Below, piece after piece: positions 1 to 64,000 of a stretch of DNA of 64,000 nucleotides. Under the pieces are notes generated by a model that was not told the DNA's origin, ran no database searches, and worked only from the letters and a program-made list of their open reading frames with translations. Positions within the stretch are counted from its first letter, which is position 1. Every line of letters begins with the position of its first letter. Source of the stretch: Thioalkalivibrio sp. ALE31. GTDB taxonomy: Bacteria > Pseudomonadota > Gammaproteobacteria > Ectothiorhodospirales > Ectothiorhodospiraceae. The position numbers and the translations under genes are program-made. The stretch spans positions 124,001 to 188,000 of the forward strand of contig NZ_KB905020.1 in NCBI RefSeq assembly GCF_000377405.1, written 5' to 3'.

Positions 1-345
1 AAGAGCGTGCTGGGCGAGCAGTTGACGCGGCGGGTGGCCCAGCGCTGGTGCGAGCTGTGGGTGGAGAACCGGCCGCTGGAGCGCCTGAGCAATGCCGATA
101 TCGAGCAGGTGACGGGGGTTTGTCAGCCCTGGACGGTCTGGCCGTCGGGGACCGAGGGCTACCGCACCGCGGAGGTGACGCTGGGCGGGGTGGATACCGC
201 CGCCCTGTCCTCGAAGACGATGGAGTGCCGCTCGATCCCGGGGCTCTATTTTATTGGCGAGGTCGTGGATGTGACCGGGCATCTGGGCGGGCACAACTTC
301 CAGTGGGCCTGGGCCTCCGGGTACGCGGCGGGCATGTACGTCTGA
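1..345 (+). CDS. C-terminal part of YhiN/HI0933-type flavoprotein
   Basis: This is the last 114 codons of a gene that begins before the window. The visible part ends with a stretch characteristic of FAD-binding HI0933/YhiN-like oxidoreductases: a segment reading GLYFIGEVVDVTGHLGGHN, then QWAWASGYAAG, which forms the C-terminal FAD-contacting turn. The substrate of this family is not established. The reading frame is open from base 1 and stops at 343-345. No hairpin with a T-run follows it before the aldolase gene. The family assignment is fairly safe; the biological role is unknown. Confidence 0.8.
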   Translation, partial: KSVLGEQLTRRVAQRWCELWVENRPLERLSNADIEQVTGVCQPWTVWPSGTEGYRTAEVTLGGVDTAALSSKTMECRSIPGLYFIGEVVDVTGHLGGHNFQWAWASGYAAGMYV

Positions 346-496
346 GCGGGTTTTTGTGCGCCGCGAACACGGCCTTTCGTGCTGTTCGGGAAACTGTGCT
401 GGGGTTTCGCCTGTCGGGTTGGAAGGACCCGTGTTGGAAGAACCCGGGGTGGGTGACTACTCTTCAAATTCCCAAGCAGCAACGCAAGGAGCTGGC

Positions 497-1501
497 ATGA
501 AGATCGATCAGTTGGTAGAGACGGCCGAAGCGATGGTGGCCCCTGGAAAGGGCATCATCGCCATCGATGAATCCACCGGGACGATCGGCAAGCGCCTGGG
601 CGCGGTCGGTGTCGAGAACACCGAGGAGAACCGGCGGACCTATCGCGAACTGCTGCTGACCACGCCGCAGCTCAACGAGTACATCTCGGGCGCGATCCTG
701 TATGACGAGACCATCCGCCAGTCGACCCGCGACGGCAAGCCGTTCGTCGACGTAATGAACGAGTCCGGCATCCTGCCGGGCATCAAGGTGGATACCGGCG
801 CGAAGGACCTGGCCGGGTTCCCCGGCGAGAAGGTGACCGAGGGCCTGGATGGCCTGCGCGAACGCCTGGAGGAATACGCCAAAATGGGCGCGCGGTTCGC
901 CAAGTGGCGCGCGGTGATCACGATTGGCGACACCATGCCCACCGACACCTGCATCGAGTCGAATGCGCACGCGCTGGCGCGGTATGCCGCGCTGTGCCAG
1001 GAGCAGGGCATCGTCCCGATCGTGGAGCCGGAGGTCCTGATGGACGGCAGTCACGACATCGAGACCTGCTACGGCGTGACCGAGGCGACCCAGCGCGCGG
1101 TGTTCAAGGCGCTCTACGAGCATCATGTCCTGCTGGAGGGCACCATCCTGAAGGCCAGCATGGTGCTGCCGGGCAAGGACTGCCCCGAGCAGGCCAGCGT
1201 GGAGGATGTCGCGCATGCGACGCTGCGTTGCCTGGAGTCCGCGGTGCCGGCGATCCTGCCCGGGATCGTGTTCCTCTCCGGTGGGCAGAGCGATGCCGAC
1301 GCCACCAATCACCTGGATGCGATGAACCGCATCGGCGGGGCCCCGTGGCCGCTGTCCTTCTCCTATGGTCGCGGCATGCAGCAGGCGGCGATGGAGCTGT
1401 GGGGCAAGGACATGGGCGCCAATTTCGAGAAGGCCCAGCAGACGGTGTACGAGCGCGCCCGCGACAACGGGCTGGCGGCCCAGGGCAAGTACGCGGCCTG
1501 A
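497..1501 (+). CDS. Fructose-bisphosphate aldolase, class I
   Basis: This 334-residue protein is a class I (Schiff-base) fructose-1,6-bisphosphate aldolase. It cleaves fructose-1,6-bisphosphate to dihydroxyacetone phosphate and glyceraldehyde-3-phosphate in the cytosol, and works in the reverse direction in gluconeogenesis or the Calvin cycle. The N-terminus has the family signature GKGIIAIDESTGTIGKRL. AKWRAVI carries the conserved Lys-Trp-Arg, and LEGTILKASMV carries the Schiff-base lysine (about residue 219). The start at 497 is chosen because AAGGAG lies at 486-491, five bases upstream; longer forms starting near 356 include non-homologous sequence. It stands alone, with about 150 bases of non-coding DNA before it. 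In a chemolithoautotroph the anabolic direction is likely, but that is inference. Confidence 0.95.
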   Translation: MKIDQLVETAEAMVAPGKGIIAIDESTGTIGKRLGAVGVENTEENRRTYRELLLTTPQLNEYISGAILYDETIRQSTRDGKPFVDVMNESGILPGIKVDTGAKDLAGFPGEKVTEGLDGLRERLEEYAKMGARFAKWRAVITIGDTMPTDTCIESNAHALARYAALCQEQGIVPIVEPEVLMDGSHDIETCYGVTEATQRAVFKALYEHHVLLEGTILKASMVLPGKDCPEQASVEDVAHATLRCLESAVPAILPGIVFLSGGQSDADATNHLDAMNRIGGAPWPLSFSYGRGMQQAAMELWGKDMGANFEKAQQTVYERARDNGLAAQGKYAA

Positions 1502-1520
1502 AGCTAATGCCGCATGGCCT

Positions 1521-1556
1521 GGATCCAGGGCCGGATCCACGGCCGGGTCCACGGAT
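1521..1556. repeat. Three tandem copies of a 12-base unit after the aldolase gene
   Basis: Three consecutive 12-mers, GGATCCAGGGCC, GGATCCACGGCC and GGGTCCACGGAT, lie just behind the aldolase stop codon. The first copy overlaps a perfect 12-base palindrome, CCTGGATCCAGG, at 1518-1529. No T-run follows, so it does not look like an intrinsic terminator. The function is unknown. Confidence 0.6.
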
Positions 1557-1567
1557 TGGGGGATCTA

Positions 1568-1581
1568 TTGATCTGGATCAA
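1568..1581 (+). promoter_or_regulatory. FNR/ANR-type box (TTGAT-N4-ATCAA)
   Basis: The sequence TTGATCTGGATCAA matches the FNR/ANR consensus TTGAT-N4-ATCAA at every defined position. Its centre is 1574.5. A class II activator site (centre at -41.5) would place transcription start near 1616, and a plausible -10 element, TAGCCT at 1604-1609, sits where it should. No protein gene begins in the next 390 bases, but a foldable RNA with a terminator does. FNR-family proteins sense oxygen through an iron-sulfur cluster; which regulator binds here is unknown. Confidence 0.6.
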
Positions 1582-1611
1582 GAAAGACCGGCGGATGGCT
1601 GACTAGCCTGA

Positions 1612-1733
1612 AACCGTCGGATCCGAACAACGGCCGCCAAGGAGCGCACGATCCCCCAGCGTGCAGGCGGCCGGATGCTTCCGACGGTGTATGTCGCGTC
1701 TTGGCCTGCTATCTCCGGATAGCAGGCTTTTTT
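1612..1733 (+). ncRNA. Candidate anaerobically controlled small structured RNA
   Basis: The region contains nested inverted repeats: ACCGTCGGA (1613-1621) pairs with TCCGACGGT (1680-1688), CGGCCGCC (1631-1638) pairs with GGCGGCCG (1666-1673), and GCACG (1646-1650) pairs with CGTGC (1660-1664). The apical loop contains CCCCC. A perfect 10-bp terminator follows at 1704-1727 with six Ts. Together with the FNR box upstream, this predicts a transcript of about 120 nt. A C-rich loop is a common feature of bacterial small RNAs that pair with ribosome-binding sites. I do not recognise a named family. An alternative is a leader of soxB with a terminator; GCAGGC at 1663-1668 could pair with the 5' terminator arm, so attenuation is possible. 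Confidence 0.5.
1704..1733 (+). terminator. Intrinsic terminator upstream of soxB
   Basis: GCCTGCTATC (1704-1713) and GATAGCAGGC (1718-1727) form a perfect 10-bp stem with a TCCG loop, followed by six Ts. It lies 202 bases after the aldolase stop and 242 bases before soxB, so it most simply ends the small RNA candidate at 1612-1733. Confidence 0.85.
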
Positions 1734-1761
1734 GTGTCGATTGCCTGCCGAACTGTGACGC

Positions 1762-1774
1762 ATTCCTCAGGAAT
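1762..1774. promoter_or_regulatory. Perfect inverted repeat upstream of soxB, candidate operator
   Basis: ATTCCT-C-AGGAAT is a perfect 6-base inverted repeat, about 200 bases before soxB. A second short one, CGCGA-TC-TCGCG, lies at 1784-1795. Both are placed where a repressor of soxB could bind. Sox genes in other sulfur oxidisers are controlled by ArsR-family repressors with small palindromic sites, but no regulator gene is in the window, so the link is inference. Confidence 0.3.
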
Positions 1775-1975
1775 TCAAAGTTTCGCGATCTCGCGGGAAG
1801 GGGTGGCGAAGGTGGGCGCTTCTCCTGCCCATGTCCGGGAAAATGTGGTTATCGCAGGCTCGCTTGGCCGGCTCTGGCGGAACATTAATGGGTTTTGCGC
1901 GTCGGGAACTGCGTGGGGCCGCGGTAATGCCCCGTCGTTTGACGAGAAATCCAGAAGATCACCAAGGAGAGCGAC

Positions 1976-3709
1976 ATGAGTCTGACACGCCGAGAGTTCC
2001 TGGAGGCCATGGTGGCCGCAAGCGCCGCCGGCTTCTCGATGAATGCCTGGGCTGGCGAGAAGGGATCCTGGCGACCGGCCGATGCGGATATGTATGACCT
2101 GCCGAAGTTCGGCAATGTCTCGCTGCTGCACTACACGGACTGCCACGCGCAGCTGAAGCCGGTGTACTTCCGCGAGCCGGACGTGAACATCGGGGTTGGC
2201 GACATGCAGGGCAAGCCGCCGGTGATGGCAGGGAAGGAACTGCTGGAATACTTCGACATCAAGCCCGGTACGCCACTTGCGCATGCCGTGACGCACATGG
2301 ATTTCAAATATGCGGCCGAGAAGTACGGACGCCTGGGCGGGTTCTCCCACCTGTCCACGCTGATCCAGAAGCTCCGGGCGGAACGCCCGAACTCCCTGTT
2401 GCTGGACGGCGGCGACACCTGGCAGGGCTCGGCCACGTCGCTGTGGACCAACGGCCAGGACATGGTGGATGCGCAGAAGCTGCTGGGCGTGGACATCATG
2501 GTCGGCCACTGGGAGTTCACCTTTGGCGACGAACGGGTGATGGAGGTCATCGAGAACGACTTCAAGCCCAACAACATCGAGTTCCTGGCGCAGAACATCG
2601 AGGATCGCGACTGGGGCGACCCGGTCTTCGAGCCCTACACCATCCGCGAGATGAACGGGGTCCCGGTGGCGGTGATCGGCCAGGCCTTTCCGTATACCTC
2701 GGTGGCCAACCCCGACTACATGTTCCCGGACTGGAGCTTCGGCATCCGCGACGACAACATGCAGCGCATGATCGACGAGTGCCGCGAGAAGGGCGCCAAG
2801 GTGGTCGCGATCCTGTCGCACAACGGCATGGTCACGGACATGGAGATGGCCCGCCGCCTGCGCGACGTGGACGTGATCCTGGGTGGCCACACCCACGATG
2901 CCGTGCCCGGGGCGATGGAGATCGAGAATGCCGGCGGCGAGCGGACCCTGGTGACCAACGCCGGTTCCAACGGCAAGTTCGTGGGCGTGATGGACCTGGA
3001 TGTGACCGACAGCGGCATCCGCGACTACAAGTTCACGCTGCTGCCGGTGTTCTCCAACCTGATCGAGGCGGACGCGGAGATGGAAGAGCATATCCGCAAG
3101 GTTCGCGAGCCCTACGAGGACAAGCTGAGCGAAGAGTTGGCGGTTACCGACGGCGTGCTGTATCGCCGCGGCAACTTCAACGGCACCTTCGACGAAGTGA
3201 TCATGGACGCGATGATCAAGGAGATGGATGCCGAGGTGGCCCTCTCGCCGGGCTTCCGCTGGGGCGTGAGTGTGCTGCCGGGCTCGCCCATCACCTTCGA
3301 GGAGCTGATGACGCAGACCGCGACCACCTACTCGGAGACCCAGCGCAACGAGATGACCGGCGAGCAGTTGAAGAACGCGCTGGAGGACGTGGCCAACTCG
3401 ATCTTCAACTCCAACCCCTATCACCACCGGGGGGGCGACATGGTCCGGACCTCGGGGATCGAGTACACCATCGATCCGCATGAATCCATGGGCAGCCGCA
3501 TCAGTGATATGCACATCAACGGCGAGCCGCTGGATCCGGACAGGAAGTACGTGGTCGCCGGCTGGGCGAATGTCCACGAGCCGCTGGATACGGACCCGGT
3601 CTGGGACGTAGTCGCCAACTACCTGCGCGAGCACGACACCATCAGCCCCGGCAAGCCCTACCTGCCGCGACTGAAGAACGTCGAGGGCGATCCCGGTCTG
3701 GATCGCTGA
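1976..3709 (+). CDS. soxB: Thiosulfohydrolase SoxB
   Basis: SoxB hydrolyses the sulfate group from the cysteine S-thiosulfonate carried on SoxYZ in periplasmic thiosulfate oxidation, using a dinuclear manganese centre. The 577-residue protein begins with a twin-arginine signal (SLTRREFLE, then a short hydrophobic stretch ending at NAWAG), as expected for Tat export. The metallophosphatase/5'-nucleotidase fold shows in HYTDCHAQLKPVYFREP, LLLDGGDTWQGSATSLW, VGHWEFTFG, ILSHNGM and LGGHTHDAVP. The C-terminal half is the 5'-nucleotidase C domain. AAGGAGAG precedes the ATG. No other sox gene is nearby, so SoxYZ and SoxAX must be encoded elsewhere. A strong terminator follows. Confidence 0.96.
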   Translation: MSLTRREFLEAMVAASAAGFSMNAWAGEKGSWRPADADMYDLPKFGNVSLLHYTDCHAQLKPVYFREPDVNIGVGDMQGKPPVMAGKELLEYFDIKPGTPLAHAVTHMDFKYAAEKYGRLGGFSHLSTLIQKLRAERPNSLLLDGGDTWQGSATSLWTNGQDMVDAQKLLGVDIMVGHWEFTFGDERVMEVIENDFKPNNIEFLAQNIEDRDWGDPVFEPYTIREMNGVPVAVIGQAFPYTSVANPDYMFPDWSFGIRDDNMQRMIDECREKGAKVVAILSHNGMVTDMEMARRLRDVDVILGGHTHDAVPGAMEIENAGGERTLVTNAGSNGKFVGVMDLDVTDSGIRDYKFTLLPVFSNLIEADAEMEEHIRKVREPYEDKLSEELAVTDGVLYRRGNFNGTFDEVIMDAMIKEMDAEVALSPGFRWGVSVLPGSPITFEELMTQTATTYSETQRNEMTGEQLKNALEDVANSIFNSNPYHHRGGDMVRTSGIEYTIDPHESMGSRISDMHINGEPLDPDRKYVVAGWANVHEPLDTDPVWDVVANYLREHDTISPGKPYLPRLKNVEGDPGLDR

Positions 3710-3755
3710 TCGACCCCTCTGGCTTGGCCCGCGCGAGCGGGCCGGTTAGTCTCGC

Positions 3756-3789
3756 AGCCGCCGTGCACTGCCTGCACGGCGGCTTTTTT
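3756..3789 (+). terminator. Intrinsic terminator after soxB
   Basis: A perfect 12-bp stem, AGCCGCCGTGCA (3756-3767) against TGCACGGCGGCT (3773-3784), has a five-base loop and runs into six Ts. It isolates soxB from rlmM. Confidence 0.9.
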
Positions 3790-3806
3790 GTGGGAGCGAT
3801 CCGGAG

Positions 3807-4883
3807 ATGGAGACAAACGGACCGGGCTTCTCGGGCCTGTTGCTGTACTGCCGGCCAGGGTTCGAGGCGGATCTGACGGCGGAGCTGACCGACCGCGCGG
3901 CGCGGGCGGGATTGGGTGGCTTCGCGCGCGTGCGCGCCGGCAGCGGCTCGGTTCACTTCGAGCCGGCAGATGGCTCCGTCGAGGCGCTCGCGGGGGCGCT
4001 TCCGTTCTCCGCGCTGATCTTCGCGCGGCAGGTGTTCCCGGCGTTTCCGGTCCTCGAGGGGCTGGATCGCGCGGACCGGCTGACGCCGATCATCGAGCAG
4101 GCGGAGGCCTCCGGTCTGGCAGTGGATTCCGTCTGGCACGAGATGCCGGATACCAACGAAGGGAAAGGGCTGCGCCGCCTGGTCAAGGCCGTCGAGCGGC
4201 CGCTGGCCGCAGTACTGCGCAAGCGCGGGGTGCTGCGGGCACAGGCGGACGGGCAGCGGTTGCATGTCTTCTGGCATGCGGGCGATTGCGTGCAGCTCGG
4301 TGTGAGCCGGCCGGGGGAGCGCAGCGAGTGGCCGGGCGGCATCCTGCACCTGCGCTCGCCGCGCGAGGCCCCCAGCCGCTCGACCCTGAAGCTGGAAGAG
4401 GGGTGGCATACCTTCATCCCCCGGGAGGACTGGGACACGCGCCTGGCGCAAGGCATGCAGGCCGTGGATCTCGGGGCGGCGCCCGGTGGCTGGACCTGGC
4501 AACTGGTACGCCGCGGGATGTACGTGCACGCGGTGGACAACGGGCCGATGGATGACCGCTTGATGGCGACCACCCAGGTGGAGCATCACCGCGAGGATGC
4601 GTTTTCGTGGGAACCCCCGAATCCGGTGACCTGGCTGGTCTGCGACATCGTCGACAAGCCGGGGCGCGTGGCGGCGCGCATGGCGGACTGGCTGGAGGCG
4701 GGCTGGTGTCGCGAGGCGATCTTCAACCTGAAGCTGCCGATGAAACGGCGCTGGCAGACGGTGGACCAGTGCCTGGACCATATCGAGGAGCGCCTGCTGG
4801 ACGCCCGGATCGCCCACCGGATGCAGGCGCGACAGCTTTACCACGACCGCGAGGAGATCACGGTCCACGTGCAGCGCGACTGA
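3807..4883 (+). CDS. rlmM: 23S rRNA (cytidine-2498-2'-O)-methyltransferase RlmM
   Basis: RlmM methylates the 2'-hydroxyl of C2498 in the peptidyl transferase centre of 23S rRNA, using S-adenosylmethionine. The 358-residue protein matches the usual size. An N-terminal THUMP-like region includes LLLYCRPGFEADLTAEL. The C-terminal Rossmann methyltransferase has the SAM motif VDLGAAPGGWTWQLVRRG and the catalytic-type segments LVCDIVDKP and IFNLKLPMKRRW, fitting the K-D-K-E arrangement of 2'-O-methyltransferases. It starts 17 bases after the soxB terminator T-run. It converges on yjbQ with only eight bases between the stop codons. Confidence 0.95.
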   Translation: METNGPGFSGLLLYCRPGFEADLTAELTDRAARAGLGGFARVRAGSGSVHFEPADGSVEALAGALPFSALIFARQVFPAFPVLEGLDRADRLTPIIEQAEASGLAVDSVWHEMPDTNEGKGLRRLVKAVERPLAAVLRKRGVLRAQADGQRLHVFWHAGDCVQLGVSRPGERSEWPGGILHLRSPREAPSRSTLKLEEGWHTFIPREDWDTRLAQGMQAVDLGAAPGGWTWQLVRRGMYVHAVDNGPMDDRLMATTQVEHHREDAFSWEPPNPVTWLVCDIVDKPGRVAARMADWLEAGWCREAIFNLKLPMKRRWQTVDQCLDHIEERLLDARIAHRMQARQLYHDREEITVHVQRD

Positions 4884-4891
4884 GTCGGGCG

Positions 4892-5311
4892 TTATTCGCC
4901 CTGCACGGTAATGGTCAGCCGGCGCGTGTGGGCGGCATAGCGGTGTTCCCACAGGAAGACGCCCTGCCAGGTGCCGAGGATCAGCCGCCCCTGGCCGACC
5001 GGGAGCGTCAGGTCGTTGTGTGTGAGCATGGCCCGGGCGTGGGCCGCCATGTCGTCGTCGCCTTCCATGTCGTGGCGGTAGGCGGGGTCGCCGTCCGGGG
5101 CCATGCGGGCGATCAGGGTTTCCAGGTCGTGGCGGACGTCGGGATCGGCGTTCTCCGTGACCAGCAGCGAGGCGCTGGTGTGGTGCTGGAAGACGTGGCA
5201 GGTGCCGGTGGTGATGCCGGAGGCGCGGACGATGTGCTCCACGGCCTGGGTGATGTTCAGCGTGCCGCGGCCGCGGGTCTGCTGGGTCAGGGTGTCCTGG
5301 TACACGGCCAT
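4892..5311 (-). CDS. YjbQ/UPF0047 family protein
   Basis: This 139-residue protein belongs to the YjbQ (UPF0047) family, small trimeric proteins. Some members were reported to have weak thiamine-phosphate synthase activity; the physiological role is unsettled. Conserved segments are GTCHVFQHHTSASLLVTENADP, with the clustered histidines of the putative active site, and LGTWQGVFLWEHR near the C-terminus. The start at 5311 is preceded on the minus strand by GAGGTAG. It lies just downstream of the ssrA terminator, on the same strand as ssrA. Confidence 0.9.
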   Translation of the reverse strand: MAVYQDTLTQQTRGRGTLNITQAVEHIVRASGITTGTCHVFQHHTSASLLVTENADPDVRHDLETLIARMAPDGDPAYRHDMEGDDDMAAHARAMLTHNDLTLPVGQGRLILGTWQGVFLWEHRYAAHTRRLTITVQGE

Positions 5312-5332
5312 GCATCTACCTCGAATGCAAAC

Positions 5333-5354
5333 AAAAAAGCGCCCGCAGGCGCTT
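5333..5354 (-). terminator. Terminator of ssrA
   Basis: Read on the minus strand, AAGCGCC-TGCG-GGCGCTT forms a 7-bp stem followed by a run of Ts. It starts 18 bases past the CCA end of tmRNA and separates ssrA from yjbQ. Confidence 0.85.
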
Positions 5355-5371
5355 GATTGGTCGGTCTAATT

Positions 5372-5732
5372 TGGTGGAGGCGGCGGGAATCGAACCCGCG
5401 TCCGCAGGACCTCCGCCTTCGGCTCTACATGCTTATTCTGTCTTTGAGTTTAACCAGCTACTACCCGACAGGCAGGGAATGCAGCTGGCGATCCCGGTTG
5501 AGTTTTAATGGATCCACGCCGGGCGCGCTTCACCACGAGCTTATGAGAGTCGACGCCCGATACTGGACGCATAAGCACGGCTCCAGTCGGACGGCATCTA
5601 CCGGTTTTTAAGCGGCGAGTGCGTAGTTGTCGTCGTTGGCAACTATTTTTTTGCAGCGGTTTTTACGAGGTCCACTACAGCCTCGGCATGCACCTCAGGT
5701 TTCGCGACCCGCGTCGAAGCCAAGTCGCCCCC
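5372..5732 (-). ncRNA. ssrA: Transfer-messenger RNA (tmRNA)
   Basis: tmRNA rescues stalled ribosomes with SmpB and tags the incomplete protein for degradation. On the minus strand the 5' end GGGGGCGACTTGG pairs with the 3' end CGCCTCC-A-CCA to form a seven-pair tRNA-like acceptor stem. The T-arm reads CGGGTTCGATTCCCGCC. The tag frame at 5608-5640 encodes ANDDNYALAA followed by TAA, with the resume alanine GCC at 5640-5638. The length of 361 nt fits one-piece tmRNA. The mature 5' end is probably made by RNase P; the promoter is not clear. Confidence 0.96.
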
Positions 5733-5812
5733 AAGTACTGTCATGGACATGGTAGCGCATCCGAAGTTCCCCGGCCATGTGATTCATCGGTGGGTAGAAG
5801 GTCAAGGGCGGG

Positions 5813-5844
5813 TTCACCACGAAGCTCACGAAGGCACGAAGGAG
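5813..5844 (+). repeat. Left arm of CACGAAG inverted repeat
   Basis: A 32-base arm, starting TTCACCACGAAG and built from repeated ACGAAG units 8-9 bases apart, is matched in reverse complement by 5990-6021 at 30 of 32 positions. The two arms enclose 145 bases with no gene. This looks like a small non-autonomous repeat element, although no target duplication is evident. Similar CACGAAG-rich repeats occur between genes in other GC-rich proteobacteria; that comparison is from memory. Confidence 0.7.
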
Positions 5845-5989
5845 GGCCAGGTCAAGAGCGGTCTACAGGAAGACGGGGCGCTTGGGAAGGGTTTGGATAA
5901 TTTGCTCTGGAATGGACCGGTCCGCGGGGCCGGGGCATCTATGAGATGACCTGCGCTAGCTTCCTGGCTTCCCGCGGGTCGCCCTTGAA

Positions 5990-6021
5990 CTTCTTCGTGC
6001 CTTCGTGTGCTTCGTGGTGAA
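5990..6021 (-). repeat. Right arm of CACGAAG inverted repeat
   Basis: This is the reverse-complement partner of the arm at 5813-5844, with two mismatches. The sequence ends CTTCGTGGTGAA. It lies about 70 bases upstream of the putative purL -10 element. Confidence 0.7.
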
Positions 6022-6092
6022 AATGCCGTACTTCGGCTTCGAATGGGGCAGATGCGCCGGGTTGGCAGGTCCCGCGCGGGGGGCGGGTCCGG

Positions 6093-6098
6093 TACAAT
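6093..6098 (+). promoter_or_regulatory. Likely -10 element of purL
   Basis: TACAAT matches the sigma-70 -10 consensus at five of six positions and lies 36 bases before the purL start codon. No good -35 is found at 16-18 bases. No PurR-like operator was recognised. Confidence 0.45.
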
Positions 6099-6134
6099 GC
6101 GCTGCTTTTGGCACGTCCGGTTCGAGGAAGCGCA

Positions 6135-10010
<3,876 letters not shown>

Positions 10011-10076
10011 AGCGCGCCGGGCCGATGGTCTATAACGAAGGCATTTGGTCGGCGGACAGACGAGGCGGGTACGGAC

Positions 10077-10613
10077 ATGGATGACGCCAGCAAGGACGAA
10101 TTCCTCGGGGAGGACCTGCGGGTTACGACGACCCTCATGATCGGCCCGTCGCAACGCCCGGTTACGGACCCCGTGCTGGCGCAGCGCCTGATCGAGAGCC
10201 TCGACCTGTTCGACGACGCACACCCGCGCGGAGCGATGCCCCACGAGGACGAGGGCGCCCCCGAGGTGCAGCGCCTGGAACACAAGCTGGACCTGCTGCT
10301 GCATCTGGTGGCGGAGTCGCTGCACCCGGAACGCCCGGACCCGGTCGAGCTGGTACTCAGCGGGCGTGGCATGGTGCTGCCCGCGGGCACGCTGCCCGAG
10401 GATTGCGAGCGGGTGGAGGTCTATCTGAGCCGCTTGCTGCCGCAGCCCTGCGTCCTGGGTGTCGAGACTCCGACAACCCGCGGAGGCCAGCAAATGACTC
10501 GCTGGACGGGGGTCGAGGGGCCTCTGGAAGAGGCGCTCGGGCGGTGGATCTTCCGCCTGCACCGCCGCGAGGTGGCGGAGAAACGCCAGAAAGTTGACGG
10601 CAATCGCAATTAG
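10077..10613 (+). CDS. PilZ-like protein, possible cyclic-di-GMP receptor
   Basis: This 178-residue protein has an N-terminal helical stretch (HKLDLLLHLVAESL, residues about 68-81) and then a beta-rich region (VELVLSGRGMVLPAGTLP through GRWIFRLHRREVAEKRQ). This arrangement resembles atypical PilZ proteins of flagellar loci, in which a heptad helix precedes a divergent PilZ barrel. I do not see a classical RxxxR plus D/NxSxxG pair, so cyclic-di-GMP binding is uncertain. It lies between purL and fleQ on the same strand. The likely fleQ promoter overlaps its last codons. In related bacteria FleQ itself responds to cyclic-di-GMP, which fits the neighbourhood. Confidence 0.65.
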   Translation: MDDASKDEFLGEDLRVTTTLMIGPSQRPVTDPVLAQRLIESLDLFDDAHPRGAMPHEDEGAPEVQRLEHKLDLLLHLVAESLHPERPDPVELVLSGRGMVLPAGTLPEDCERVEVYLSRLLPQPCVLGVETPTTRGGQQMTRWTGVEGPLEEALGRWIFRLHRREVAEKRQKVDGNRN

Positions 10614-10623
10614 ACAGGATACT
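10594..10623 (+). promoter_or_regulatory. Sigma-70-like promoter of fleQ
   Basis: TTGACG (10594-10599) is separated by 18 bases from GATACT (10618-10623). It overlaps the last codons of the PilZ-like gene and lies 80 bases before the fleQ start. A sigma-70 promoter is expected for a master regulator at the top of the flagellar cascade. Confidence 0.5.
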
Positions 10624-10703
10624 GCGAACTCGATCACATCATCGGATGCGGGCCGGGCGTCACCCGTTGCCACATCCGGTCGCGAACATCGGGGCACAGC
10701 GGT

Positions 10704-12076
10704 ATGCGGGATCCGGGCGAACAGCAACAGGCGATGCGTATTGCACTCAGCGGTGACTCGGGCACGACGGATGCCACCCGGGCGATCCTGAACTGCCTGG
10801 GCTGCGAGGCCGAGCATCAGCCGGCCACTGGCACCTTCGAGAACGTCGCCCCCGCCGCGATCTGGCTTTGTGGACCCGCCGCCGAGCTGTCCGCCCGGCT
10901 GCAGGATGCACGAACGGAAGACGCCGCGGTGGTCGTGCAGCCTACCGACGGGGCGAGGTCCAGGGCGAAGGGGTGGACTGCGTGGTGGAGCACCCGCTTT
11001 CCATCGCGCGGGTTTCGCAGGTCCTGCAGTGGCTTCGGTTCGGCCGCGAGCCGGGATACGACGACATGCCCGGGCTGGTCGGGTCGCATCCGACCATGCA
11101 GGCGGTCAAGCGCCTGGTGGGCCAGGTGGCCCGCACCGACGCCACCGCGCTGATCCTGGGCGAGACCGGCTCGGGCAAGGAGGTGGTGGCCCGCGCCATC
11201 CACAACGCCTCGGACCGGGCGGACAAGCCGTTCGTGGCGGTGAACTGCGGCGCGATCCCCGGAGACTTGCTGGAGAGCGAGCTGTTCGGGCACGAGAAGG
11301 GCGCCTTCACCGGCGCCTTCACGGCCCGCGCGGGGCGTTTCGAACTGGCCGAGGACGGCACGCTGTTCCTGGACGAGATCGGCGACATGCCGTTGCCGAT
11401 GCAGGTGAAGCTGCTGCGCGTATTGCAGGAGCGCGTCTTCGAGCGTGTGGGTTCCAACAAGTCGCTCCCGGCGCGGGCCCGGATCATTGCCGCCACCCAT
11501 CGCAACCTGGATGACGCGGTGGCGGATGGCAGCTTCCGCCAGGATCTGTTCTTCCGCCTCAGCGTGTTCCCCATCGAATTGCCGCCCCTGCGCGAACGCA
11601 CCAGCGATATGCCGCAACTGATCAGCGCGCTGGAAGAACGGCTGCGCGAGCAGGGCATGACCCCGGCCCACCTGACGCCGGCCGTAGTCGCGCACCTGGG
11701 GCAGCTCAACTGGCCCGGCAATATCCGCGAGCTGGCCAATCTGCTGGAACAGCTGGCGATCATGTATCCCGACCTGCCGGTGGACCTCGCACAACTGCCC
11801 CCCCGGGTCCGGCCGGAAGGGATCGAGGATCTGGCCGTGACCTCCCCCACATCCGGCGGCACCGAGTCGGGGTCGGCGGGCGCCAGCCTGCTGGCCGGTG
11901 GACTGCCGCCGGAGGGGGTGGATCTGCGCAGTTTCCTCAACGATCTCGAACGCGACATGATCGTCCGTGCGCTGGACGAGACCGGACACGTGGTCGCGCG
12001 CGCGGCGCGTCGTCTCGGGATGCGCCGCACCACACTTGTCGAGCGCATGCGCAAGTTCGGGCTCGGCAAAGCCTGA
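10704..12076 (+). CDS. fleQ: Flagellar master regulator FleQ, with an apparent frameshift near 10950
   Basis: FleQ is a sigma-54 activator that starts class II flagellar transcription. The C-terminal two thirds are intact: Walker A GETGSGKE, the sigma-54 contact motif GAFTGA, Walker [10 protein letters not shown], an arginine finger region, and a Fis-type helix-turn-helix ([17 protein letters not shown]). The N-terminal FleQ receiver-like domain ([23 protein letters not shown] onward) is encoded in a different frame, from 10704 (or 10734) to about 10950. The AAA part is open in the other frame from about 10868. One base is missing near GGGG at 10950-10953; adding one G joins the two parts as ...PTDGGEVQGEG.... 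It may be a sequencing error, a real mutation, or a truncated product starting internally. No slippery heptamer is visible. Confidence 0.85.
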
Positions 12077-12235
12077 GCCGGCCTCGGGCCAGACGGGCCA
12101 GACGGGCCCGGACCGTAGTGGAGGTCGGGATCCCGTCACCACAAGCCCTGAATTCCCGCGCGATGGTCGACGGATGCTTGACGGATCGGCCTCCCGGTTT
12201 GGATAAAACCCCGCTTAATCAATAACCTGTAACGA

Positions 12236-12251
12236 TGGCGCGTTTTTTGCT
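12236..12251 (+). promoter_or_regulatory. Sigma-54 promoter of fleR
   Basis: TGGCGCG-TTTT-TTGCT matches the RpoN consensus TGGCACG-N4-TTGCW except at one position, with the required ten bases between the -24 GG and -12 GC. It predicts transcription start near 12262, 23 bases before the fleR start codon. FleQ is the expected activator. Confidence 0.85.
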
Positions 12252-12284
12252 GAACCTTCCCCGAATCTCTATGGGAAGACGTTC

Positions 12285-13655
12285 ATGTCGCGAGCCACAA
12301 TCCTGTTGGTGGATGCCGATCCGGCACTGCGCGAGGCCGTGGTCCGGGTCCTGGCTACGATTCCTCGAGTCCGACTGCAGGCCTGCAAAGCGGCCGACCT
12401 GCCGCAAACCGTGGAAGGGGTCCGTCCCGCAGCGGTGCTGCTGGGCGGTGACCCCGCCCTGAGCGGAGAAGCCCTTCCCGAACCGCGATCTTGCGTCGCC
12501 GCGATCAGTCTGGAGGCCAGTCGCGAACGCGAGCTGTCGGCCATGCGAGCCGGGGTGGACGCGCACTTTGCCCTGCCGGAGATGGCGGACACCCTGGCCG
12601 AGTGGCTGCGGCCGCTGCTGGTCTCGGCGCAGGAATTCGAGGCGCCGACGCTGGTGGCTCGCAGCGCGGCGATGCAGGGGATCGATCGTTTTGTATCTCG
12701 GATCGCGCGCAGCGCCGCCACGGTCTTCGTGACCGGCGAGTCAGGGGTGGGCAAGGAGGTGCTGGCGCGGCAGCTGCACGCGCGCTCCCCCCGCAGCCGC
12801 GGGCCGTTCGAGGCGATCAACTGCGCCGCGCTCCCGGAGGCCATGCTGGAGGCGATGCTCTTCGGGCATGCCAAGGGCGCCTTCACCGGCGCGCTGGAGG
12901 CCCGGCCCGGCAAGTTCCAGCGGGCCCACGGCGGGACCCTGCTGCTGGACGAGGTGACCGAAATCCCCGTGCACCTGCAGGCCAAGCTGCTGCGGGCGCT
13001 GCAGGAGCGGGAGGTAGAGCCGCTGGGCGGGCGCCAGGCGCAGCGTGTGGATGTACGGGTGATCGCCACCTCCAATCGCGATCTGCGCGAGGCGGTGGCC
13101 GAAGGCCACTTGCGCGAGGATCTGTATTACCGCCTGAACGTCTTCCCGCTTTGCATCCCGCCGCTGCGGGAGCGCCCGGAGGATATCGTGCCACTGGCAC
13201 AGGCCCTGCTGCGGCGGCTGAGCCGCGGGCGCCTGGGGGAACTGGACGCCGCGGCGCAGCGGCGACTGCGGGAGCACGACTGGCCGGGCAATGTCCGCGA
13301 GCTGGCCAATGTGATGGAGCGCGCGATCACGCTGCACGAAGGCGATGACGACCGGGTGACGCTGGAGGCGGTCTGGCTGGATGCGGACATGCTGGCGCCC
13401 TGGAGCTCGGGCGACTCCGGCAATCAGGCGATCCGGATGAACACGCCCGAGTGGTCGGCCAGCGACGAAAACCCGACGCCGATGCTGGAGCAGACCCTGC
13501 AGACCCAGGAGAGCCGGGTGATCCTGAATGTCCTGCGCGAGTCCGGCGGGCGGCGCAAGGAGGCCGCGGACCGACTGGGAATCAGCCCCAGAACATTGCG
13601 TTACAAGATTGCGCGCCTGCGCGAGAACGGCTTTGCGGTTCCGGCGTCGGGATGA
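12285..13655 (+). CDS. fleR: Sigma-54-dependent flagellar regulator FleR/FlrC with degenerate receiver
   Basis: FleR (FlrC) activates class III flagellar genes such as hook and basal body genes through sigma-54. The 456-residue protein has a receiver-like domain (1-120), an AAA+ domain with GESGVGKE, GAFTGA and LLLDEVTEI, and a Fis-type helix-turn-helix at the end (RKEAADRLGISPRTLRYKI). The receiver keeps the first acidic pair (LLVDADP), but the strand that should end in the phosphoacceptor aspartate reads PAAVLLGGDP, with Gly at about residue 54. The cognate kinase gene fleS, normally just upstream, is absent. FleR is therefore likely to act without phosphorylation, controlled by amount or by other partners. 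Confidence 0.9.
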   Translation: MSRATILLVDADPALREAVVRVLATIPRVRLQACKAADLPQTVEGVRPAAVLLGGDPALSGEALPEPRSCVAAISLEASRERELSAMRAGVDAHFALPEMADTLAEWLRPLLVSAQEFEAPTLVARSAAMQGIDRFVSRIARSAATVFVTGESGVGKEVLARQLHARSPRSRGPFEAINCAALPEAMLEAMLFGHAKGAFTGALEARPGKFQRAHGGTLLLDEVTEIPVHLQAKLLRALQEREVEPLGGRQAQRVDVRVIATSNRDLREAVAEGHLREDLYYRLNVFPLCIPPLRERPEDIVPLAQALLRRLSRGRLGELDAAAQRRLREHDWPGNVRELANVMERAITLHEGDDDRVTLEAVWLDADMLAPWSSGDSGNQAIRMNTPEWSASDENPTPMLEQTLQTQESRVILNVLRESGGRRKEAADRLGISPRTLRYKIARLRENGFAVPASG

Positions 13656-13668
13656 CGCCCAGCGAGGC

Positions 13669-13684
13669 TGGCATATGGATTGCT
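13669..13684 (+). promoter_or_regulatory. Sigma-54 promoter of fliE
   Basis: TGGCATA-TGGA-TTGCT has the correct ten-base GG-GC spacing and predicts a start near 13695, about 90 bases before fliE. It would drive the fliE-fliJ/K operon. Confidence 0.85.
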
Positions 13685-13783
13685 TGGAGTTTTGAAGAAA
13701 ACGGTAAGCCGCGCACATGGGAGCACAAGGGTTCCGTGCAGAGCGCCGGGTCGCCATAGCGAGAACCCCCGAGGGTAGGAAAG

Positions 13784-14122
13784 ATGAGCGAGATGCAGAT
13801 TCAGAACGTCCTGCAGCAGATGCGTCAGCTGACGCAGACCAGCGGGATCGAGGGGACCAACCCGGCCCAGCCCAATCGCGAACCGCAGCGGGTGGGCGGG
13901 GTGGATTTCCAGAACGTGCTGACCGAGTCGCTGCGCGGCGTGAACCAGACCCAACAGGCCGCTACGGATCTGCAGACGCGCTTCGAGCTGGGCGACGACA
14001 GCGTCAGCCTGCCGCAGGTGATGACCGCAATGAGCAAGTCCAGTATCGCCTTCGAGGCGACCAACCAGGTACGCAACCGGCTGCTGACGGCGTACCAGGA
14101 AATCATGCGGATGCAGGTCTGA
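13784..14122 (+). CDS. fliE: Flagellar hook-basal body complex protein FliE
   Basis: FliE joins the MS ring to the proximal rod and helps open the export gate. The 112-residue length is normal. The C-terminal half has the family helix pattern VSLPQVMTAMSKSSIAFE followed by NQVRNRLLTAYQEIMRMQV, ending at the expected hydrophobic terminus. An AGGAAAG-like site precedes the ATG. It is the first gene after the sigma-54 promoter at 13669 and lies 32 bases before fliF. Confidence 0.95.
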   Translation: MSEMQIQNVLQQMRQLTQTSGIEGTNPAQPNREPQRVGGVDFQNVLTESLRGVNQTQQAATDLQTRFELGDDSVSLPQVMTAMSKSSIAFEATNQVRNRLLTAYQEIMRMQV

Positions 14123-14154
14123 TCGGCCGGACGGGCTGAGGGAGAGAACGGACG

Positions 14155-15819
14155 ATGGCCGACAATGCACAGTCCCTGCCCGCGGTGGTGACCGGGGGAT
14201 TCAAGGAGTTCAACGGGATGCCCGCGGGCCGCCAGCTTGCCCTGATCGGGATGCTGGCCGGCGCGATCGTGGTGATCGTGGCGCTGCTCTACTGGGCCAT
14301 GCGCCCCACCTACGTGCCGCTGTTCCCGCGCATGGACGCCGAGGACGCGGCCGAGGTCGTGCAGGTGCTGTCCCAGGCCGGCATCCAGTACCAGGTGGAT
14401 TCCACGACCGGGCAGGTGAAGGTCCCGCAGGGCGATGTCGCCGACGCGCGGCTGCAGCTGGCCGGCGAAGGGCTGCCGCGCTCCGGCGACCTCGGCTTCG
14501 AACTGTTGCAGGAGGACACCGGGCTTGGCACCAGTCGGATGATCGAGGGGGCGCGTCATCACCGGGCGATGGAAGGCGAGCTGGCGCGCACGGTCGCCTC
14601 CCTGGATGCGGTGGATCGCGCGCGGGTGCACATTGCCGAGGGGGAACAGTCGGTGTTCGTGCGCGACCGCCGGCCGGCCAGCGCCTCCGTGGTGGTGCAC
14701 CTGCGCGGCGGACGATCCCTGAGCGAGACGCAGGTGGGGGCCATCGTGCATCTGGTGGCCTCCAGCACCTCGGATCTGGATCCCGAGCGGGTCACCGTGG
14801 TCGACCAGCGCGGCACGCTGCTGACCCAGGACGGCGGCGAGGCGGGCATGGGCGGCAGTGGCGATCGCCTGAACTTCACACGGGATGTGGAGAACCGCTA
14901 TACCGACCGCGTTCGGGATCTCCTGATCCCGATCGTCGGGCGCGACAAGGTGCGCGTTCAGGTCAATGCCGATATTGATTTCTCGCGCGTGGAGCGAACC
15001 GAGGAGCTGTACGATCCCGAGACCATCGCGCTGCGGTCCGAACAAAGCCGGGAGGAAGAGCGCACGGGTCCCGAAGGCGGTGCCGGGGGCGTCCCGGGCG
15101 CGCTGACCAATCAGCCCCCCGAGGGCGGCGTGGTCGGGGAAGAGGGCGAGGAAGGTGCCGCTGCTCCGGCGCCGCTCCCGGGCAGTCGCAGCACCAACGT
15201 GACCAGAAACTACGAGGTCGATCGCCGCATCAACCACATCCGCGAGATGCCGGGCGGCGTGCGCCGGGTCTCCACCGCGGTGGTCGTGGACTTCCGTCAG
15301 GAGGTCAACGAGGACGGCGAGACGGTGCAGGTGGCGCGGGACGCCGAGGAACTGGAGCGCATCGAGGCATTGGTGCGCGAGGCGGTTGGATTCAACGCCG
15401 AACGAGGCGATACGATCAATGTGGTGACCGCGCCGTTCGAGGCGCCCGCGGACGAGATCCCGGCGGAGGAGATCGCCTTCTGGGAGCAGCCCTGGTTTAT
15501 CGAGGTGCTGAAGATCGTGGCGGCGCTGTTGCTGGCCCTGATCATCCTGCTGACGGTGGTGCGCCCGGCAATGAAGCAACTGATGAAGCGTCCGGCACCG
15601 CCCCCGCGGCGCGAGGATGACCGCGAGGCCCTGACCGACGAGTCCGGCGGCGAGGCCGGCATGGGGCCGAGCGAGGGTTCGGCCGTGGCCGCGCTGACGG
15701 GTCCCAAGGGTCCGGATCAGCAGGAGATGGATCTGGAGGCCGTGCGCGAGATGGTCCGCGAGGATCCCAAGCGCGTGGCGCAGGTAATGAAGACCTGGTT
15801 GGGTGACGATGGCCGCTGA
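14155..15819 (+). CDS. fliF: Flagellar MS-ring protein FliF
   Basis: FliF forms the MS ring in the inner membrane, the base on which rod, switch and export gate are built. The 554-residue protein has a first membrane segment at about residues 24-44 (LALIGMLAGAIVVIVALLYW), ring-building motifs (YVPLFPRMDAEDAAEVVQVL, RVHIAEGEQSVFVRDRRPASASV), a low-complexity Gly/Glu-rich loop (about 300-345), a second membrane segment (VLKIVAALLLALIILLTVV), and a C-terminal cytoplasmic tail that binds FliG. Its end overlaps the start of fliG. Confidence 0.97.
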   Translation: MADNAQSLPAVVTGGFKEFNGMPAGRQLALIGMLAGAIVVIVALLYWAMRPTYVPLFPRMDAEDAAEVVQVLSQAGIQYQVDSTTGQVKVPQGDVADARLQLAGEGLPRSGDLGFELLQEDTGLGTSRMIEGARHHRAMEGELARTVASLDAVDRARVHIAEGEQSVFVRDRRPASASVVVHLRGGRSLSETQVGAIVHLVASSTSDLDPERVTVVDQRGTLLTQDGGEAGMGGSGDRLNFTRDVENRYTDRVRDLLIPIVGRDKVRVQVNADIDFSRVERTEELYDPETIALRSEQSREEERTGPEGGAGGVPGALTNQPPEGGVVGEEGEEGAAAPAPLPGSRSTNVTRNYEVDRRINHIREMPGGVRRVSTAVVVDFRQEVNEDGETVQVARDAEELERIEALVREAVGFNAERGDTINVVTAPFEAPADEIPAEEIAFWEQPWFIEVLKIVAALLLALIILLTVVRPAMKQLMKRPAPPPRREDDREALTDESGGEAGMGPSEGSAVAALTGPKGPDQQEMDLEAVREMVREDPKRVAQVMKTWLGDDGR

Positions 15820-16819
15820 CAAGAACTCCAAGCTGGAAGGCGCCGAGCGCGCCGCCGTGTTCATGATGAGCCTGGGCGAGGATGCCGCCGCCGAGGTCAT
15901 GCGCCACATGGGGCCCAAGGAGGTGCAGAAGATCGGCACCGCCATGGCCTCGATGGACCGCATCTCGCGCAGCGATGTGAACGCCGCGCTGCACGAGTTC
16001 TCCACCCATGTGCAGGAACAGACCGCGCTGGGCGTGGGCGCCGACGAATACGTGCGCAGCGTCATGGAGAGCGCGCTGGGCGACAAGGCCTCGGGCCTGA
16101 TCGACCGCATCCTGCTGGGACGCAATTCCAAGGGCATCGAGGCCCTCAAGTGGCTGGACCCGCGCGCCATCGCGGACATGCTGCGCAATGAGCATCCGCA
16201 GATCGTGGCCATCGTGCTGTCCCATCTCGATTCCGACCAGGCCTCCGACACCCTGCAGTACCTGCCCGCGCGGGTGCAGTCCGACATCGTGATGCGCATC
16301 GCCACCATGGATGGCGTGCAGCCCCAGGCCCTGCAGGAACTCGACGAGATCCTCGACCGGCAACTCTCCGGTAATGCGGCGAGCAAGACCTCGATGCTGG
16401 GGGGCGTGCGCTCGGCGGCCAACATCATGAACCTGATGGAGGGTTCGCGGGAGGCCGAGATCATGGAGACGATCAAGGAGTCGGATTCCGATCTGGGCAC
16501 GCGTATCGAGGAAGAGATGTTTGTCTTCGATAACCTGGTGGATATCGACGACCGTGGCATCCAGACGCTGATGCGCGAGATCCAGACCGAATCCCTGGTG
16601 CTTGCGCTGAAGGGCGCCGACGACGACCTGAAGGACAAGATCTTCCGCAACATGTCCAAGCGCGCCGGCGAGATGCTGCGCGAGGACCTCGAGGCCAAGG
16701 GCCCGGTCCGAGTCAGCGAGGTCGAGGCCGCGCAGAAGGAGATCCTGTCGGTGGCTCGGCGCCTGGCCGAGAACGGCGACATTGTGCTTGGCGGTGGCGG
16801 TAGCGAGGCCATGTTGTGA
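15803..16819 (+). CDS. fliG: Flagellar motor switch protein FliG
   Basis: FliG is the rotor protein that interacts with the stator and sets torque direction. It has 338 residues, near the family size. The N-terminal FliF-binding part reads AERAAVFMMSLGEDAAAEVMRHMG; the middle domain contains EHPQIVAIVLSHL; the C-terminal domain has the charged torque helix (MFVFDNLVDIDDRGIQTLMREI). Two in-frame ATGs at 15803 and 15809 both overlap the end of fliF, so translation is coupled. Either start is possible. Confidence 0.97.
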   Translation: MTMAADKNSKLEGAERAAVFMMSLGEDAAAEVMRHMGPKEVQKIGTAMASMDRISRSDVNAALHEFSTHVQEQTALGVGADEYVRSVMESALGDKASGLIDRILLGRNSKGIEALKWLDPRAIADMLRNEHPQIVAIVLSHLDSDQASDTLQYLPARVQSDIVMRIATMDGVQPQALQELDEILDRQLSGNAASKTSMLGGVRSAANIMNLMEGSREAEIMETIKESDSDLGTRIEEEMFVFDNLVDIDDRGIQTLMREIQTESLVLALKGADDDLKDKIFRNMSKRAGEMLREDLEAKGPVRVSEVEAAQKEILSVARRLAENGDIVLGGGGSEAML

Positions 16820-17535
16820 GCGACAGCTCGGCGGCCAGGCTGTATACCGACGCCTCGGCGTCGCTGTGGGAGCCGCCGGAGATCGGTGACGACGGTGTCC
16901 ATCCCCCGCGCCGTCTGCCCACCGCCGCCGAGATCGAGGCGATCGAGGAAGAGGCGCGCAAGAACGGCTTCGAGGCTGGCTATGCCGAGGGCCACGAACT
17001 GGGCCAGAAGGAGGCGGAAAAGGCCGCCCGGGCGCGCGAGGACAAGAAACTGCGCGAAACGGTGGCCGCACTGGAGGCGGTGGCCGGCAGTCTCGCCGAT
17101 CCGCTGGCCGATGCAGCCGACGCCCTGGAGCCGGAGCTTTTGGCCCTGGTGACGGTCCTGGCGCGCAAGGTCGTGCAAAGCGAGCTGGAGTCCCGGCCGG
17201 AGCAGATCCGGGCGGTTCTCGAGGGCGCGCTGGCTCAGTTGCCGGGACGCAACCAGGAGGTGCGGGTGCATCTGAACCCGGAGGACCAGGGGCTGGTCGA
17301 GACCTACGCCGAGCGCGCGGACGCGCGCATCACCTGGGTCCCGGATCCGGGCCTGGCACGCGGCGGGTGCCGGGTGGAGGCGGGCGCGGCGAGCGTGGAC
17401 GCGAGCCTGGAGCGGCGCTTGCAGCATGCGGTCGAGGCCCTGTGGAACGGCGAGTATGCCCCGGCCGCTGACACCGAGCCCCGGGATGACAGCGCCCATC
17501 AGGCATCCGACCGCCCGGATGCGGAGGAGTCATGA
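16816..17535 (+). CDS. fliH: Flagellar export ATPase regulator FliH
   Basis: FliH binds and restrains the export ATPase FliI and delivers it to the export gate. The 239-residue protein starts with GTG, overlapping the fliG stop by four bases. It has a charged helical middle region typical of FliH ([22 protein letters not shown], with spaced small residues) and a C-terminal V/A-type ATPase E-subunit-like domain ([28 protein letters not shown]). The final 40 residues are acidic. Its stop overlaps the fliI start by four bases. Confidence 0.93.
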
Positions 17536-18914
17536 GCACTCCGATCGACGAACTGCGCCGCAAGGGCCGCGAACGTCTGAGCACGGGGCTTCTGGACCGG
17601 TTGCAGCAGTCCCGGGGTCGCGTGGAGCGGGTCAACCCGCCCCAGGCGGAGGGGCATCTGTCGCGCCTGACCGGCCTGACGCTGGAGGCCGAGGGTCTGC
17701 GCCTGCCGATTGGCGGGCGCGCCCTGATCCACGGCGAAACCGGGGAGCCGGTGCCGGCGGAGGTGGTCGGTTTTCAGAACGAGCGCACCTTCCTGATGCC
17801 GGAGGAGCTGGCGACGGGGCTGACGCCCGGGGCGCGCATCGAACCGCTGGACAACCAGCGCCAGATCCCGGTGGGCGAGGGGCTGCTGGGACGGGTGATC
17901 GACGCCAACGGGGCGCCCCTGGATGGCCAGGGGCCGATCCGTACCCATGATTTTGGGCCACTGGCCGGGCGTCCGATCAACCCTCTGCAGCGCGCGCCCG
18001 TGCGCGAGCCGCTGGATGTCGGGATCCGGGCGATCAACGGCCTGCTGTCGGTGGGGCGCGGCCAGCGGCTGGGCCTGTTCGCGGGTTCGGGGGTCGGCAA
18101 GAGCGTTCTGCTGGGCATGATGACGCGCAACACCACAGCGGACGTAATCGTGGTCGGCCTGATCGGCGAGCGTGGTCGCGAGGTGAATGAGTTCATCCAC
18201 GAGATCCTGGACGAGGAGTCGCGTACCCGTACCGTGGTGGTCGCGGTTCCCGCGGATCAGTCGCCGCTGCTGCGCCAGCATGGTGCCTGGGTGGCCACGG
18301 CGGTGGCCGAGCATTTCCGGGACCAGGGGCTGCACGTGCTCCTGCTGATGGACTCCCTGACCCGGTTTGCCCAGGGGGCGCGGGAGATCGCGATGGCCAT
18401 TGGCGAGCCACCGGCTTCCAAAGGCTATGCGGCGTCGGTGTTCGCGCGCCTGCCACAGCTGGTGGAGCGAGCGGGCAATGGCGATGTCGGCGGGGGCTCG
18501 ATCACGGCCTTCTACACCGTGCTGGCCGAGGGTGATGACCAGAACGACCCGATCGTGGACGCAGCGCGGGCCATCCTCGACGGTCATGTGGTGCTCTCGC
18601 GGGAGATCGCGGAGACGGGCCGCTACCCGGCCATTAATGTCGGGGCGTCGGTCTCGCGTGTGATGTCGTCACTGATCACTCCGGAACACGAACGCGCGGC
18701 CCGCCGCTTTCGTGATCTGGCCGCCACCTACATGCGCAATCGCGACCTCATCGCGGTGGGGGCCTACCGCAAGGGCGCCGATCCGCATCTGGACGAGGCG
18801 GTGGCGATGCATGAACGCCTGGAGGCCTATCTGGGGCAGGGCCGCGACGAGGCCGTCAGCTTCGACCGCGCCCGGGATGATCTGCTGGCACTGGTCGGGG
18901 GTGGCGCGGCATGA
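17532..18914 (+). CDS. fliI: Flagellum-specific export ATPase FliI
   Basis: FliI is the hexameric ATPase that unloads substrates and chaperones at the flagellar type III export gate. The 460-residue protein has the F1-beta-like fold with Walker A AGSGVGKS (about 184-191), the specific segment [16 protein letters not shown], and Walker [11 protein letters not shown]. It is tightly packed between fliH and fliJ, overlapping each by four bases, which indicates coupled synthesis of the ATPase complex. Confidence 0.97.
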
Positions 18915-19357
18915 ACCCGAAGCGCCTGGAGCGCCTGCTGCGGCTGCGCAAGATCGAGGAAAGCGAGGCGACGCGCCAGCTGGGCGAGCGGCTGCAGCAA
19001 CTGGATGCCATCGCCGGCCAGCGCGAGCGCCTGGAGACCTATCAGCGGGAATACCTGCAGGCAACCCTGCCGGACGATGCCAATGCGCTGAAGTGGCTGG
19101 CCGGCATGCGCGACCAGCTGCGCTCCGCGCTGGAGCAGCAGGATCTGCGCATCCAGGCGGCCGAGTCCCAGGTGGAGACGGCGCGCCAGGAGTGGCTGGA
19201 ACGCCATCGAAACAGCCTATCGCTGGAGAAGCTGCTCGAGCGCCGGCGGGCCGAGACCGCGCGGCATGACGCGCGGCGCCAGCAGACAGAACAGGATATG
19301 TGGGCCACCCGCCAGGCCCATGCGCGCGAGGCAGACGCGCGTTGGCAGGGTTCTTGA
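18911..19357 (+). CDS. fliJ: Flagellar export chaperone-escort protein FliJ
   Basis: FliJ is a coiled-coil stalk protein that sits in the FliI hexamer and links it to FlhA. The 148 residues are almost entirely charged helix, with the family-like start [28 protein letters not shown] and a C-terminal [19 protein letters not shown] segment. Sequence identity in this family is low, so position after fliI and coiled-coil character carry the assignment. Confidence 0.92.
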
Positions 19358-19422
19358 ATGGACCCTGAGTATCGATTGAGGCATGGGCCCGGGGATGACC
19401 CCGGCAGACCGAGGATTCGGCA

Positions 19423-20517
19423 ATGATCGCAACACAGAATACGGGCCAGGGCATGCTGCCGCTGCTGCAACTGCTGGGCGGCAGCTCGATGCAGGGCCTG
19501 GACGACCTGAAAGGCCTGCAAGGCCGCCTCAAGGGCCAGGACGGCGAGGACTTCCTGGCCATCCTGGAGCCCCAGATGGAGTCGCTGCTGGCCAGCCTGG
19601 GCGTTCCCGGCGAGGAACTGGAAGGCCTGGACCTGGAGGCGATGCTGGCGCGACTCCAGGACTTGCTGGACGGGCAGCCCCTGGCCGCGGATCCCGAAGG
19701 GGGTGGCAATACCTTGCCGGTCGCCGCGCTGATGGCTGCGACCCAGGAACCGGGACGAGCCGAGGTGCCCCGCGCCGAAGGTACCCCGGCCCGGGGAGGA
19801 GGCGAGGAGCGGGCCCTGCCGGTGAAGCCGCTGCCGGCCGCGGTCATGCGGCTGTTCGTCGAAGCGGCCCAGGCCAATGCCGGACGGGATGGCGCGGTTG
19901 CCCTGAAGCCCGACGTGGTGGGTGCGCAGGGAGGCATGGCCCGCGACAACGTCCTGGAGATCCTCGCCCAGTGGATGGGGCAGGGGGGTGACGAGGCGCG
20001 CCGCGGCCGTTCCGACCCCCTGAGCGGGGTGCTGCCGGCCCAGGGGCTCGGGCAGGCCGAAGGGACGGACGGGGCGCGGGCGCTGCCGCGCCTCGATCTG
20101 ACACGACTCCTGCAGCAGCCCAACGGGGCCCGGGAGCTGGCCGACCAGGTTCGCATGCTGGCCCAGGCGCAGGGCGGGCGTACCGAACTCAAGCTGCACC
20201 CGCCGCAACTGGGCAGCCTGGATGTGCGTGTGCTGGTCGAGGGTGATCGCACCAGTATCCAGTTCATCAGTGCCAATCCGGTGACCCGCGAGGTGCTGGA
20301 GGCGGCCATGCCGCGCCTGCGTGACAGCCTGGCCGAGAGCGGCCTGATGCTGGACGATGCGACCGTGTCCGACCACGCGGCCGAGGAGCAGGCGGAGCAG
20401 GAGGCCGGCGAGACGGCGCTCGCGGCGGATGACGAGGCCGCCGAGGCCGAGGACCGCGAGGCCGCCGATGGCAGCACGCTCTCCATGCTGAACCGGCGCC
20501 TGGACCTGTTTGCCTGA
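19423..20517 (+). CDS. fliK: Flagellar hook-length control protein FliK
   Basis: FliK measures hook length and switches export from hook to filament proteins by acting on FlhB. The 364-residue protein has a variable Gly/Gln/Glu-rich N-terminal ruler and the conserved C-terminal domain, recognisable from RTELKLHPPQLGSLDVRVLVEGDRTSIQFISANP. The acidic tail (AAEEQAEQEAGE...) is typical. A second FliK-like gene lies at 40800-42101 on the other strand, so this bacterium may encode two. Confidence 0.92.
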   Translation: MIATQNTGQGMLPLLQLLGGSSMQGLDDLKGLQGRLKGQDGEDFLAILEPQMESLLASLGVPGEELEGLDLEAMLARLQDLLDGQPLAADPEGGGNTLPVAALMAATQEPGRAEVPRAEGTPARGGGEERALPVKPLPAAVMRLFVEAAQANAGRDGAVALKPDVVGAQGGMARDNVLEILAQWMGQGGDEARRGRSDPLSGVLPAQGLGQAEGTDGARALPRLDLTRLLQQPNGARELADQVRMLAQAQGGRTELKLHPPQLGSLDVRVLVEGDRTSIQFISANPVTREVLEAAMPRLRDSLAESGLMLDDATVSDHAAEEQAEQEAGETALAADDEAAEAEDREAADGSTLSMLNRRLDLFA

Positions 20518-20532
20518 CCGGCCGTGCTTGGG

Positions 20533-20561
20533 TGCAGCCGCGGCCTGCGGCCGTGGCTGCA
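20533..20561. other. Strong hairpin between fliK and fliL
   Basis: TGCAGCC-G-CGGCC (20533-20545) pairs with GGCCG-T-GGCTGCA (20549-20561), 13 pairs including one G-U, with a three-base loop. No T-run follows, so it is not a normal intrinsic terminator. It may stabilise the fliE-fliK transcript end or pause transcription before the fliL promoter. Confidence 0.5.
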
Positions 20562-20742
20562 GGCCCGTTCCTGCGCTTATGCCGGCTTCCCCCATGTTCC
20601 CGTGTGCCGCCAAGATTCCGTCTTTCACGGCGGCCGGGCGGCCGATTCTTGACGTTCTTCATGTTTTCCGCGCCCGCGTTTACCCCGGAAAACCGCCAGT
20701 AAACAAGCGTAACTGACGGATTACAAAGACTAAAACGACTTC

Positions 20743-20758
20743 TGGCATCAGCCTTGCT
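20743..20758 (+). promoter_or_regulatory. Sigma-54 promoter of fliL
   Basis: TGGCATC-AGCC-TTGCT has exact ten-base GG-GC spacing and predicts a start near 20769, 40 bases before fliL. It would drive the fliLMNOPQR-flhB(-flhA) operon. Confidence 0.85.
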
Positions 20759-20808
20759 ATGGTCTGTACCGAGAACGAATCCTCGGTTTACCGGACAGCG
20801 GGTGCGAT

Positions 20809-21306
20809 ATGGCAGAGAAGGAAGTCAATCTGGACGACGACGAAGGCGGCGCCCCGAAGAAGGGCGGGAAGGGCAAGCTGATCGTCCTGATCCTGGTCGT
20901 CCTGTTTCTCGTAGCCGGCGGTGCGGCCGCCGCCTGGTTCTTCCTGATGGCGGACGGTGACGATACCGAGCAGGTCGAAGCCGGCCCGCCCGAGCGGCTG
21001 TACACCAGCCTCGAGCCGATGACGGTGAACATCGAGGCCCCGGGGCGCATCCGCTACCTGCGCGCGGAACTGTCGCTGGTGACCCATGACCCGGCGGTCG
21101 CCGAGGCCTTCGAACGACACCTGCCGGCAATCCGAAACGACCTCCTGGGCATCCTGGCGGAACAGCGCTACGAGGATCTCAATACCCGCGCGGGCAAGGA
21201 GGCCCTGGCGGAAGAGCTGAAAGAGACGATCGCCGGGATTCTGCGTTCCCGCGATGCCCCGGACGCGGTCGAGGCCGTGCTGTTCAACGAACTGGTGATG
21301 CAGTAG
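20809..21306 (+). CDS. fliL: Flagellar basal body-associated protein FliL
   Basis: FliL is a single-pass inner membrane protein around the stator that supports torque. The 165-residue protein has a lysine-rich cytoplasmic start, one membrane segment (LIVLILVVLFLVAGGAAAAWFFL, about residues 24-46), and the periplasmic FliL domain ending with NELVMQ. Family hallmarks are YTSLEPMTVNI and RYLRAELSLVT. It is the first gene after the sigma-54 promoter at 20743, ten bases before fliM. Confidence 0.95.
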   Translation: MAEKEVNLDDDEGGAPKKGGKGKLIVLILVVLFLVAGGAAAAWFFLMADGDDTEQVEAGPPERLYTSLEPMTVNIEAPGRIRYLRAELSLVTHDPAVAEAFERHLPAIRNDLLGILAEQRYEDLNTRAGKEALAEELKETIAGILRSRDAPDAVEAVLFNELVMQ

Positions 21307-21316
21307 GAGCCCCGTC

Positions 21317-22291
21317 ATGGCACAGACGGATATCCTCAGCCAGGACGAGATCGATGCCCTCCTGCACGGCGTGGACGAGGGCGACGTCGAGACCGAAGAC
21401 CCGTATCCGAGTGATGGCCAGGCACGCGAATTCAACTTCGCCACCCAGGACCGGATCGTGCGTGGGCGCATGCCCACGCTGGAGATGATCAACGAGCGCT
21501 TCGCGCGCCACCTGCGGGTCCGTCTGTTCAACGTGCTGCGTCGCTCCGCCGAGATCTCGGTGGTCGGCACCCGCATCACCAAGTTCTCCGAGTACATGCA
21601 TTCGCTGTTCGTGCCCACCAGCCTGAACCTGGTGCGCGCGCATCCGTTGCACGGTACCGGGCTGTTTGTGTTCGACCCGAAGCTGGTGTTCATCCTGGTG
21701 GACAACTTCTTCGGCGGCGACGGGCGCTACTACACCCGCATCGAGGGGCGTGACTTCACCCCGATGGAGATGAAGGTGGTGCACGGCGTGCTGGAAGGCG
21801 CGTTCGAGGACATGCAGAAGGCCTGGCAGCCGGTCATGGAGCTGGAGTTCGAGTTCCTGAACTCCGAGGTCAACCCGCAGTTCGCGAATATCGTCTCGCC
21901 GACCGAGATCGTGGTGATCAGCGAGTTCCACATCGAGCTCGACGGGGGCGGCGGCAACCTGCACGTGACCCTGCCGTACTCGATGATCGAGCCGATCCGC
22001 GAGCAGCTGGATACCGGTATCCAGTCGGACCGCTCCGACGTGGACCAGCGCTGGATGCACGCACTCCAGGAGGAGATCCAGACCGCCGAGGTCGAGATCA
22101 GCTCCATCCTGGCCGAGACCGAGGTGACCGTGCGCGAGCTGCTGGATATCCAGCCGGGCGACATCATCCCGGTTGATCTCCCCGAAAAGATTTCCCTGCA
22201 GGTCGAAGACATCCCGATGTTCCGCGGGAAGTTCGGCGTATCCAATGGGCTGAATGCGATCCAGATTTCGGAACGGATCATCAAACGATAG
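21317..22291 (+). CDS. fliM: Flagellar motor switch protein FliM
   Basis: FliM is the C-ring protein that binds phosphorylated CheY and passes the signal to FliG. The 324-residue protein opens with the CheY-binding peptide ILSQDEIDALLHGV (residues about 6-19), followed by the middle domain (RIVRGRMPTLEMINERFARHLR, VVGTRITKFSEYMHSL) with the GGDGR loop, and the C-terminal SpoA domain. A similar acidic -DE-x-LL- motif occurs at the CheZ end and twice in CheA. Confidence 0.97.
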   Translation: MAQTDILSQDEIDALLHGVDEGDVETEDPYPSDGQAREFNFATQDRIVRGRMPTLEMINERFARHLRVRLFNVLRRSAEISVVGTRITKFSEYMHSLFVPTSLNLVRAHPLHGTGLFVFDPKLVFILVDNFFGGDGRYYTRIEGRDFTPMEMKVVHGVLEGAFEDMQKAWQPVMELEFEFLNSEVNPQFANIVSPTEIVVISEFHIELDGGGGNLHVTLPYSMIEPIREQLDTGIQSDRSDVDQRWMHALQEEIQTAEVEISSILAETEVTVRELLDIQPGDIIPVDLPEKISLQVEDIPMFRGKFGVSNGLNAIQISERIIKR

Positions 22292-22302
22292 AGGGCCGCA
22301 GC

Positions 22303-22887
22303 ATGGCAGACACCGACGATCCCAAACAGGACACCCCCGGCCCCGACGCGGAGGCCGCCGCCGAGAATCCGGAGACGGAGGGCGGTTCCGATGACCAGGC
22401 CCTGGCCGACGAGTGGGCGGCCGCCCTGGCGGAGCAGAAGGACGAGGATGGCGAGGCAGCCGCCGACCCCGACGCGCTGCTGAACGAGGCACAGGGCGGG
22501 GCGTCCGAGGACCCGGCGCAGGAAGCGCCGAAGGCCGAGAAGCGGGAACGCAAGCACAAGCCGGACCCGGGCGCGGAGGCCCTGCAGCCGGAGCAGCTCT
22601 CCGGCGTGGTGCAGGGCGACGGGGAGGAGCTGAACCTGGAGATGGTCCTGGATGTACCGGTGACCATCTCCATGGAGATCGGTCGCACGCGCATCCCGAT
22701 CCGCAACCTCCTCCAGCTGAATCAGGGCTCGGTGGTGGAGCTGGACCGCCTGGCCGGCGAGCCGCTGGACGTGCTGGTGAACGGGACGCTGATTGCGCAT
22801 GGCGAGGTGGTGGTGGTCAACGAAAAGTTCGGTATCCGGCTGACCGACGTGATCAGCCCCAGCGAACGGATCCGCAAGCTTAAATAG
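22303..22887 (+). CDS. fliN: Flagellar motor switch protein FliN
   Basis: FliN forms the bottom of the C ring with FliM and docks FliH-FliI. The conserved SpoA domain occupies residues about 105-190 (LEMVLDVPVTISMEIGRTRIPIRNLLQLNQGSVVELDRLAGEP ... NEKFGIRLTDVISPSERIRKL). At 194 residues it is longer than the 137 of Escherichia coli because of an acidic Asp/Glu/Ala-rich N-terminal extension of roughly 90 residues, probably disordered. It lies 11 bases after fliM. Confidence 0.96.
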   Translation: MADTDDPKQDTPGPDAEAAAENPETEGGSDDQALADEWAAALAEQKDEDGEAAADPDALLNEAQGGASEDPAQEAPKAEKRERKHKPDPGAEALQPEQLSGVVQGDGEELNLEMVLDVPVTISMEIGRTRIPIRNLLQLNQGSVVELDRLAGEPLDVLVNGTLIAHGEVVVVNEKFGIRLTDVISPSERIRKLK

Positions 22888-22889
22888 CC

Positions 22890-23333
22890 ATGAATCAACG
22901 CTATACGCACATCGCGGCCCTCGTCCTGACGGCCGTTACGGGGAGCCTCTGGCCACTGACCGCCCTCGCCGAGGGGGGTAGCGGCGGCGCCGCCGGGTAT
23001 CTGGCCCAGCTGATCGGCGGTCTGGTCCTGGTGATCGGCGCGATCGTGGTGCTGGGCTGGGTCCTACGGCGCACACAGGGCGGGCTCAATCGCGGCTCCC
23101 AGGTGATCGAGATCGTCGCGGCGCGCTCGGTGGGCGCGCGCGAGCGCCTGGTGCTGGTCCAGGTCGGGGACGAACAGGTCCTGGTCGGGGTTGGGCCCGC
23201 CGGCATGCGCACGCTGCACACCATGAACGAACCGGTACTGGCCCCGGCCGGCGAGACCCCGGACTTCTCGAGCGCGTTGAAGCGCGCGGTGACGCGGCGT
23301 GCGCCGGTCACCGGCGAGCGGGGGCAGTCGTGA
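22890..23333 (+). CDS. fliO: Flagellar biosynthesis protein FliO
   Basis: FliO helps assemble the FliP ring of the export gate. This 147-residue protein has a signal-like start (residues about 1-30), one membrane segment ([19 protein letters not shown]) and a small cytoplasmic domain ([30 protein letters not shown]), the usual FliO pattern. It sits two bases after fliN and overlaps the fliP start. Confidence 0.92.
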
Positions 23334-24085
23334 TGTCGGTGCTGCTGCGGATTGGGCTGGGGCTGGCTCTGCTGGCCCTGCCGGGCCTGGCCGGAGCGCA
23401 GGTCGCGCAGGGCATCGAGGCCCTGACGGTGACCACCAACGGGGATGGTGGCGAGACCTATTCGGTGACGCTGCAGATCATCCTGCTGATGACGCTGCTG
23501 ACCCTGCTGCCGTCGATCCTGATCATGATGACCGCGTTTACGCGCATCCTGGTGGTGCTGGCCATCCTGCGCCAGGGCCTGGGTACGACCCAGACACCGT
23601 CCAACCAGATCCTGATCGGTCTGGCGTTTTTCCTGACCCTGTTCGTGATGGCCCCGGTGTTCGAGGAGATCTACGACACCGCGTTTGTGCCCTACGTGAA
23701 CGAGGAGATGGGGACCGAGGAGGTGCTGCAGGCCGGGGTGCAGCCCCTGCGCGAGTTCATGCTGGCGCATACCCGCGAGAGTGACCTGGCGATGTTCGCC
23801 GAGATCAACGGGATCGACGGCTTCGAGGATGCCGACGATATCCCGCTAAGCCTGCTGGTGCCGGCGTTTATCACCAGCGAACTCAAGACCGCGTTCCAGA
23901 TCGGCTTCCTGATCCTGATCCCGTTTCTGATCATCGACCTGGTGGTGGCCTCGGTCCTGATGTCGATGGGGATGGTGATGCTCTCGCCGCTGATCATCTC
24001 GTTGCCGTTCAAGGTGATGCTGTTCGTTCTGGTCGATGGCTGGGCGCTGATGATGAACACCCTTGCCACCAGCTTTTTTGTTTAG
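23330..24085 (+). CDS. fliP: Flagellar export gate protein FliP
   Basis: FliP forms the five-subunit core of the export gate with FliQ and FliR. The roughly 250-residue protein has a cleavable signal ([14 protein letters not shown]), then the first gate helix ([27 protein letters not shown]), a periplasmic stretch, and a C-terminal pair of helices ([28 protein letters not shown]) ending VDGW...LATSFFV. GTG at 23330 and ATG at 23333 are both possible starts, overlapping the fliO stop. Confidence 0.97.
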
Positions 24086-24094
24086 GAGGTTCCG

Positions 24095-24364
24095 ATGACA
24101 CCTGAATTGGTGGTCGATATCGGGCGCGAGACGCTCACGGTGGTGGTTCTTCTGGCCGCGCCGCCGCTGCTGACCGCGCTGGCGGTGGGCCTGGCGATCG
24201 GCATGCTTCAGGCCGCCACCCAGGTGCAGGAAATGACCCTGTCGTTCATCCCCAAGCTGCTGGCCATGTTCGCGGCCCTCCTGATCAGTGGGCACTGGAT
24301 GCTGGCGCTGCTGATCGACTACACCGAGCGCCTCTACGAGGGCGCGCCGGGGATGGTGGGGTAG
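24095..24364 (+). CDS. fliQ: Flagellar export gate protein FliQ
   Basis: FliQ is a two-helix hairpin subunit of the export gate; four copies assemble outside the FliP-FliR core. The 89-residue length and the family segments (TVVVLLAAPPLLTALAVGLAIGMLQAATQVQEMTLSFIPKL, then FAALLISGHWMLALLIDYT) are typical. AGGAGGT at 24084-24090, overlapping the fliP stop codon, precedes the ATG. FliR starts four bases later. Confidence 0.96.
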   Translation: MTPELVVDIGRETLTVVVLLAAPPLLTALAVGLAIGMLQAATQVQEMTLSFIPKLLAMFAALLISGHWMLALLIDYTERLYEGAPGMVG

Positions 24365-24368
24365 ACCG

Positions 24369-25142
24369 ATGACTCTGGCGGCGGAACAGCTGGTGCTGTG
24401 GGTGGGGGCGGTCCTGTGGCCGTTCGCGCGCATTGGCGCCATGCTCGTCGCCATGCCGATCTTCGGCGCCGACACGGTCAACGCTCGGGTGCGCATGGGG
24501 CTGGCGCTGCTGCTGGCCATCTTCGTCGCCATGCAGGGGCCGGTGCTGCCGGATATCGACCCCCTGAGCCTCGAAGGCGTGGTGGTAACGCTGCACCAGA
24601 TCGCGATCGGGGTGTTCATGGGCTTCATCCTGCAGATGGTCTTCTCCGCCGTGACCCAGGCGGGCGAGGTGATCGCGCTGGGCATGGGGCTGGGTTTCGC
24701 GTCCATCGTGGACCCGGCCCAGGGCGTGCAGGTGCCAGTGGTGTCGACCATCTTCGTGATCTTCTCGACCCTGCTGTTCCTGGCGATGAACGGCCATCTG
24801 ATCGCGCTGGAACTGATGCTGACCAGCTTCGAGACCATGCCGATCGCGCCGACCGGCCTGAACGCGGAGGCCTTCTACGCGCTGGTCGCGTTCGGATCGA
24901 CGATGTTCGTTGGAGCGGTGCTGGTGGCGCTTCCGGCGGTCGCCTCGCTGCTGCTGGTGAATATCTCCATGGGCGTGATCACCCGCGCCTCGCCGCAGCT
25001 CAACATCTTCGCAGTGGGCTTCCCGATGATGATCCTGATCGGCTTCGTGCTGCTCATGTTCACATTTCCGGGGCTGCCGGAACGCTTCGGGGAGCTGATG
25101 CTCGAGGCCTTCCACCTGATGCAGACCCGGATGGGGTTCTGA
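24369..25142 (+). CDS. fliR: Flagellar export gate protein FliR
   Basis: FliR is the single-copy export gate subunit that completes the FliP5-FliR1 ring and contacts FlhB. The 257-residue protein shows the usual membrane helices (WPFARIGAMLVAMPIFGADTVNARVRMGLALLLAIF, HQIAIGVFMGFILQMVFSAVTQAGEVIALGMGLGF, FPMMILIGFVLLMFTFPGL). The start follows a four-base gap from fliQ and flhB follows after one base. Confidence 0.96.
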   Translation: MTLAAEQLVLWVGAVLWPFARIGAMLVAMPIFGADTVNARVRMGLALLLAIFVAMQGPVLPDIDPLSLEGVVVTLHQIAIGVFMGFILQMVFSAVTQAGEVIALGMGLGFASIVDPAQGVQVPVVSTIFVIFSTLLFLAMNGHLIALELMLTSFETMPIAPTGLNAEAFYALVAFGSTMFVGAVLVALPAVASLLLVNISMGVITRASPQLNIFAVGFPMMILIGFVLLMFTFPGLPERFGELMLEAFHLMQTRMGF

Positions 25143-25143
25143 C

Positions 25144-26295
25144 ATGGCCGAGAACGAGAACGGGCAGGAAAAAACCGAAGAGCCCACTCCGAAACGCCTG
25201 CGCGAGGCGAAGGAGAAGGGTCAGGTCCCGCGCTCGCGCGAGCTCAGCACCTTCCTGGTGCTGATGACCGCGGGGGCGTTCATGTTGATGTACGGCCCGA
25301 ACATGGGCGCGCAACTCGCTGAACAGATGAGCAGTCGTTTCGATTTCGATCCCGAAATGGCGTACGACTCCTCGCTGCTGCTGCCCTACCTCGCCCAGGA
25401 GATCTTCCGCACCCTGCGCACGTTGTTTCCGCTGTTCGGGGTGTTGATCGTTGCGGCCGTGATGGCGCCGATCGTGATCGGGGGCGCGAACTTTTCCTGG
25501 AAGGCGGCGGCCCCGAAGGCCTCCAAGCTGAATCCCGGAAAGGGGCTCAAGCGCATCTTCTCCTGGCAGGGGCTGATGGAGTTCGGCAAGACCTTCGCCA
25601 AGTTCGTGCTGATCTCCAGCGTCGCGGTCGCGGTGCTCGCCACCTTTTCCGATCGCCTGCTGATGCTGGGCTACGAGCCGATCCATCAGGGTATCGCGCA
25701 TACCGCCCAGCTGGTGCTGGGGACCTTTATCGCGGTATCGGCCGCGCTGATCGTGGTCGCCGCCATCGATGCGCCGTTCCAGATGTGGAACCACCAGAAG
25801 CAGCTGCGCATGACCCGCCAGGAGGTCAAGGACGAATACAAGGAGACCGACGGCAAGCCGGAGGTCAAGCAGAAGGTCCGCCAGCTGCAGCAGGAGATGG
25901 CGCAGCGGCGGATGATGGAGGAGGTCCCGAAGGCCGACGTGATCATCACCAACCCGACCCATTACGCCGTGGCCATCGTCTACGAGGCCTCGCGCATGGC
26001 GGCGCCCAAGGTAGTGGCCAAGGGCGCCGACGAGGTCGCGGCCTCGATCCGTGCGGTCGCCGACGAACACGCGATCGTCCGCGTCGAGGCGCCGCGCGTC
26101 GCCCGCGCGATCTATTTCACCACGGACCTGAACCAGGAGATCCCCAACGGCCTGTTCGTCGCCGTCGCACGCATCCTGGCCTATGTCTACCAGCTCAAGC
26201 GGGCCGACGCCGACGCGCAGATGCCGGATGACCTGCCAGTGCCGGAGGATTACCTCGATCCGGACAAGCAGCGCGGCAAGCGGAGGGATCGCTGA
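25144..26295 (+). CDS. flhB: Flagellar export substrate switch protein FlhB
   Basis: FlhB is the export gate protein whose cytoplasmic domain cleaves itself and switches substrate class when FliK signals hook completion. The 383-residue protein starts with the family signature EKTEEPTPKRLREAKEKGQVPRSRE, has four membrane helices, and carries the autocleavage motif NPTH at residues 270-273. The last base overlaps flhA. A separate FlhB-tail homologue without NPTH is at 40425-40796. Confidence 0.97.
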   Translation: MAENENGQEKTEEPTPKRLREAKEKGQVPRSRELSTFLVLMTAGAFMLMYGPNMGAQLAEQMSSRFDFDPEMAYDSSLLLPYLAQEIFRTLRTLFPLFGVLIVAAVMAPIVIGGANFSWKAAAPKASKLNPGKGLKRIFSWQGLMEFGKTFAKFVLISSVAVAVLATFSDRLLMLGYEPIHQGIAHTAQLVLGTFIAVSAALIVVAAIDAPFQMWNHQKQLRMTRQEVKDEYKETDGKPEVKQKVRQLQQEMAQRRMMEEVPKADVIITNPTHYAVAIVYEASRMAAPKVVAKGADEVAASIRAVADEHAIVRVEAPRVARAIYFTTDLNQEIPNGLFVAVARILAYVYQLKRADADAQMPDDLPVPEDYLDPDKQRGKRRDR

Positions 26296-28397
26296 TGGCC
26301 TTCTTCGACCGCCTCGGGAACGTCGGCAAGTGGGGACTCGGCGCGCCGATCCTGCTGATCGCCATGCTGTCGATGATGGTGCTGCCGCTCCCGCCGCTGG
26401 CGCTGGACGTGCTGTTCACCTTCAATATCGCGCTTTCGCTGGTGGTGATCATGGTTGCGGTGTATACGCCGCGGCCGCTGGAATTCGCCGTGTTCCCGAC
26501 CGTGTTGCTGGTCGCGACGCTGCTGCGCCTGGCGCTGAACATCGCGTCTACGCGGGTGATCCTGCTGGAAGGCCATACCGGGACTGACGCGGCGGGCAAG
26601 GTGATCCAGGCCTTCGGCGACTTCGTGGTGGGCGGCAACTACACCGTCGGCCTGGTGGTGTTCGCCATCCTGATCATCATCAACTTCGTGGTGGTCACCA
26701 AGGGCGCGGGGCGCGTCTCCGAGGTCAGCGCCCGCTTCACCCTGGATTCCATGCCCGGCAAGCAGATGGCGATCGACGCCGACCTGAACGCCGGCATCCT
26801 GACCCAGGAAGAGGCGCGCAAGCGCCGCGAGGAGATCGCCAGCGAGGCGGACTTCTATGGCTCCATGGACGGGGCCTCCAAGTTTGTTCGCGGTGACGCG
26901 ATCGCCGGCATCCTGATCCTGTTCGTGAACATCATCGGCGGCCTGACCATCGGGGCCGTCCAGCACGGCATGACGATCGGCGATGCCGCGACCAATTACG
27001 TGCTGCTGACCATCGGCGATGGTCTGGTCGCGCAGATCCCGTCGCTGGTGCTGTCCTCCGCGACCGCGATCATCGTGACCCGCGTGACCAGCAGCCAGGA
27101 CATGGGGCAGCAGGTCTTCGGCCAGATGTTCTCCAACCCGCGCGTGCTGTACGTGGCCGGGGGTGTGATCGCCGCACTGGGGATCGTGCCGGGCATGCCC
27201 AATGCCGTGTTCCTGGGCCTGGCCGCGCTGATCTTCGGCGGGGCATACCTGCTCAAGCGCCAGGCCCGCGAGGCCGAGGTGGAGGTGGAGCGCATCCCGC
27301 AGGAGGACGAGGGCGGGGCCCGGTCCGAGGATCGCGACCTGACCTGGGAAGACGTGCCGCCGGTGGATCTGGTGTCGCTGGAGGTGGGCTATCGCCTGAT
27401 CCCGCTGGTGGATCGCACCCAGGACGGCCAGCTGATGGGCCGGATCAAGGGCGTGCGGCGCAAGCTCTCGCAGGAGCTGGGATTCCTGCTGCAGCCGGTG
27501 CATATCCGCGACAACCTCGAACTGAGCCCGAATGCCTACCGCATCAGCCTGCTGGGCGTGACCGTGGCCGAGGCCGAGGTCTTCCCCGAGCGCGAACTGG
27601 CGATCAATCCGGGCGAGGTGTTCGGGACGGTGCCGGGCACGCCGACCAAGGACCCGACGTTCAATCTGGATGCGCTGTGGATCGACCCGGCGGACCGCGA
27701 CCAGGCCCAGGGTGCCGGCTATACCGTGGTCGACTGCGCCACGGTGATCGCGACCCATCTGTCACAGGTGTTCCGCGAGAACGCGCATCGCCTGATCGGC
27801 CACGAGGAGGCGCAGCACCTGCTCGACCAGCTGGCGCGCCATTCGCCGAAGCTGGTGGAAAACCTGGTGCCCAAGACGCTGTCCCTGTCCATCGTGCTGA
27901 AGGTGCTGCAGAACCTGCTGGCCGAGCAGGTCTCGATCCGCGACCTGCGCACGATCGCCGAAACCCTGGCAGACGAGGGGGTCAAGAGTCAGGATCCCGG
28001 CACTTTGACCGCGGCGGTGCGGGTGGCCCTGGCGCGCTCGATCGTGCAGGACCTGGTGGGGCCGGAGGACGAGCTGCCCCTGATCGCGCTGGATCCGTCG
28101 TTGGAACAGCTCTTGCATAAGTCCCTGCAGGGGAGCTCGGGCGGCACGGTTGGACTGGAGCCCGGGCTGGCGGAGCGGCTGCAGCGCTCGGTGGCCGATG
28201 CGGCCCGCCGCCAGGAGACGGCCGGACAGCCGGCGGTCCTGGTGGTGGCACCGGAGATCCGCTCCTGGATCGCCGGGTGGCTGCGCGGCGCGGTCCGCAG
28301 TCTGACCGTGCTGGCCTTCACCGAGATTCCGGACAATCGCCGGATCCGGGTGGTCGCCACCGTCGGCCAGGAAGAGTCGCAGAAGCAGTCCGCCTGA
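26295..28397 (+). CDS. flhA: Flagellar export component FlhA
   Basis: FlhA forms the nonameric ring of the export apparatus and receives substrates and chaperones. The 700-residue protein has eight membrane helices in the first half (PLPPLALDVLFTFNIALSLVVIMVAVYT...), the FHIPEP-type cytoplasmic loop (ARFTLDSMPGKQMAIDADL, DFYGSMDGASKFVRGDAIAG) and the C-terminal docking domain. It overlaps flhB by one base. No promoter was recognised between them. Confidence 0.97.
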   Translation: MAFFDRLGNVGKWGLGAPILLIAMLSMMVLPLPPLALDVLFTFNIALSLVVIMVAVYTPRPLEFAVFPTVLLVATLLRLALNIASTRVILLEGHTGTDAAGKVIQAFGDFVVGGNYTVGLVVFAILIIINFVVVTKGAGRVSEVSARFTLDSMPGKQMAIDADLNAGILTQEEARKRREEIASEADFYGSMDGASKFVRGDAIAGILILFVNIIGGLTIGAVQHGMTIGDAATNYVLLTIGDGLVAQIPSLVLSSATAIIVTRVTSSQDMGQQVFGQMFSNPRVLYVAGGVIAALGIVPGMPNAVFLGLAALIFGGAYLLKRQAREAEVEVERIPQEDEGGARSEDRDLTWEDVPPVDLVSLEVGYRLIPLVDRTQDGQLMGRIKGVRRKLSQELGFLLQPVHIRDNLELSPNAYRISLLGVTVAEAEVFPERELAINPGEVFGTVPGTPTKDPTFNLDALWIDPADRDQAQGAGYTVVDCATVIATHLSQVFRENAHRLIGHEEAQHLLDQLARHSPKLVENLVPKTLSLSIVLKVLQNLLAEQVSIRDLRTIAETLADEGVKSQDPGTLTAAVRVALARSIVQDLVGPEDELPLIALDPSLEQLLHKSLQGSSGGTVGLEPGLAERLQRSVADAARRQETAGQPAVLVVAPEIRSWIAGWLRGAVRSLTVLAFTEIPDNRRIRVVATVGQEESQKQSA

Positions 28398-28445
28398 ACA
28401 ACACGATGAAGGGTTCCGCCGCGCGAGCGGCGCAGGAGAAAAAGC

Positions 28446-29735
28446 ATGAACGTCAGACGATATCGGGCCCGGGACATGCGTGACGCGATGCGCCAGGTGC
28501 GCGAGCAGCAGGGCGAGGACGCGGTCATCCTGTCCAGTCGCCGGGTCGACGGCTGGCTCGAGGTGGTCGCGGCGCTGGAGGACGGCGCAGCGTCGGAGCC
28601 GGTAGCCGCGCAGGACGCGCCCGCGACGAGCCGCGAAGCGAGCACAACCGCCCGGCCGGCTCGCGAGCGCGGCGCCGGTCAGGCCGCGGCGTCGTGGCCG
28701 GCCGACCCGGAGCTGACCGCCATGCGGCAGGAGCTGCGCGACCTGCGCAGCCTGATGACGCGCCAGTATGCGGAGAGCGAAGAGGCGCGCTGGGCGGCCC
28801 GCCACCCGCTGGCGGCGGAATGCAAGGCGCGCCTGATCGACCGCGGGTTCAGCGAGGCCCTGGCGCGCAGCCTGGCCGGAAGCATTCTCGATGACAGCTC
28901 GCCGGAACAGGCCTGGGAACGCCTGCGGGCGCGGTTGTCGGGCGCGATTGCCACCCACCGGCCGGACATCCTGGACGAGGGCGGCCTGCTGGCGCTGGTC
29001 GGGCCCACCGGCGTTGGCAAGACCACCACGCTGGCCCGCATCGCGCTGCGCCAGATCCGCCGCATGGGCCCGGATTCGGTTACGCTGGTCACCCTGGACA
29101 GCCAGCGCATCGGGGCCACGCGCCAGTTGCAGGCCTTCGCCCAGATGGCGGGGATCTCGGTGCGGGTGCTGCAGAACGCGAGAGAGTTGCGCGAACTGGC
29201 GCGCCGCGTGGAGGATGGGCACCTGATCCTGGTGGATACGGCGGGACAGGCCCCGCGTGCAGTGGAGGACGAATCCCTGTTCGCGCACCTGCCGCCGGAC
29301 ATCCGGGCCGAGAGCTGGCTGGTGGTGTCGGCGACGACCCAGGGGAGCGCATTGCGGCGGGTGCTGGAGGCATTTCGCAAGGCGGAGCCCTCGGCGCTGG
29401 TGCTGACCAAGCTGGACGAGGCCGAGGAGCTGGGCGAGGTCCTGTCCGTACTGCTCGATCAGCACCTGGGGCTGGGGTTCGTCAGTGATGGCCAGCGTAT
29501 TGCCGAGGACTTTCACCGGGTCGATACCGGGTATCTGACCCGACTGGCCCTGGAGGATGCCGCCGATGAACCCGGGGCAGCGGCCAATGCCCGCGAGACC
29601 TGGGCGGCCGAGCGCCTGGCGGAGATGGAACCGCCGCGACGCGCGCGCGCCCAGGCACGTCCGGCACGGGCGGCGGAGCCCGCCACGCTGGAACTGATTC
29701 AACCGGTCGGGAAGGGGCGCTATGCCACGCACTAA
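28446..29735 (+). CDS. flhF: SRP-like GTPase FlhF, polar flagellum placement
   Basis: FlhF is a signal-recognition-type GTPase that positions the flagellum at the pole and recruits early components. The 429-residue protein has the basic N-terminal region MNVRRYRARDMRDAMRQVREQQGEDAVILSSR, an N domain, and a G domain with LVGPTGVGKTTTLARIALR, VTLDSQRIGA, LILVDTAGQ and LTKLDEAEELG. It partners with FleN, which overlaps its end by 14 bases. Confidence 0.97.
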   Translation: MNVRRYRARDMRDAMRQVREQQGEDAVILSSRRVDGWLEVVAALEDGAASEPVAAQDAPATSREASTTARPARERGAGQAAASWPADPELTAMRQELRDLRSLMTRQYAESEEARWAARHPLAAECKARLIDRGFSEALARSLAGSILDDSSPEQAWERLRARLSGAIATHRPDILDEGGLLALVGPTGVGKTTTLARIALRQIRRMGPDSVTLVTLDSQRIGATRQLQAFAQMAGISVRVLQNARELRELARRVEDGHLILVDTAGQAPRAVEDESLFAHLPPDIRAESWLVVSATTQGSALRRVLEAFRKAEPSALVLTKLDEAEELGEVLSVLLDQHLGLGFVSDGQRIAEDFHRVDTGYLTRLALEDAADEPGAAANARETWAAERLAEMEPPRRARAQARPARAAEPATLELIQPVGKGRYATH

Positions 29736-30546
29736 CAAGCCGTTGAAGGTCATCGCGGTTGCCTCGGGCAAGGGCGGGGTGGGCAAGACCAACGTATCGG
29801 TGAACCTGTCGGTGGGCCTGGCCCGGCTCGGGCGCGAGGTCATGCTGTTCGACGCCGATCTGGGCCTGGCCAACGTGGACCTGCTGCTGGGGATGCGTCC
29901 CGAGCGCACGCTGCACGACCTGGTGACCGGTGATGTGGACAGCCTGGAGGATGTGCTCGTCCAGGGGCCTGACGGGGTAAAGGTGGTGCCTTCGGCTTCG
30001 GGGATCGCGGCGATGGCCAACCTGACGCCGGCCGAGCATGCCGGTCTGATCCATGCCTTCAGCGCCTATCGCAAACCCCTGGATGTGCTGATCGTGGACA
30101 CCGCGGCCGGCCTGCAGGAATCCGTGACGTCGTTCTGCCGCGCGGTCCAGGAGACCCTGGTGGTGGTCTGCGACGAGCCCGCCTCGATTACCGACGCCTA
30201 TGCCCTGATCAAGGTCCTGCACCGCGATCATGGCCTGCGTCGCTTCCGCATGGTGACGAACATGGTCGACGGCCGCGAAGGCGCCGAGCGACTGATGCAG
30301 AAACTCAATACCGTCTGCGGCAACTACCTGCCGGAGGTGGTGCTCGACCTGGCCGGCTATATTCCGATGGATGATCACCTGCGCAAGGCGGTGCAGAAAC
30401 GCGCGCCAGTGGTACAGCAGTACCCCGGGAGCCCGGCGGGGAAGGCCTTTGCCGAACTGGCACGGACCGTGGACCGCTGGCCGGTGGGCGGCGGTGACCA
30501 CGGTGGCGTCGGGTTTTTCGTGGAACGGATGCTGCAGAGCGCATGA
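29722..30546 (+). CDS. fleN: Flagellar number regulator FleN (FlhG)
   Basis: FleN is a MinD-like ATPase that limits flagellar number by antagonising FleQ and FlhF. The 274-residue protein has the deviant Walker A VASGKGGVGKTNVSVN, LFDADLGLANVDLLLGM and VLIVDTAAGLQ. It overlaps flhF at its start and fliA at its end. Its FleQ target is the frameshifted gene at 10704-12076, whose AAA+ domain is intact. Confidence 0.97.
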   Translation: MPRTNKPLKVIAVASGKGGVGKTNVSVNLSVGLARLGREVMLFDADLGLANVDLLLGMRPERTLHDLVTGDVDSLEDVLVQGPDGVKVVPSASGIAAMANLTPAEHAGLIHAFSAYRKPLDVLIVDTAAGLQESVTSFCRAVQETLVVVCDEPASITDAYALIKVLHRDHGLRRFRMVTNMVDGREGAERLMQKLNTVCGNYLPEVVLDLAGYIPMDDHLRKAVQKRAPVVQQYPGSPAGKAFAELARTVDRWPVGGGDHGGVGFFVERMLQSA

Positions 30547-31310
30547 TGACGACGCGTAATCGACTTTCCGGCTATCAGGCGACCTCCGCGGCCAGCGGCG
30601 GGCACGAGCAGCTGATTGCCGATCACGTCGAGCTGGTCCACCGCATCGCCCATCACCTGATGGCGCGGCTCCCCGCCTCGGTGCAGGTGGATGACCTGAT
30701 TCAGGCGGGCATGATCGGGCTGCTCGAGGCGGCGCGCCAGTTCGAGGGCGGCCAGGGCGCGACCTTTGCCACCTACGCCGGGATCCGCATCCGTGGCGCG
30801 ATGATCGACGAGCTGCGCCGCAGTGACTGGACACCGCGTTCGGTGCACCGCAACAGTCGGCGTATTGCCGCGGCGATCCAGACCGTCGAGGCGCGCGAGG
30901 GGCGGGCGGCGCGTGGCAGCGAGGTCGCCGCCGAGCTGGACGTGCCGATCGACCAGTACTACGAGATGCTGCAGGATCACGCCGGAGCCCACCTGTTCGC
31001 CCTGGACGACCTCGGCGGGGGTGACGACGGGGCCGATCGCGTGATCGAAGGGCAGGAGGTGTCGCCGGCCCGCACCCTCGAGGCCGGTGAGTTCCGTCAG
31101 GAACTGGCCGAAGCCCTCGGCGACCTCCCCGAACGCGAGCGGCTGGTGCTGTCGCTCTACTACATCGAAGAGCTCAACCTGCGCGAGATCGGCGCCGTGC
31201 TGGGCGTGACCGAGTCGCGCGTCAGCCAGATCCGAAGTCAGGCCACCATTCGACTGCGCGCCCGCCTGGGTTCGTGGCTCGAAGACGGTACGGCTTTGCA
31301 GTTATTCTAA
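30543..31310 (+). CDS. fliA: Flagellar sigma factor FliA (sigma-28)
   Basis: FliA directs RNA polymerase to late flagellar and chemotaxis promoters. The 255-residue protein has region 2 (HLMARLPASVQVDDLIQAGMIGLLEAARQFE, FATYAGIRIRGAMIDELR), region 3 and region 4 (LPERERLVLSLYYIEELNLREIGAVLGVTESRVSQI). Translation is coupled to fleN by a four-base overlap. A matching sigma-28 promoter occurs at 39038-39064 in front of cheW. Confidence 0.97.
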   Translation: MMTTRNRLSGYQATSAASGGHEQLIADHVELVHRIAHHLMARLPASVQVDDLIQAGMIGLLEAARQFEGGQGATFATYAGIRIRGAMIDELRRSDWTPRSVHRNSRRIAAAIQTVEAREGRAARGSEVAAELDVPIDQYYEMLQDHAGAHLFALDDLGGGDDGADRVIEGQEVSPARTLEAGEFRQELAEALGDLPERERLVLSLYYIEELNLREIGAVLGVTESRVSQIRSQATIRLRARLGSWLEDGTALQLF

Positions 31311-31339
31311 AACCCACCCTACGAATCCCGGAGTGACGT

Positions 31340-31732
31340 GTGGACAAGGGAATGAAGATTCTCATCGTGGACGACTTTTCCACGATGCGGCGCATTATCA
31401 AGAACCTGTTGCGTGATCTTGGCTTCAACAATACCCAGGAAGCCGACGACGGCAGCACCGCGCTGCCGATGCTGCAGAACGGGGATTTCGACTTTCTGAT
31501 CACCGACTGGAACATGCCCAACATGCCGGGGATCGACTTGCTGAAGGCCGTGCGCGCCGACCCGAACCTCAAGTCCATGCCGGTGCTGATGGTGACGGCG
31601 GAGGCCAAGCGCGACCAGATCGTCGAGGCGGCCGAGGCGGGCGTGAACGGCTACGTGGTCAAGCCGTTCACCGCCGAGACGCTGAAGGAAAAGATCGACA
31701 AGATCTTCGAACGCATTGAAGCACAGGGATAA
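31340..31732 (+). CDS. cheY: Chemotaxis response regulator CheY
   Basis: CheY carries the phosphoryl signal from CheA to FliM. The 130-residue receiver has the acidic pair (LIVDDFS), the phosphoacceptor aspartate in LITDWNMP (residue 56 if GTG is used), TAEAK and the conserved lysine in VKPF. The GTG start at 31340 is favoured by GGAG at 31330-31333; an ATG 12 bases later is an alternative. Confidence 0.97.
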
Positions 31733-31827
31733 TCATGCGCCTGTGACCGATATGCCCGGCGCCCGTGGCACCGACCGCCGCGGGCGTTGTCCGAAACCTT
31801 CCGCGCCGTACCCGCAAGAGGCTTCTC

Positions 31828-32604
31828 ATGACTGAACAGGAACACCCACCACGCGATGATCAGCTGGAGCTTGCGCGGCAGTTAGTCAAGACGCTGGAGG
31901 CGGGCGACGACACGGGCGCCCGGGCGCTGGTGCAGGATCTGGCGCGCCCCTATGACCGCGAACTCTTCGACGAGCTGGGCAAGCTGACCCGTGATCTTCA
32001 CGAGGCCCTGCAAAGCTTCCGCGGCGATTCGCGTCTGGTCGAACTGACCCAGGCGGAGATCCCGGACGCAAAGGAACGCCTGAATTACGTGGTCACGATG
32101 ACCGAACAGGCGGCCCACGACACCATGAATGCCATCGAGTCGAGCCTGCCGATCGCGGAGTCGTTCAGCCAGCAGGCGGCCGACCTGACGGCGAAGTGGA
32201 CGCGCTTTCGCAACCGCCAGCTCTCGGTGGAGGAGTTCCGGGACTTTGCCCGGGAGCTCGACACGTTCTTCGCGCAGGCGGGGGAAGACACCGAGGAGCT
32301 GCGCCGGCTGCTCTCCGAGGTGCTGATGGCACAGAGCTATCAGGACATTACCGGCCAGGTGATTCGCCGCGTGATCCAGCTGGTGACCGACCTGGAAGAG
32401 AACCTGGTGTCCCTGATCCGGCTCTCCAGTGGGCGCATGGAGCAGGTCGAGGCGGCCGAGGCGTCGCTTGAACAACGCGAGGAGGATCGCGAGGCGGACC
32501 GCAAGGGTCACGGTCCCAGCGTGCCCAAGACTCAAGATTCCGCCGCGGATGTCGTTCAAGGACAGGACGAGGTGGACGATCTGCTATCGAGCCTGGGCTT
32601 CTAG
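31828..32604 (+). CDS. cheZ: CheY-phosphate phosphatase CheZ
   Basis: CheZ speeds dephosphorylation of CheY. The 258-residue helical protein contains the catalytic segment AQSYQDITGQVIRRVIQLV, with the Asp and Gln that reach the CheY active site, and ends in the CheY-binding peptide DEVDDLLSSLGF. The ATG at 31828, preceded by AAGAGG, is chosen over an upstream start at 31765 that adds 21 residues of non-homologous sequence. Confidence 0.95.
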   Translation: MTEQEHPPRDDQLELARQLVKTLEAGDDTGARALVQDLARPYDRELFDELGKLTRDLHEALQSFRGDSRLVELTQAEIPDAKERLNYVVTMTEQAAHDTMNAIESSLPIAESFSQQAADLTAKWTRFRNRQLSVEEFRDFARELDTFFAQAGEDTEELRRLLSEVLMAQSYQDITGQVIRRVIQLVTDLEENLVSLIRLSSGRMEQVEAAEASLEQREEDREADRKGHGPSVPKTQDSAADVVQGQDEVDDLLSSLGF

Positions 32605-32649
32605 GCAGTTCCCCTCATGCGAATGGCGCCACGCGACCGGAGAGACTGA

Positions 32650-34755
32650 ATGGCCATCGACCCCAATGACGAAATCCTTCAGGACTTCCTGATCGAGGCC
32701 GGGGAACTGCTGGAGGGGCTCAACGAGCAACTCATCGACCTGGAACAGAATCCCGATGACCGGGATCTGCTGAATGCGGTCTTTCGAAGCTTCCATACCA
32801 TCAAGGGCGGGGCCGGCTTCCTGAGCCTGGATCCCCTGGTGACCGTGTGCCATCACGCGGAGGACGTCTTCAACCTGCTGCGTAACGGTGAGCGGCGGGC
32901 GGACAGTCACCTGATGGACACCATGCTGCGGGTGCTGGATACCCTGAACGTGATGTTCGGGGACCTGCGCTCCGGCGTGGATCCCACGCCCGCCGAGGCC
33001 GACCTGGTGGAAAACCTCCGGCGCATGGCGAACAACGAGGACGTGGCGGCGGAGCCCGCCGCGCCGCCGCCCCCGGAACCCGAGCCGGAGCCAGAGCCCG
33101 AACCGCAAGCGGAACCGGCGGCGGATGGCGAAGCGATGGTCGGTGCGGGTGACGAGATCACCGACGACGAATTCGAGGCCCTGCTCGACAGCCTGCACGG
33201 CGATCAGCCGTCGAAGCCCGTAGAGACGGACTCCACCGCGGGCGATGCGGCCGGAGAAGAACCGGCTGCGGAGGGTGAGGGTAGCTCCGGCGACCTGATC
33301 ACCGACGACGAATTCGAGAACCTGCTGGACGAGTTGCAGGCCAAGGGCGCCGGGCCGGCCGCTACCGGGGCAGTCCCCAGCCCCGCAGACGACGAACCTG
33401 CGGAAGCCCCGTCGGCGAAGCCCGAACCCACCGAACCGGAGAAGGCCGCCGCGCCCGCCGATACCCCTGCAGGAGGCCAGGGCGGTGGCGGCGCGCGTGC
33501 CGGCGGCGGGGGTGCCGAGGGGGGCGGTCGGGCGGCCCCGCAGGGCGAGACTTCCGTGCGCGTCGACACCGAGCGCCTGGACGAGATCATGAACCTGGTG
33601 GGCGAGCTGGTACTGGTGCGCAACCGGCTGAGCATGCTGCGCTCGCAGCATGTCGATGACGAGCTGGGCAAGGCGATCAGCTCCCTGGCCCTGGTGACCT
33701 CGGATCTGCAGACCTCGGTGATGAAGACCCGCATGCAGCCGGTGAAGAAGGTCTTCAACCGCTTCCCGCGCGTGATCCGCGATCTCTCCCGCAATCTGGG
33801 CAAGGAGATCGAGCTGGAGATCTTCGGCGAGGACACCGACCTCGACAAGAATCTGGTCGAGGCCCTGTCGGATCCGCTGGTGCACCTGGTCCGGAATGCC
33901 GTGGACCACGGCATCGAGACCCCCGAGGTACGCGAGGCGGCGGGCAAGCCGCGCAAGGGGACCGTAGTGCTGGGGGCCGCTCAGGAAGGCGATCACATCG
34001 CGCTGCTGATCAAGGACGACGGCGGCGGCATGGACCCGCAGGCCCTGCGGCGCAAGGCCGTGGAGAAAGGCCTGATGGAACCGGCCATGGCCGAGCGCAT
34101 GACCGATCGCGAGGCCTTCAACGTGATCTTCATGGCCGGCTTCTCGACCAAGACCGAGATCTCCGACGTCTCCGGCCGCGGGGTCGGGATGGACGTGGTC
34201 AAGACCAAGATCTCGCAGCTCAACGGCACCATCGAGATCGACTCCGAGGTGGGCGTGGGCACCACGCTGCGGGTCAAGCTGCCCCTGACGCTGGCGATCC
34301 TGCCCGCGCTGATGGTGATCCTGGATGGCCGGCGCTTCGCCATCCCGCTGGCGTCGGTATCCGAGATCCTGGATCTGGACCTGACGAAGACGCACTACGT
34401 GGATGACCAGGAGGTCATCATCGTGCGCAAGCAGGCACTGCCGATTCACTACCTCAAGCGCTGGCTGAAGCCGGGCCACGAGCCCGAGCCGCGCAAGGAC
34501 GCCCATGTGGTCGTGGTGCATACCGCCGATCGCAAGGTAGGTCTGGTGGTGGATGACCTGGTCGGTCAGGAAGAGGTGGTCATCAAGCCCCTTGGGCAGA
34601 ATCTGCAGGGCGTGAAGGGCCTGGCGGGCGCCACGATTACCGGGGATGGCGGGATCGCCTTGATCCTGGATGTCTCGGATCTGGTGACCATCCTGATGCG
34701 GCAACTGCAGATGTCCGGCCGTCCCCGCCGCGCATCGCGCACGAGCGAGGGCTGA
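32650..34755 (+). CDS. cheA: Chemotaxis histidine kinase CheA
   Basis: CheA is the kinase of the chemoreceptor array. The 701-residue protein has an HPt domain with the phosphorylated histidine in FRSFHTIKGGAGFL (His49), a long Glu/Pro/Ala-rich linker, a dimerisation domain (VDTERLDEIMNLVGELVLVRNRL), the ATP-binding domain (HLVRNAVDHGIETPE, GDGGG-type loop KDDGGGMD, GRGVGMDVV), and a CheW-like tail. The linker has two near-identical motifs, ITDDEFEALLDSL (170-182) and ITDDEFENLLDEL (217-229), encoded by an identical 22-base string. They resemble the CheY-binding peptides of FliM and CheZ and may be the region that binds ParP in polar systems. Confidence 0.97.
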   Translation: MAIDPNDEILQDFLIEAGELLEGLNEQLIDLEQNPDDRDLLNAVFRSFHTIKGGAGFLSLDPLVTVCHHAEDVFNLLRNGERRADSHLMDTMLRVLDTLNVMFGDLRSGVDPTPAEADLVENLRRMANNEDVAAEPAAPPPPEPEPEPEPEPQAEPAADGEAMVGAGDEITDDEFEALLDSLHGDQPSKPVETDSTAGDAAGEEPAAEGEGSSGDLITDDEFENLLDELQAKGAGPAATGAVPSPADDEPAEAPSAKPEPTEPEKAAAPADTPAGGQGGGGARAGGGGAEGGGRAAPQGETSVRVDTERLDEIMNLVGELVLVRNRLSMLRSQHVDDELGKAISSLALVTSDLQTSVMKTRMQPVKKVFNRFPRVIRDLSRNLGKEIELEIFGEDTDLDKNLVEALSDPLVHLVRNAVDHGIETPEVREAAGKPRKGTVVLGAAQEGDHIALLIKDDGGGMDPQALRRKAVEKGLMEPAMAERMTDREAFNVIFMAGFSTKTEISDVSGRGVGMDVVKTKISQLNGTIEIDSEVGVGTTLRVKLPLTLAILPALMVILDGRRFAIPLASVSEILDLDLTKTHYVDDQEVIIVRKQALPIHYLKRWLKPGHEPEPRKDAHVVVVHTADRKVGLVVDDLVGQEEVVIKPLGQNLQGVKGLAGATITGDGGIALILDVSDLVTILMRQLQMSGRPRRASRTSEG

Positions 34756-34757
34756 GG

Positions 34758-35870
34758 ATGCCGATCAGGGTTCTGGTCGTCGACGACTCGGGGTTCTTTC
34801 GTCGACGCATTGCGGAGATTCTGGATTCCGACTCGGGCATCGAGGTGGTCGGCTCGGCCGAGAACGGCGAGCAGGCGATCGCAAAGGTGCGCGAGCTCGA
34901 CCCCGATGTCGTGACCATGGATATCGAGATGCCAGTCATGGACGGCATCACCGCGGTACGCAAGATCATGGCCGAGAGTCCGCGGCCGATCCTGATGTTC
35001 TCCAGCCTGACTACCGAAGGCGCCCAGGCCACCCTGGATGCGCTGGAGGCCGGGGCGGTGGACTTCCTCCCCAAGCGGTTCAGCGACATGGCGGGCGACG
35101 AGGACAGCGCCCGCATGCTGCTGCGCCGCCGGGTGCGTTCGCTGTCGCGCAGCCGCGCGCGCTCGGCCAGCGCGCCGGGCACCAGCACACCGGCCCGCGA
35201 GTCGCGGCCGACCGCGCGGCGGGAAGAGGCCGACCGTCAGGCCGCAGACGCTGCCAAGCAACAGCCGCCGGTCGCGCGCACCCGGCCGCCAACACCCCTG
35301 CGGCAACTGCGGGCGGTCCTGATCGGGACTTCCACGGGGGGGCCGGTCGCCCTGCAGGAGGTGCTGAAACCGCTACCAGCCAGTTTCCCGTTGCCGATTG
35401 TGCTGGTCCAGCACATGCCGGCCAGCTTCACGCCGGCCTTTGCCGACCGGCTGAACGCAATGTGCAACATCGAGGTGCGCCAGGCGAAGGACGGCGATGC
35501 CCTGAAGCCGGGCGTGGCCCTGCTGGCCCCCGGGGGCATGCAGCTGACTCTGGAACGGGGCAGCCAGACCCATGTGCGCATCGCGGAGAGCCCGCTGGGC
35601 ACGATCTACAAGCCAAGCGTGGACGCCGCATTCAGCTCCGCCGTGGATGCGCTGCGCGGACAGGTCCTCGCGGTCGTGCTGACCGGGATGGGTGCGGACG
35701 GGCGCGAGGGTGCGCGGGCGCTGAAAGGGGCCGGGGCGCAGGTCTGGTCGCAGGACGCGGCGACCTGCGTGGTCTACGGGATGCCGGCGGCGGTGGCAGA
35801 GGCCGGTTTGTCCGATCACGTCTATCCGCTGCCCGAGATCGGTCCCGCGCTGGTCAAGGGGTTCTGCTGA
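34758..35870 (+). CDS. cheB: Chemoreceptor methylesterase CheB
   Basis: CheB removes methyl groups from, and deamidates, chemoreceptors when phosphorylated by CheA. The 370-residue protein has an N-terminal receiver (VLVVDDSGFFRRR, VTMDIEMPVMDG) and a C-terminal esterase with GTSTGG (Ser), QHMPASFT (His) and GMGADG (Asp). The linker is rich in Arg, Ser and Pro. The partner methyltransferase CheR is not in the window, as in Pseudomonas where it lies elsewhere. Confidence 0.97.
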   Translation: MPIRVLVVDDSGFFRRRIAEILDSDSGIEVVGSAENGEQAIAKVRELDPDVVTMDIEMPVMDGITAVRKIMAESPRPILMFSSLTTEGAQATLDALEAGAVDFLPKRFSDMAGDEDSARMLLRRRVRSLSRSRARSASAPGTSTPARESRPTARREEADRQAADAAKQQPPVARTRPPTPLRQLRAVLIGTSTGGPVALQEVLKPLPASFPLPIVLVQHMPASFTPAFADRLNAMCNIEVRQAKDGDALKPGVALLAPGGMQLTLERGSQTHVRIAESPLGTIYKPSVDAAFSSAVDALRGQVLAVVLTGMGADGREGARALKGAGAQVWSQDAATCVVYGMPAAVAEAGLSDHVYPLPEIGPALVKGFC

Positions 35871-35871
35871 C

Positions 35872-36615
35872 ATGGATATCCTGAGCCTCATCGGGGTGAC
35901 GCTGGGGCTGGTGGCCGTGCTTGGAGGCAGCATTGCCAAGGGCAGCGGCCTGGGCGCACTGTGGAATGCTGCGGCGTTCGTGATCGTGGTGCTGGGGACG
36001 CTGGGGGCGACCCTGGTGCAGGCGCGCCTGACGGTGTTCATGCACGGGATGCGGATCCTGCCGTGGGCCTTCAAGCCGCCGAAGATCGACAACCGGGCCA
36101 TGGTCGAGCAGATCGTGGAATGGTCGCATGTGGCGCGCAAGGAAGGCCTGCTCGGGCTGGAGACCCTCGCCGACGAGGAGAGCGACGGCTTCGCTCGCAA
36201 GGGGCTGCAACTGCTGGTCGACGGCAGCGAGCCGCAGACCATCCGCCAGATCCTCGAGGCCGACCTCGACAACCGCGAGCACTTCGACATGCAGGGTGCG
36301 AAGGTGTTCGAGAGCATGGGCATCTATGCGCCGACCCTGGGTATCGTGGGGGCGGTCATGGGCCTGATGGCGGTGATGCAGAACCTGGCGGATCCAAGCA
36401 AGCTGGGGGCGGGGATCGCAGCGGCCTTCGTGGCGACCATCTACGGGATCGCCTCGGCCAACCTGCTGTTCCTTCCGCTGGCCAACAAGTTAAAGTCGAT
36501 TATTCAGAACCGCTCGCAACACCAGCAAATGCTGATGGAAGGTCTGATCGCGATCGCCGAGGGCGAGAACCCGCGAAATATCGAAAGCAAGCTGAGTGGC
36601 TTCATCCACGAGTGA
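35872..36615 (+). CDS. motC: Flagellar stator protein MotC (MotA/ExbB family)
   Basis: This is a MotA-type proton or sodium channel subunit of the flagellar stator. The 247-residue protein begins MDILSLIGVTLGLVAVLGG, has a cytoplasmic charged loop that acts on FliG (EWSHVARKEGLLGLETLADEE), and two C-terminal helices (VFESMGIYAPTLGIVGAVMGLMAVM, AFVATIYGIASANLLFLPLANKLK). It lies one base after cheB and is followed by motD. The coupling ion cannot be told reliably from the sequence. Confidence 0.93.
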   Translation: MDILSLIGVTLGLVAVLGGSIAKGSGLGALWNAAAFVIVVLGTLGATLVQARLTVFMHGMRILPWAFKPPKIDNRAMVEQIVEWSHVARKEGLLGLETLADEESDGFARKGLQLLVDGSEPQTIRQILEADLDNREHFDMQGAKVFESMGIYAPTLGIVGAVMGLMAVMQNLADPSKLGAGIAAAFVATIYGIASANLLFLPLANKLKSIIQNRSQHQQMLMEGLIAIAEGENPRNIESKLSGFIHE

Positions 36616-36622
36616 GGTCACC

Positions 36623-37525
36623 ATGGCGCGACGCAAGCGGGCGGAGGAACATCAGAATCACGAAGCATGGGCCATTCCTTACGGGGACCTGGTCACTCTG
36701 TTACTTGCGTTCTTCGTCGTGATGTACGCGATCTCGTCGGTGGATGATGGCAAATATCGCGTGCTGTCGGAGTCCCTGGTGGATGCCTTCCGGGCGCCCA
36801 TGCAGGCGGAGCCGATTCAGGTGGGGGATCCCACCGTGGCACGCGACCGCACCCCGCAGGATCTCCGCGCACTGGTGCCGATCGAGGTCCAGCCGGGGCT
36901 GGTGGAGGACGGTCCGCAGCCCATCGACATGGCGCTGAGCGGGATGCTGGACGACAGCCCCGACGACGCCGGCATGCAGGCCTTTCTCGACGAACTGGCG
37001 GAGACCGCCCGCGAGATCGAACAGGCCATGGCGCAGTGGATCGACCAGGGCGACCTGCGCGTGACCCGGGAGGCCTACTGGCTGGAGATCGAGATCACCA
37101 GCCGCCTGCTGTTCCCTTCCGGGTCGGCGACGCTGAACCCGGAGGCCGCGGCGTTGTTGGAGGAAGTGGGGGGTATCCTGGCCCCGCGGGTGTCGCGCGT
37201 CCACGTGGAGGGGCACACCGACAACGTCCCCATCCAGACGGCGGTCTATCCTTCCAACTGGGAGCTCTCGTCTGGACGCGCCGCGGCGGTCGTCAGCGTG
37301 TTCGAGGAGACCGGGGTGGACCCGGAGAATCTGGTGGCCCTGGGGTATGGCGAACACCGACCGGTGGCCAGCAACGAAACGGCGGAGGGCCGTGCCGAGA
37401 ATCGGCGCGTGTCCATCGTGGTCTTGCCCGGGGCGCGGCCACGCGCCGAGGGGGCGCAGGAACCGGAGCGCCTGCGCGAGGATCTTCCGCCCGCGCCGCT
37501 CCCGACGGATGGAGACACACCATGA
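36623..37525 (+). CDS. motD: Flagellar stator protein MotD (MotB family)
   Basis: MotD anchors the stator to peptidoglycan. The 300-residue protein has a short basic cytoplasmic start, the plug-helix signature WAIPYGDLVTLLLAFFVVMYAISSVD (with the ion-binding aspartate), and a C-terminal OmpA-like domain (VHVEGHTDNVPIQT, SNWELSSGRAAAVV, GYGEHRPVASNET). The ATG at 36623 is preceded by GAGGT; upstream starts lie within motC. Its stop overlaps the parC start. Confidence 0.94.
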   Translation: MARRKRAEEHQNHEAWAIPYGDLVTLLLAFFVVMYAISSVDDGKYRVLSESLVDAFRAPMQAEPIQVGDPTVARDRTPQDLRALVPIEVQPGLVEDGPQPIDMALSGMLDDSPDDAGMQAFLDELAETAREIEQAMAQWIDQGDLRVTREAYWLEIEITSRLLFPSGSATLNPEAAALLEEVGGILAPRVSRVHVEGHTDNVPIQTAVYPSNWELSSGRAAAVVSVFEETGVDPENLVALGYGEHRPVASNETAEGRAENRRVSIVVLPGARPRAEGAQEPERLREDLPPAPLPTDGDTP

Positions 37526-38322
37526 AGGTCTGGGCGGTGGCAAACCAGAAGGGCGGGGTGGGCAAGACTACGACCACCGTAACGCTGGGCGGCCTGCTCT
37601 CCGGTCCGGAGCAGCGTGTGCTGCTGGTGGATGTGGATCCGCATGGTTCGCTGACGGCCTATTTCGGCCACGATCCGGAAACCGCCACGCGCGGGGTGTA
37701 CGAGCTGTTCAGCCAGTGCGCCGAAGGGGCCGACCCGGATCCTAACGGGTTGATCCGCGAGACCCGCTTCCCGGGGCTGGATCTGCTGACCGCGAGCACC
37801 GCCCTGGCCACTCTGGACCGCCAGCTCGGGACGCGCAGCGGCATGGGCCTGGTGCTGAGGCACGCGCTGGAGAAGGTCTCCGACCAGTATGACTACGTGC
37901 TGCTGGATTGCCCGCCGATGCTGGGTGTGCTGATGGTGAATGCGCTGGCGGCCTGTGACGAGCTGCTGGTGCCGGTACAGACGGAATTCCTCGCCCTGAA
38001 GGGGCTTGAACGGATGATCAATACCCTGAAAATGGTACAGAAGTCGCGCAAGGCCGAGCTGCAGTACCGGATCATCCCCACGCTTTTCGATCGCCGGACA
38101 CGCGCCGCGCACGAGGCCCTGGCCGAGCTGCGCCGGCTGTACGGGGACGACGTGTGGCCCGGGGTGATCCCGGTGGACACGAAGTTTCGCGATGCCTCCA
38201 GCGCGGGTCAGCCGCTTTGCTTCATGATCCCCGATGCGCGCGGCGTGCTCGCATACTCGGATCTGCTGGAGGCGATCGGCGGACAGCTGTCCGAACCCCA
38301 TGAACGGAGGCGGCGCGGATGA
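37522..38322 (+). CDS. parC: ParA-like ATPase ParC, polar chemotaxis array placement
   Basis: ParC is a ParA-type ATPase that places the chemotaxis array at the pole in Vibrio and Pseudomonas. The 266-residue protein has Walker A NQKGGVGKTTTTV, VDVDPHGSLT and LLDCPPMLG. It lies between motD and the CheW-like ParP, overlapping each by four bases, the same order as in polar systems. Its position, not sequence alone, separates it from chromosome-partition ParA. Confidence 0.9.
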   Translation: MKVWAVANQKGGVGKTTTTVTLGGLLSGPEQRVLLVDVDPHGSLTAYFGHDPETATRGVYELFSQCAEGADPDPNGLIRETRFPGLDLLTASTALATLDRQLGTRSGMGLVLRHALEKVSDQYDYVLLDCPPMLGVLMVNALAACDELLVPVQTEFLALKGLERMINTLKMVQKSRKAELQYRIIPTLFDRRTRAAHEALAELRRLYGDDVWPGVIPVDTKFRDASSAGQPLCFMIPDARGVLAYSDLLEAIGGQLSEPHERRRRG

Positions 38323-39020
38323 AGCGATCCACAGTCGACAACCTGGCCCTGAAGGCGGAACCGGACGCGCTGGACGACTATTTCGGCAGCCTGCTCGACG
38401 AACCGGAACCGGTTCGGACGCTGTTGCGTCAGGATCTGCTGGAGCCGCCCGCGCCGGTGGCGGAAGCCGTTCCGGAGGTCGACACTTCGACGTCGGTTGG
38501 GGAGCCGGAGGTAGCGCCTGCCGCGACACCGCCCGCACCGCCCGCACCGCCCGACGATCCGGCGGAGCGGGACTACCCGCGCCCCGAGGAGTCGTTCTCC
38601 GCCCTGGTGATCGAGGCCGGCAACCTGACGCTACTGGCGCCGCTCCACGCGCTGGGCGGTGTGGCCCCGCTGGATAGCCTGGAGGTGCGACCGACCCCGA
38701 ATCACTCCGTCTGGTACCTTGGGCTGGCCGATACCAAACAGGGCCGGGTGCAGCTGATCGACCTGGCCGCGGTGGTGACGCCGGAGGACCGCGAATACGA
38801 GCCGGATACCGCCCGCCAGGTCGTGTTCCTGGCCGGCTCCCGCTTCGCCCTGGCCTGCCGGGCGATCCACGGGACCCGCGTGATCCAGCCGGATTCGCTG
38901 CGCTGGCGCAGCCACCGGCGGCGCCTGCCCTGGCTGGCCGGGGTGGAGCGCGAGAAGATGGCGACACTGCTGGATCTCGAGGCCCTGGACCAGACCCTCG
39001 ACGAGGGCGGCTGGGACTGA
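38319..39020 (+). CDS. parP: CheW-like protein ParP
   Basis: ParP links the chemotaxis array to ParC and the pole in related bacteria. The 233-residue protein has an acidic, Pro-rich N-terminal half (about 1-85) and a C-terminal CheW-like fold (SFSALVIEAGNLTLLAPLHALGGVAPLD, RFALACRAIHGTRVI). It lacks the compact size of true CheW, whose gene follows. Its likely partner region in CheA is the linker with repeated ITDDEFE motifs. Confidence 0.85.
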   Translation: MKRSTVDNLALKAEPDALDDYFGSLLDEPEPVRTLLRQDLLEPPAPVAEAVPEVDTSTSVGEPEVAPAATPPAPPAPPDDPAERDYPRPEESFSALVIEAGNLTLLAPLHALGGVAPLDSLEVRPTPNHSVWYLGLADTKQGRVQLIDLAAVVTPEDREYEPDTARQVVFLAGSRFALACRAIHGTRVIQPDSLRWRSHRRRLPWLAGVEREKMATLLDLEALDQTLDEGGWD

Positions 39021-39037
39021 AGCACCCCGCGCGGCAT

Positions 39038-39064
39038 TCAAGCCTCGCGGCGAGCGGCCGATAA
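39038..39064 (+). promoter_or_regulatory. Sigma-28 promoter of cheW
   Basis: TCAA, exactly 15 bases, then GCCGATAA fits the FliA consensus TAAA-N15-GCCGATAA with one mismatch in the -35 and none in the -10. Transcription would start near 39071, about 50 bases before cheW. It gives cheW and downstream genes a late promoter separate from the upstream genes. Confidence 0.75.
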
Positions 39065-39121
39065 CCCGGTCAGGACGACACCACAGGGCGAAACCCGCCT
39101 GCACGGAACATCGAGGACGAC

Positions 39122-39607
39122 ATGAGCAGCGCACAAGACGTAGAAGCCATGGCCAAGGCCGACACCGCTCCGTATGTGACCTTCAGCCTTGCGGAGGAAA
39201 CCTACGCGATCGATGTCCTGCAGGTTCAGGAGGTCCTCAAGGTCACCGAGATCGCGCCGGTCCCCGGCGTTCCGGATTACATCCTCGGGATCATCAACCT
39301 GCGCGGCAATGTCGTGACCGTGATCGACGCGCGGCGGCGCATGGGGCTGGACGATCGCGAATCCGACGAGGCCTCGCGGATCGTGATCATCGACGTGGAC
39401 AACCAGAACGTCGGGATCCTGGTGGACTCGGTATCCGAGGTCGTGCGGATCGCCCCGGACGCGGTCGAACCGGCGCCGGAGGTCGGCAACGATGACAGCA
39501 GCCGTTTCATCCAGGGGGTCACCAGCACCGAGGAGGGGCTGACCATCCTGGTGGACCTGAACAAGCTGCTGTCCGACGAGGAGTGGGCGCAACTGCGCGA
39601 ACTGTAG
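39122..39607 (+). CDS. cheW: Chemotaxis coupling protein CheW
   Basis: CheW bridges chemoreceptors and CheA. The 161-residue protein has the full CheW fold: YVTFSLAEETYAIDVLQVQEVLKV, VPDYILGIINLRGNVVTVIDARRRMGL, RIVIIDVDNQNVGILVDSVSEVV and FIQGVTSTEEGLTILVDLNKLL. It has its own sigma-28 promoter 60-85 bases upstream. A small unknown gene and a DUF2802 gene follow. Confidence 0.97.
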   Translation: MSSAQDVEAMAKADTAPYVTFSLAEETYAIDVLQVQEVLKVTEIAPVPGVPDYILGIINLRGNVVTVIDARRRMGLDDRESDEASRIVIIDVDNQNVGILVDSVSEVVRIAPDAVEPAPEVGNDDSSRFIQGVTSTEEGLTILVDLNKLLSDEEWAQLREL

Positions 39608-39670
39608 CGCGGGCGTCGGGTCCAACTCCCTGAACAAGCGGGCCATTGGGCGCAAGCCGGGAGGTGAGCC

Positions 39671-39856
39671 ATGGTCGACGAGTTTCAGCCGGATCGCACG
39701 GTCCGGCCCGTGCATACCACCGTTCCCGGTCGCCGTCTGAGCGACGATCACGACCGCGACCCGGTCTTTCGGCCCGCGGTGCGTCCGACCCAGCAGCGCC
39801 CGCCACGCAAGGAGGAACGCGGCAAGCGGCGGGGTCTGATCGACGATTACGCCTGA
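39671..39856 (+). CDS. Small basic protein of unknown function
   Basis: This 61-residue open frame has a strong ribosome-binding site (GGAGG at 39660-39664, six bases before ATG). The product is hydrophilic: an Asp/Arg-rich start, VRPTQQRPPRKEERGKRRG, and an end reading GLIDDYA. It has no membrane segment or known domain. Position after cheW suggests a link to motility or chemotaxis. I do not recognise the family. Confidence 0.6.
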   Translation: MVDEFQPDRTVRPVHTTVPGRRLSDDHDRDPVFRPAVRPTQQRPPRKEERGKRRGLIDDYA

Positions 39857-39992
39857 GACCTCCGTCCGCGCGCGCCGCTGCGAGAAATCCGCAAACCCGG
39901 GCTGATCGCGCTCCGGCAATCGCGCTGCGCTGGTCAGGCGCCCACGATTCACGCGACAATTACCGGGCCCGGTATTCAGGAGAGTGCGCGCA

Positions 39993-40430
39993 ATGGGAGA
40001 GGGAATGGTGATCTGGCTGGTCGCGCTGATCGCGCTGCTGGCGACCATCGTGGCCGCATTTTCCGTGGGGCTGGTGATCCTGCTGCGGCGCCAGCTCGCC
40101 GCCCTGCGCCAGGACTATCAGCGCCAAGCCACCTCGGTGATGGCGTTGCAGGGGGCCATGAAGGCCCTGTCCGAGGGTGTAGCCACCCATGGCCAGGCCC
40201 AGGCCTCCGTGCAGCGGGCCCTGGAACGCCTGCATGACCAGCACAGCGAGTTGCGGGCCCGCGAAGGGGACAGCGGTGCCTACGAGCAGGCCATTCGTCT
40301 GATCCGGCAGGGCCTGGGGCGCGAAGAGGTGCGCCGGCGCTGCGGGCTCACATCCACCGAGCTCGACCTGCTTTTCAACCTGCACGGGACCGGCACGGCG
40401 GCGCCAACGGGTTCTAGCGGGCGTTCATGA
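39993..40430 (+). CDS. DUF2802 protein of the chemotaxis operon
   Basis: This 145-residue protein has one N-terminal membrane helix (MVIWLVALIALLATIVAAFSVGLVILL), a coiled-coil stretch and a C-terminal helix-turn-helix-like segment (YEQAIRLIRQGLGREEVRRRCGLTSTELDLL). This matches the DUF2802 family found at the end of polar flagellar/chemotaxis clusters. Its role is unknown. The ATG at 39993 is chosen because AGGAGA ends nine bases upstream. Its 3' end overlaps the convergent fhlB-like gene by six bases. Confidence 0.82.
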   Translation: MGEGMVIWLVALIALLATIVAAFSVGLVILLRRQLAALRQDYQRQATSVMALQGAMKALSEGVATHGQAQASVQRALERLHDQHSELRAREGDSGAYEQAIRLIRQGLGREEVRRRCGLTSTELDLLFNLHGTGTAAPTGSSGRS

Positions 40431-40796
40431 TTCCGGCTCGGGCCCGCCGCCCGAGCGTCCCCGGCTGCGCGATGCATCCCGATAGCCACCGGCGCGGTCA
40501 TCGGGGGTAATGCCCGCCAGGAGAAAGACGAAGGCGAGAATCTCCGCCACCGCCACGTACAGTTCCTCCGGGATCTCGCTCCCGACGGGGATCTGCGCCA
40601 GCGCCTCGCTGAGGGCCGGGTCCTGATGCAGCGGGATGCCGTGCTCCTCGGCGATCCGCAGGATGGCCTCGGCGGTGGCTCCCGATCCACTGGCCGTGAT
40701 CTTCGGCGCCCGGCGCCGATCCCATTCCAGCGCAACCGCCCGCTCGGGCGCCCCGTCGCGCCCGGCCTTCCGCTCTCCGGTGTCCCTGCGTGCCAC
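40425..40796 (-). CDS. FhlB, homologue of the FlhB cytoplasmic tail
   Basis: This 123-residue protein matches the part of FlhB after its cleavage site: AVALEWDRRRAPKITASGSGATAEAILRIAEEHGIPLHQDPALSEALAQIPVGSEIPEELYVAVAEILAFVFLL, as in FlhB DPALARALYRLVELGQPIPPELYQAVAEVLA-type segments. It has no NPTH motif and no membrane helices. Such FhlB proteins can substitute for the FlhB tail in substrate switching. It follows the second fliK-like gene by three bases, and both are expressed on the minus strand, against the main cluster. Confidence 0.88.
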   Translation of the reverse strand: MARRDTGERKAGRDGAPERAVALEWDRRRAPKITASGSGATAEAILRIAEEHGIPLHQDPALSEALAQIPVGSEIPEELYVAVAEILAFVFLLAGITPDDRAGGYRDASRSRGRSGGGPEPES

Positions 40797-40799
40797 CGT

Positions 40800-42101
40800 T
40801 CAGGCCTGCTCGTCGAGCATACGGTGGGTGCCCGGCGGCCGCGGCTCGGGCTCCACCTCGCCCTGGCGGACCGACAGCCCGGTGACCGTCAATTCGCGCT
40901 CGTCCAGACGTTCGCGCAGCCGGGGCAGTTCCTGCCGCAGGCGCACGACCGTCTCGGGCTCGCTTGCGGTGAAGTGCACGTTGACGCCTGCTGTGCGGGC
41001 GGCCGCTGCCACGCGCAGCGGTCCCAGGTCCCCGATATCCAGGGTCAGCACGATCGACCAGGGAGGATCCGGCTCCTCGTCGGTGGGCGACTCGCGCTGG
41101 ATCTCGCCGAAGACGCCGTGGACGGCCTGCTCGCTGCGTAGCGGCAGCTCGAAGAACCAGCGGCTGTTCCCGGGTTCGTCGCTGGCGAAGGATTGCAGCG
41201 ACTGGAGCTGCAGGGAGGTGACGCGCTTCAGCAAGCCTTCCAGCAGCCCCGTCAGGGCTGGCAGGGCGGGTGCGTTCGCTGGCGTCGCGGGGGCCGGCGG
41301 GGCCGCGGGGCGGGCTTCGCCTCCCTGGCGGAGCTGGTCGGCCGCGCGCAGCAACTGGGCCTTGAGATCGGCGGCCAGGGGATGGGCCGGGCCCTGGCCC
41401 CGGGCCGCGAGCCCCAGCATGGCCTCCATCCAGAGCCCGGATTGCTGAACCTGCTGGCGCAGGCTTTCCGGCTGTGACAGCTGTGCCGGCGTCGGGAGGA
41501 GATCGACAAGACGCTGGAGCGCCGGCGGTAGCGGCGCCACCGCTCCGGTGGCCTGCGTTGGCGCTTCGCCGCGTGGCGCTCCACCGGCGGGTGGTAGCAG
41601 CGCTTGCAGGGTAGGACCCAACGGGCGCGCCCCGGGGAGGTGCTGGCGGAGTTCCTGTCCCAGCCACTGTTGAGCGGGACTGGCCGACGGACCAAGCCCG
41701 GCGGGTCGCGGGCCGGCGCGGTCCAGCGGCAGGGGTAGCAGACGCACCTCCAGGCGCGGCTCGGTCCGGGTGATCTCGGCGAGCATCACCGGCGGGCCCG
41801 AGCCACCCGCGGGGCGATTCACCAGTGCATCGGGCAGGGCGCCGGCCAGTTGTGCCGTCATCAGCGCAGGGCTCGCCGTAGGTCGCGCTGCCGCTCCGGC
41901 TGTCCCCGCGGTATTCGCACCGGCGGTATTCGCACTGGGTCCCAGACGCAGGCGCACGCTGCGATCCGGGAGGACATCCAGAACCCGAACCTCGATACGG
42001 GCCCCAACCTGGAGGCTCGTGGCTTCACGACTCCCGGCACCCCCGGTCAGGGCGCCGGGGGATGTCCAGCCGGGGATTCGCGGGCCGCCAAGGTCGACCA
42101 T
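40800..42101 (-). CDS. Second FliK-like hook-length control protein
   Basis: This 433-residue protein has a Pro/Ala/Gly-rich N-terminal two thirds with several repeats of hydrophobic helices, and a C-terminal domain like FliK (RWFFELPLRSEQAVHGVFGEIQ, WSIVLTLDIGDLGPLRVAAAARTAGVNVHFTASEPETVVRLRQELPRLRERLDERELTV). The ATG at 42101 is chosen over GTG at 42107 because AGGAAG at 42112-42107 leaves a five-base spacing. It overlaps no other gene and is paired with fhlB. Confidence 0.83.
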   Translation of the reverse strand: MVDLGGPRIPGWTSPGALTGGAGSREATSLQVGARIEVRVLDVLPDRSVRLRLGPSANTAGANTAGTAGAAARPTASPALMTAQLAGALPDALVNRPAGGSGPPVMLAEITRTEPRLEVRLLPLPLDRAGPRPAGLGPSASPAQQWLGQELRQHLPGARPLGPTLQALLPPAGGAPRGEAPTQATGAVAPLPPALQRLVDLLPTPAQLSQPESLRQQVQQSGLWMEAMLGLAARGQGPAHPLAADLKAQLLRAADQLRQGGEARPAAPPAPATPANAPALPALTGLLEGLLKRVTSLQLQSLQSFASDEPGNSRWFFELPLRSEQAVHGVFGEIQRESPTDEEPDPPWSIVLTLDIGDLGPLRVAAAARTAGVNVHFTASEPETVVRLRQELPRLRERLDERELTVTGLSVRQGEVEPEPRPPGTHRMLDEQA

Positions 42102-42200
42102 GACCACTTCCTGAGTTTAAAGGCTCAGCATCGCACACCGCGGGGCCGGGCATGAAACGAATCCGCCGGCGCATTCCGGTTTGGTATCCTGCGTGTTTTG

Positions 42201-42713
42201 ATGATCGGGATGACGATGGAGATGGCGAAGATACGTGTACTGATGGTGTGCCTGGGCAACATCTGCCGTTCGCCCATGGCGCACGGGGTGTTCGCGGCGC
42301 GCATCCGCGAACACGGGCTGGAACACGCGATCGAGGTGGACTCGGCCGGGACCGCGGGCTATCACGTGGGTGCCAAGCCCGATCGCCGCGCAAGCCAGGA
42401 GGCGCGTTCGCGCGGCTACGACCTGGATGATCTGCGCGCACGCCAGCTGGAGCCGGAGGACTTCCTCGAGTTTGACTACATCCTGACCATGGACGACGCG
42501 AACTACCGCAACGCCGAGGCGATTCGTCCGCCCGAGGCGCGGGCCAAGTTGCTGCGGTTTCTGGACTTTGCCCCGCAGTTCGATGAACACGAGGTCCCGG
42601 ATCCGTACTACGGCGGAGACGAGGGCTTCGTGCACGTCATGGATCTGGTGGAAGCGGCCGCCGACGGGCTGCTGGCCCACATCCGCGAGCGTCACACGCT
42701 GAAGGCCTCCTGA
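42201..42713 (+). CDS. Low-molecular-weight protein tyrosine phosphatase
   Basis: This is a cytosolic phosphatase of about 170 residues. The active-site loop is VCLGNICRSPMAHG, the CX5R(S/T) motif, and the catalytic acid segment is DPYYGG near the C-terminus. The length is normal. Several in-frame starts exist (42201, 42210, 42216, 42222); 42201 is taken by convention, but TATCCT at 42185-42190 could be a -10 that favours a later start. The substrate cannot be named from sequence. A bidirectional terminator separates it from rne. Confidence 0.92.
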   Translation: MIGMTMEMAKIRVLMVCLGNICRSPMAHGVFAARIREHGLEHAIEVDSAGTAGYHVGAKPDRRASQEARSRGYDLDDLRARQLEPEDFLEFDYILTMDDANYRNAEAIRPPEARAKLLRFLDFAPQFDEHEVPDPYYGGDEGFVHVMDLVEAAADGLLAHIRERHTLKAS

Positions 42714-42788
42714 GCCGACCCCGGGACCGTAACGCCTGATCGCGATGATAGGAACGGGTCCGGGGATAGCGGAGCCGGACCCACAAAG

Positions 42789-42817
42789 AAAGGGCCCGCC
42801 GAAAGGCGGGCCCTTTT
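42789..42817. terminator. Bidirectional terminator between the phosphatase gene and rne
   Basis: A 12-bp perfect stem (AAAGGGCCCGCC against GGCGGGCCCTTT) with a GAAA tetraloop is flanked by A and T tracts on opposite sides, so it works on both strands for the converging genes. Confidence 0.88.
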
Positions 42818-42840
42818 CGATTGGAACCGGCTGGTTCCGT

Positions 42841-45807
42841 TCAGTCGTTGCCTTTGCGCTCCGTGTCGCCGGCCGTGGTGTCGGCCGGTTCCGGGGCAGG
42901 CTTGGGCGTCGAGGCGCGTTCGGCCTTTGCCTCGTCGGGCTTCGACGGGGCAGGGGCAGAGGATGCGGCGGCTTCGTCGCCGGACCGTTCCGGGGTCGGT
43001 TTCGAGCGCGCGCTCTTCGCCGTGGCCGGTGCCTCGGTCGATTCCTTCGGCGTAGCTTCGCCCGGGTCCGGGGTCGCTTCGCCGGCTCCCGTCTTCGCGG
43101 CACCACGCGGCCGACGCTTGGCCGGGGCCGGGCTGTCGGCCTCCGGTTTCGGTGCCGCCTCGGCACTGGGGGCGGGCGCGTTTTCCGACTTTTCCGGTTT
43201 CGCTGCGCCCTGGCTTTCGCTGGAGGCCGGGCTCACATCCCCGGTCGGGTCGGCATCGGCGCCAGGCTTGCGGCCGCGTCCACCGCGGGTACGACCCTTG
43301 GCTGACGGCGCATCCGCCACACTTTCATCGCTGTCCGCTTTCGCCGGTGTTCGCTCCGGTGCAGCGTCCGGCGAGGCGGGGGTCGATTCGGTTTGCGGCT
43401 GCCGACCGCCCCCTGACGGGGCGTCCTGGGGCTTCCCGGAGGCCGGGGCGGAATCGGCAGGCGTGGACGCGTCCCGACCGGACTCGGTGGCGTCTGCATC
43501 CCCCGACGTGCTCTGGGTGCCATCGCCCCCGGTGTCGCCGGCATTGTCACCGGAGCGGCTACGGCCACCGCGACGACGGCCTCCACGGCGGGAGCGGCGG
43601 GACCGCGTACGTCCCTTGCTGCCGTCGTCCTCGTCGGATTTCTCGGGACCCTTGCCCGCGGGGGCACCGCCGGTGTCGCCGGTCGCGGGTTGATCCTGAT
43701 CTCGCGCAGGCGGCTTCTCCGCCGGCTTGCCGTTGCCCTTCTTGTCACCGGCGGTCTTGTCAGCAGTCTGGCCCTCGCCGCCCCGGTTTTCGGCCGCGGG
43801 TTTGGTCGCATCGCGGCCCGGACCCTTGTCGGCCTCGCTGTCCTTCTTGCCGCCGCGCCGCGAGCGACCCTTGCCGCCATCACCCTTGTCGGCCCTGGCG
43901 TTATCGGACTTGGCGCCATCGGCCTTGTCGGGGCCGCCCTTGCGACCATTGGTGCTGTCGCCGCGCTTGTCGCCGGACTTGCGGCTGCCGCTGTCGGCCT
44001 TTTTCCGGGAGCCGCCGCGCGCGCCGCCACCCTTGCCGCCACGGTCGCGGCCGCCTTCCTTGCGACGACCCTCCGATTGTTCCTGGTCCTGGTCGGATGC
44101 GGGCGCGGCATTGGGGAACAGCGAGGACCAGATACGGGCAAAGAATCCCGGCTGTGTGACCGGCTCCGACGGTTCGGGGGCCGTGGGTGCGGCTTCGCTG
44201 ACGGGGGCGGGCCCGGTCATCTTGACACCCTGGACCAGCGGCTTCTCGACCTTGCTGCGGCGTTCCTGATGCGGATCGCTGTCGTCCTCGACGATCTCCA
44301 CGAGTTCGTGCGAGCCGCGGTCGCTGATGGTCTCCTCACGCTCGTCGCCGCGCACGCGACGGACCTCGAAACGCGGGGTGAGGTACTGCGGGTTGGGGAT
44401 GATGCTGATGTCGACCTGGTGGCGACCCTCGATGTCGGTGATCGACTCGCGTTTCTCGTTCAGCAGGAAGGTGCCCACGTCGACCGGGACCTGGGCCATC
44501 ACGAGCCCGGTCCGGTCCTTCATGGCCTCTTCCTCGATCAGCCGCAGGATCGACAGCGCCAGGGATTCCACGCTGCGGATCTGGCCGTGGCCCTCGCAGC
44601 GCGGGCAGGTGTTCTGGCTGGATTCCCCAAGGGAGGAGCGCAGCCGCTGGCGCGACATCTCCAGCAGGCCGAAGCGGCTGATGCGCCCGACCTGGACCCG
44701 GGCGCGATCCATCTCCAGCGCCTCGCGCAGGCGGTTCTCGACCTCGCGCTGGTGCTTGTTGGCGTTCATGTCGATGAAATCGATCACGATCAGGCCGCCC
44801 AGATCGCGGATGCGCAGCTGCCGCGCGACCTCTTCGGCCGCCTCCAGATTGGTGTGGAAGGCGGTCTCCTCGATGTCGCCGCCCTTGGTGGAACGGGCGG
44901 AGTTGACGTCGATGGAAATCAGGGCCTCGGTGTGATCGATCACCAGGGCGCCGCCGGAGGGCAGGGTGACCTCGCGGTCGAACGCGCTCTCGATCTGGCT
45001 CTCGATCTGGTAGCGGTTGAACAGCGGGACCGGGTCATCGTAGCGCTTGAGCTTGCGCAGGCTGTTCGGCATCACCAGGCGGACAAAGTCTTCCGCCTGC
45101 TGGTAGACCCCGTTGTCATCGATGATGACCTCGCCCACGTCGTTGCGCATGTGGTCGCGCAGGGCGCGGATGATGACGTTGCTTTCCTGATGGATCAGTG
45201 CCGGGGCCTTGGCCTTGTCCGCGGCCTCGGTCACGGCGGCCCACAGGGCGGTCATGTAGTCGAGGTCCCATTGCAGCTCCTCGGTGCTGCGCCCGACGCC
45301 GGCGGTACGGGCGATTACGCCCATGCCTTCCGGCATGTTGAGGCCGGAGAGGGCATCGCGCAGGGAGGCGCGATCCTCGCCTTCGATGCGGCGGGAGACG
45401 CCCCCCGCCTTCGGATTGTTGGGCATCAGGACCAGGTAGCGGCCCGCTAGGCTGATGTAGGTCGTCAGGGCGGCGCCCTTGTTGCCGCGCTCTTCCTTCT
45501 CGACCTGGACCAGCAGTTCCGTGCCTTCCTTCAGGAATTCGCGGATCGGCTTGTCACTGTCGGCGGGGGCGCCAACGGCGGTATGGGCAATCTCCTTGAA
45601 CGGGAGGAAGCCGTGGCGATCAGCCCCAAAGTTGACGAACGCGGCCTCCAGGCTCGGTTCGACTCGGGTGATCTTGGCCTTGTAGATATTGGCCTTCTTG
45701 CGCTCTCGCGAGGGCAGTTCGATATCCAGGTCGTACAGCCGCTGGCCGTCGACCATGGCGACACGCAGCTCTTCCGGCTGCGTGGCATTGATCAGGATGC
45801 GTTTCAT
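42841..45807 (-). CDS. rne: Ribonuclease E
   Basis: RNase E is the membrane-bound endoribonuclease that begins mRNA decay and matures rRNA and tRNA. The 988-residue protein has the N-terminal catalytic half: [30 protein letters not shown], an S1 domain, the DNase I-like active-site segment [15 protein letters not shown], and the zinc link CPRCEGHGQ. The C-terminal half is a long Lys/Gly/Asp/Pro/Ala-rich disordered scaffold of over 400 residues. The start at 45807 matches the usual N-terminus; upstream in-frame codons are in the leader. It is transcribed away from rluC. Confidence 0.97.
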
Positions 45808-46138
45808 GCAATGGACTCGGTAGGGCGTCCTGGCGTCCGGCGGGGAACCGCGGGACCCCGGGTGCGGCGATCGAGCGGCGGCACGGCAACGCTTGCGCAC
45901 GCGTGCTCGCAGCGGCGGCGCGTAGCGAAAGCCAGCGCGCCAGCCAGGTGTTCACCAGCAACCACGGGATCAGTCGCCTGCGGGAGGCGGAGCCGGGGAG
46001 ACAGGACTGGGTTAGAAGAAATAGCGTCACAGTGTCGCTTTGCGGCGATGGCCCTTCGACCGGGAGCTGTCGAAAGCTCGTGGGTCGAAGTGGCGGGTGA
46101 TTCGAGGCGCGTTGCCGGCAACTCGCAGCAACGTACCG
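45808..46138 (-). promoter_or_regulatory. Long 5' leader of rne
   Basis: From the promoter at 46145-46174 the leader of rne would be about 331 bases, close to the roughly 360 bases of Escherichia coli, where the leader is bound by RNase E for autoregulation. It contains several inverted repeats, such as GTTGCCGGCAAC, and a pyrimidine stretch TTTCTTCTAACCC. Autoregulation here is inferred from the family; I cannot match individual stem-loops. Confidence 0.45.
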
Positions 46139-46144
46139 TGCGCC

Positions 46145-46174
46145 AATGTAGGGCATAACCCCCCGTATGGGCAA
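46145..46174 (-). promoter_or_regulatory. Candidate rne promoter
   Basis: On the minus strand TTGCCC is followed after 18 bases by TACATT, predicting a start near 46138. The hexamers match the consensus at four positions each. Confidence 0.45.
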
Positions 46175-46242
46175 GTTTTTTCGGCCGCGGGAACGCCGCG
46201 TGCAGTAGCCCGGGAAGCGCCGCTCCGGTAGCATCCCGCGCC

Positions 46243-47226
46243 ATGAATGCAAGGCGTGAACCCTCCGGCCCGCGCAGCTTCCGGGTCACCGAGCGTGGTG
46301 ACGGGCAGCGGCTCGACAACTTTCTGCTCCGCGAACTCAAGGGCGTGCCCAAGGGGCTGATCTATCGCCTGGTACGCCAGGGCGCCGTGCGCGTCGACGG
46401 ACGCCGGGCCAAGGCCCACAAACGCCTGGCGGCGGGCAACGAGGTTCGCGTGCCCGATCTCGATCGGCCGGAAGCGGCCGCCTCGGAGATCCCGCCGAAG
46501 GTGCTGGATCGACTGCGGCGGGCCATCATCCACGAGGATGACGACCTGCTGGTGCTGGACAAGCCCTCGGGCCTCGCCGTGCACGGCGGCAGCGGGCTGG
46601 CCTTCGGCATTATCGAGGCGATGCGCCAGTTGCGGCCGGATACGGAGCTCGAGCTGGGCCACCGCCTCGACCGCGAGACCAGCGGGTGCTTGTTGCTGGC
46701 AAAGAACCGCCCCGCGCTGCAGGACTTCCACGCCGCACTCCGCGAGGGCCGGGTGGAGAAGCGCTACCTGGCGTTGCTGGTGGGCCCGTTCCCGGGTGGC
46801 CAGCCCATCGAGTGTGATGCCCCGATCGCCAGCGGCCGCCAGGATGACGGCCGGCGCCGGATGCGCGCCGGCGGGGAGGCCGGGGATGACGGGCCACGGG
46901 CTCGTGCCGCCCAGAGTGTCTTTCAGCCGCTGGAGGTGCATGGCGCGTACCAGCTGGCGGAGGTGCGGATCGGGACGGGGCGCACGCACCAGATTCGCGT
47001 GCACGGCCAGGCGATTGGCCACCCGGTGGCGGGCGACCACGACTACGGCCTGCCGGATGCCAACCGCCACCTCCGCAAGCAGGGCCTGAAACGGCTGTTC
47101 CTGCATGCCCAGGCGCTGGCCTATCAGTCGGCGGACGGCGAGCGGCATGTGTTCTCCGCACCGCTACCGGACGAGCTGGGCGAGGTGCTGGCGCACCTGG
47201 ATGCCGGCACCGGGGACGACGCATGA
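46243..47226 (+). CDS. rluC: 23S rRNA pseudouridine synthase RluC
   Basis: RluC converts uridines 955, 2504 and 2580 of 23S rRNA to pseudouridine. The 327-residue protein has an N-terminal S4 RNA-binding domain (RLDNFLLRELKGVPKGLIYRLVRQGAVRVDGRRA), then the catalytic domain with HRLDRETSGCLLLAK (catalytic Asp), and the conserved RTHQIRVH. It is divergent from rne, a conserved arrangement. The HAD gene overlaps its stop by four bases. Confidence 0.95.
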   Translation: MNARREPSGPRSFRVTERGDGQRLDNFLLRELKGVPKGLIYRLVRQGAVRVDGRRAKAHKRLAAGNEVRVPDLDRPEAAASEIPPKVLDRLRRAIIHEDDDLLVLDKPSGLAVHGGSGLAFGIIEAMRQLRPDTELELGHRLDRETSGCLLLAKNRPALQDFHAALREGRVEKRYLALLVGPFPGGQPIECDAPIASGRQDDGRRRMRAGGEAGDDGPRARAAQSVFQPLEVHGAYQLAEVRIGTGRTHQIRVHGQAIGHPVAGDHDYGLPDANRHLRKQGLKRLFLHAQALAYQSADGERHVFSAPLPDELGEVLAHLDAGTGDDA

Positions 47227-47918
47227 GCATCCCGCTCCTGCCGCCCGGCGACGCGGACCTGCGTCTGATCGTATTCGACTGGGACGGGACCCTGATGGAC
47301 TCGCCGCGCCGCATCGTCCACTGCCTGCAACGGGCAGCGGTCGCGACCGGCGCCCCGGAGCGCGACGAGGCCAGCCTGCGCAATATCATCGGGCTCGGGG
47401 TGCAGGCGGCGGTGCAGGAGCTGTACCCGGGCGCGGACGAGGCGTTCGTTCACCAGTTCACCGCCGCCTACCGCGCCTGTTATCTGGAGGCTGAAGATGC
47501 CCCGGAGACCCCGCTGTTCGCCGGCGTGCCCGAGATCCTGAACTGGCTGGATGCGCGCGAGGTACTGCTGGGTGTGGCCACCAGCAAGTCACGCCGCGGC
47601 CTGGACCAGGCGCTGGAGGCAACCGGTCTGGCGGGCTACTTTGTGGCGACCGCCACCGGCGACGAACACCCGTCCAAGCCGAACCCGGCCATGCTCCGCT
47701 GCGTGATGGAGCGGGCGGGTGTGGAACCGGGGCGCACGCGCATGGTCGGTGATAGCGTTTATGATCTGGAAATGGCTCGCCATGCCGGTGTGCCCGCGGT
47801 GGGGATAACCCACGGCGTACATCCGCCACAGAGACTGCAGGGCGCCGAGCCGCTGGCCCTGCTGCCGAACCTGGCAGCGCTGCTGGAGGCCTTCCGGCAG
47901 GCCGAGCGTACAACCTGA
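47223..47918 (+). CDS. HAD-family hydrolase, phosphoglycolate phosphatase-like
   Basis: This 231-residue haloacid dehalogenase-type phosphatase has motif I FDWDGTLMDS, motif II ATSKS, motif III KPNP and motif IV GDSVYDLEMA, with a helical cap between. It resembles Gph/YjjG-like enzymes. The substrate is unknown. The ATG overlaps the stop of rluC by four bases, so they are translated together; the same pair occurs in related bacteria. Confidence 0.9.
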   Translation: MSIPLLPPGDADLRLIVFDWDGTLMDSPRRIVHCLQRAAVATGAPERDEASLRNIIGLGVQAAVQELYPGADEAFVHQFTAAYRACYLEAEDAPETPLFAGVPEILNWLDAREVLLGVATSKSRRGLDQALEATGLAGYFVATATGDEHPSKPNPAMLRCVMERAGVEPGRTRMVGDSVYDLEMARHAGVPAVGITHGVHPPQRLQGAEPLALLPNLAALLEAFRQAERTT

Positions 47919-47931
47919 ACAAGGAACCACG

Positions 47932-48897
47932 ATGGGCTGGGCGAACGAGAACAAACCGGGCTGGGAACGCGAGACCCTGGAGAAGCTGGTCCAGGCACAG
48001 GTGATCGAGCAGCGTCGGGCCCGGCGCTGGGGCATCTTCTTCAAGCTGCTGTTCTTCTTTTACCTGGTCGCACTGCTGATCCTGGTGCGCGGCGGCGACA
48101 TGGGCCTTGCCGGCCTGTTCGAGACCGAGCGCGAGCCCTCCGAACACGTGGCGGTGGTGGAGGTCGAGGGTCTGATCGCCTCCAGCGCGGCGGCCAACGC
48201 CGAGGATATCGCCAAGGTCCTGAACGAGGCGTTCGAGGCCAAAGGTACCCAGGCGGTGATGCTGCGCATCAACAGCGGGGGCGGCAGCCCGGTGCAGGCC
48301 GCGAACGTGCACGACGAGATCCTGCGGCTGAAGGAGAAGCACCCGGATATCCCGGTGTATGCGGTCATCGGGGACGTGGGGGCCTCGGCCGCCTATTACA
48401 TCGCCGTGGCCGCGGACGAGATCTATGCCAGCCAGGCCAGTATGGTCGGCTCCATCGGGGTCCGCATGGACAGCTTTGGACTGGTGGACCTGATCGACAA
48501 CATCGGGGTGGAGCGCCGCCTGTTCACCGCGGGCGAGAACAAGGGGTTCCTGGACCCCTTCCTGCCGCTGGACGAGGGCCATGTGAACCACCTTGACGGC
48601 GTACTGCAGGGCGTGCACCAGCAGTTCGTGGACGTGGTGCGCACCGGGCGCGGCGATCGCCTCGTGGAGCGGGACGACCTGTTCAATGGCCTGATCTGGA
48701 CCGGGGACCGGTCGGTGGAGCTGGGCCTGATCGACGGGCTGGGCACTGACCGGAGCGTGGCCCGGGACGTGATCGGCGTGGAGAAGCTGGTGGTGTTCAA
48801 GCCGCGCCGCAGCCCGCTGCAGTTGTTGTTCGAGGACCTCGGCATGGCCGCCTTCCAGCAGTGGATGACCTGGGAATCCACGCCGCAGTGGCGCTGA
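47932..48897 (+). CDS. sppA: S49 signal peptide peptidase, SppA type
   Basis: This is an inner membrane serine protease that degrades cleaved signal peptides and similar hydrophobic fragments. The 321-residue short form has one membrane anchor (WGIFFKLLFFFYLVALLILV, about residues 34-53). The catalytic serine lies in GDVGASAAYYIAVAADE and the catalytic lysine in TAGENKGFLDPF. NSGGGSPVQAA matches the family. It converges on csiV, with 15 bases between stops. Confidence 0.92.
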   Translation: MGWANENKPGWERETLEKLVQAQVIEQRRARRWGIFFKLLFFFYLVALLILVRGGDMGLAGLFETEREPSEHVAVVEVEGLIASSAAANAEDIAKVLNEAFEAKGTQAVMLRINSGGGSPVQAANVHDEILRLKEKHPDIPVYAVIGDVGASAAYYIAVAADEIYASQASMVGSIGVRMDSFGLVDLIDNIGVERRLFTAGENKGFLDPFLPLDEGHVNHLDGVLQGVHQQFVDVVRTGRGDRLVERDDLFNGLIWTGDRSVELGLIDGLGTDRSVARDVIGVEKLVVFKPRRSPLQLLFEDLGMAAFQQWMTWESTPQWR

Positions 48898-48912
48898 CCG
48901 GCCTCGGGCGCG

Positions 48913-49590
48913 TCAGGTCTCGTCGATGCGGGTGACGCGGGCGATCATGCCGATCACCGGGTGATCCAGGTAGAACAGGTCATCGCCGGAGTTCATGCGC
49001 TGGCTGCCGCGCACCGTGATTGCGCGTGGGGGGCGGTCATCCAGCGGCTCCTCGACGTGGTAGATGAGGTCGGTCTCCAGGTGGAGGAAGCGTCCCACCC
49101 AGATGCGCAGGCGGCCCTCCAGCTCGAAGCGCTCCTCGACGGCTTCGGCCAGCGGGCGGGGTGACAGGCCGCTCGCATCCCCGAGGGCATCGTGCACCCC
49201 CAGGCGCCGCCCCTGCTGGACCCGCAGCCAGGGGGCCGACGCATGGTCGCGCCCGGTCTGGTCCCAGGCGAGGCGGGCGATGATACGCCCGGCGCCGGAA
49301 TCCTCCACGCGCCGTACCACCCGCTGCAGTTCGAAGCCGCGGCGCGAATCCCGGTAGTTCCGCCCACCCAGCTCCGATTCGCCGAACAGCGGTTCGCGCG
49401 GAGCTGCGAGCTCCATCTGCAGCCGCCGGCTCTCCTCTGTGCGGTGCTCGAAGATCACCAGTTCGATGCGGTACCGGCGCCCGGCCTGGGCGATTACCGG
49501 GCCACTCAGGCCGACCACGGGCAGTGCGGCCAGTCCGGTCAGGATCCGGCGACGCAGGGGATTCGGGACGGGGAAGGTGTTCTTGGGCAT
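48913..49590 (-). CDS. CsiV family protein
   Basis: This 225-residue exported protein has a signal peptide (RRRILTGLAALPVVGLSGPVIAQAG) and a mature part starting RYRIELVIFEHRTEESRR, with an acidic C-terminal stretch ending IGMIARVTRIDET. This agrees with CsiV, described as a peptidoglycan-binding inhibitor-related protein adjacent to mfd. It follows mfd on the same strand with no gap between the mfd stop and its start. The function in this organism is not established. Confidence 0.85.
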   Translation of the reverse strand: MPKNTFPVPNPLRRRILTGLAALPVVGLSGPVIAQAGRRYRIELVIFEHRTEESRRLQMELAAPREPLFGESELGGRNYRDSRRGFELQRVVRRVEDSGAGRIIARLAWDQTGRDHASAPWLRVQQGRRLGVHDALGDASGLSPRPLAEAVEERFELEGRLRIWVGRFLHLETDLIYHVEEPLDDRPPRAITVRGSQRMNSGDDLFYLDHPVIGMIARVTRIDET

Positions 49591-52500
49591 TCAGGCGGCC
49601 TGCTGTTCGGGGCTGATGGTATCCAGTAGACGCAGAACGGCCTGCGCCCGGGCCTCCAGTGTCTCCATTGGTGCGAAGAAGCGGAAGGCCTTCTGGCCGT
49701 CCAGTTTGTACGCCTGCGGATCGGATTGCACCAGCTGGATCAGGGCCGCGATGTCCAGATTGGGACTCGGCCCAAAGACCAGACGGCCCCCGGCCGGTCC
49801 CAGTTCCAGCTTGCGGATGCCGAGCGGCGTGAGCTTCAGGCGCAGGCGGGCCGCCTCCATCAGGGCCTTGGCCGGGGCGGGGAGCAGGCCGAAGCGGTCC
49901 ACCAGTTCGACCTCCAGCTCGCGCAGGGCGTCGGCAGAGGCGGCGCTGCTGATCCGCTTGTAGAGGATCAGCCGAGTATGCACGTCGGGTACGTAGTCGT
50001 CGGGGAGCAGGGCCGGCAGGCCCAGCTCGACCTCGGTGCCGGTGGCCTCGGGCCCCTCCAGCTCCGGGATCTTGCCGGAGCGCAGGGCGTTCACCGCGCG
50101 GTTGAGCAGGTCGTTGTACATCGAGAAGCCGACCTCGTGGATCTGCCCGCTCTGTTCATCGCCCAGCAGTTCGCCAGCGCCGCGGATCTCCAGGTCGTGG
50201 CTGGCCAGGGTGAAACCGACGCCCAGGTCTTCCAGCGAGGCAATGGCCTCCAGGCGCTTCTTCGCGTCGGCGGTCATGGCCTTTTCCGGTGGCGTGATCA
50301 GGTAGGCATAGGCGCGGTGGTGCGAACGGCCGACGCGCCCGCGCAGCTGGTGCATCTGCGCCAGGCCCAGCTTGTCGGCACGGTTCATCACGATGGTATT
50401 GGCGGTGGGGACGTCGATCCCGGTTTCGATGATCGTGGTGCAGACCAGAATGTTGTAGCGCCGGTGATAGAAGTCGAGCATCACCTGTTCCAGCTCGCGT
50501 TCGCGCATCTGGCCGTGCGCGATTCCTACCCGCGCACCGGGCAGCAGCTCCTGCACGCGCTGGGCGGTGCGCTCGATGGTGTTCACCTCGTTGTGCAGGA
50601 AGTACACCTGGCCGCCCCGACGGATCTCGCGCAGGCAGGCCTCCTGGATAATGGCGTCGTTCCATTCGTTGACGAAGGTCTTGATCGCCAGGCGCTCGCG
50701 CGGCGGGGTGGTGATCACCGACAGGTCGCGCAGGCCGGCCAGGGCCATGTTCAGGGTGCGCGGGATCGGGGTCGCGGTCAGGGTGAGCATGTCCACTTCG
50801 GCGCGCAGCTTCTTCAGCGCCTCCTTGTGGCGCACGCCGAAGCGCTGTTCCTCGTCAACGATCACCAGTCCCAGGTTGGAGAAGTCGAGGTTGGCCTGCA
50901 GCAGCTTGTGGGTGCCGATCACGATGTCGACCTTGCCGTCCTTCAGGCCTTCCAGCACCGCCGCCTGCTGCTTGGCGCTGCGAAAGCGCGACAGGGACTC
51001 GATACGGACCGGCCAGTCGGCGAAACGGTCGGTGAAATTCTGATGATGCTGCTGGGCGAGCAGGGTGGTGGGGACCAGCACCACCACCTGCTTGTTGTTC
51101 TGCACCGCGACGAACGCGGCGCGCATCGCCACCTCGGTCTTGCCGAAGCCGACATCGCCACAGATCACGCGATCCATGGGCCGGGTATCGGCCATGTCCG
51201 CGAGGACCGCGTCGATCGCCTGTTGCTGGTCCAGGGTCTCCTCGAACGGAAAGCCGGCCGCAAAGGCGTGATATTCGGCCGTGTCGGTCGCGAAGACGGT
51301 GCCCTGTTTCGCCGCGCGCCGGGCGTGGATGTCCAGCAGTTCCGCGGCCACGTCGCGCGCCTTTTCCGCGGCCTTGCGGCGCGCCTTGTCCCATTGTTCG
51401 CTGCCGAGCCGATGCAGCGGGGCGTGCTCGGCGTCGGCGCCGGTGTAACGGCTGATCAGATGCAGCGAGGAGACCGGCACATAGAGCTTGGCGCCGTCGG
51501 CGTATTCCAGGGTCAGGAACTCGGAAGGCTGGCCGTTGAAGTCGAGGGTCTGCAGCCCGAGGTAGCGGCCCACGCCCTGTTCCTCGTGTACCACCGGGGC
51601 GCCGATGGTGAGGTCGCTGAGGTTCTGCACAACCGCATCCGCATCCCGGGTGCTGCGGTTGCGGCCGCGGGTCTGCCGGGCCCGTTCGCCGAGCAGCGCG
51701 GCCTCAGGGGCGACCGCGACGCCATCGGGCAGGACGAAACCCTCCCCGAGGGCGGCGACGGTCACGTGCAGGCCCGTCCCGGCATCCAGGAAGGCGTCCC
51801 AGTTCTCCACTGGATGGTGCGGGACGGCCTGTTCCCGCAGCAGGGTCAGCAGGGCCTCGCGCCGCCCGGCTGATTCCGCGGTGAGCAGGACTCGCTGCTG
51901 CCCCTCGATGAACGCCTTCAGCCGCTGGGCCGGGTCTTCGCGACCCTGCTGCATCCCTAGTTCCGGGAGCGGGTCGCAGGTGAACGCGATCTCGGCGCCA
52001 CGGTCCGCGGGAAGTGGTGCGGCCGGGTGGCCCATGGCCACGCCGGAGTGCGCGCGCAGGGCGTTCCCGAGCTGGTCGATATCCAGATAAAGCCGCTCCG
52101 GCGGCAGCAGCGGGCGATCGTACTGGTGGCTCAACTGCTCGAAGCGATCGCGGATCTCCTGCGCAAACTCCTCCGCGGCGCCGGCGATATTGCCGAGCTG
52201 CACCACCTGGGCCTCGGGGCAGTAGTCGAATACCGTGTCCATGCCCTCGAAGAACAGTGGCAGGTAGGCCTCGATACCCGGCGGGACCAGCCCCTCGCTG
52301 ATGTCGCGGTAGATCGGGTGCCGGGTCGGGTCGCCGGCGAACTGAGCCCGGTAGCGTGTCCGGAATTCGCGGATGGCCGTATCGTTCAGCGGGAACTCGT
52401 GGCTGGGAAGGATCTCCAGGCGCTCGACCTTTTCGGTGGAGCGCTGCGATTCCGGATCGAACTGGCGCAGGGAGTCGATCTCGTCATCCAGGAACTCGAT

Positions 52501-53061
52501 ACGCACGGGCTCGTCGGCACCCATCGGGAAGAGGTCCAGGATCTCCCCGCGGGCCGCGAACTCGCCATGGCTGATGACTTGCTGCACCGCGTTGTAACCG
52601 GCCTCGGCGAGATTCTCGCGCAGCGTCATGCGATCCAGCCGCTGGCCGGTCTGCAGGGAGAGCCCCTGACTGGTCAGCCAGTCGCGCGGCGGGAGACGCT
52701 GCATCAGGGTGGAGACCGGCATCAGCACAATGCCGCGTTCCAGACCGGGCAGGTGGTACAGCGTGCGCAGGCGTTCCGAAATGATGTCCTCGTGCGGGGA
52801 GAACACATCGAACGGCAGGGTTTCCCAGTCCGGCAGGCGCAGCAGCGGAAGGTCGCGGTCTCCGGCGAAGAACTCCCATTCTTCCTGCCAGCGGTCGGCG
52901 GCCTCGTTGGATTCCGTGATGACCAGCAGCGGGCGATCGAACGCCGCAGCATTGCGGGAGAGGGCGAGGGTCGCCGCCGTGGCGTTGAGTCCCGACCAGA
53001 TCTCGAAACCGGAGCCGGGTAGGCGGCCGGGCTGAAGCGGATTGCGCCGTTTTTCGGACAT
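49591..53061 (-). CDS. mfd: Transcription-repair coupling factor Mfd
   Basis: Mfd removes RNA polymerase stalled at DNA lesions and recruits UvrA for repair. The 1156-residue protein has UvrB-like N-terminal parts (WETLPFDVFSPHEDIISERL), the RNA polymerase-interacting domain (VVHEEQGVGRYLGLQTL), and RecG-like helicase motifs (DRVICGDVGFGKTEVAMRAAF, IVDEEQRFGVRHKEAL, LTLTATPIPRTLNMAL, ETGIDVPTANTIVMNRADKLGLAQMHQLRGRVGRS), then the C-terminal domain that restrains UvrA binding. Confidence 0.97.
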   Translation of the reverse strand: MSEKRRNPLQPGRLPGSGFEIWSGLNATAATLALSRNAAAFDRPLLVITESNEAADRWQEEWEFFAGDRDLPLLRLPDWETLPFDVFSPHEDIISERLRTLYHLPGLERGIVLMPVSTLMQRLPPRDWLTSQGLSLQTGQRLDRMTLRENLAEAGYNAVQQVISHGEFAARGEILDLFPMGADEPVRIEFLDDEIDSLRQFDPESQRSTEKVERLEILPSHEFPLNDTAIREFRTRYRAQFAGDPTRHPIYRDISEGLVPPGIEAYLPLFFEGMDTVFDYCPEAQVVQLGNIAGAAEEFAQEIRDRFEQLSHQYDRPLLPPERLYLDIDQLGNALRAHSGVAMGHPAAPLPADRGAEIAFTCDPLPELGMQQGREDPAQRLKAFIEGQQRVLLTAESAGRREALLTLLREQAVPHHPVENWDAFLDAGTGLHVTVAALGEGFVLPDGVAVAPEAALLGERARQTRGRNRSTRDADAVVQNLSDLTIGAPVVHEEQGVGRYLGLQTLDFNGQPSEFLTLEYADGAKLYVPVSSLHLISRYTGADAEHAPLHRLGSEQWDKARRKAAEKARDVAAELLDIHARRAAKQGTVFATDTAEYHAFAAGFPFEETLDQQQAIDAVLADMADTRPMDRVICGDVGFGKTEVAMRAAFVAVQNNKQVVVLVPTTLLAQQHHQNFTDRFADWPVRIESLSRFRSAKQQAAVLEGLKDGKVDIVIGTHKLLQANLDFSNLGLVIVDEEQRFGVRHKEALKKLRAEVDMLTLTATPIPRTLNMALAGLRDLSVITTPPRERLAIKTFVNEWNDAIIQEACLREIRRGGQVYFLHNEVNTIERTAQRVQELLPGARVGIAHGQMRERELEQVMLDFYHRRYNILVCTTIIETGIDVPTANTIVMNRADKLGLAQMHQLRGRVGRSHHRAYAYLITPPEKAMTADAKKRLEAIASLEDLGVGFTLASHDLEIRGAGELLGDEQSGQIHEVGFSMYNDLLNRAVNALRSGKIPELEGPEATGTEVELGLPALLPDDYVPDVHTRLILYKRISSAASADALRELEVELVDRFGLLPAPAKALMEAARLRLKLTPLGIRKLELGPAGGRLVFGPSPNLDIAALIQLVQSDPQAYKLDGQKAFRFFAPMETLEARAQAVLRLLDTISPEQQAA

Positions 53062-53310
53062 GGGCCTGCGGATCGGGGCTGCGGAAAGGGCCGCGATTAT
53101 ACGGATTCCGCCGCACGGGTGCGCGAGGTCCTTGTGTCGGTCAAGGGCGATTCACAGAAAGCCTGGAAGGCAAAAAGGGTTTCAGGGTGAAGAAATCATG
53201 AGGACGCCGTTGCCTGACACGGCGCCTGTCGTGCCCCTGCGGCCGCTCAAATCATCCCCCTTCCAATCTTCCCTTCTTCCTGTAAACGCTTTTGTTTACG
53301 TTCAGGGGAA

Positions 53311-54207
53311 TCAGTCGGGGTCGATGTAGCGCTTGAGGATGGGGGCGTAGGCGTCGATGCGGCGGTCGCGGAGGAAGGGCCATTGGCGGCGCACGGCCTC
53401 GGTGCGGGTGCGATCCAGCTCGACAGCGAGGATCTCCGGCGCGTCCTCGCCGGCCCGGGCCAGGAATTCGCCCTGGGGCCCGGCGACGAAGCTCGTGCCC
53501 CAGAAGGTTGCGCCGGGCGAATGCTCCGAGGGGTCGGTCTCGTGGCCGGTGCGGTTGCAGGCGAGCACCGGGAGGTTGTTGGCCACCGCGTGGCCGCGCT
53601 GCACGGTGATCCAGGCCTCCTGCTGGCGGCGCTGTTCCTCCGGTGTGTCCTGCGGGTCCCAGCCGATCGCGGTCGGGTAGATCAGCAGCTCGGCACCGGA
53701 CAGCGCCATGATGCGCGCGGCCTCGGGATACCACTGGTCCCAGCAGACCAGGACACCGAGCCGGCCGACGGAGGTATCGATGGGCACAAAGCCGGTGTCG
53801 CCCGGCGTGAAGTAGTACTTCTCGTAGTAGCCGGGGTCGTCGGGGATGTGCATCTTGCGGTAGGTGCCGACCTGGCGGCCGTCGGTTTCGAAGACGACGG
53901 CGGTGTTGTGGTAGAGCCCCGGGGCGCGCCGCTCGAACAGGGAGCCGACGAGGACCACGCCGTGCTCGCGCGCGATCGCCGCCAGGCGTTCGCTGCTGGG
54001 ACCGGGGATCGGTTCGGCCGCATCGAAGGTGGCGAGATCCTCGGTCTGGCAGAAATAGGGGCCGGTATGCAGTTCGGCCAGGACCACCAGGCGGGCGCCG
54101 TTCGCCGCGGCCGTAGCCACGGCCGCAGCGGTGGCGTCGAGGTTGGCCTCGACGCTGCCGGCGTCCTGGTGCTGGATCAGGGCAACGGACAGGGTGTCAC
54201 GGGGCAT
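53311..54207 (-). CDS. aguB: N-carbamoylputrescine amidase
   Basis: AguB hydrolyses N-carbamoylputrescine to putrescine, the last step of the agmatine route. The 298-residue nitrilase-superfamily enzyme has the Glu-Lys-Cys triad: ELHTGPYF, RKMHIPDDPGYYEKYYF and VLVCWDQWYPEAAR. The length is normal. It is just downstream of aguA on the same strand, 20 bases after its stop, forming a two-step operon. Confidence 0.95.
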   Translation of the reverse strand: MPRDTLSVALIQHQDAGSVEANLDATAAAVATAAANGARLVVLAELHTGPYFCQTEDLATFDAAEPIPGPSSERLAAIAREHGVVLVGSLFERRAPGLYHNTAVVFETDGRQVGTYRKMHIPDDPGYYEKYYFTPGDTGFVPIDTSVGRLGVLVCWDQWYPEAARIMALSGAELLIYPTAIGWDPQDTPEEQRRQQEAWITVQRGHAVANNLPVLACNRTGHETDPSEHSPGATFWGTSFVAGPQGEFLARAGEDAPEILAVELDRTRTEAVRRQWPFLRDRRIDAYAPILKRYIDPD

Positions 54208-54227
54208 GATGGGACTCGGGCTGGCGG

Positions 54228-55301
54228 TTATTCCTGCGGGATGCCGAGGGCGGCCGCGGGATACTGCATGGTCAGGCAGTGAAGGCTGCCACCCTGACGA
54301 ATGATGGGGCGGCAGTCGATTTCCACGATCTCGCGTCCCGGAAAGGCCTCGGCGAGCCGGTCCCGGGCGACGGCATCCGCGGCATCGTCATACACCGGCA
54401 GCAGGACGGCTCCGTTCAGGATCAGGAAATTCGCATAGGTCGCGGCCAGTCGCCGGCCATCCTCGAAGATCGGGGCGGGCCAGGGCAGGGGGATCAGCCG
54501 GTAGGGTTCGCCGGACGGCTGGCGCAGGGCCCGTAGCTCCTGTTCCATTGCCTGCAGTTCCGGGTAGTGTGGATCCTGCGGGTCGTCGCACTGGACATAG
54601 GCGATGGTGTCCTGCGCACAGAAGCGCGCCAGCGTGTCGATATGGGCGTCGGTGTCGTCGCCCTCCAGCTGGCCGTGTTCCAGCCAGAGCACGCGCCGGG
54701 CCCCCAGCCATCGGGCCAGGCTTTGCTCGATGCCCGCGCGATCCAGCTGCGGGTTCCGGGTGGCGGAGAGCAGACAGCGCGCGGTGGTCAGCAGGGTGCC
54801 GGCGCCGTCCGATTCGATGGAGCCTCCTTCCAGGACCAGACCGGTCGGCTCCGGCACGCAGCTCCCGAAGACGCCCTGGCTCGCGAGGGCCCGGGTGATG
54901 CCGTCGTCGAGGTCCGCGGGATACTTGCCCCCCCAGCCATTGAAGGTGAAGTCCAGCAGGCGCGGCTGGTCGCCATCGAATACGGTGATCGCGCCATGAT
55001 CGCGCGCCCAGGTGTCATTGCTGGGGGCCAGCGCGAACCACAGGCGATCCGGACGGATCGCGGTCTCGGTAAGAAAGCCGGAGATCTCCTCGATGTGTTC
55101 GGGGTCGCGCGCGACGATGATGACCGGCTCGAACTGGCTGATGCTCGCAGCGATCAGCGCGAACACCGGATGCACCTGTTCCAGGGCCGGGGCCCAATCG
55201 GTGTCATCATGCGGCCAGGTGAGCTGGATCGCGCCCTGGGGCTCCCATTCGGCCGGGAGCCGGCGTTGCGTCATTGTCGGGCCGGTTTCCCCGGTGCTCA
55301 T
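54228..55301 (-). CDS. aguA: Agmatine deiminase
   Basis: AguA converts agmatine to N-carbamoylputrescine, feeding aguB. The 357-residue guanidino-modifying enzyme has conserved RLPAEWEPQGAIQLTWPHDDTDW, ARDHGAI, GLVLEGGSIESDG, DDTDAHIDTLARF, and the nucleophile cysteine in QGGSLHCLTMQYP. ATG at 55301 overlaps the stop of the upstream small gene by four bases (ATGA), which supports this start over MTQRR at 55274. Confidence 0.95.
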   Translation of the reverse strand: MSTGETGPTMTQRRLPAEWEPQGAIQLTWPHDDTDWAPALEQVHPVFALIAASISQFEPVIIVARDPEHIEEISGFLTETAIRPDRLWFALAPSNDTWARDHGAITVFDGDQPRLLDFTFNGWGGKYPADLDDGITRALASQGVFGSCVPEPTGLVLEGGSIESDGAGTLLTTARCLLSATRNPQLDRAGIEQSLARWLGARRVLWLEHGQLEGDDTDAHIDTLARFCAQDTIAYVQCDDPQDPHYPELQAMEQELRALRQPSGEPYRLIPLPWPAPIFEDGRRLAATYANFLILNGAVLLPVYDDAADAVARDRLAEAFPGREIVEIDCRPIIRQGGSLHCLTMQYPAAALGIPQE

Positions 55302-55645
55302 GGACGATCGGCGCTGGATCCGTTGCGCACGGCACTGTGCAGGACGTATTCGCCCTCGAAGACCACGGAGAAGTCGGCGTAGTCCCAGCGCGTAATCGGC
55401 GGGTCGCCCACCGTGGCATGGCGTCGCTCGGGCTCGCCGTGCTGGCGGATTACCGCGGCCTGGGTCTGGCCACGGGTGGGAACCCCTTCGCGTTCCTTCA
55501 CGGTGAATCCACCATCGGGACTGCGCAGGATGTCGGCCGATGCAGTCGCCATGGCCCCGGCAAACAATGCCAGGACGAGGGCGCTGGCGACGGTGCGCAC
55601 AGTGGTCTTCGGGGTGGGGTTAGAGGCGTTGCATTTCCCTGGCAT
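55298..55645 (-). CDS. Small exported protein of unknown function
   Basis: This 115-residue protein has a signal peptide (TVRTVASALVLALFAGAMATASA) and a mature domain of about 75 residues (SPDGGFTVKEREGVPTRGQTQAAVIRQHGEPERR ... WDYADFSVVFEGEYVLHSAV). The pattern of a GEP turn followed by a W/Y-D-Y strand resembles BamE-like or DUF2845 small periplasmic folds, but I cannot assign it. GGAGAG lies six bases before the ATG. Its stop overlaps aguA, so they are probably co-translated. Confidence 0.7.
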   Translation of the reverse strand: MPGKCNASNPTPKTTVRTVASALVLALFAGAMATASADILRSPDGGFTVKEREGVPTRGQTQAAVIRQHGEPERRHATVGDPPITRWDYADFSVVFEGEYVLHSAVRNGSSADRP

Positions 55646-55768
55646 GGCCGACTCTCCGTTTGCTGGACAGGCCCATGGTAGCGTCTAGCGTGACGCCATG
55701 CCTCCCCTCCCTCAACGCAGGTCCGCCGGGCTATAGGCGCGAACGGGTATCTCTGGCATGATTTCGCG

Positions 55769-57019
55769 ATGTTTCGCCCCCTGACCCTCGCCATCGGCCT
55801 GCGCTACACGCGCGCGAAGCGGCGCAATCACTTCATCTCGTTCATCTCGGTGGTGTCCATCATCGGGCTGGCCCTGGGCGTGATGGCGTTGATCACGGTG
55901 CTGTCGGTGATGAACGGGTTCGAACGCGAGTTGCGCGACCGCATCCTGGGCATGGCCTCGCATGCCACGATCCGCGAGGCCAATGGCGGGCTGCGGGACT
56001 GGGAACGCCTGCAGCGCGAGGCCCCGGAGATCGACGAGCGGGTGGTCGCGGCCGCGCCGTATGTCCAGGGCGAGGCCATGCTGAGTGCGCGCGGGAATAT
56101 CTCCGGGGCACTGATCCGGGGCGTGGAGCCCGAGGCAGAGGAGCGCGTCGCGCGCATTGCCGAGCACATGCTGCAGGGCGAGCTGGGCAGCCTGGAGGCG
56201 GGGCGCTACCGGGTGGTGCTCGGGCGGGAACTGGCGGCCGAACTGCGCGTCCGGGTCGGCGACTCGATCATCCTGATGGCGCCTCAGGCCTCGGTCTCGC
56301 CGGCCGGCGTGATGCCGCGCATGCGCCGCTTCGAGGTATCCGGCCTGTTCGAGGTGGGGATGTACGAGTACGACCGCGGGACGGCGTTCATCCACCTGGA
56401 AGACGCCCAGGCGGTGTTTCAGATGGGCGAACAGGTGACCGGGCTGCGGCTGCGCCTGACCGACATGATGGAAGCGGGTGTGGTAGCCCGCGACGTGGCG
56501 GCCCAGCTGGACGGGCTTTTTCGGGTGTCCGACTGGACACGCCAGCACGCCAACCTGTTCCGCGCGATCCAGATGGAAAAGATGGTGATGTTCATCATCC
56601 TGTCGCTGATCGTCGCGGTCGCGGCCTTCAACATCGTCTCGACCCTGATCATGCTGGTCACCGACAAGCAGGGAGACATTGCCATTCTGCGTACGCTCGG
56701 GCTGTCGCCGGCGGGGATCATGGTGATCTTCATGGTCCAGGGGGTGGTGATCGGGGCGATCGGGATCCTGCTGGGCACCATCGCCGGGGTGTCGCTGGCC
56801 GCGAACATCGACGTGGTGGTCCCCTTCATCGAGCGGGTCTCCGGCATCGAGTTCCTGTCCGCCGAGGTGTACTACATCAGCGACCTGCCCTCGGAGCTCA
56901 AGCTTGCGGATGTGCTCCGGGTCGGGGTGCTCGGCTTCCTGCTGACCGTGGTGGCCACACTGTTCCCGGCCTGGCGTGCCGCCCGCACCCAGCCGGCGGA
57001 GGCGCTGCGCTATGACTGA
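55769..57019 (+). CDS. Lipoprotein-releasing ABC permease, LolC/LolE family
   Basis: This membrane protein releases outer-membrane lipoproteins from the inner membrane to LolA. The 416-residue protein has an N-terminal membrane helix ([35 protein letters not shown]), a periplasmic domain and three C-terminal helices ([75 protein letters not shown]). Its gene overlaps lolD by eight bases. Only one permease gene is visible, so a LolF-like homodimer is possible if no second permease is encoded elsewhere. Confidence 0.93.
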
Positions 57020-57731
57020 TCACGACACCCCGGTCCTCGAGGCGGTCGGTCTGGAGCGCCGTTTCCGCGACGGCAAGCTGGACGTGGCCGTTCTCAGCGG
57101 GGTGGACTTTGCCCTGCAGCCCGGCGACCAGACGGCGATCATCGGGGCCTCGGGGAGCGGCAAGAGCACTTTGCTGCACCTGCTGGGCGGGCTGGACCGC
57201 CCGACGGCGGGGTCCGTGCGCCTGCTGGGAATGGACTGGACCCGCATGAGCGAGGCCCGACGTGGCCACCTGCGCAACCAGCACCTCGGCTTCGTCTACC
57301 AGTTTCACCATCTGCTGCCCGAGCTGACCGCGGTGGAGAACGTGGCCCTGCCGCTGCTCATCCGCGGGGTCTCCAACCGCAAGGCCCGGGCCGAGGCACG
57401 CCACTGGCTGGGCCAGGTGGACCTGGAACCCCGCCTGGAACACAAACCCGCGGAGCTCTCCGGTGGCGAACGCCAGCGGGTCGCGATCGCCCGGGCGCTG
57501 GTGACGCGCCCCTCGGCCATCCTGGCGGACGAACCCACCGGCAACCTGGATCAGGAACGGGCGGCGCAGGTGTTCGAGTTGCTGCGCGCGATGAACCGTT
57601 CCACCGGGACCGCTCTGGCCCTGGTGACCCACGACATCACTCTGGCGCGCGAGCTTGATCGCTCGGTCCAACTGGTCAAGGGCCATCTGGAGCTGGAACC
57701 GTTCGACGGTCAGCTCGCCACGCACGAATAG
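57012..57731 (+). CDS. lolD: Lipoprotein-releasing ATPase LolD
   Basis: LolD is the ATPase of the Lol transporter. The 239-residue protein has Walker [13 protein letters not shown]-loop [16 protein letters not shown], signature [15 protein letters not shown], Walker [13 protein letters not shown] and switch histidine LVTHD. The ATG at 57012 overlaps the lolC-type gene by eight bases. Confidence 0.95.
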
Positions 57732-57750
57732 ACCGCGTGTCTCTCTCGCT

Positions 57751-58338
57751 TCAGGCGCCCCGGTCATCCGGCGGGCGGCCACCCCGCCGCGCGGCTGCCT
57801 GGCGTTCCGCCATTTCCTTGCGCAGCCGTCGCAGGTAACGCCGGCTGCGCACGCGCTGGACGACGTTCAGCCGCCACAGGAAACGCACCAGCAAGTAGCC
57901 CGAGAGGCCGGCTGCCACGCCGAGCAGGACGCTGCCCAGGAGCAGGGGCTGCCAGATCGTCAGCAGCTCCGTGGAGAACCACTCCCAGCTCCAGTCCAGA
58001 TGGATGTCGCGGCGCGGTTCGTCGAGTAGCTTGCGCCCGATCGTGTAGGCCAGATACAACATGGGCGGCATGGTGACCGGGTTGGAGATCCAGACCAGGA
58101 TCACCGAGATCGGCAGATTGACGCGGACCAGCACGGCCACGGCGGCCGCGATCAGCATCTGCATGGGCAGTGGCAGGAAGGCCACGAAGAGCCCGACGGC
58201 AAACGCACCAGCCACGGAGCGGCGGTTCAGATGCCACAAATCCGGCGAACCCAGGCGCGGCCCCAGCGGGGCGAGCGCCTTGTGCCCGCGCATGTGTTCC
58301 ATGCCGGGAAACATCTTTTTGATGATGTGTCTTGCCAT
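57751..58338 (-). CDS. DUF2062 membrane protein
   Basis: This 195-residue protein starts MARHIIKKMFPG and has two or three membrane segments (SVAGAFAVGLFVAFLPLPMQMLIAAAVAVLV, LLLGSVLLGVAAGLSGYLLVRFLW) and the DUF2062 core NLPISVILVWISNPVTMPPMLYLAYTIG. Its C-terminus is basic. Function is unknown. It is divergent from comEC; upstream in-frame codons to 58473 lie in the intergenic region and are not used. Confidence 0.87.
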   Translation of the reverse strand: MARHIIKKMFPGMEHMRGHKALAPLGPRLGSPDLWHLNRRSVAGAFAVGLFVAFLPLPMQMLIAAAVAVLVRVNLPISVILVWISNPVTMPPMLYLAYTIGRKLLDEPRRDIHLDWSWEWFSTELLTIWQPLLLGSVLLGVAAGLSGYLLVRFLWRLNVVQRVRSRRYLRRLRKEMAERQAAARRGGRPPDDRGA

Positions 58339-58424
58339 GTACCGGGCTGCCGATGGTCCGTCGTGCGTGGGTGCGCCGCCGCGCACCTGCCGTGCATTCT
58401 CGCCGCTATTGTACGTGCGGGACC

Positions 58425-60866
58425 ATGGTCGGCGGGGCAAGCCACATCCGGTCCGGCCATGGCGCCTGGTCAACGGGGCCTTTTGTGACCGGCTTTGCCC
58501 TCGGGCTGATCGCGGCGGCGTGGGGCCTTCACCGACTGCCCGAACCGGTTCCGCTGATGCCGGGACCCATACTGGCCCTGTTTCTGGCCGCCGCGGGCGT
58601 CAGCCTCGGCCTGCGGCGCCTCGGCTATCCGGGCCTCTGGCCCTGGACGCTGGCGCTGGGTGCGCTGCTCGCCTGGGGGCTGGTCCAGCAGAACGCGGAC
58701 AACTGGCTGGAACATGCGCTGCCTCCCGCCCTGGCCGGGGAGGAGGCCACCGTGTTCGCCACGATCATCAGTCTGCCGGAACATGGCGAACGTCGCAGCC
58801 GTTTCCGGATACGGGTGGCCGCGACCCGATGGGGACCGGAAGCGTTTCGGGCGCGCGAACTGCTGGTTTCGACGTACCCCGCGCGCCCCGAGCTCGAGGC
58901 GGGATCGCATGGCTACATGACCCTGCGCCTGCGGCCGGCCCGGGGGCCGGCGAATCCGGGTGGGTTCGATCGTGCCGGCTGGTACTACCGCGAGGGCCTG
59001 CATGGATCCGCGACACTGCTCGACTTCGAGGCGTTAGAGGACGCCCGGGCACCCCGGATTCAGGACGCCCGCTGGCGGGCCGGGTTGCATCGCATGCGCG
59101 GTGCGCTGCGCGAGCGCCTGGAACAGGCGGCCCCGGGGCTGCGCCACCCCGGGCTGGTGCAGGCGCTCGTCATCGGCGACCGGCAGGGCATGACCGACGA
59201 GGAGTGGCAGGCCTTCCTGCGGACCGGGACCAACCACCTGATGGCGATCTCGGGCCTGCATGTCGGCCTCGTCGCCGGGTTTGTCGGATTGCTCGCGGGG
59301 CTTGCCTGGTCCGGTCTCGTCCCGGTGCAGGCGCGGATACGCAAGCCGGCCTTCATGGCGCTGGCGGGCCTCGCCGGGGCTGCGCTCTATGCCGCGCTGG
59401 CCGGCTTCAGCATTCCGACCCAGCGCGCGCTGATCATGCTGGCGGCTTTTATGGCCGCGCTGTTGTGGCGGCGCGAGGCGTTTGCCTGGCGCGGACTGAT
59501 GCTGGCGGCGATCGCCGTGGTGCTGTGGCGGCCGACCAGTGTGCTGGCTCCGGGCTTCTGGTTTTCCTTCGGCGCCGTGGCGGTGATTCTTCTGCTGTTG
59601 CAGGGCCGTTCGGGCCGTCCGGGCTGGCGCGCGGCCGGCAGCATTCAGGTGATGCTCGCGCTGGCCATGCTTCCCCTCAGCCTGGCCTGGTTCCAGCTGG
59701 GGTCCTGGGTGGCGCCCGTCGCCAATCTGGTGGCGGTGCCGGTGATCAGCCTGCTGGTGCTGCCCTTGTTGCTGGTCGGGGCCGGTCTGGCGGCATTGTG
59801 GGCACCGCTCGGCCAGCCGTTCCTGCATCTCGGCGACGGGATCCTGATGCTGCTGGTCGGGCTACTGGACGGCCTTTCGCACGTGCCCGTGCTGGTGGAC
59901 GAGCGGCGGGTGCCGCTGGCGGCCAGCCTCCTGGGCGGGGTCGCGGTGCTGGTCGCCTTGCTGCCGCGCCTGCGCCTCGCCGCTCCGTGGGTGGTGCTGG
60001 CCGGCATCGCCCTGGCCCTGCCCATGCGTCCGCAGATCGATTCGGGCAGCGTACGGGCGCTTCTGCTGGATGTAGGGAACGGGCAGTCGCTCTTGCTGCA
60101 GACCCGCCACCATGCGTTGTTATGGGATGCCGGTCCCGGGCGCGCCGGGGGCTACAGCGCGGGGGATCAGATCGTGATTCCGAGCCTGCGTGCGGAGGGG
60201 GTACGCCGCCTGGACCGCATGATCCTGAGCCACGAGCATGCCGCGCATTCCGGCGGGGCCGCCGCCGTACGCGCGACGCTACCTGTGGGCGAGGTCCTGC
60301 GGCGCCGCCCGCAAGGACCCGGGGAACGGCCCTGCGAGGCAGGCGAGGTCTGGGAATGGGATGGCGTCGATTTCGAGATTCTCCATCCACCCGCCGGCTG
60401 GGACGGGAGCGCCTCGGCCTCCTGCGTGCTGGCGGTGGAGACGGCTGGCGGTGTGCGGCTGGTACTGACCGGCGGGCTCGGCGGCCTGGGCGAGGCCGTG
60501 CTGATGCAGGAAGGGGCGGAACAGCGAAGCAGCGACCTGCTGGTCGTGCCCCGCGGGGCCGGCGCCGACAGCCTGAGCCGCGGCTGGCTGCAGGACGCCC
60601 GCCCCGCCATGGCCTGGGCCAGCACCGATGCGCAGGGCAGGGGGCTGGCCGGCGCGGCACGCCAGCGCCTGGACAGGGCCTGCGTCCCGCTGCAGGAGAC
60701 CGGCCGCCAGGGGGCCCTGCGGCTTGAGGCGGATACGGAACTGAAGGTCGGGCCCGGCCACCGGGCGGGTTCCCGGCGGTTGTGGCGGCCCGCGCCAGAC
60801 GCCGGAGCGCCCCTGCCGCCAGGCTGTCCGCCCGGGCCCGAAACCGCAGGCGGGCTGGTAGAATGA
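58425..60866 (+). CDS. DNA internalisation channel ComEC/Rec2
   Basis: ComEC is the inner-membrane channel for single-stranded DNA in natural transformation. The roughly 813-residue protein has several N-terminal membrane helices, the DUF4131-like periplasmic part, the competence domain ([40 protein letters not shown]), further helices, and a C-terminal beta-lactamase-like domain ([14 protein letters not shown] ... [16 protein letters not shown]). In that last motif the metal-binding Asp of HxHxDH is replaced by Ala (H603-E-H-A-A-H608), so nuclease activity may be lost. The start at 58425 is the best of several in-frame starts. Confidence 0.93.
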
Positions 60867-60870
60867 CGGG

Positions 60871-61947
60871 ATGAACCGTGAACACTCCGACACCATTCGC
60901 CCGATTCGCTTTCACCACAGCGAACTTCAGTTGCTCGACCAGCGTCGGCTGCCGGGCGAGAACCTCTGGCAGCGTTACCGGGATGCGCCGGCCGTGGCCG
61001 CCGCGATCCGCGACATGGTGGTGCGCGGGGCGCCGGCGATCGGGATTACCGCGGGCTTCGGGGTGGTACTGGCCTGCCAGCGGGCGACCGGGCGGGACGA
61101 CTGGCGTGCGAGCATTGCGGCGGATATCGAGACCCTGCGCGCGGCGCGTCCCACGGCGGTGAACCTGTTCTGGGCGCTGGATCGCATGCAGGCGCTGGTG
61201 GACGCGAGCCCGTCCGCGGAGGCAGCGGTCGCGGCGACACAGGTCGAGGCGGAGTGGATGCTCGAGTCGGACATCGCCGGCAACCGGCGGCTGGGCGCGC
61301 TCGGCGCGAGGCTAATCGAGCCGGGGCAGGGGGTGCTGACCCACTGCAACACGGGCTCGCTGGCCACCGGGGGCTACGGCACGGCCCTCGGCGTGATCCG
61401 CGCCGCCTGGGATGCCGGACGGATCGAGGAGGTCTTCGCCGACGAGACCCGGCCCTGGCTGCAAGGGAGCCGCCTGACCGCCTGGGAGCTGGTACATGAC
61501 GGGATCCCCGTACAGGTGCTGTGCGAAGGCGCCGCGGCCAGCCTGTTGCGCTCGGGCCGCGTCGGCTGGGTGATTGTCGGGGCGGACCGGATCGCCGCCA
61601 ATGGCGACACCGCAAACAAGATCGGGACCTACGGCCTGGCCCTCCTGGCGCGTGCCCACGGGGTCCGGTTCATGGTGGCCGCGCCGGTCGCGACCATCGA
61701 CTTCGAGATGCCGGACGGGACCGGTATCCCCATCGAGCAGCGCGGCGAGGACGAGGTGCTGGCACTGGCGGGTCAGCGCGTGGCGGCCGAAGGCGCCCGA
61801 GGCTACAACCCGGCCTTCGACGTGACCCCGGCGGAGCTGATCGATGCCATCGTCACCGAACGCGGGGTCGTGGAGGCGCCGACGGCGGAGCGGCTCGCGG
61901 CGCTGCGCGAGCCCACGGCCCCGGAGACGCTCGCATCCGCTCACTGA
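60871..61947 (+). CDS. mtnA: Methylthioribose-1-phosphate isomerase
   Basis: MtnA isomerises 5-methylthioribose-1-phosphate to 5-methylthioribulose-1-phosphate in methionine salvage. The 358-residue protein belongs to the eIF2B-like family. The catalytic cysteine is in [21 protein letters not shown] and the aspartate in [34 protein letters not shown] is a family signature. It lies four bases after comEC and before gyrA; mtnA-gyrA adjacency is common in gammaproteobacteria. Confidence 0.96.
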
Positions 61948-61973
61948 CGAGCGCTCAAACGCGCCCCCGGTGG

Positions 61974-62010
61974 ACGGTCTTCGGGCCTGAGAGGCCCGGA
62001 GAACCGTTTT
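61974..62010 (+). terminator. Terminator after mtnA
   Basis: ACGGT-CTT-CGGGCC (61974-61987) pairs with GGCCCG-GAG-(A)-ACCGT (61993-62007) with a five-base loop, and is followed by TTTT overlapping the end of the stem. It separates mtnA from gyrA. Confidence 0.7.
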
Positions 62011-62046
62011 GAGGCGCGAAAAGCCGAGCCCCAGTGGTTACCCCTG

Positions 62047-62055
62047 TGGTATGAT
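62047..62055 (+). promoter_or_regulatory. Extended -10 promoter of gyrA
   Basis: TGG-TATGAT is an extended -10 element (TGn then a five-of-six match to TATAAT), 34 bases before the gyrA start. No clear -35 is visible at 16-18 bases, as is common with extended -10 sites. Confidence 0.6.
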
Positions 62056-62089
62056 CGCGAGCTTGTTCAGACGGACGGCGTAACCCTCG

Positions 62090-64000
<1,911 letters not shown>

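Follow-up and report, generated by a model that had tools for sequence, protein, structure and literature searches.

Organisation of the fba-soxB interval

The window, i.e. the whole 64-kb stretch of DNA analysed here, belongs to the 2.77-Mb genome of Thioalkalivibrio sp. ALE31. Between the genes for a class I fructose-bisphosphate aldolase and the thiosulfohydrolase SoxB it carries the elements of a predicted small RNA gene, which are arranged as follows:

497-1501, plus strand: class I fructose-bisphosphate aldolase gene (fba; NF033379), upstream neighbour
1568-1581, plus strand: FNR box TTGATCTGGATCAA, a perfect TTGAT-CTGG-ATCAA
1604-1609, plus strand: TAGCCT as -10-like hexamer; its distance from the box, 22 nt, is the class II spacing
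1616-1733, plus strand: predicted small RNA of about 118 nt, its start deduced from class II geometry
1616-1685, plus strand: 5' hairpin in its group A form, capped by a C-rich apical loop, 5 of 35 pairs changed on both sides among eight group A sequences
1686-1699, plus strand: linker GGUGUAUGUCGCGU, unchanged across all 15 homologues and the likely seed
1703-1733, plus strand: intrinsic terminator stem-loop and T-run, the stem kept and its sequence differing among three subgroups
1879-1903, plus strand: promoter-like GGAAC-N16-CGTC, presumed to be soxB's own promoter; GGAA(C/T)-N16/17-CGTC in 15 of 15
1976-3709, plus strand: soxB, thiosulfohydrolase gene (TIGR04486), downstream neighbour in 15 of 15

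A small open reading frame beginning at the ATG of the linker runs into the terminator. No Rfam family, FnrS and rsmX included, scored above its gathering threshold in the small RNA interval; positions 1500-1980 gave four sub-threshold matches, FnrS not being among them. The sole above-threshold Rfam match in the window is a tmRNA gene at 5372-5732 on the minus strand.

Promoter geometry and distribution of the locus

The initial annotation had described a perfect TTGAT-N4-ATCAA box and a -10-like TAGCCT at the spacing of a class II activator. Both elements were confirmed, and their spacing predicts a transcription start at 1616. The perfect box occurs once in the window and at five places in the ALE31 genome, that of the small RNA included; the reversed pattern occurs at none. 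The other four boxes adjoin ccoN (cbb3 oxidase), the gene for a di-haem cytochrome c peroxidase, hemerythrin/COX1-like genes and beta-CASP nuclease/PBP genes. Cytochrome c peroxidase and cbb3 oxidase are typical FNR/ANR targets. The ALE31 genome also encodes a canonical FNR (NF008365, 254.4 bits against a cut-off of 228), which carries CxxCxxxxxC near its N-terminus.

The small RNA locus was found in 15 of 47 genomes of the family (13 by BLAST, 15 by a pattern with at most two mismatches), and all 15 are among the 30 genomes of the genus Thioalkalivibrio. In a model search of the 47 genomes these 15 scored between 49.1 and 85.6 bits, and the next match 28.0. The homologues fall into subgroup A (n = 8, including that of the window), subgroup B (n = 5) and subgroup C (n = 2), and the order of box, -10-like hexamer, hairpin, linker, terminator and soxB is constant in every one of them. 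The box is perfect in 13 homologues and one base off (an ATCAC half-site) in two, and the hexamer lies 22 nt from the box in 13 and 21 nt in two, so that a class II FNR site with a -10 element, as sought for a small RNA of the FnrS kind, was present at the sequence level in 15 of 15. The 14-nt linker is identical throughout, despite the changing scaffold around it. The fba-soxB neighbourhood, which had been put forward as the setting of the element, was retained on the soxB side only, since fba is not essential; its place is taken by a tRNA-Ser gene in two of the 15 (G012 and G021).

Beyond the family, a model search of 369 genomes of the class gave two strong matches, both in Thioalkalivibrio; the table of this search includes four family genomes (G000, G020, G006 and G007), and 259 matchless genomes are unlisted. 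The next-best match across the class, at 28.9 bits, covers the terminator part alone. In a species collection, the linker with one free base was found in 13 contigs, 12 from Thioalkalivibrio and one from a Planctomycetaceae bin; the latter can be explained by chance, as about two chance matches were estimated. The 15 genomes form one clade, and the presence of the RNA and that of the tpx site described below are confounded with ancestry.

Folding of the predicted RNA

For the RNA at 1612-1733 a folding energy of -60.3 kcal/mol was computed (z = -5.05), which none of 200 shuffled sequences equalled. Folding from 1616 gave z = -2.7 (60 shuffles), and folding of the 15 homologues from their predicted starts gave z-scores between -1.7 and -5.4 (60 shuffles each). 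Three nested stems of 9, 8 and 5 bp had been noted in the 5' hairpin. All eight sequences behind the group A consensus keep the 5-bp inner stem (GCACG/CGUGC), where the single-sequence minimum has 4 bp, but a transcription start at 1616 would reduce the 9-bp outer stem to 6 bp and leave the first linker bases free. The terminator, previously given as a 10-bp stem with six Ts, does end in six Ts but has 11 pairs when one G-U is counted; it is present in 15 of 15.

A search for covariation among homologous regions, proposed at the outset, brought out compensatory changes in the group A hairpin. The number of pairs altered on both sides in that hairpin was reached in 2 of 500 shuffles, and 96.8% of alignment cells can pair, which none of 500 shuffles matched; further pair types were no more frequent than in shuffles (256 of 500 as high). 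In group B, 0 of 38 pairs are altered on both sides, and the sequence of the hairpin varies between subgroups A, B and C. The C-rich apical loop is restricted to the eight group A sequences; the five of group B form a different hairpin, in which the C-run is mostly paired, and this speaks against the suggestion that the loop is the working part of the RNA. The linker is unpaired but for a 3-bp hairpin in the 13 sequences of groups A and B, nearly free in the G012 fold and largely paired in the G021 fold.

Conserved box, spacing, hairpin and terminator support the proposal of an independent small RNA under FNR control. Judged from these features, positions 1616-1733 very probably encode an FNR-activated small RNA, and the gene is conserved and almost certainly FNR-linked.

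The linker and its complementarity to the tpx leader

Base-pairing small RNAs usually have a changing scaffold and a constant exposed stretch ahead of the terminator. The linker GGUGUAUGUCGCGU is identical in all 15 homologues while the scaffold changes, and it is therefore probably the seed. We searched nine genomes for its complement, allowing at most two mismatches. Among the matches listed, the ALE31 genome holds 16 places against 28 for the control, i.e. no excess. We inspected 15 places of this genome (the small RNA itself set aside) and six from other genomes. Two of the ALE31 places lie ahead of a possible gene start, one at tpx, with a clear ribosome-binding site, and one at locus L122; a place at window position 46935 is internal to two open frames (279 and 378 codons) and away from any leader. 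The motif CGACAT ahead of a start occurs at too many places to follow.

The tpx gene, which encodes thiol peroxidase (NF001808, 224 bits against a cut-off of 123), sits behind a gene named by eye as gcvPA, and the linker is complementary to the gcvPA-tpx stretch immediately upstream of the tpx ribosome-binding site. The gene is present in 15 of 15 genomes with the small RNA and in 11 of 15 others searched. Ahead of its ribosome-binding site, groups A and B carry ACGYGCCATAC and group C carries ACGCGACGTGC(C/A)ATACC; the second half of the block is lost in G026 and G022, and G040 has one change. Complementarity scores are 21, 21, 21, 19, 19, 17, 15 and 13 in group A (21 in the ALE31 genome), 23 in all five genomes of group B, and 20 and 22 in group C, so that at least 19 is reached in 12 of the 15 genomes, across three subgroups. 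The 11 relatives that have tpx and lack the small RNA score 10-15, with clear complementarity in none; G026 and G022, at 15 and 13, fall within this range, and G040 scores 17. A score of 19 or higher was seen in 104 of 6000 random windows, one of 21 or higher in 24 and one of 23 or higher in 4, and three among 601 gene leaders that were sampled scored at least 21.

Random genomic 14-mers equalled the linker on the tpx leaders of ALE31, G016 and G021 taken together in 1 of 200,000 draws (0 of 6000 in a smaller run), a null that preserves the relatedness of the leaders and not the selection of tpx out of a whole-genome scan. The duplex energies gave p values for tpx of 0.004-0.01 in group B, 0.012-0.022 in group C and 0.10-0.36 in group A, and the clade mean, compared with shuffled linkers, gave p = 0.023. 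The energy value of tpx is reached by 50 of 326 leaders in the ALE31 genome and by 0 of 275 in G016. Because these cruder energies are weaker, we hold the chance that tpx is a target of the predicted RNA to about even. A further idea on tpx, that the TGA in its homologues from eight relatives encodes selenocysteine, was rejected, as the TGA is the ordinary gene end at residue 167.

Other candidate targets

The same FNR-activated small RNA may instead act mainly on other messengers, such as those for a CbbQ/NirQ/NorQ-type ATPase, a COX1-like protein, an MFS-like protein or others, the match at tpx being minor or due to chance. We regard this as unlikely, though it accommodates several leader matches. 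The stretch before the start of the CbbQ/NirQ/NorQ-type ATPase gene (CbbQ_C and AAA_5 domains) carries ACGCGCATACACC in the ALE31 genome and CGCGCATACACC in G016 and G023, which makes it a candidate target. Nevertheless, random 14-mers equalled the linker on the ALE31 and G016 leaders of this gene in 115 of 200,000 draws, 19 of 326 leaders in ALE31 and 16 of 275 in G016 equal its energy, and chance could explain the match. A search of another group A contig (G018:C3) did not recover the gene. In G016, an FNR-boxed COX1-like gene has a 14-nt site with two mismatches over its start codon, and its leader has the top score among 275 leaders sampled in that genome, but the site is not kept in the ALE31 genome. 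At L122, the site has two mismatches and lies 31 nt ahead of the possible start of an MFS-like gene (named by eye), where there is no ribosome-binding site.

At L157, L158 and L202, the ATPase is 99.3% identical between the ALE31 genome and G016, and the gene after it encodes a protein of 777 aa that matched nothing in Pfam or NCBIfam.

Relation to soxB

The locus had also been read as a possible soxB leader with attenuation, GCAGGC at 1663-1668 pairing with the 5' terminator arm. In such a leader, transcription from the FNR promoter would be cut short at the terminator, and soxB would be governed by read-through. soxB does follow in 15 of 15 homologues, 197-282 nt downstream of the linker. 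Yet the terminator is kept in all of them, and GCAGGC occupies the proposed antiterminator place in the window's own RNA alone (1 of 15); one other homologue, L015, differs in its terminator arm and has a GCAGGC at another place. Moreover, GGAA(C/T)-N16/17-CGTC, which resembles an ECF-sigma-type promoter, stands between the terminator and soxB in every homologue. The presence throughout of a promoter motif of soxB's own and the lack of conservation of the proposed antiterminator make the attenuator improbable. If the ECF reading of the motif is true, soxB would be controlled by an alternative sigma factor. The start of soxB was considered as a pairing target of the linker and rejected (p = 0.007 in the ALE31 genome and at least 0.18 in each of the 14 others).

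soxB is present in 26 of 31 relatives searched, all of them without the RNA by pattern search (28 loci). For 22 of these loci the soxB start could be placed, and the upstream DNA covered (about 350 nt in two of them) showed neither a box nor a piece of the linker; for the remaining six the start was not located. One of these six (L099 of G006) has, about 1.15 kb upstream of its soxB match, a perfect FNR box but no linker. G041 and G035 possess a second copy of soxB (L077 and L078, respectively), 75-77% identical to the SoxB of the window, the other copy being about 60% identical; these second copies have no small RNA upstream.

A protein-binding or protein-titrating role in place of mRNA pairing, for instance as a CsrA/RsmA sponge, is still less probable. 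The rsmX match that hints at it is far below threshold (12.7 bits against a gathering value of 56, E = 6.6), and what is invariant in the RNA is a linker that contains no GGA, not a run of GGA loops.

Proposed mechanism and comparison with known small RNAs

Conservation, promoter geometry and complementarity are read directly from the sequence, and we propose a series of linked steps that would account for them. At low oxygen, FNR would activate the class II promoter, giving an independent RNA of about 118 nt whose transcription would end at the intrinsic terminator. The linker, which separates the 5' hairpin from the terminator, would then base-pair in trans with mRNA leaders, and its pairing by the ribosome-binding site of tpx would most likely lower translation of tpx at low oxygen. 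That the RNA is transcribed, that oxygen controls it, that it pairs with its targets in vivo and that the outcome is repression are the steps that we infer. On balance, we favour this reading as a whole, i.e. a trans-acting small RNA activated by FNR, with the linker as seed and tpx as the best-supported target.

FnrS of the Enterobacteriaceae represses functions that are dispensable without oxygen, oxidative stress functions included, according to PMC3032703 and PMC8139620. As described in these sources, it resembles the RNA proposed here in its class II FNR site (at -41.5 in FnrS), its independent short transcript and its intrinsic terminator. In contrast, an Rfam match is absent, the host lineage, the seed and the proposed targets differ, and the Thioalkalivibrio RNA is predicted from sequence. 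In 2011, an fnrS homologue had not been seen outside the Enterobacteriaceae, although a functional equivalent was described in gonococci (PMC3032703). The gonococcal FnrS is reported there to be anaerobically induced, about 111 nt long and composed of a class II FNR site, a 5' stem-loop, an unstructured region and a terminator. Compared by description, the RNA of Neisseria gonorrhoeae and the predicted one share the class II site, a length of about 110 nt, the 5' stem-loop, the open stretch and the terminator; the gene neighbourhood is different and no Rfam family matched. Another oxygen-responsive small RNA, ArcZ of the Enterobacterales, has tpx listed among its targets in PMC8139620. ArcZ, however, is under ArcA, which represses it, and not under FNR, and shows no homology by Rfam.

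A more specific reading is that the locus represents an independently arisen FnrS analogue of haloalkaliphilic sulfur oxidisers, linked to soxB, whose seed represses both tpx and the CbbQ-type ATPase. We put this forward only tentatively and consider it rather unlikely as a whole, the more so because clear tpx leaders number 12 of 15 and a further leader matches at L122. Were the tpx and CbbQ-type ATPase reading true, oxygen shortage would be tied to peroxide defence, and possibly to carbon fixation, in a chemolithoautotroph. An unrelated equivalent of FnrS in soda-lake sulfur oxidisers would suggest that FNR has on at least two occasions recruited a small RNA, adding repression to its regulon. 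The defined seed and the named candidate target make the locus testable.

The titles and abstract openings of the literature on Thioalkalivibrio small RNAs, on FNR-dependent small RNAs of sulfur oxidisers and on FnrS and thiol peroxidase did not mention this locus. The main text of PMC11109978, a survey of one Thioalkalivibrio genome, has neither soxB nor FNR, and its supplement may hold an entry. RNA motifs found only in Thioalkalivibrio (mgtE, aceE-II, ykoW and smtA) are described in that source; these are likewise narrow, genus-restricted and structured, but lie at other genes.
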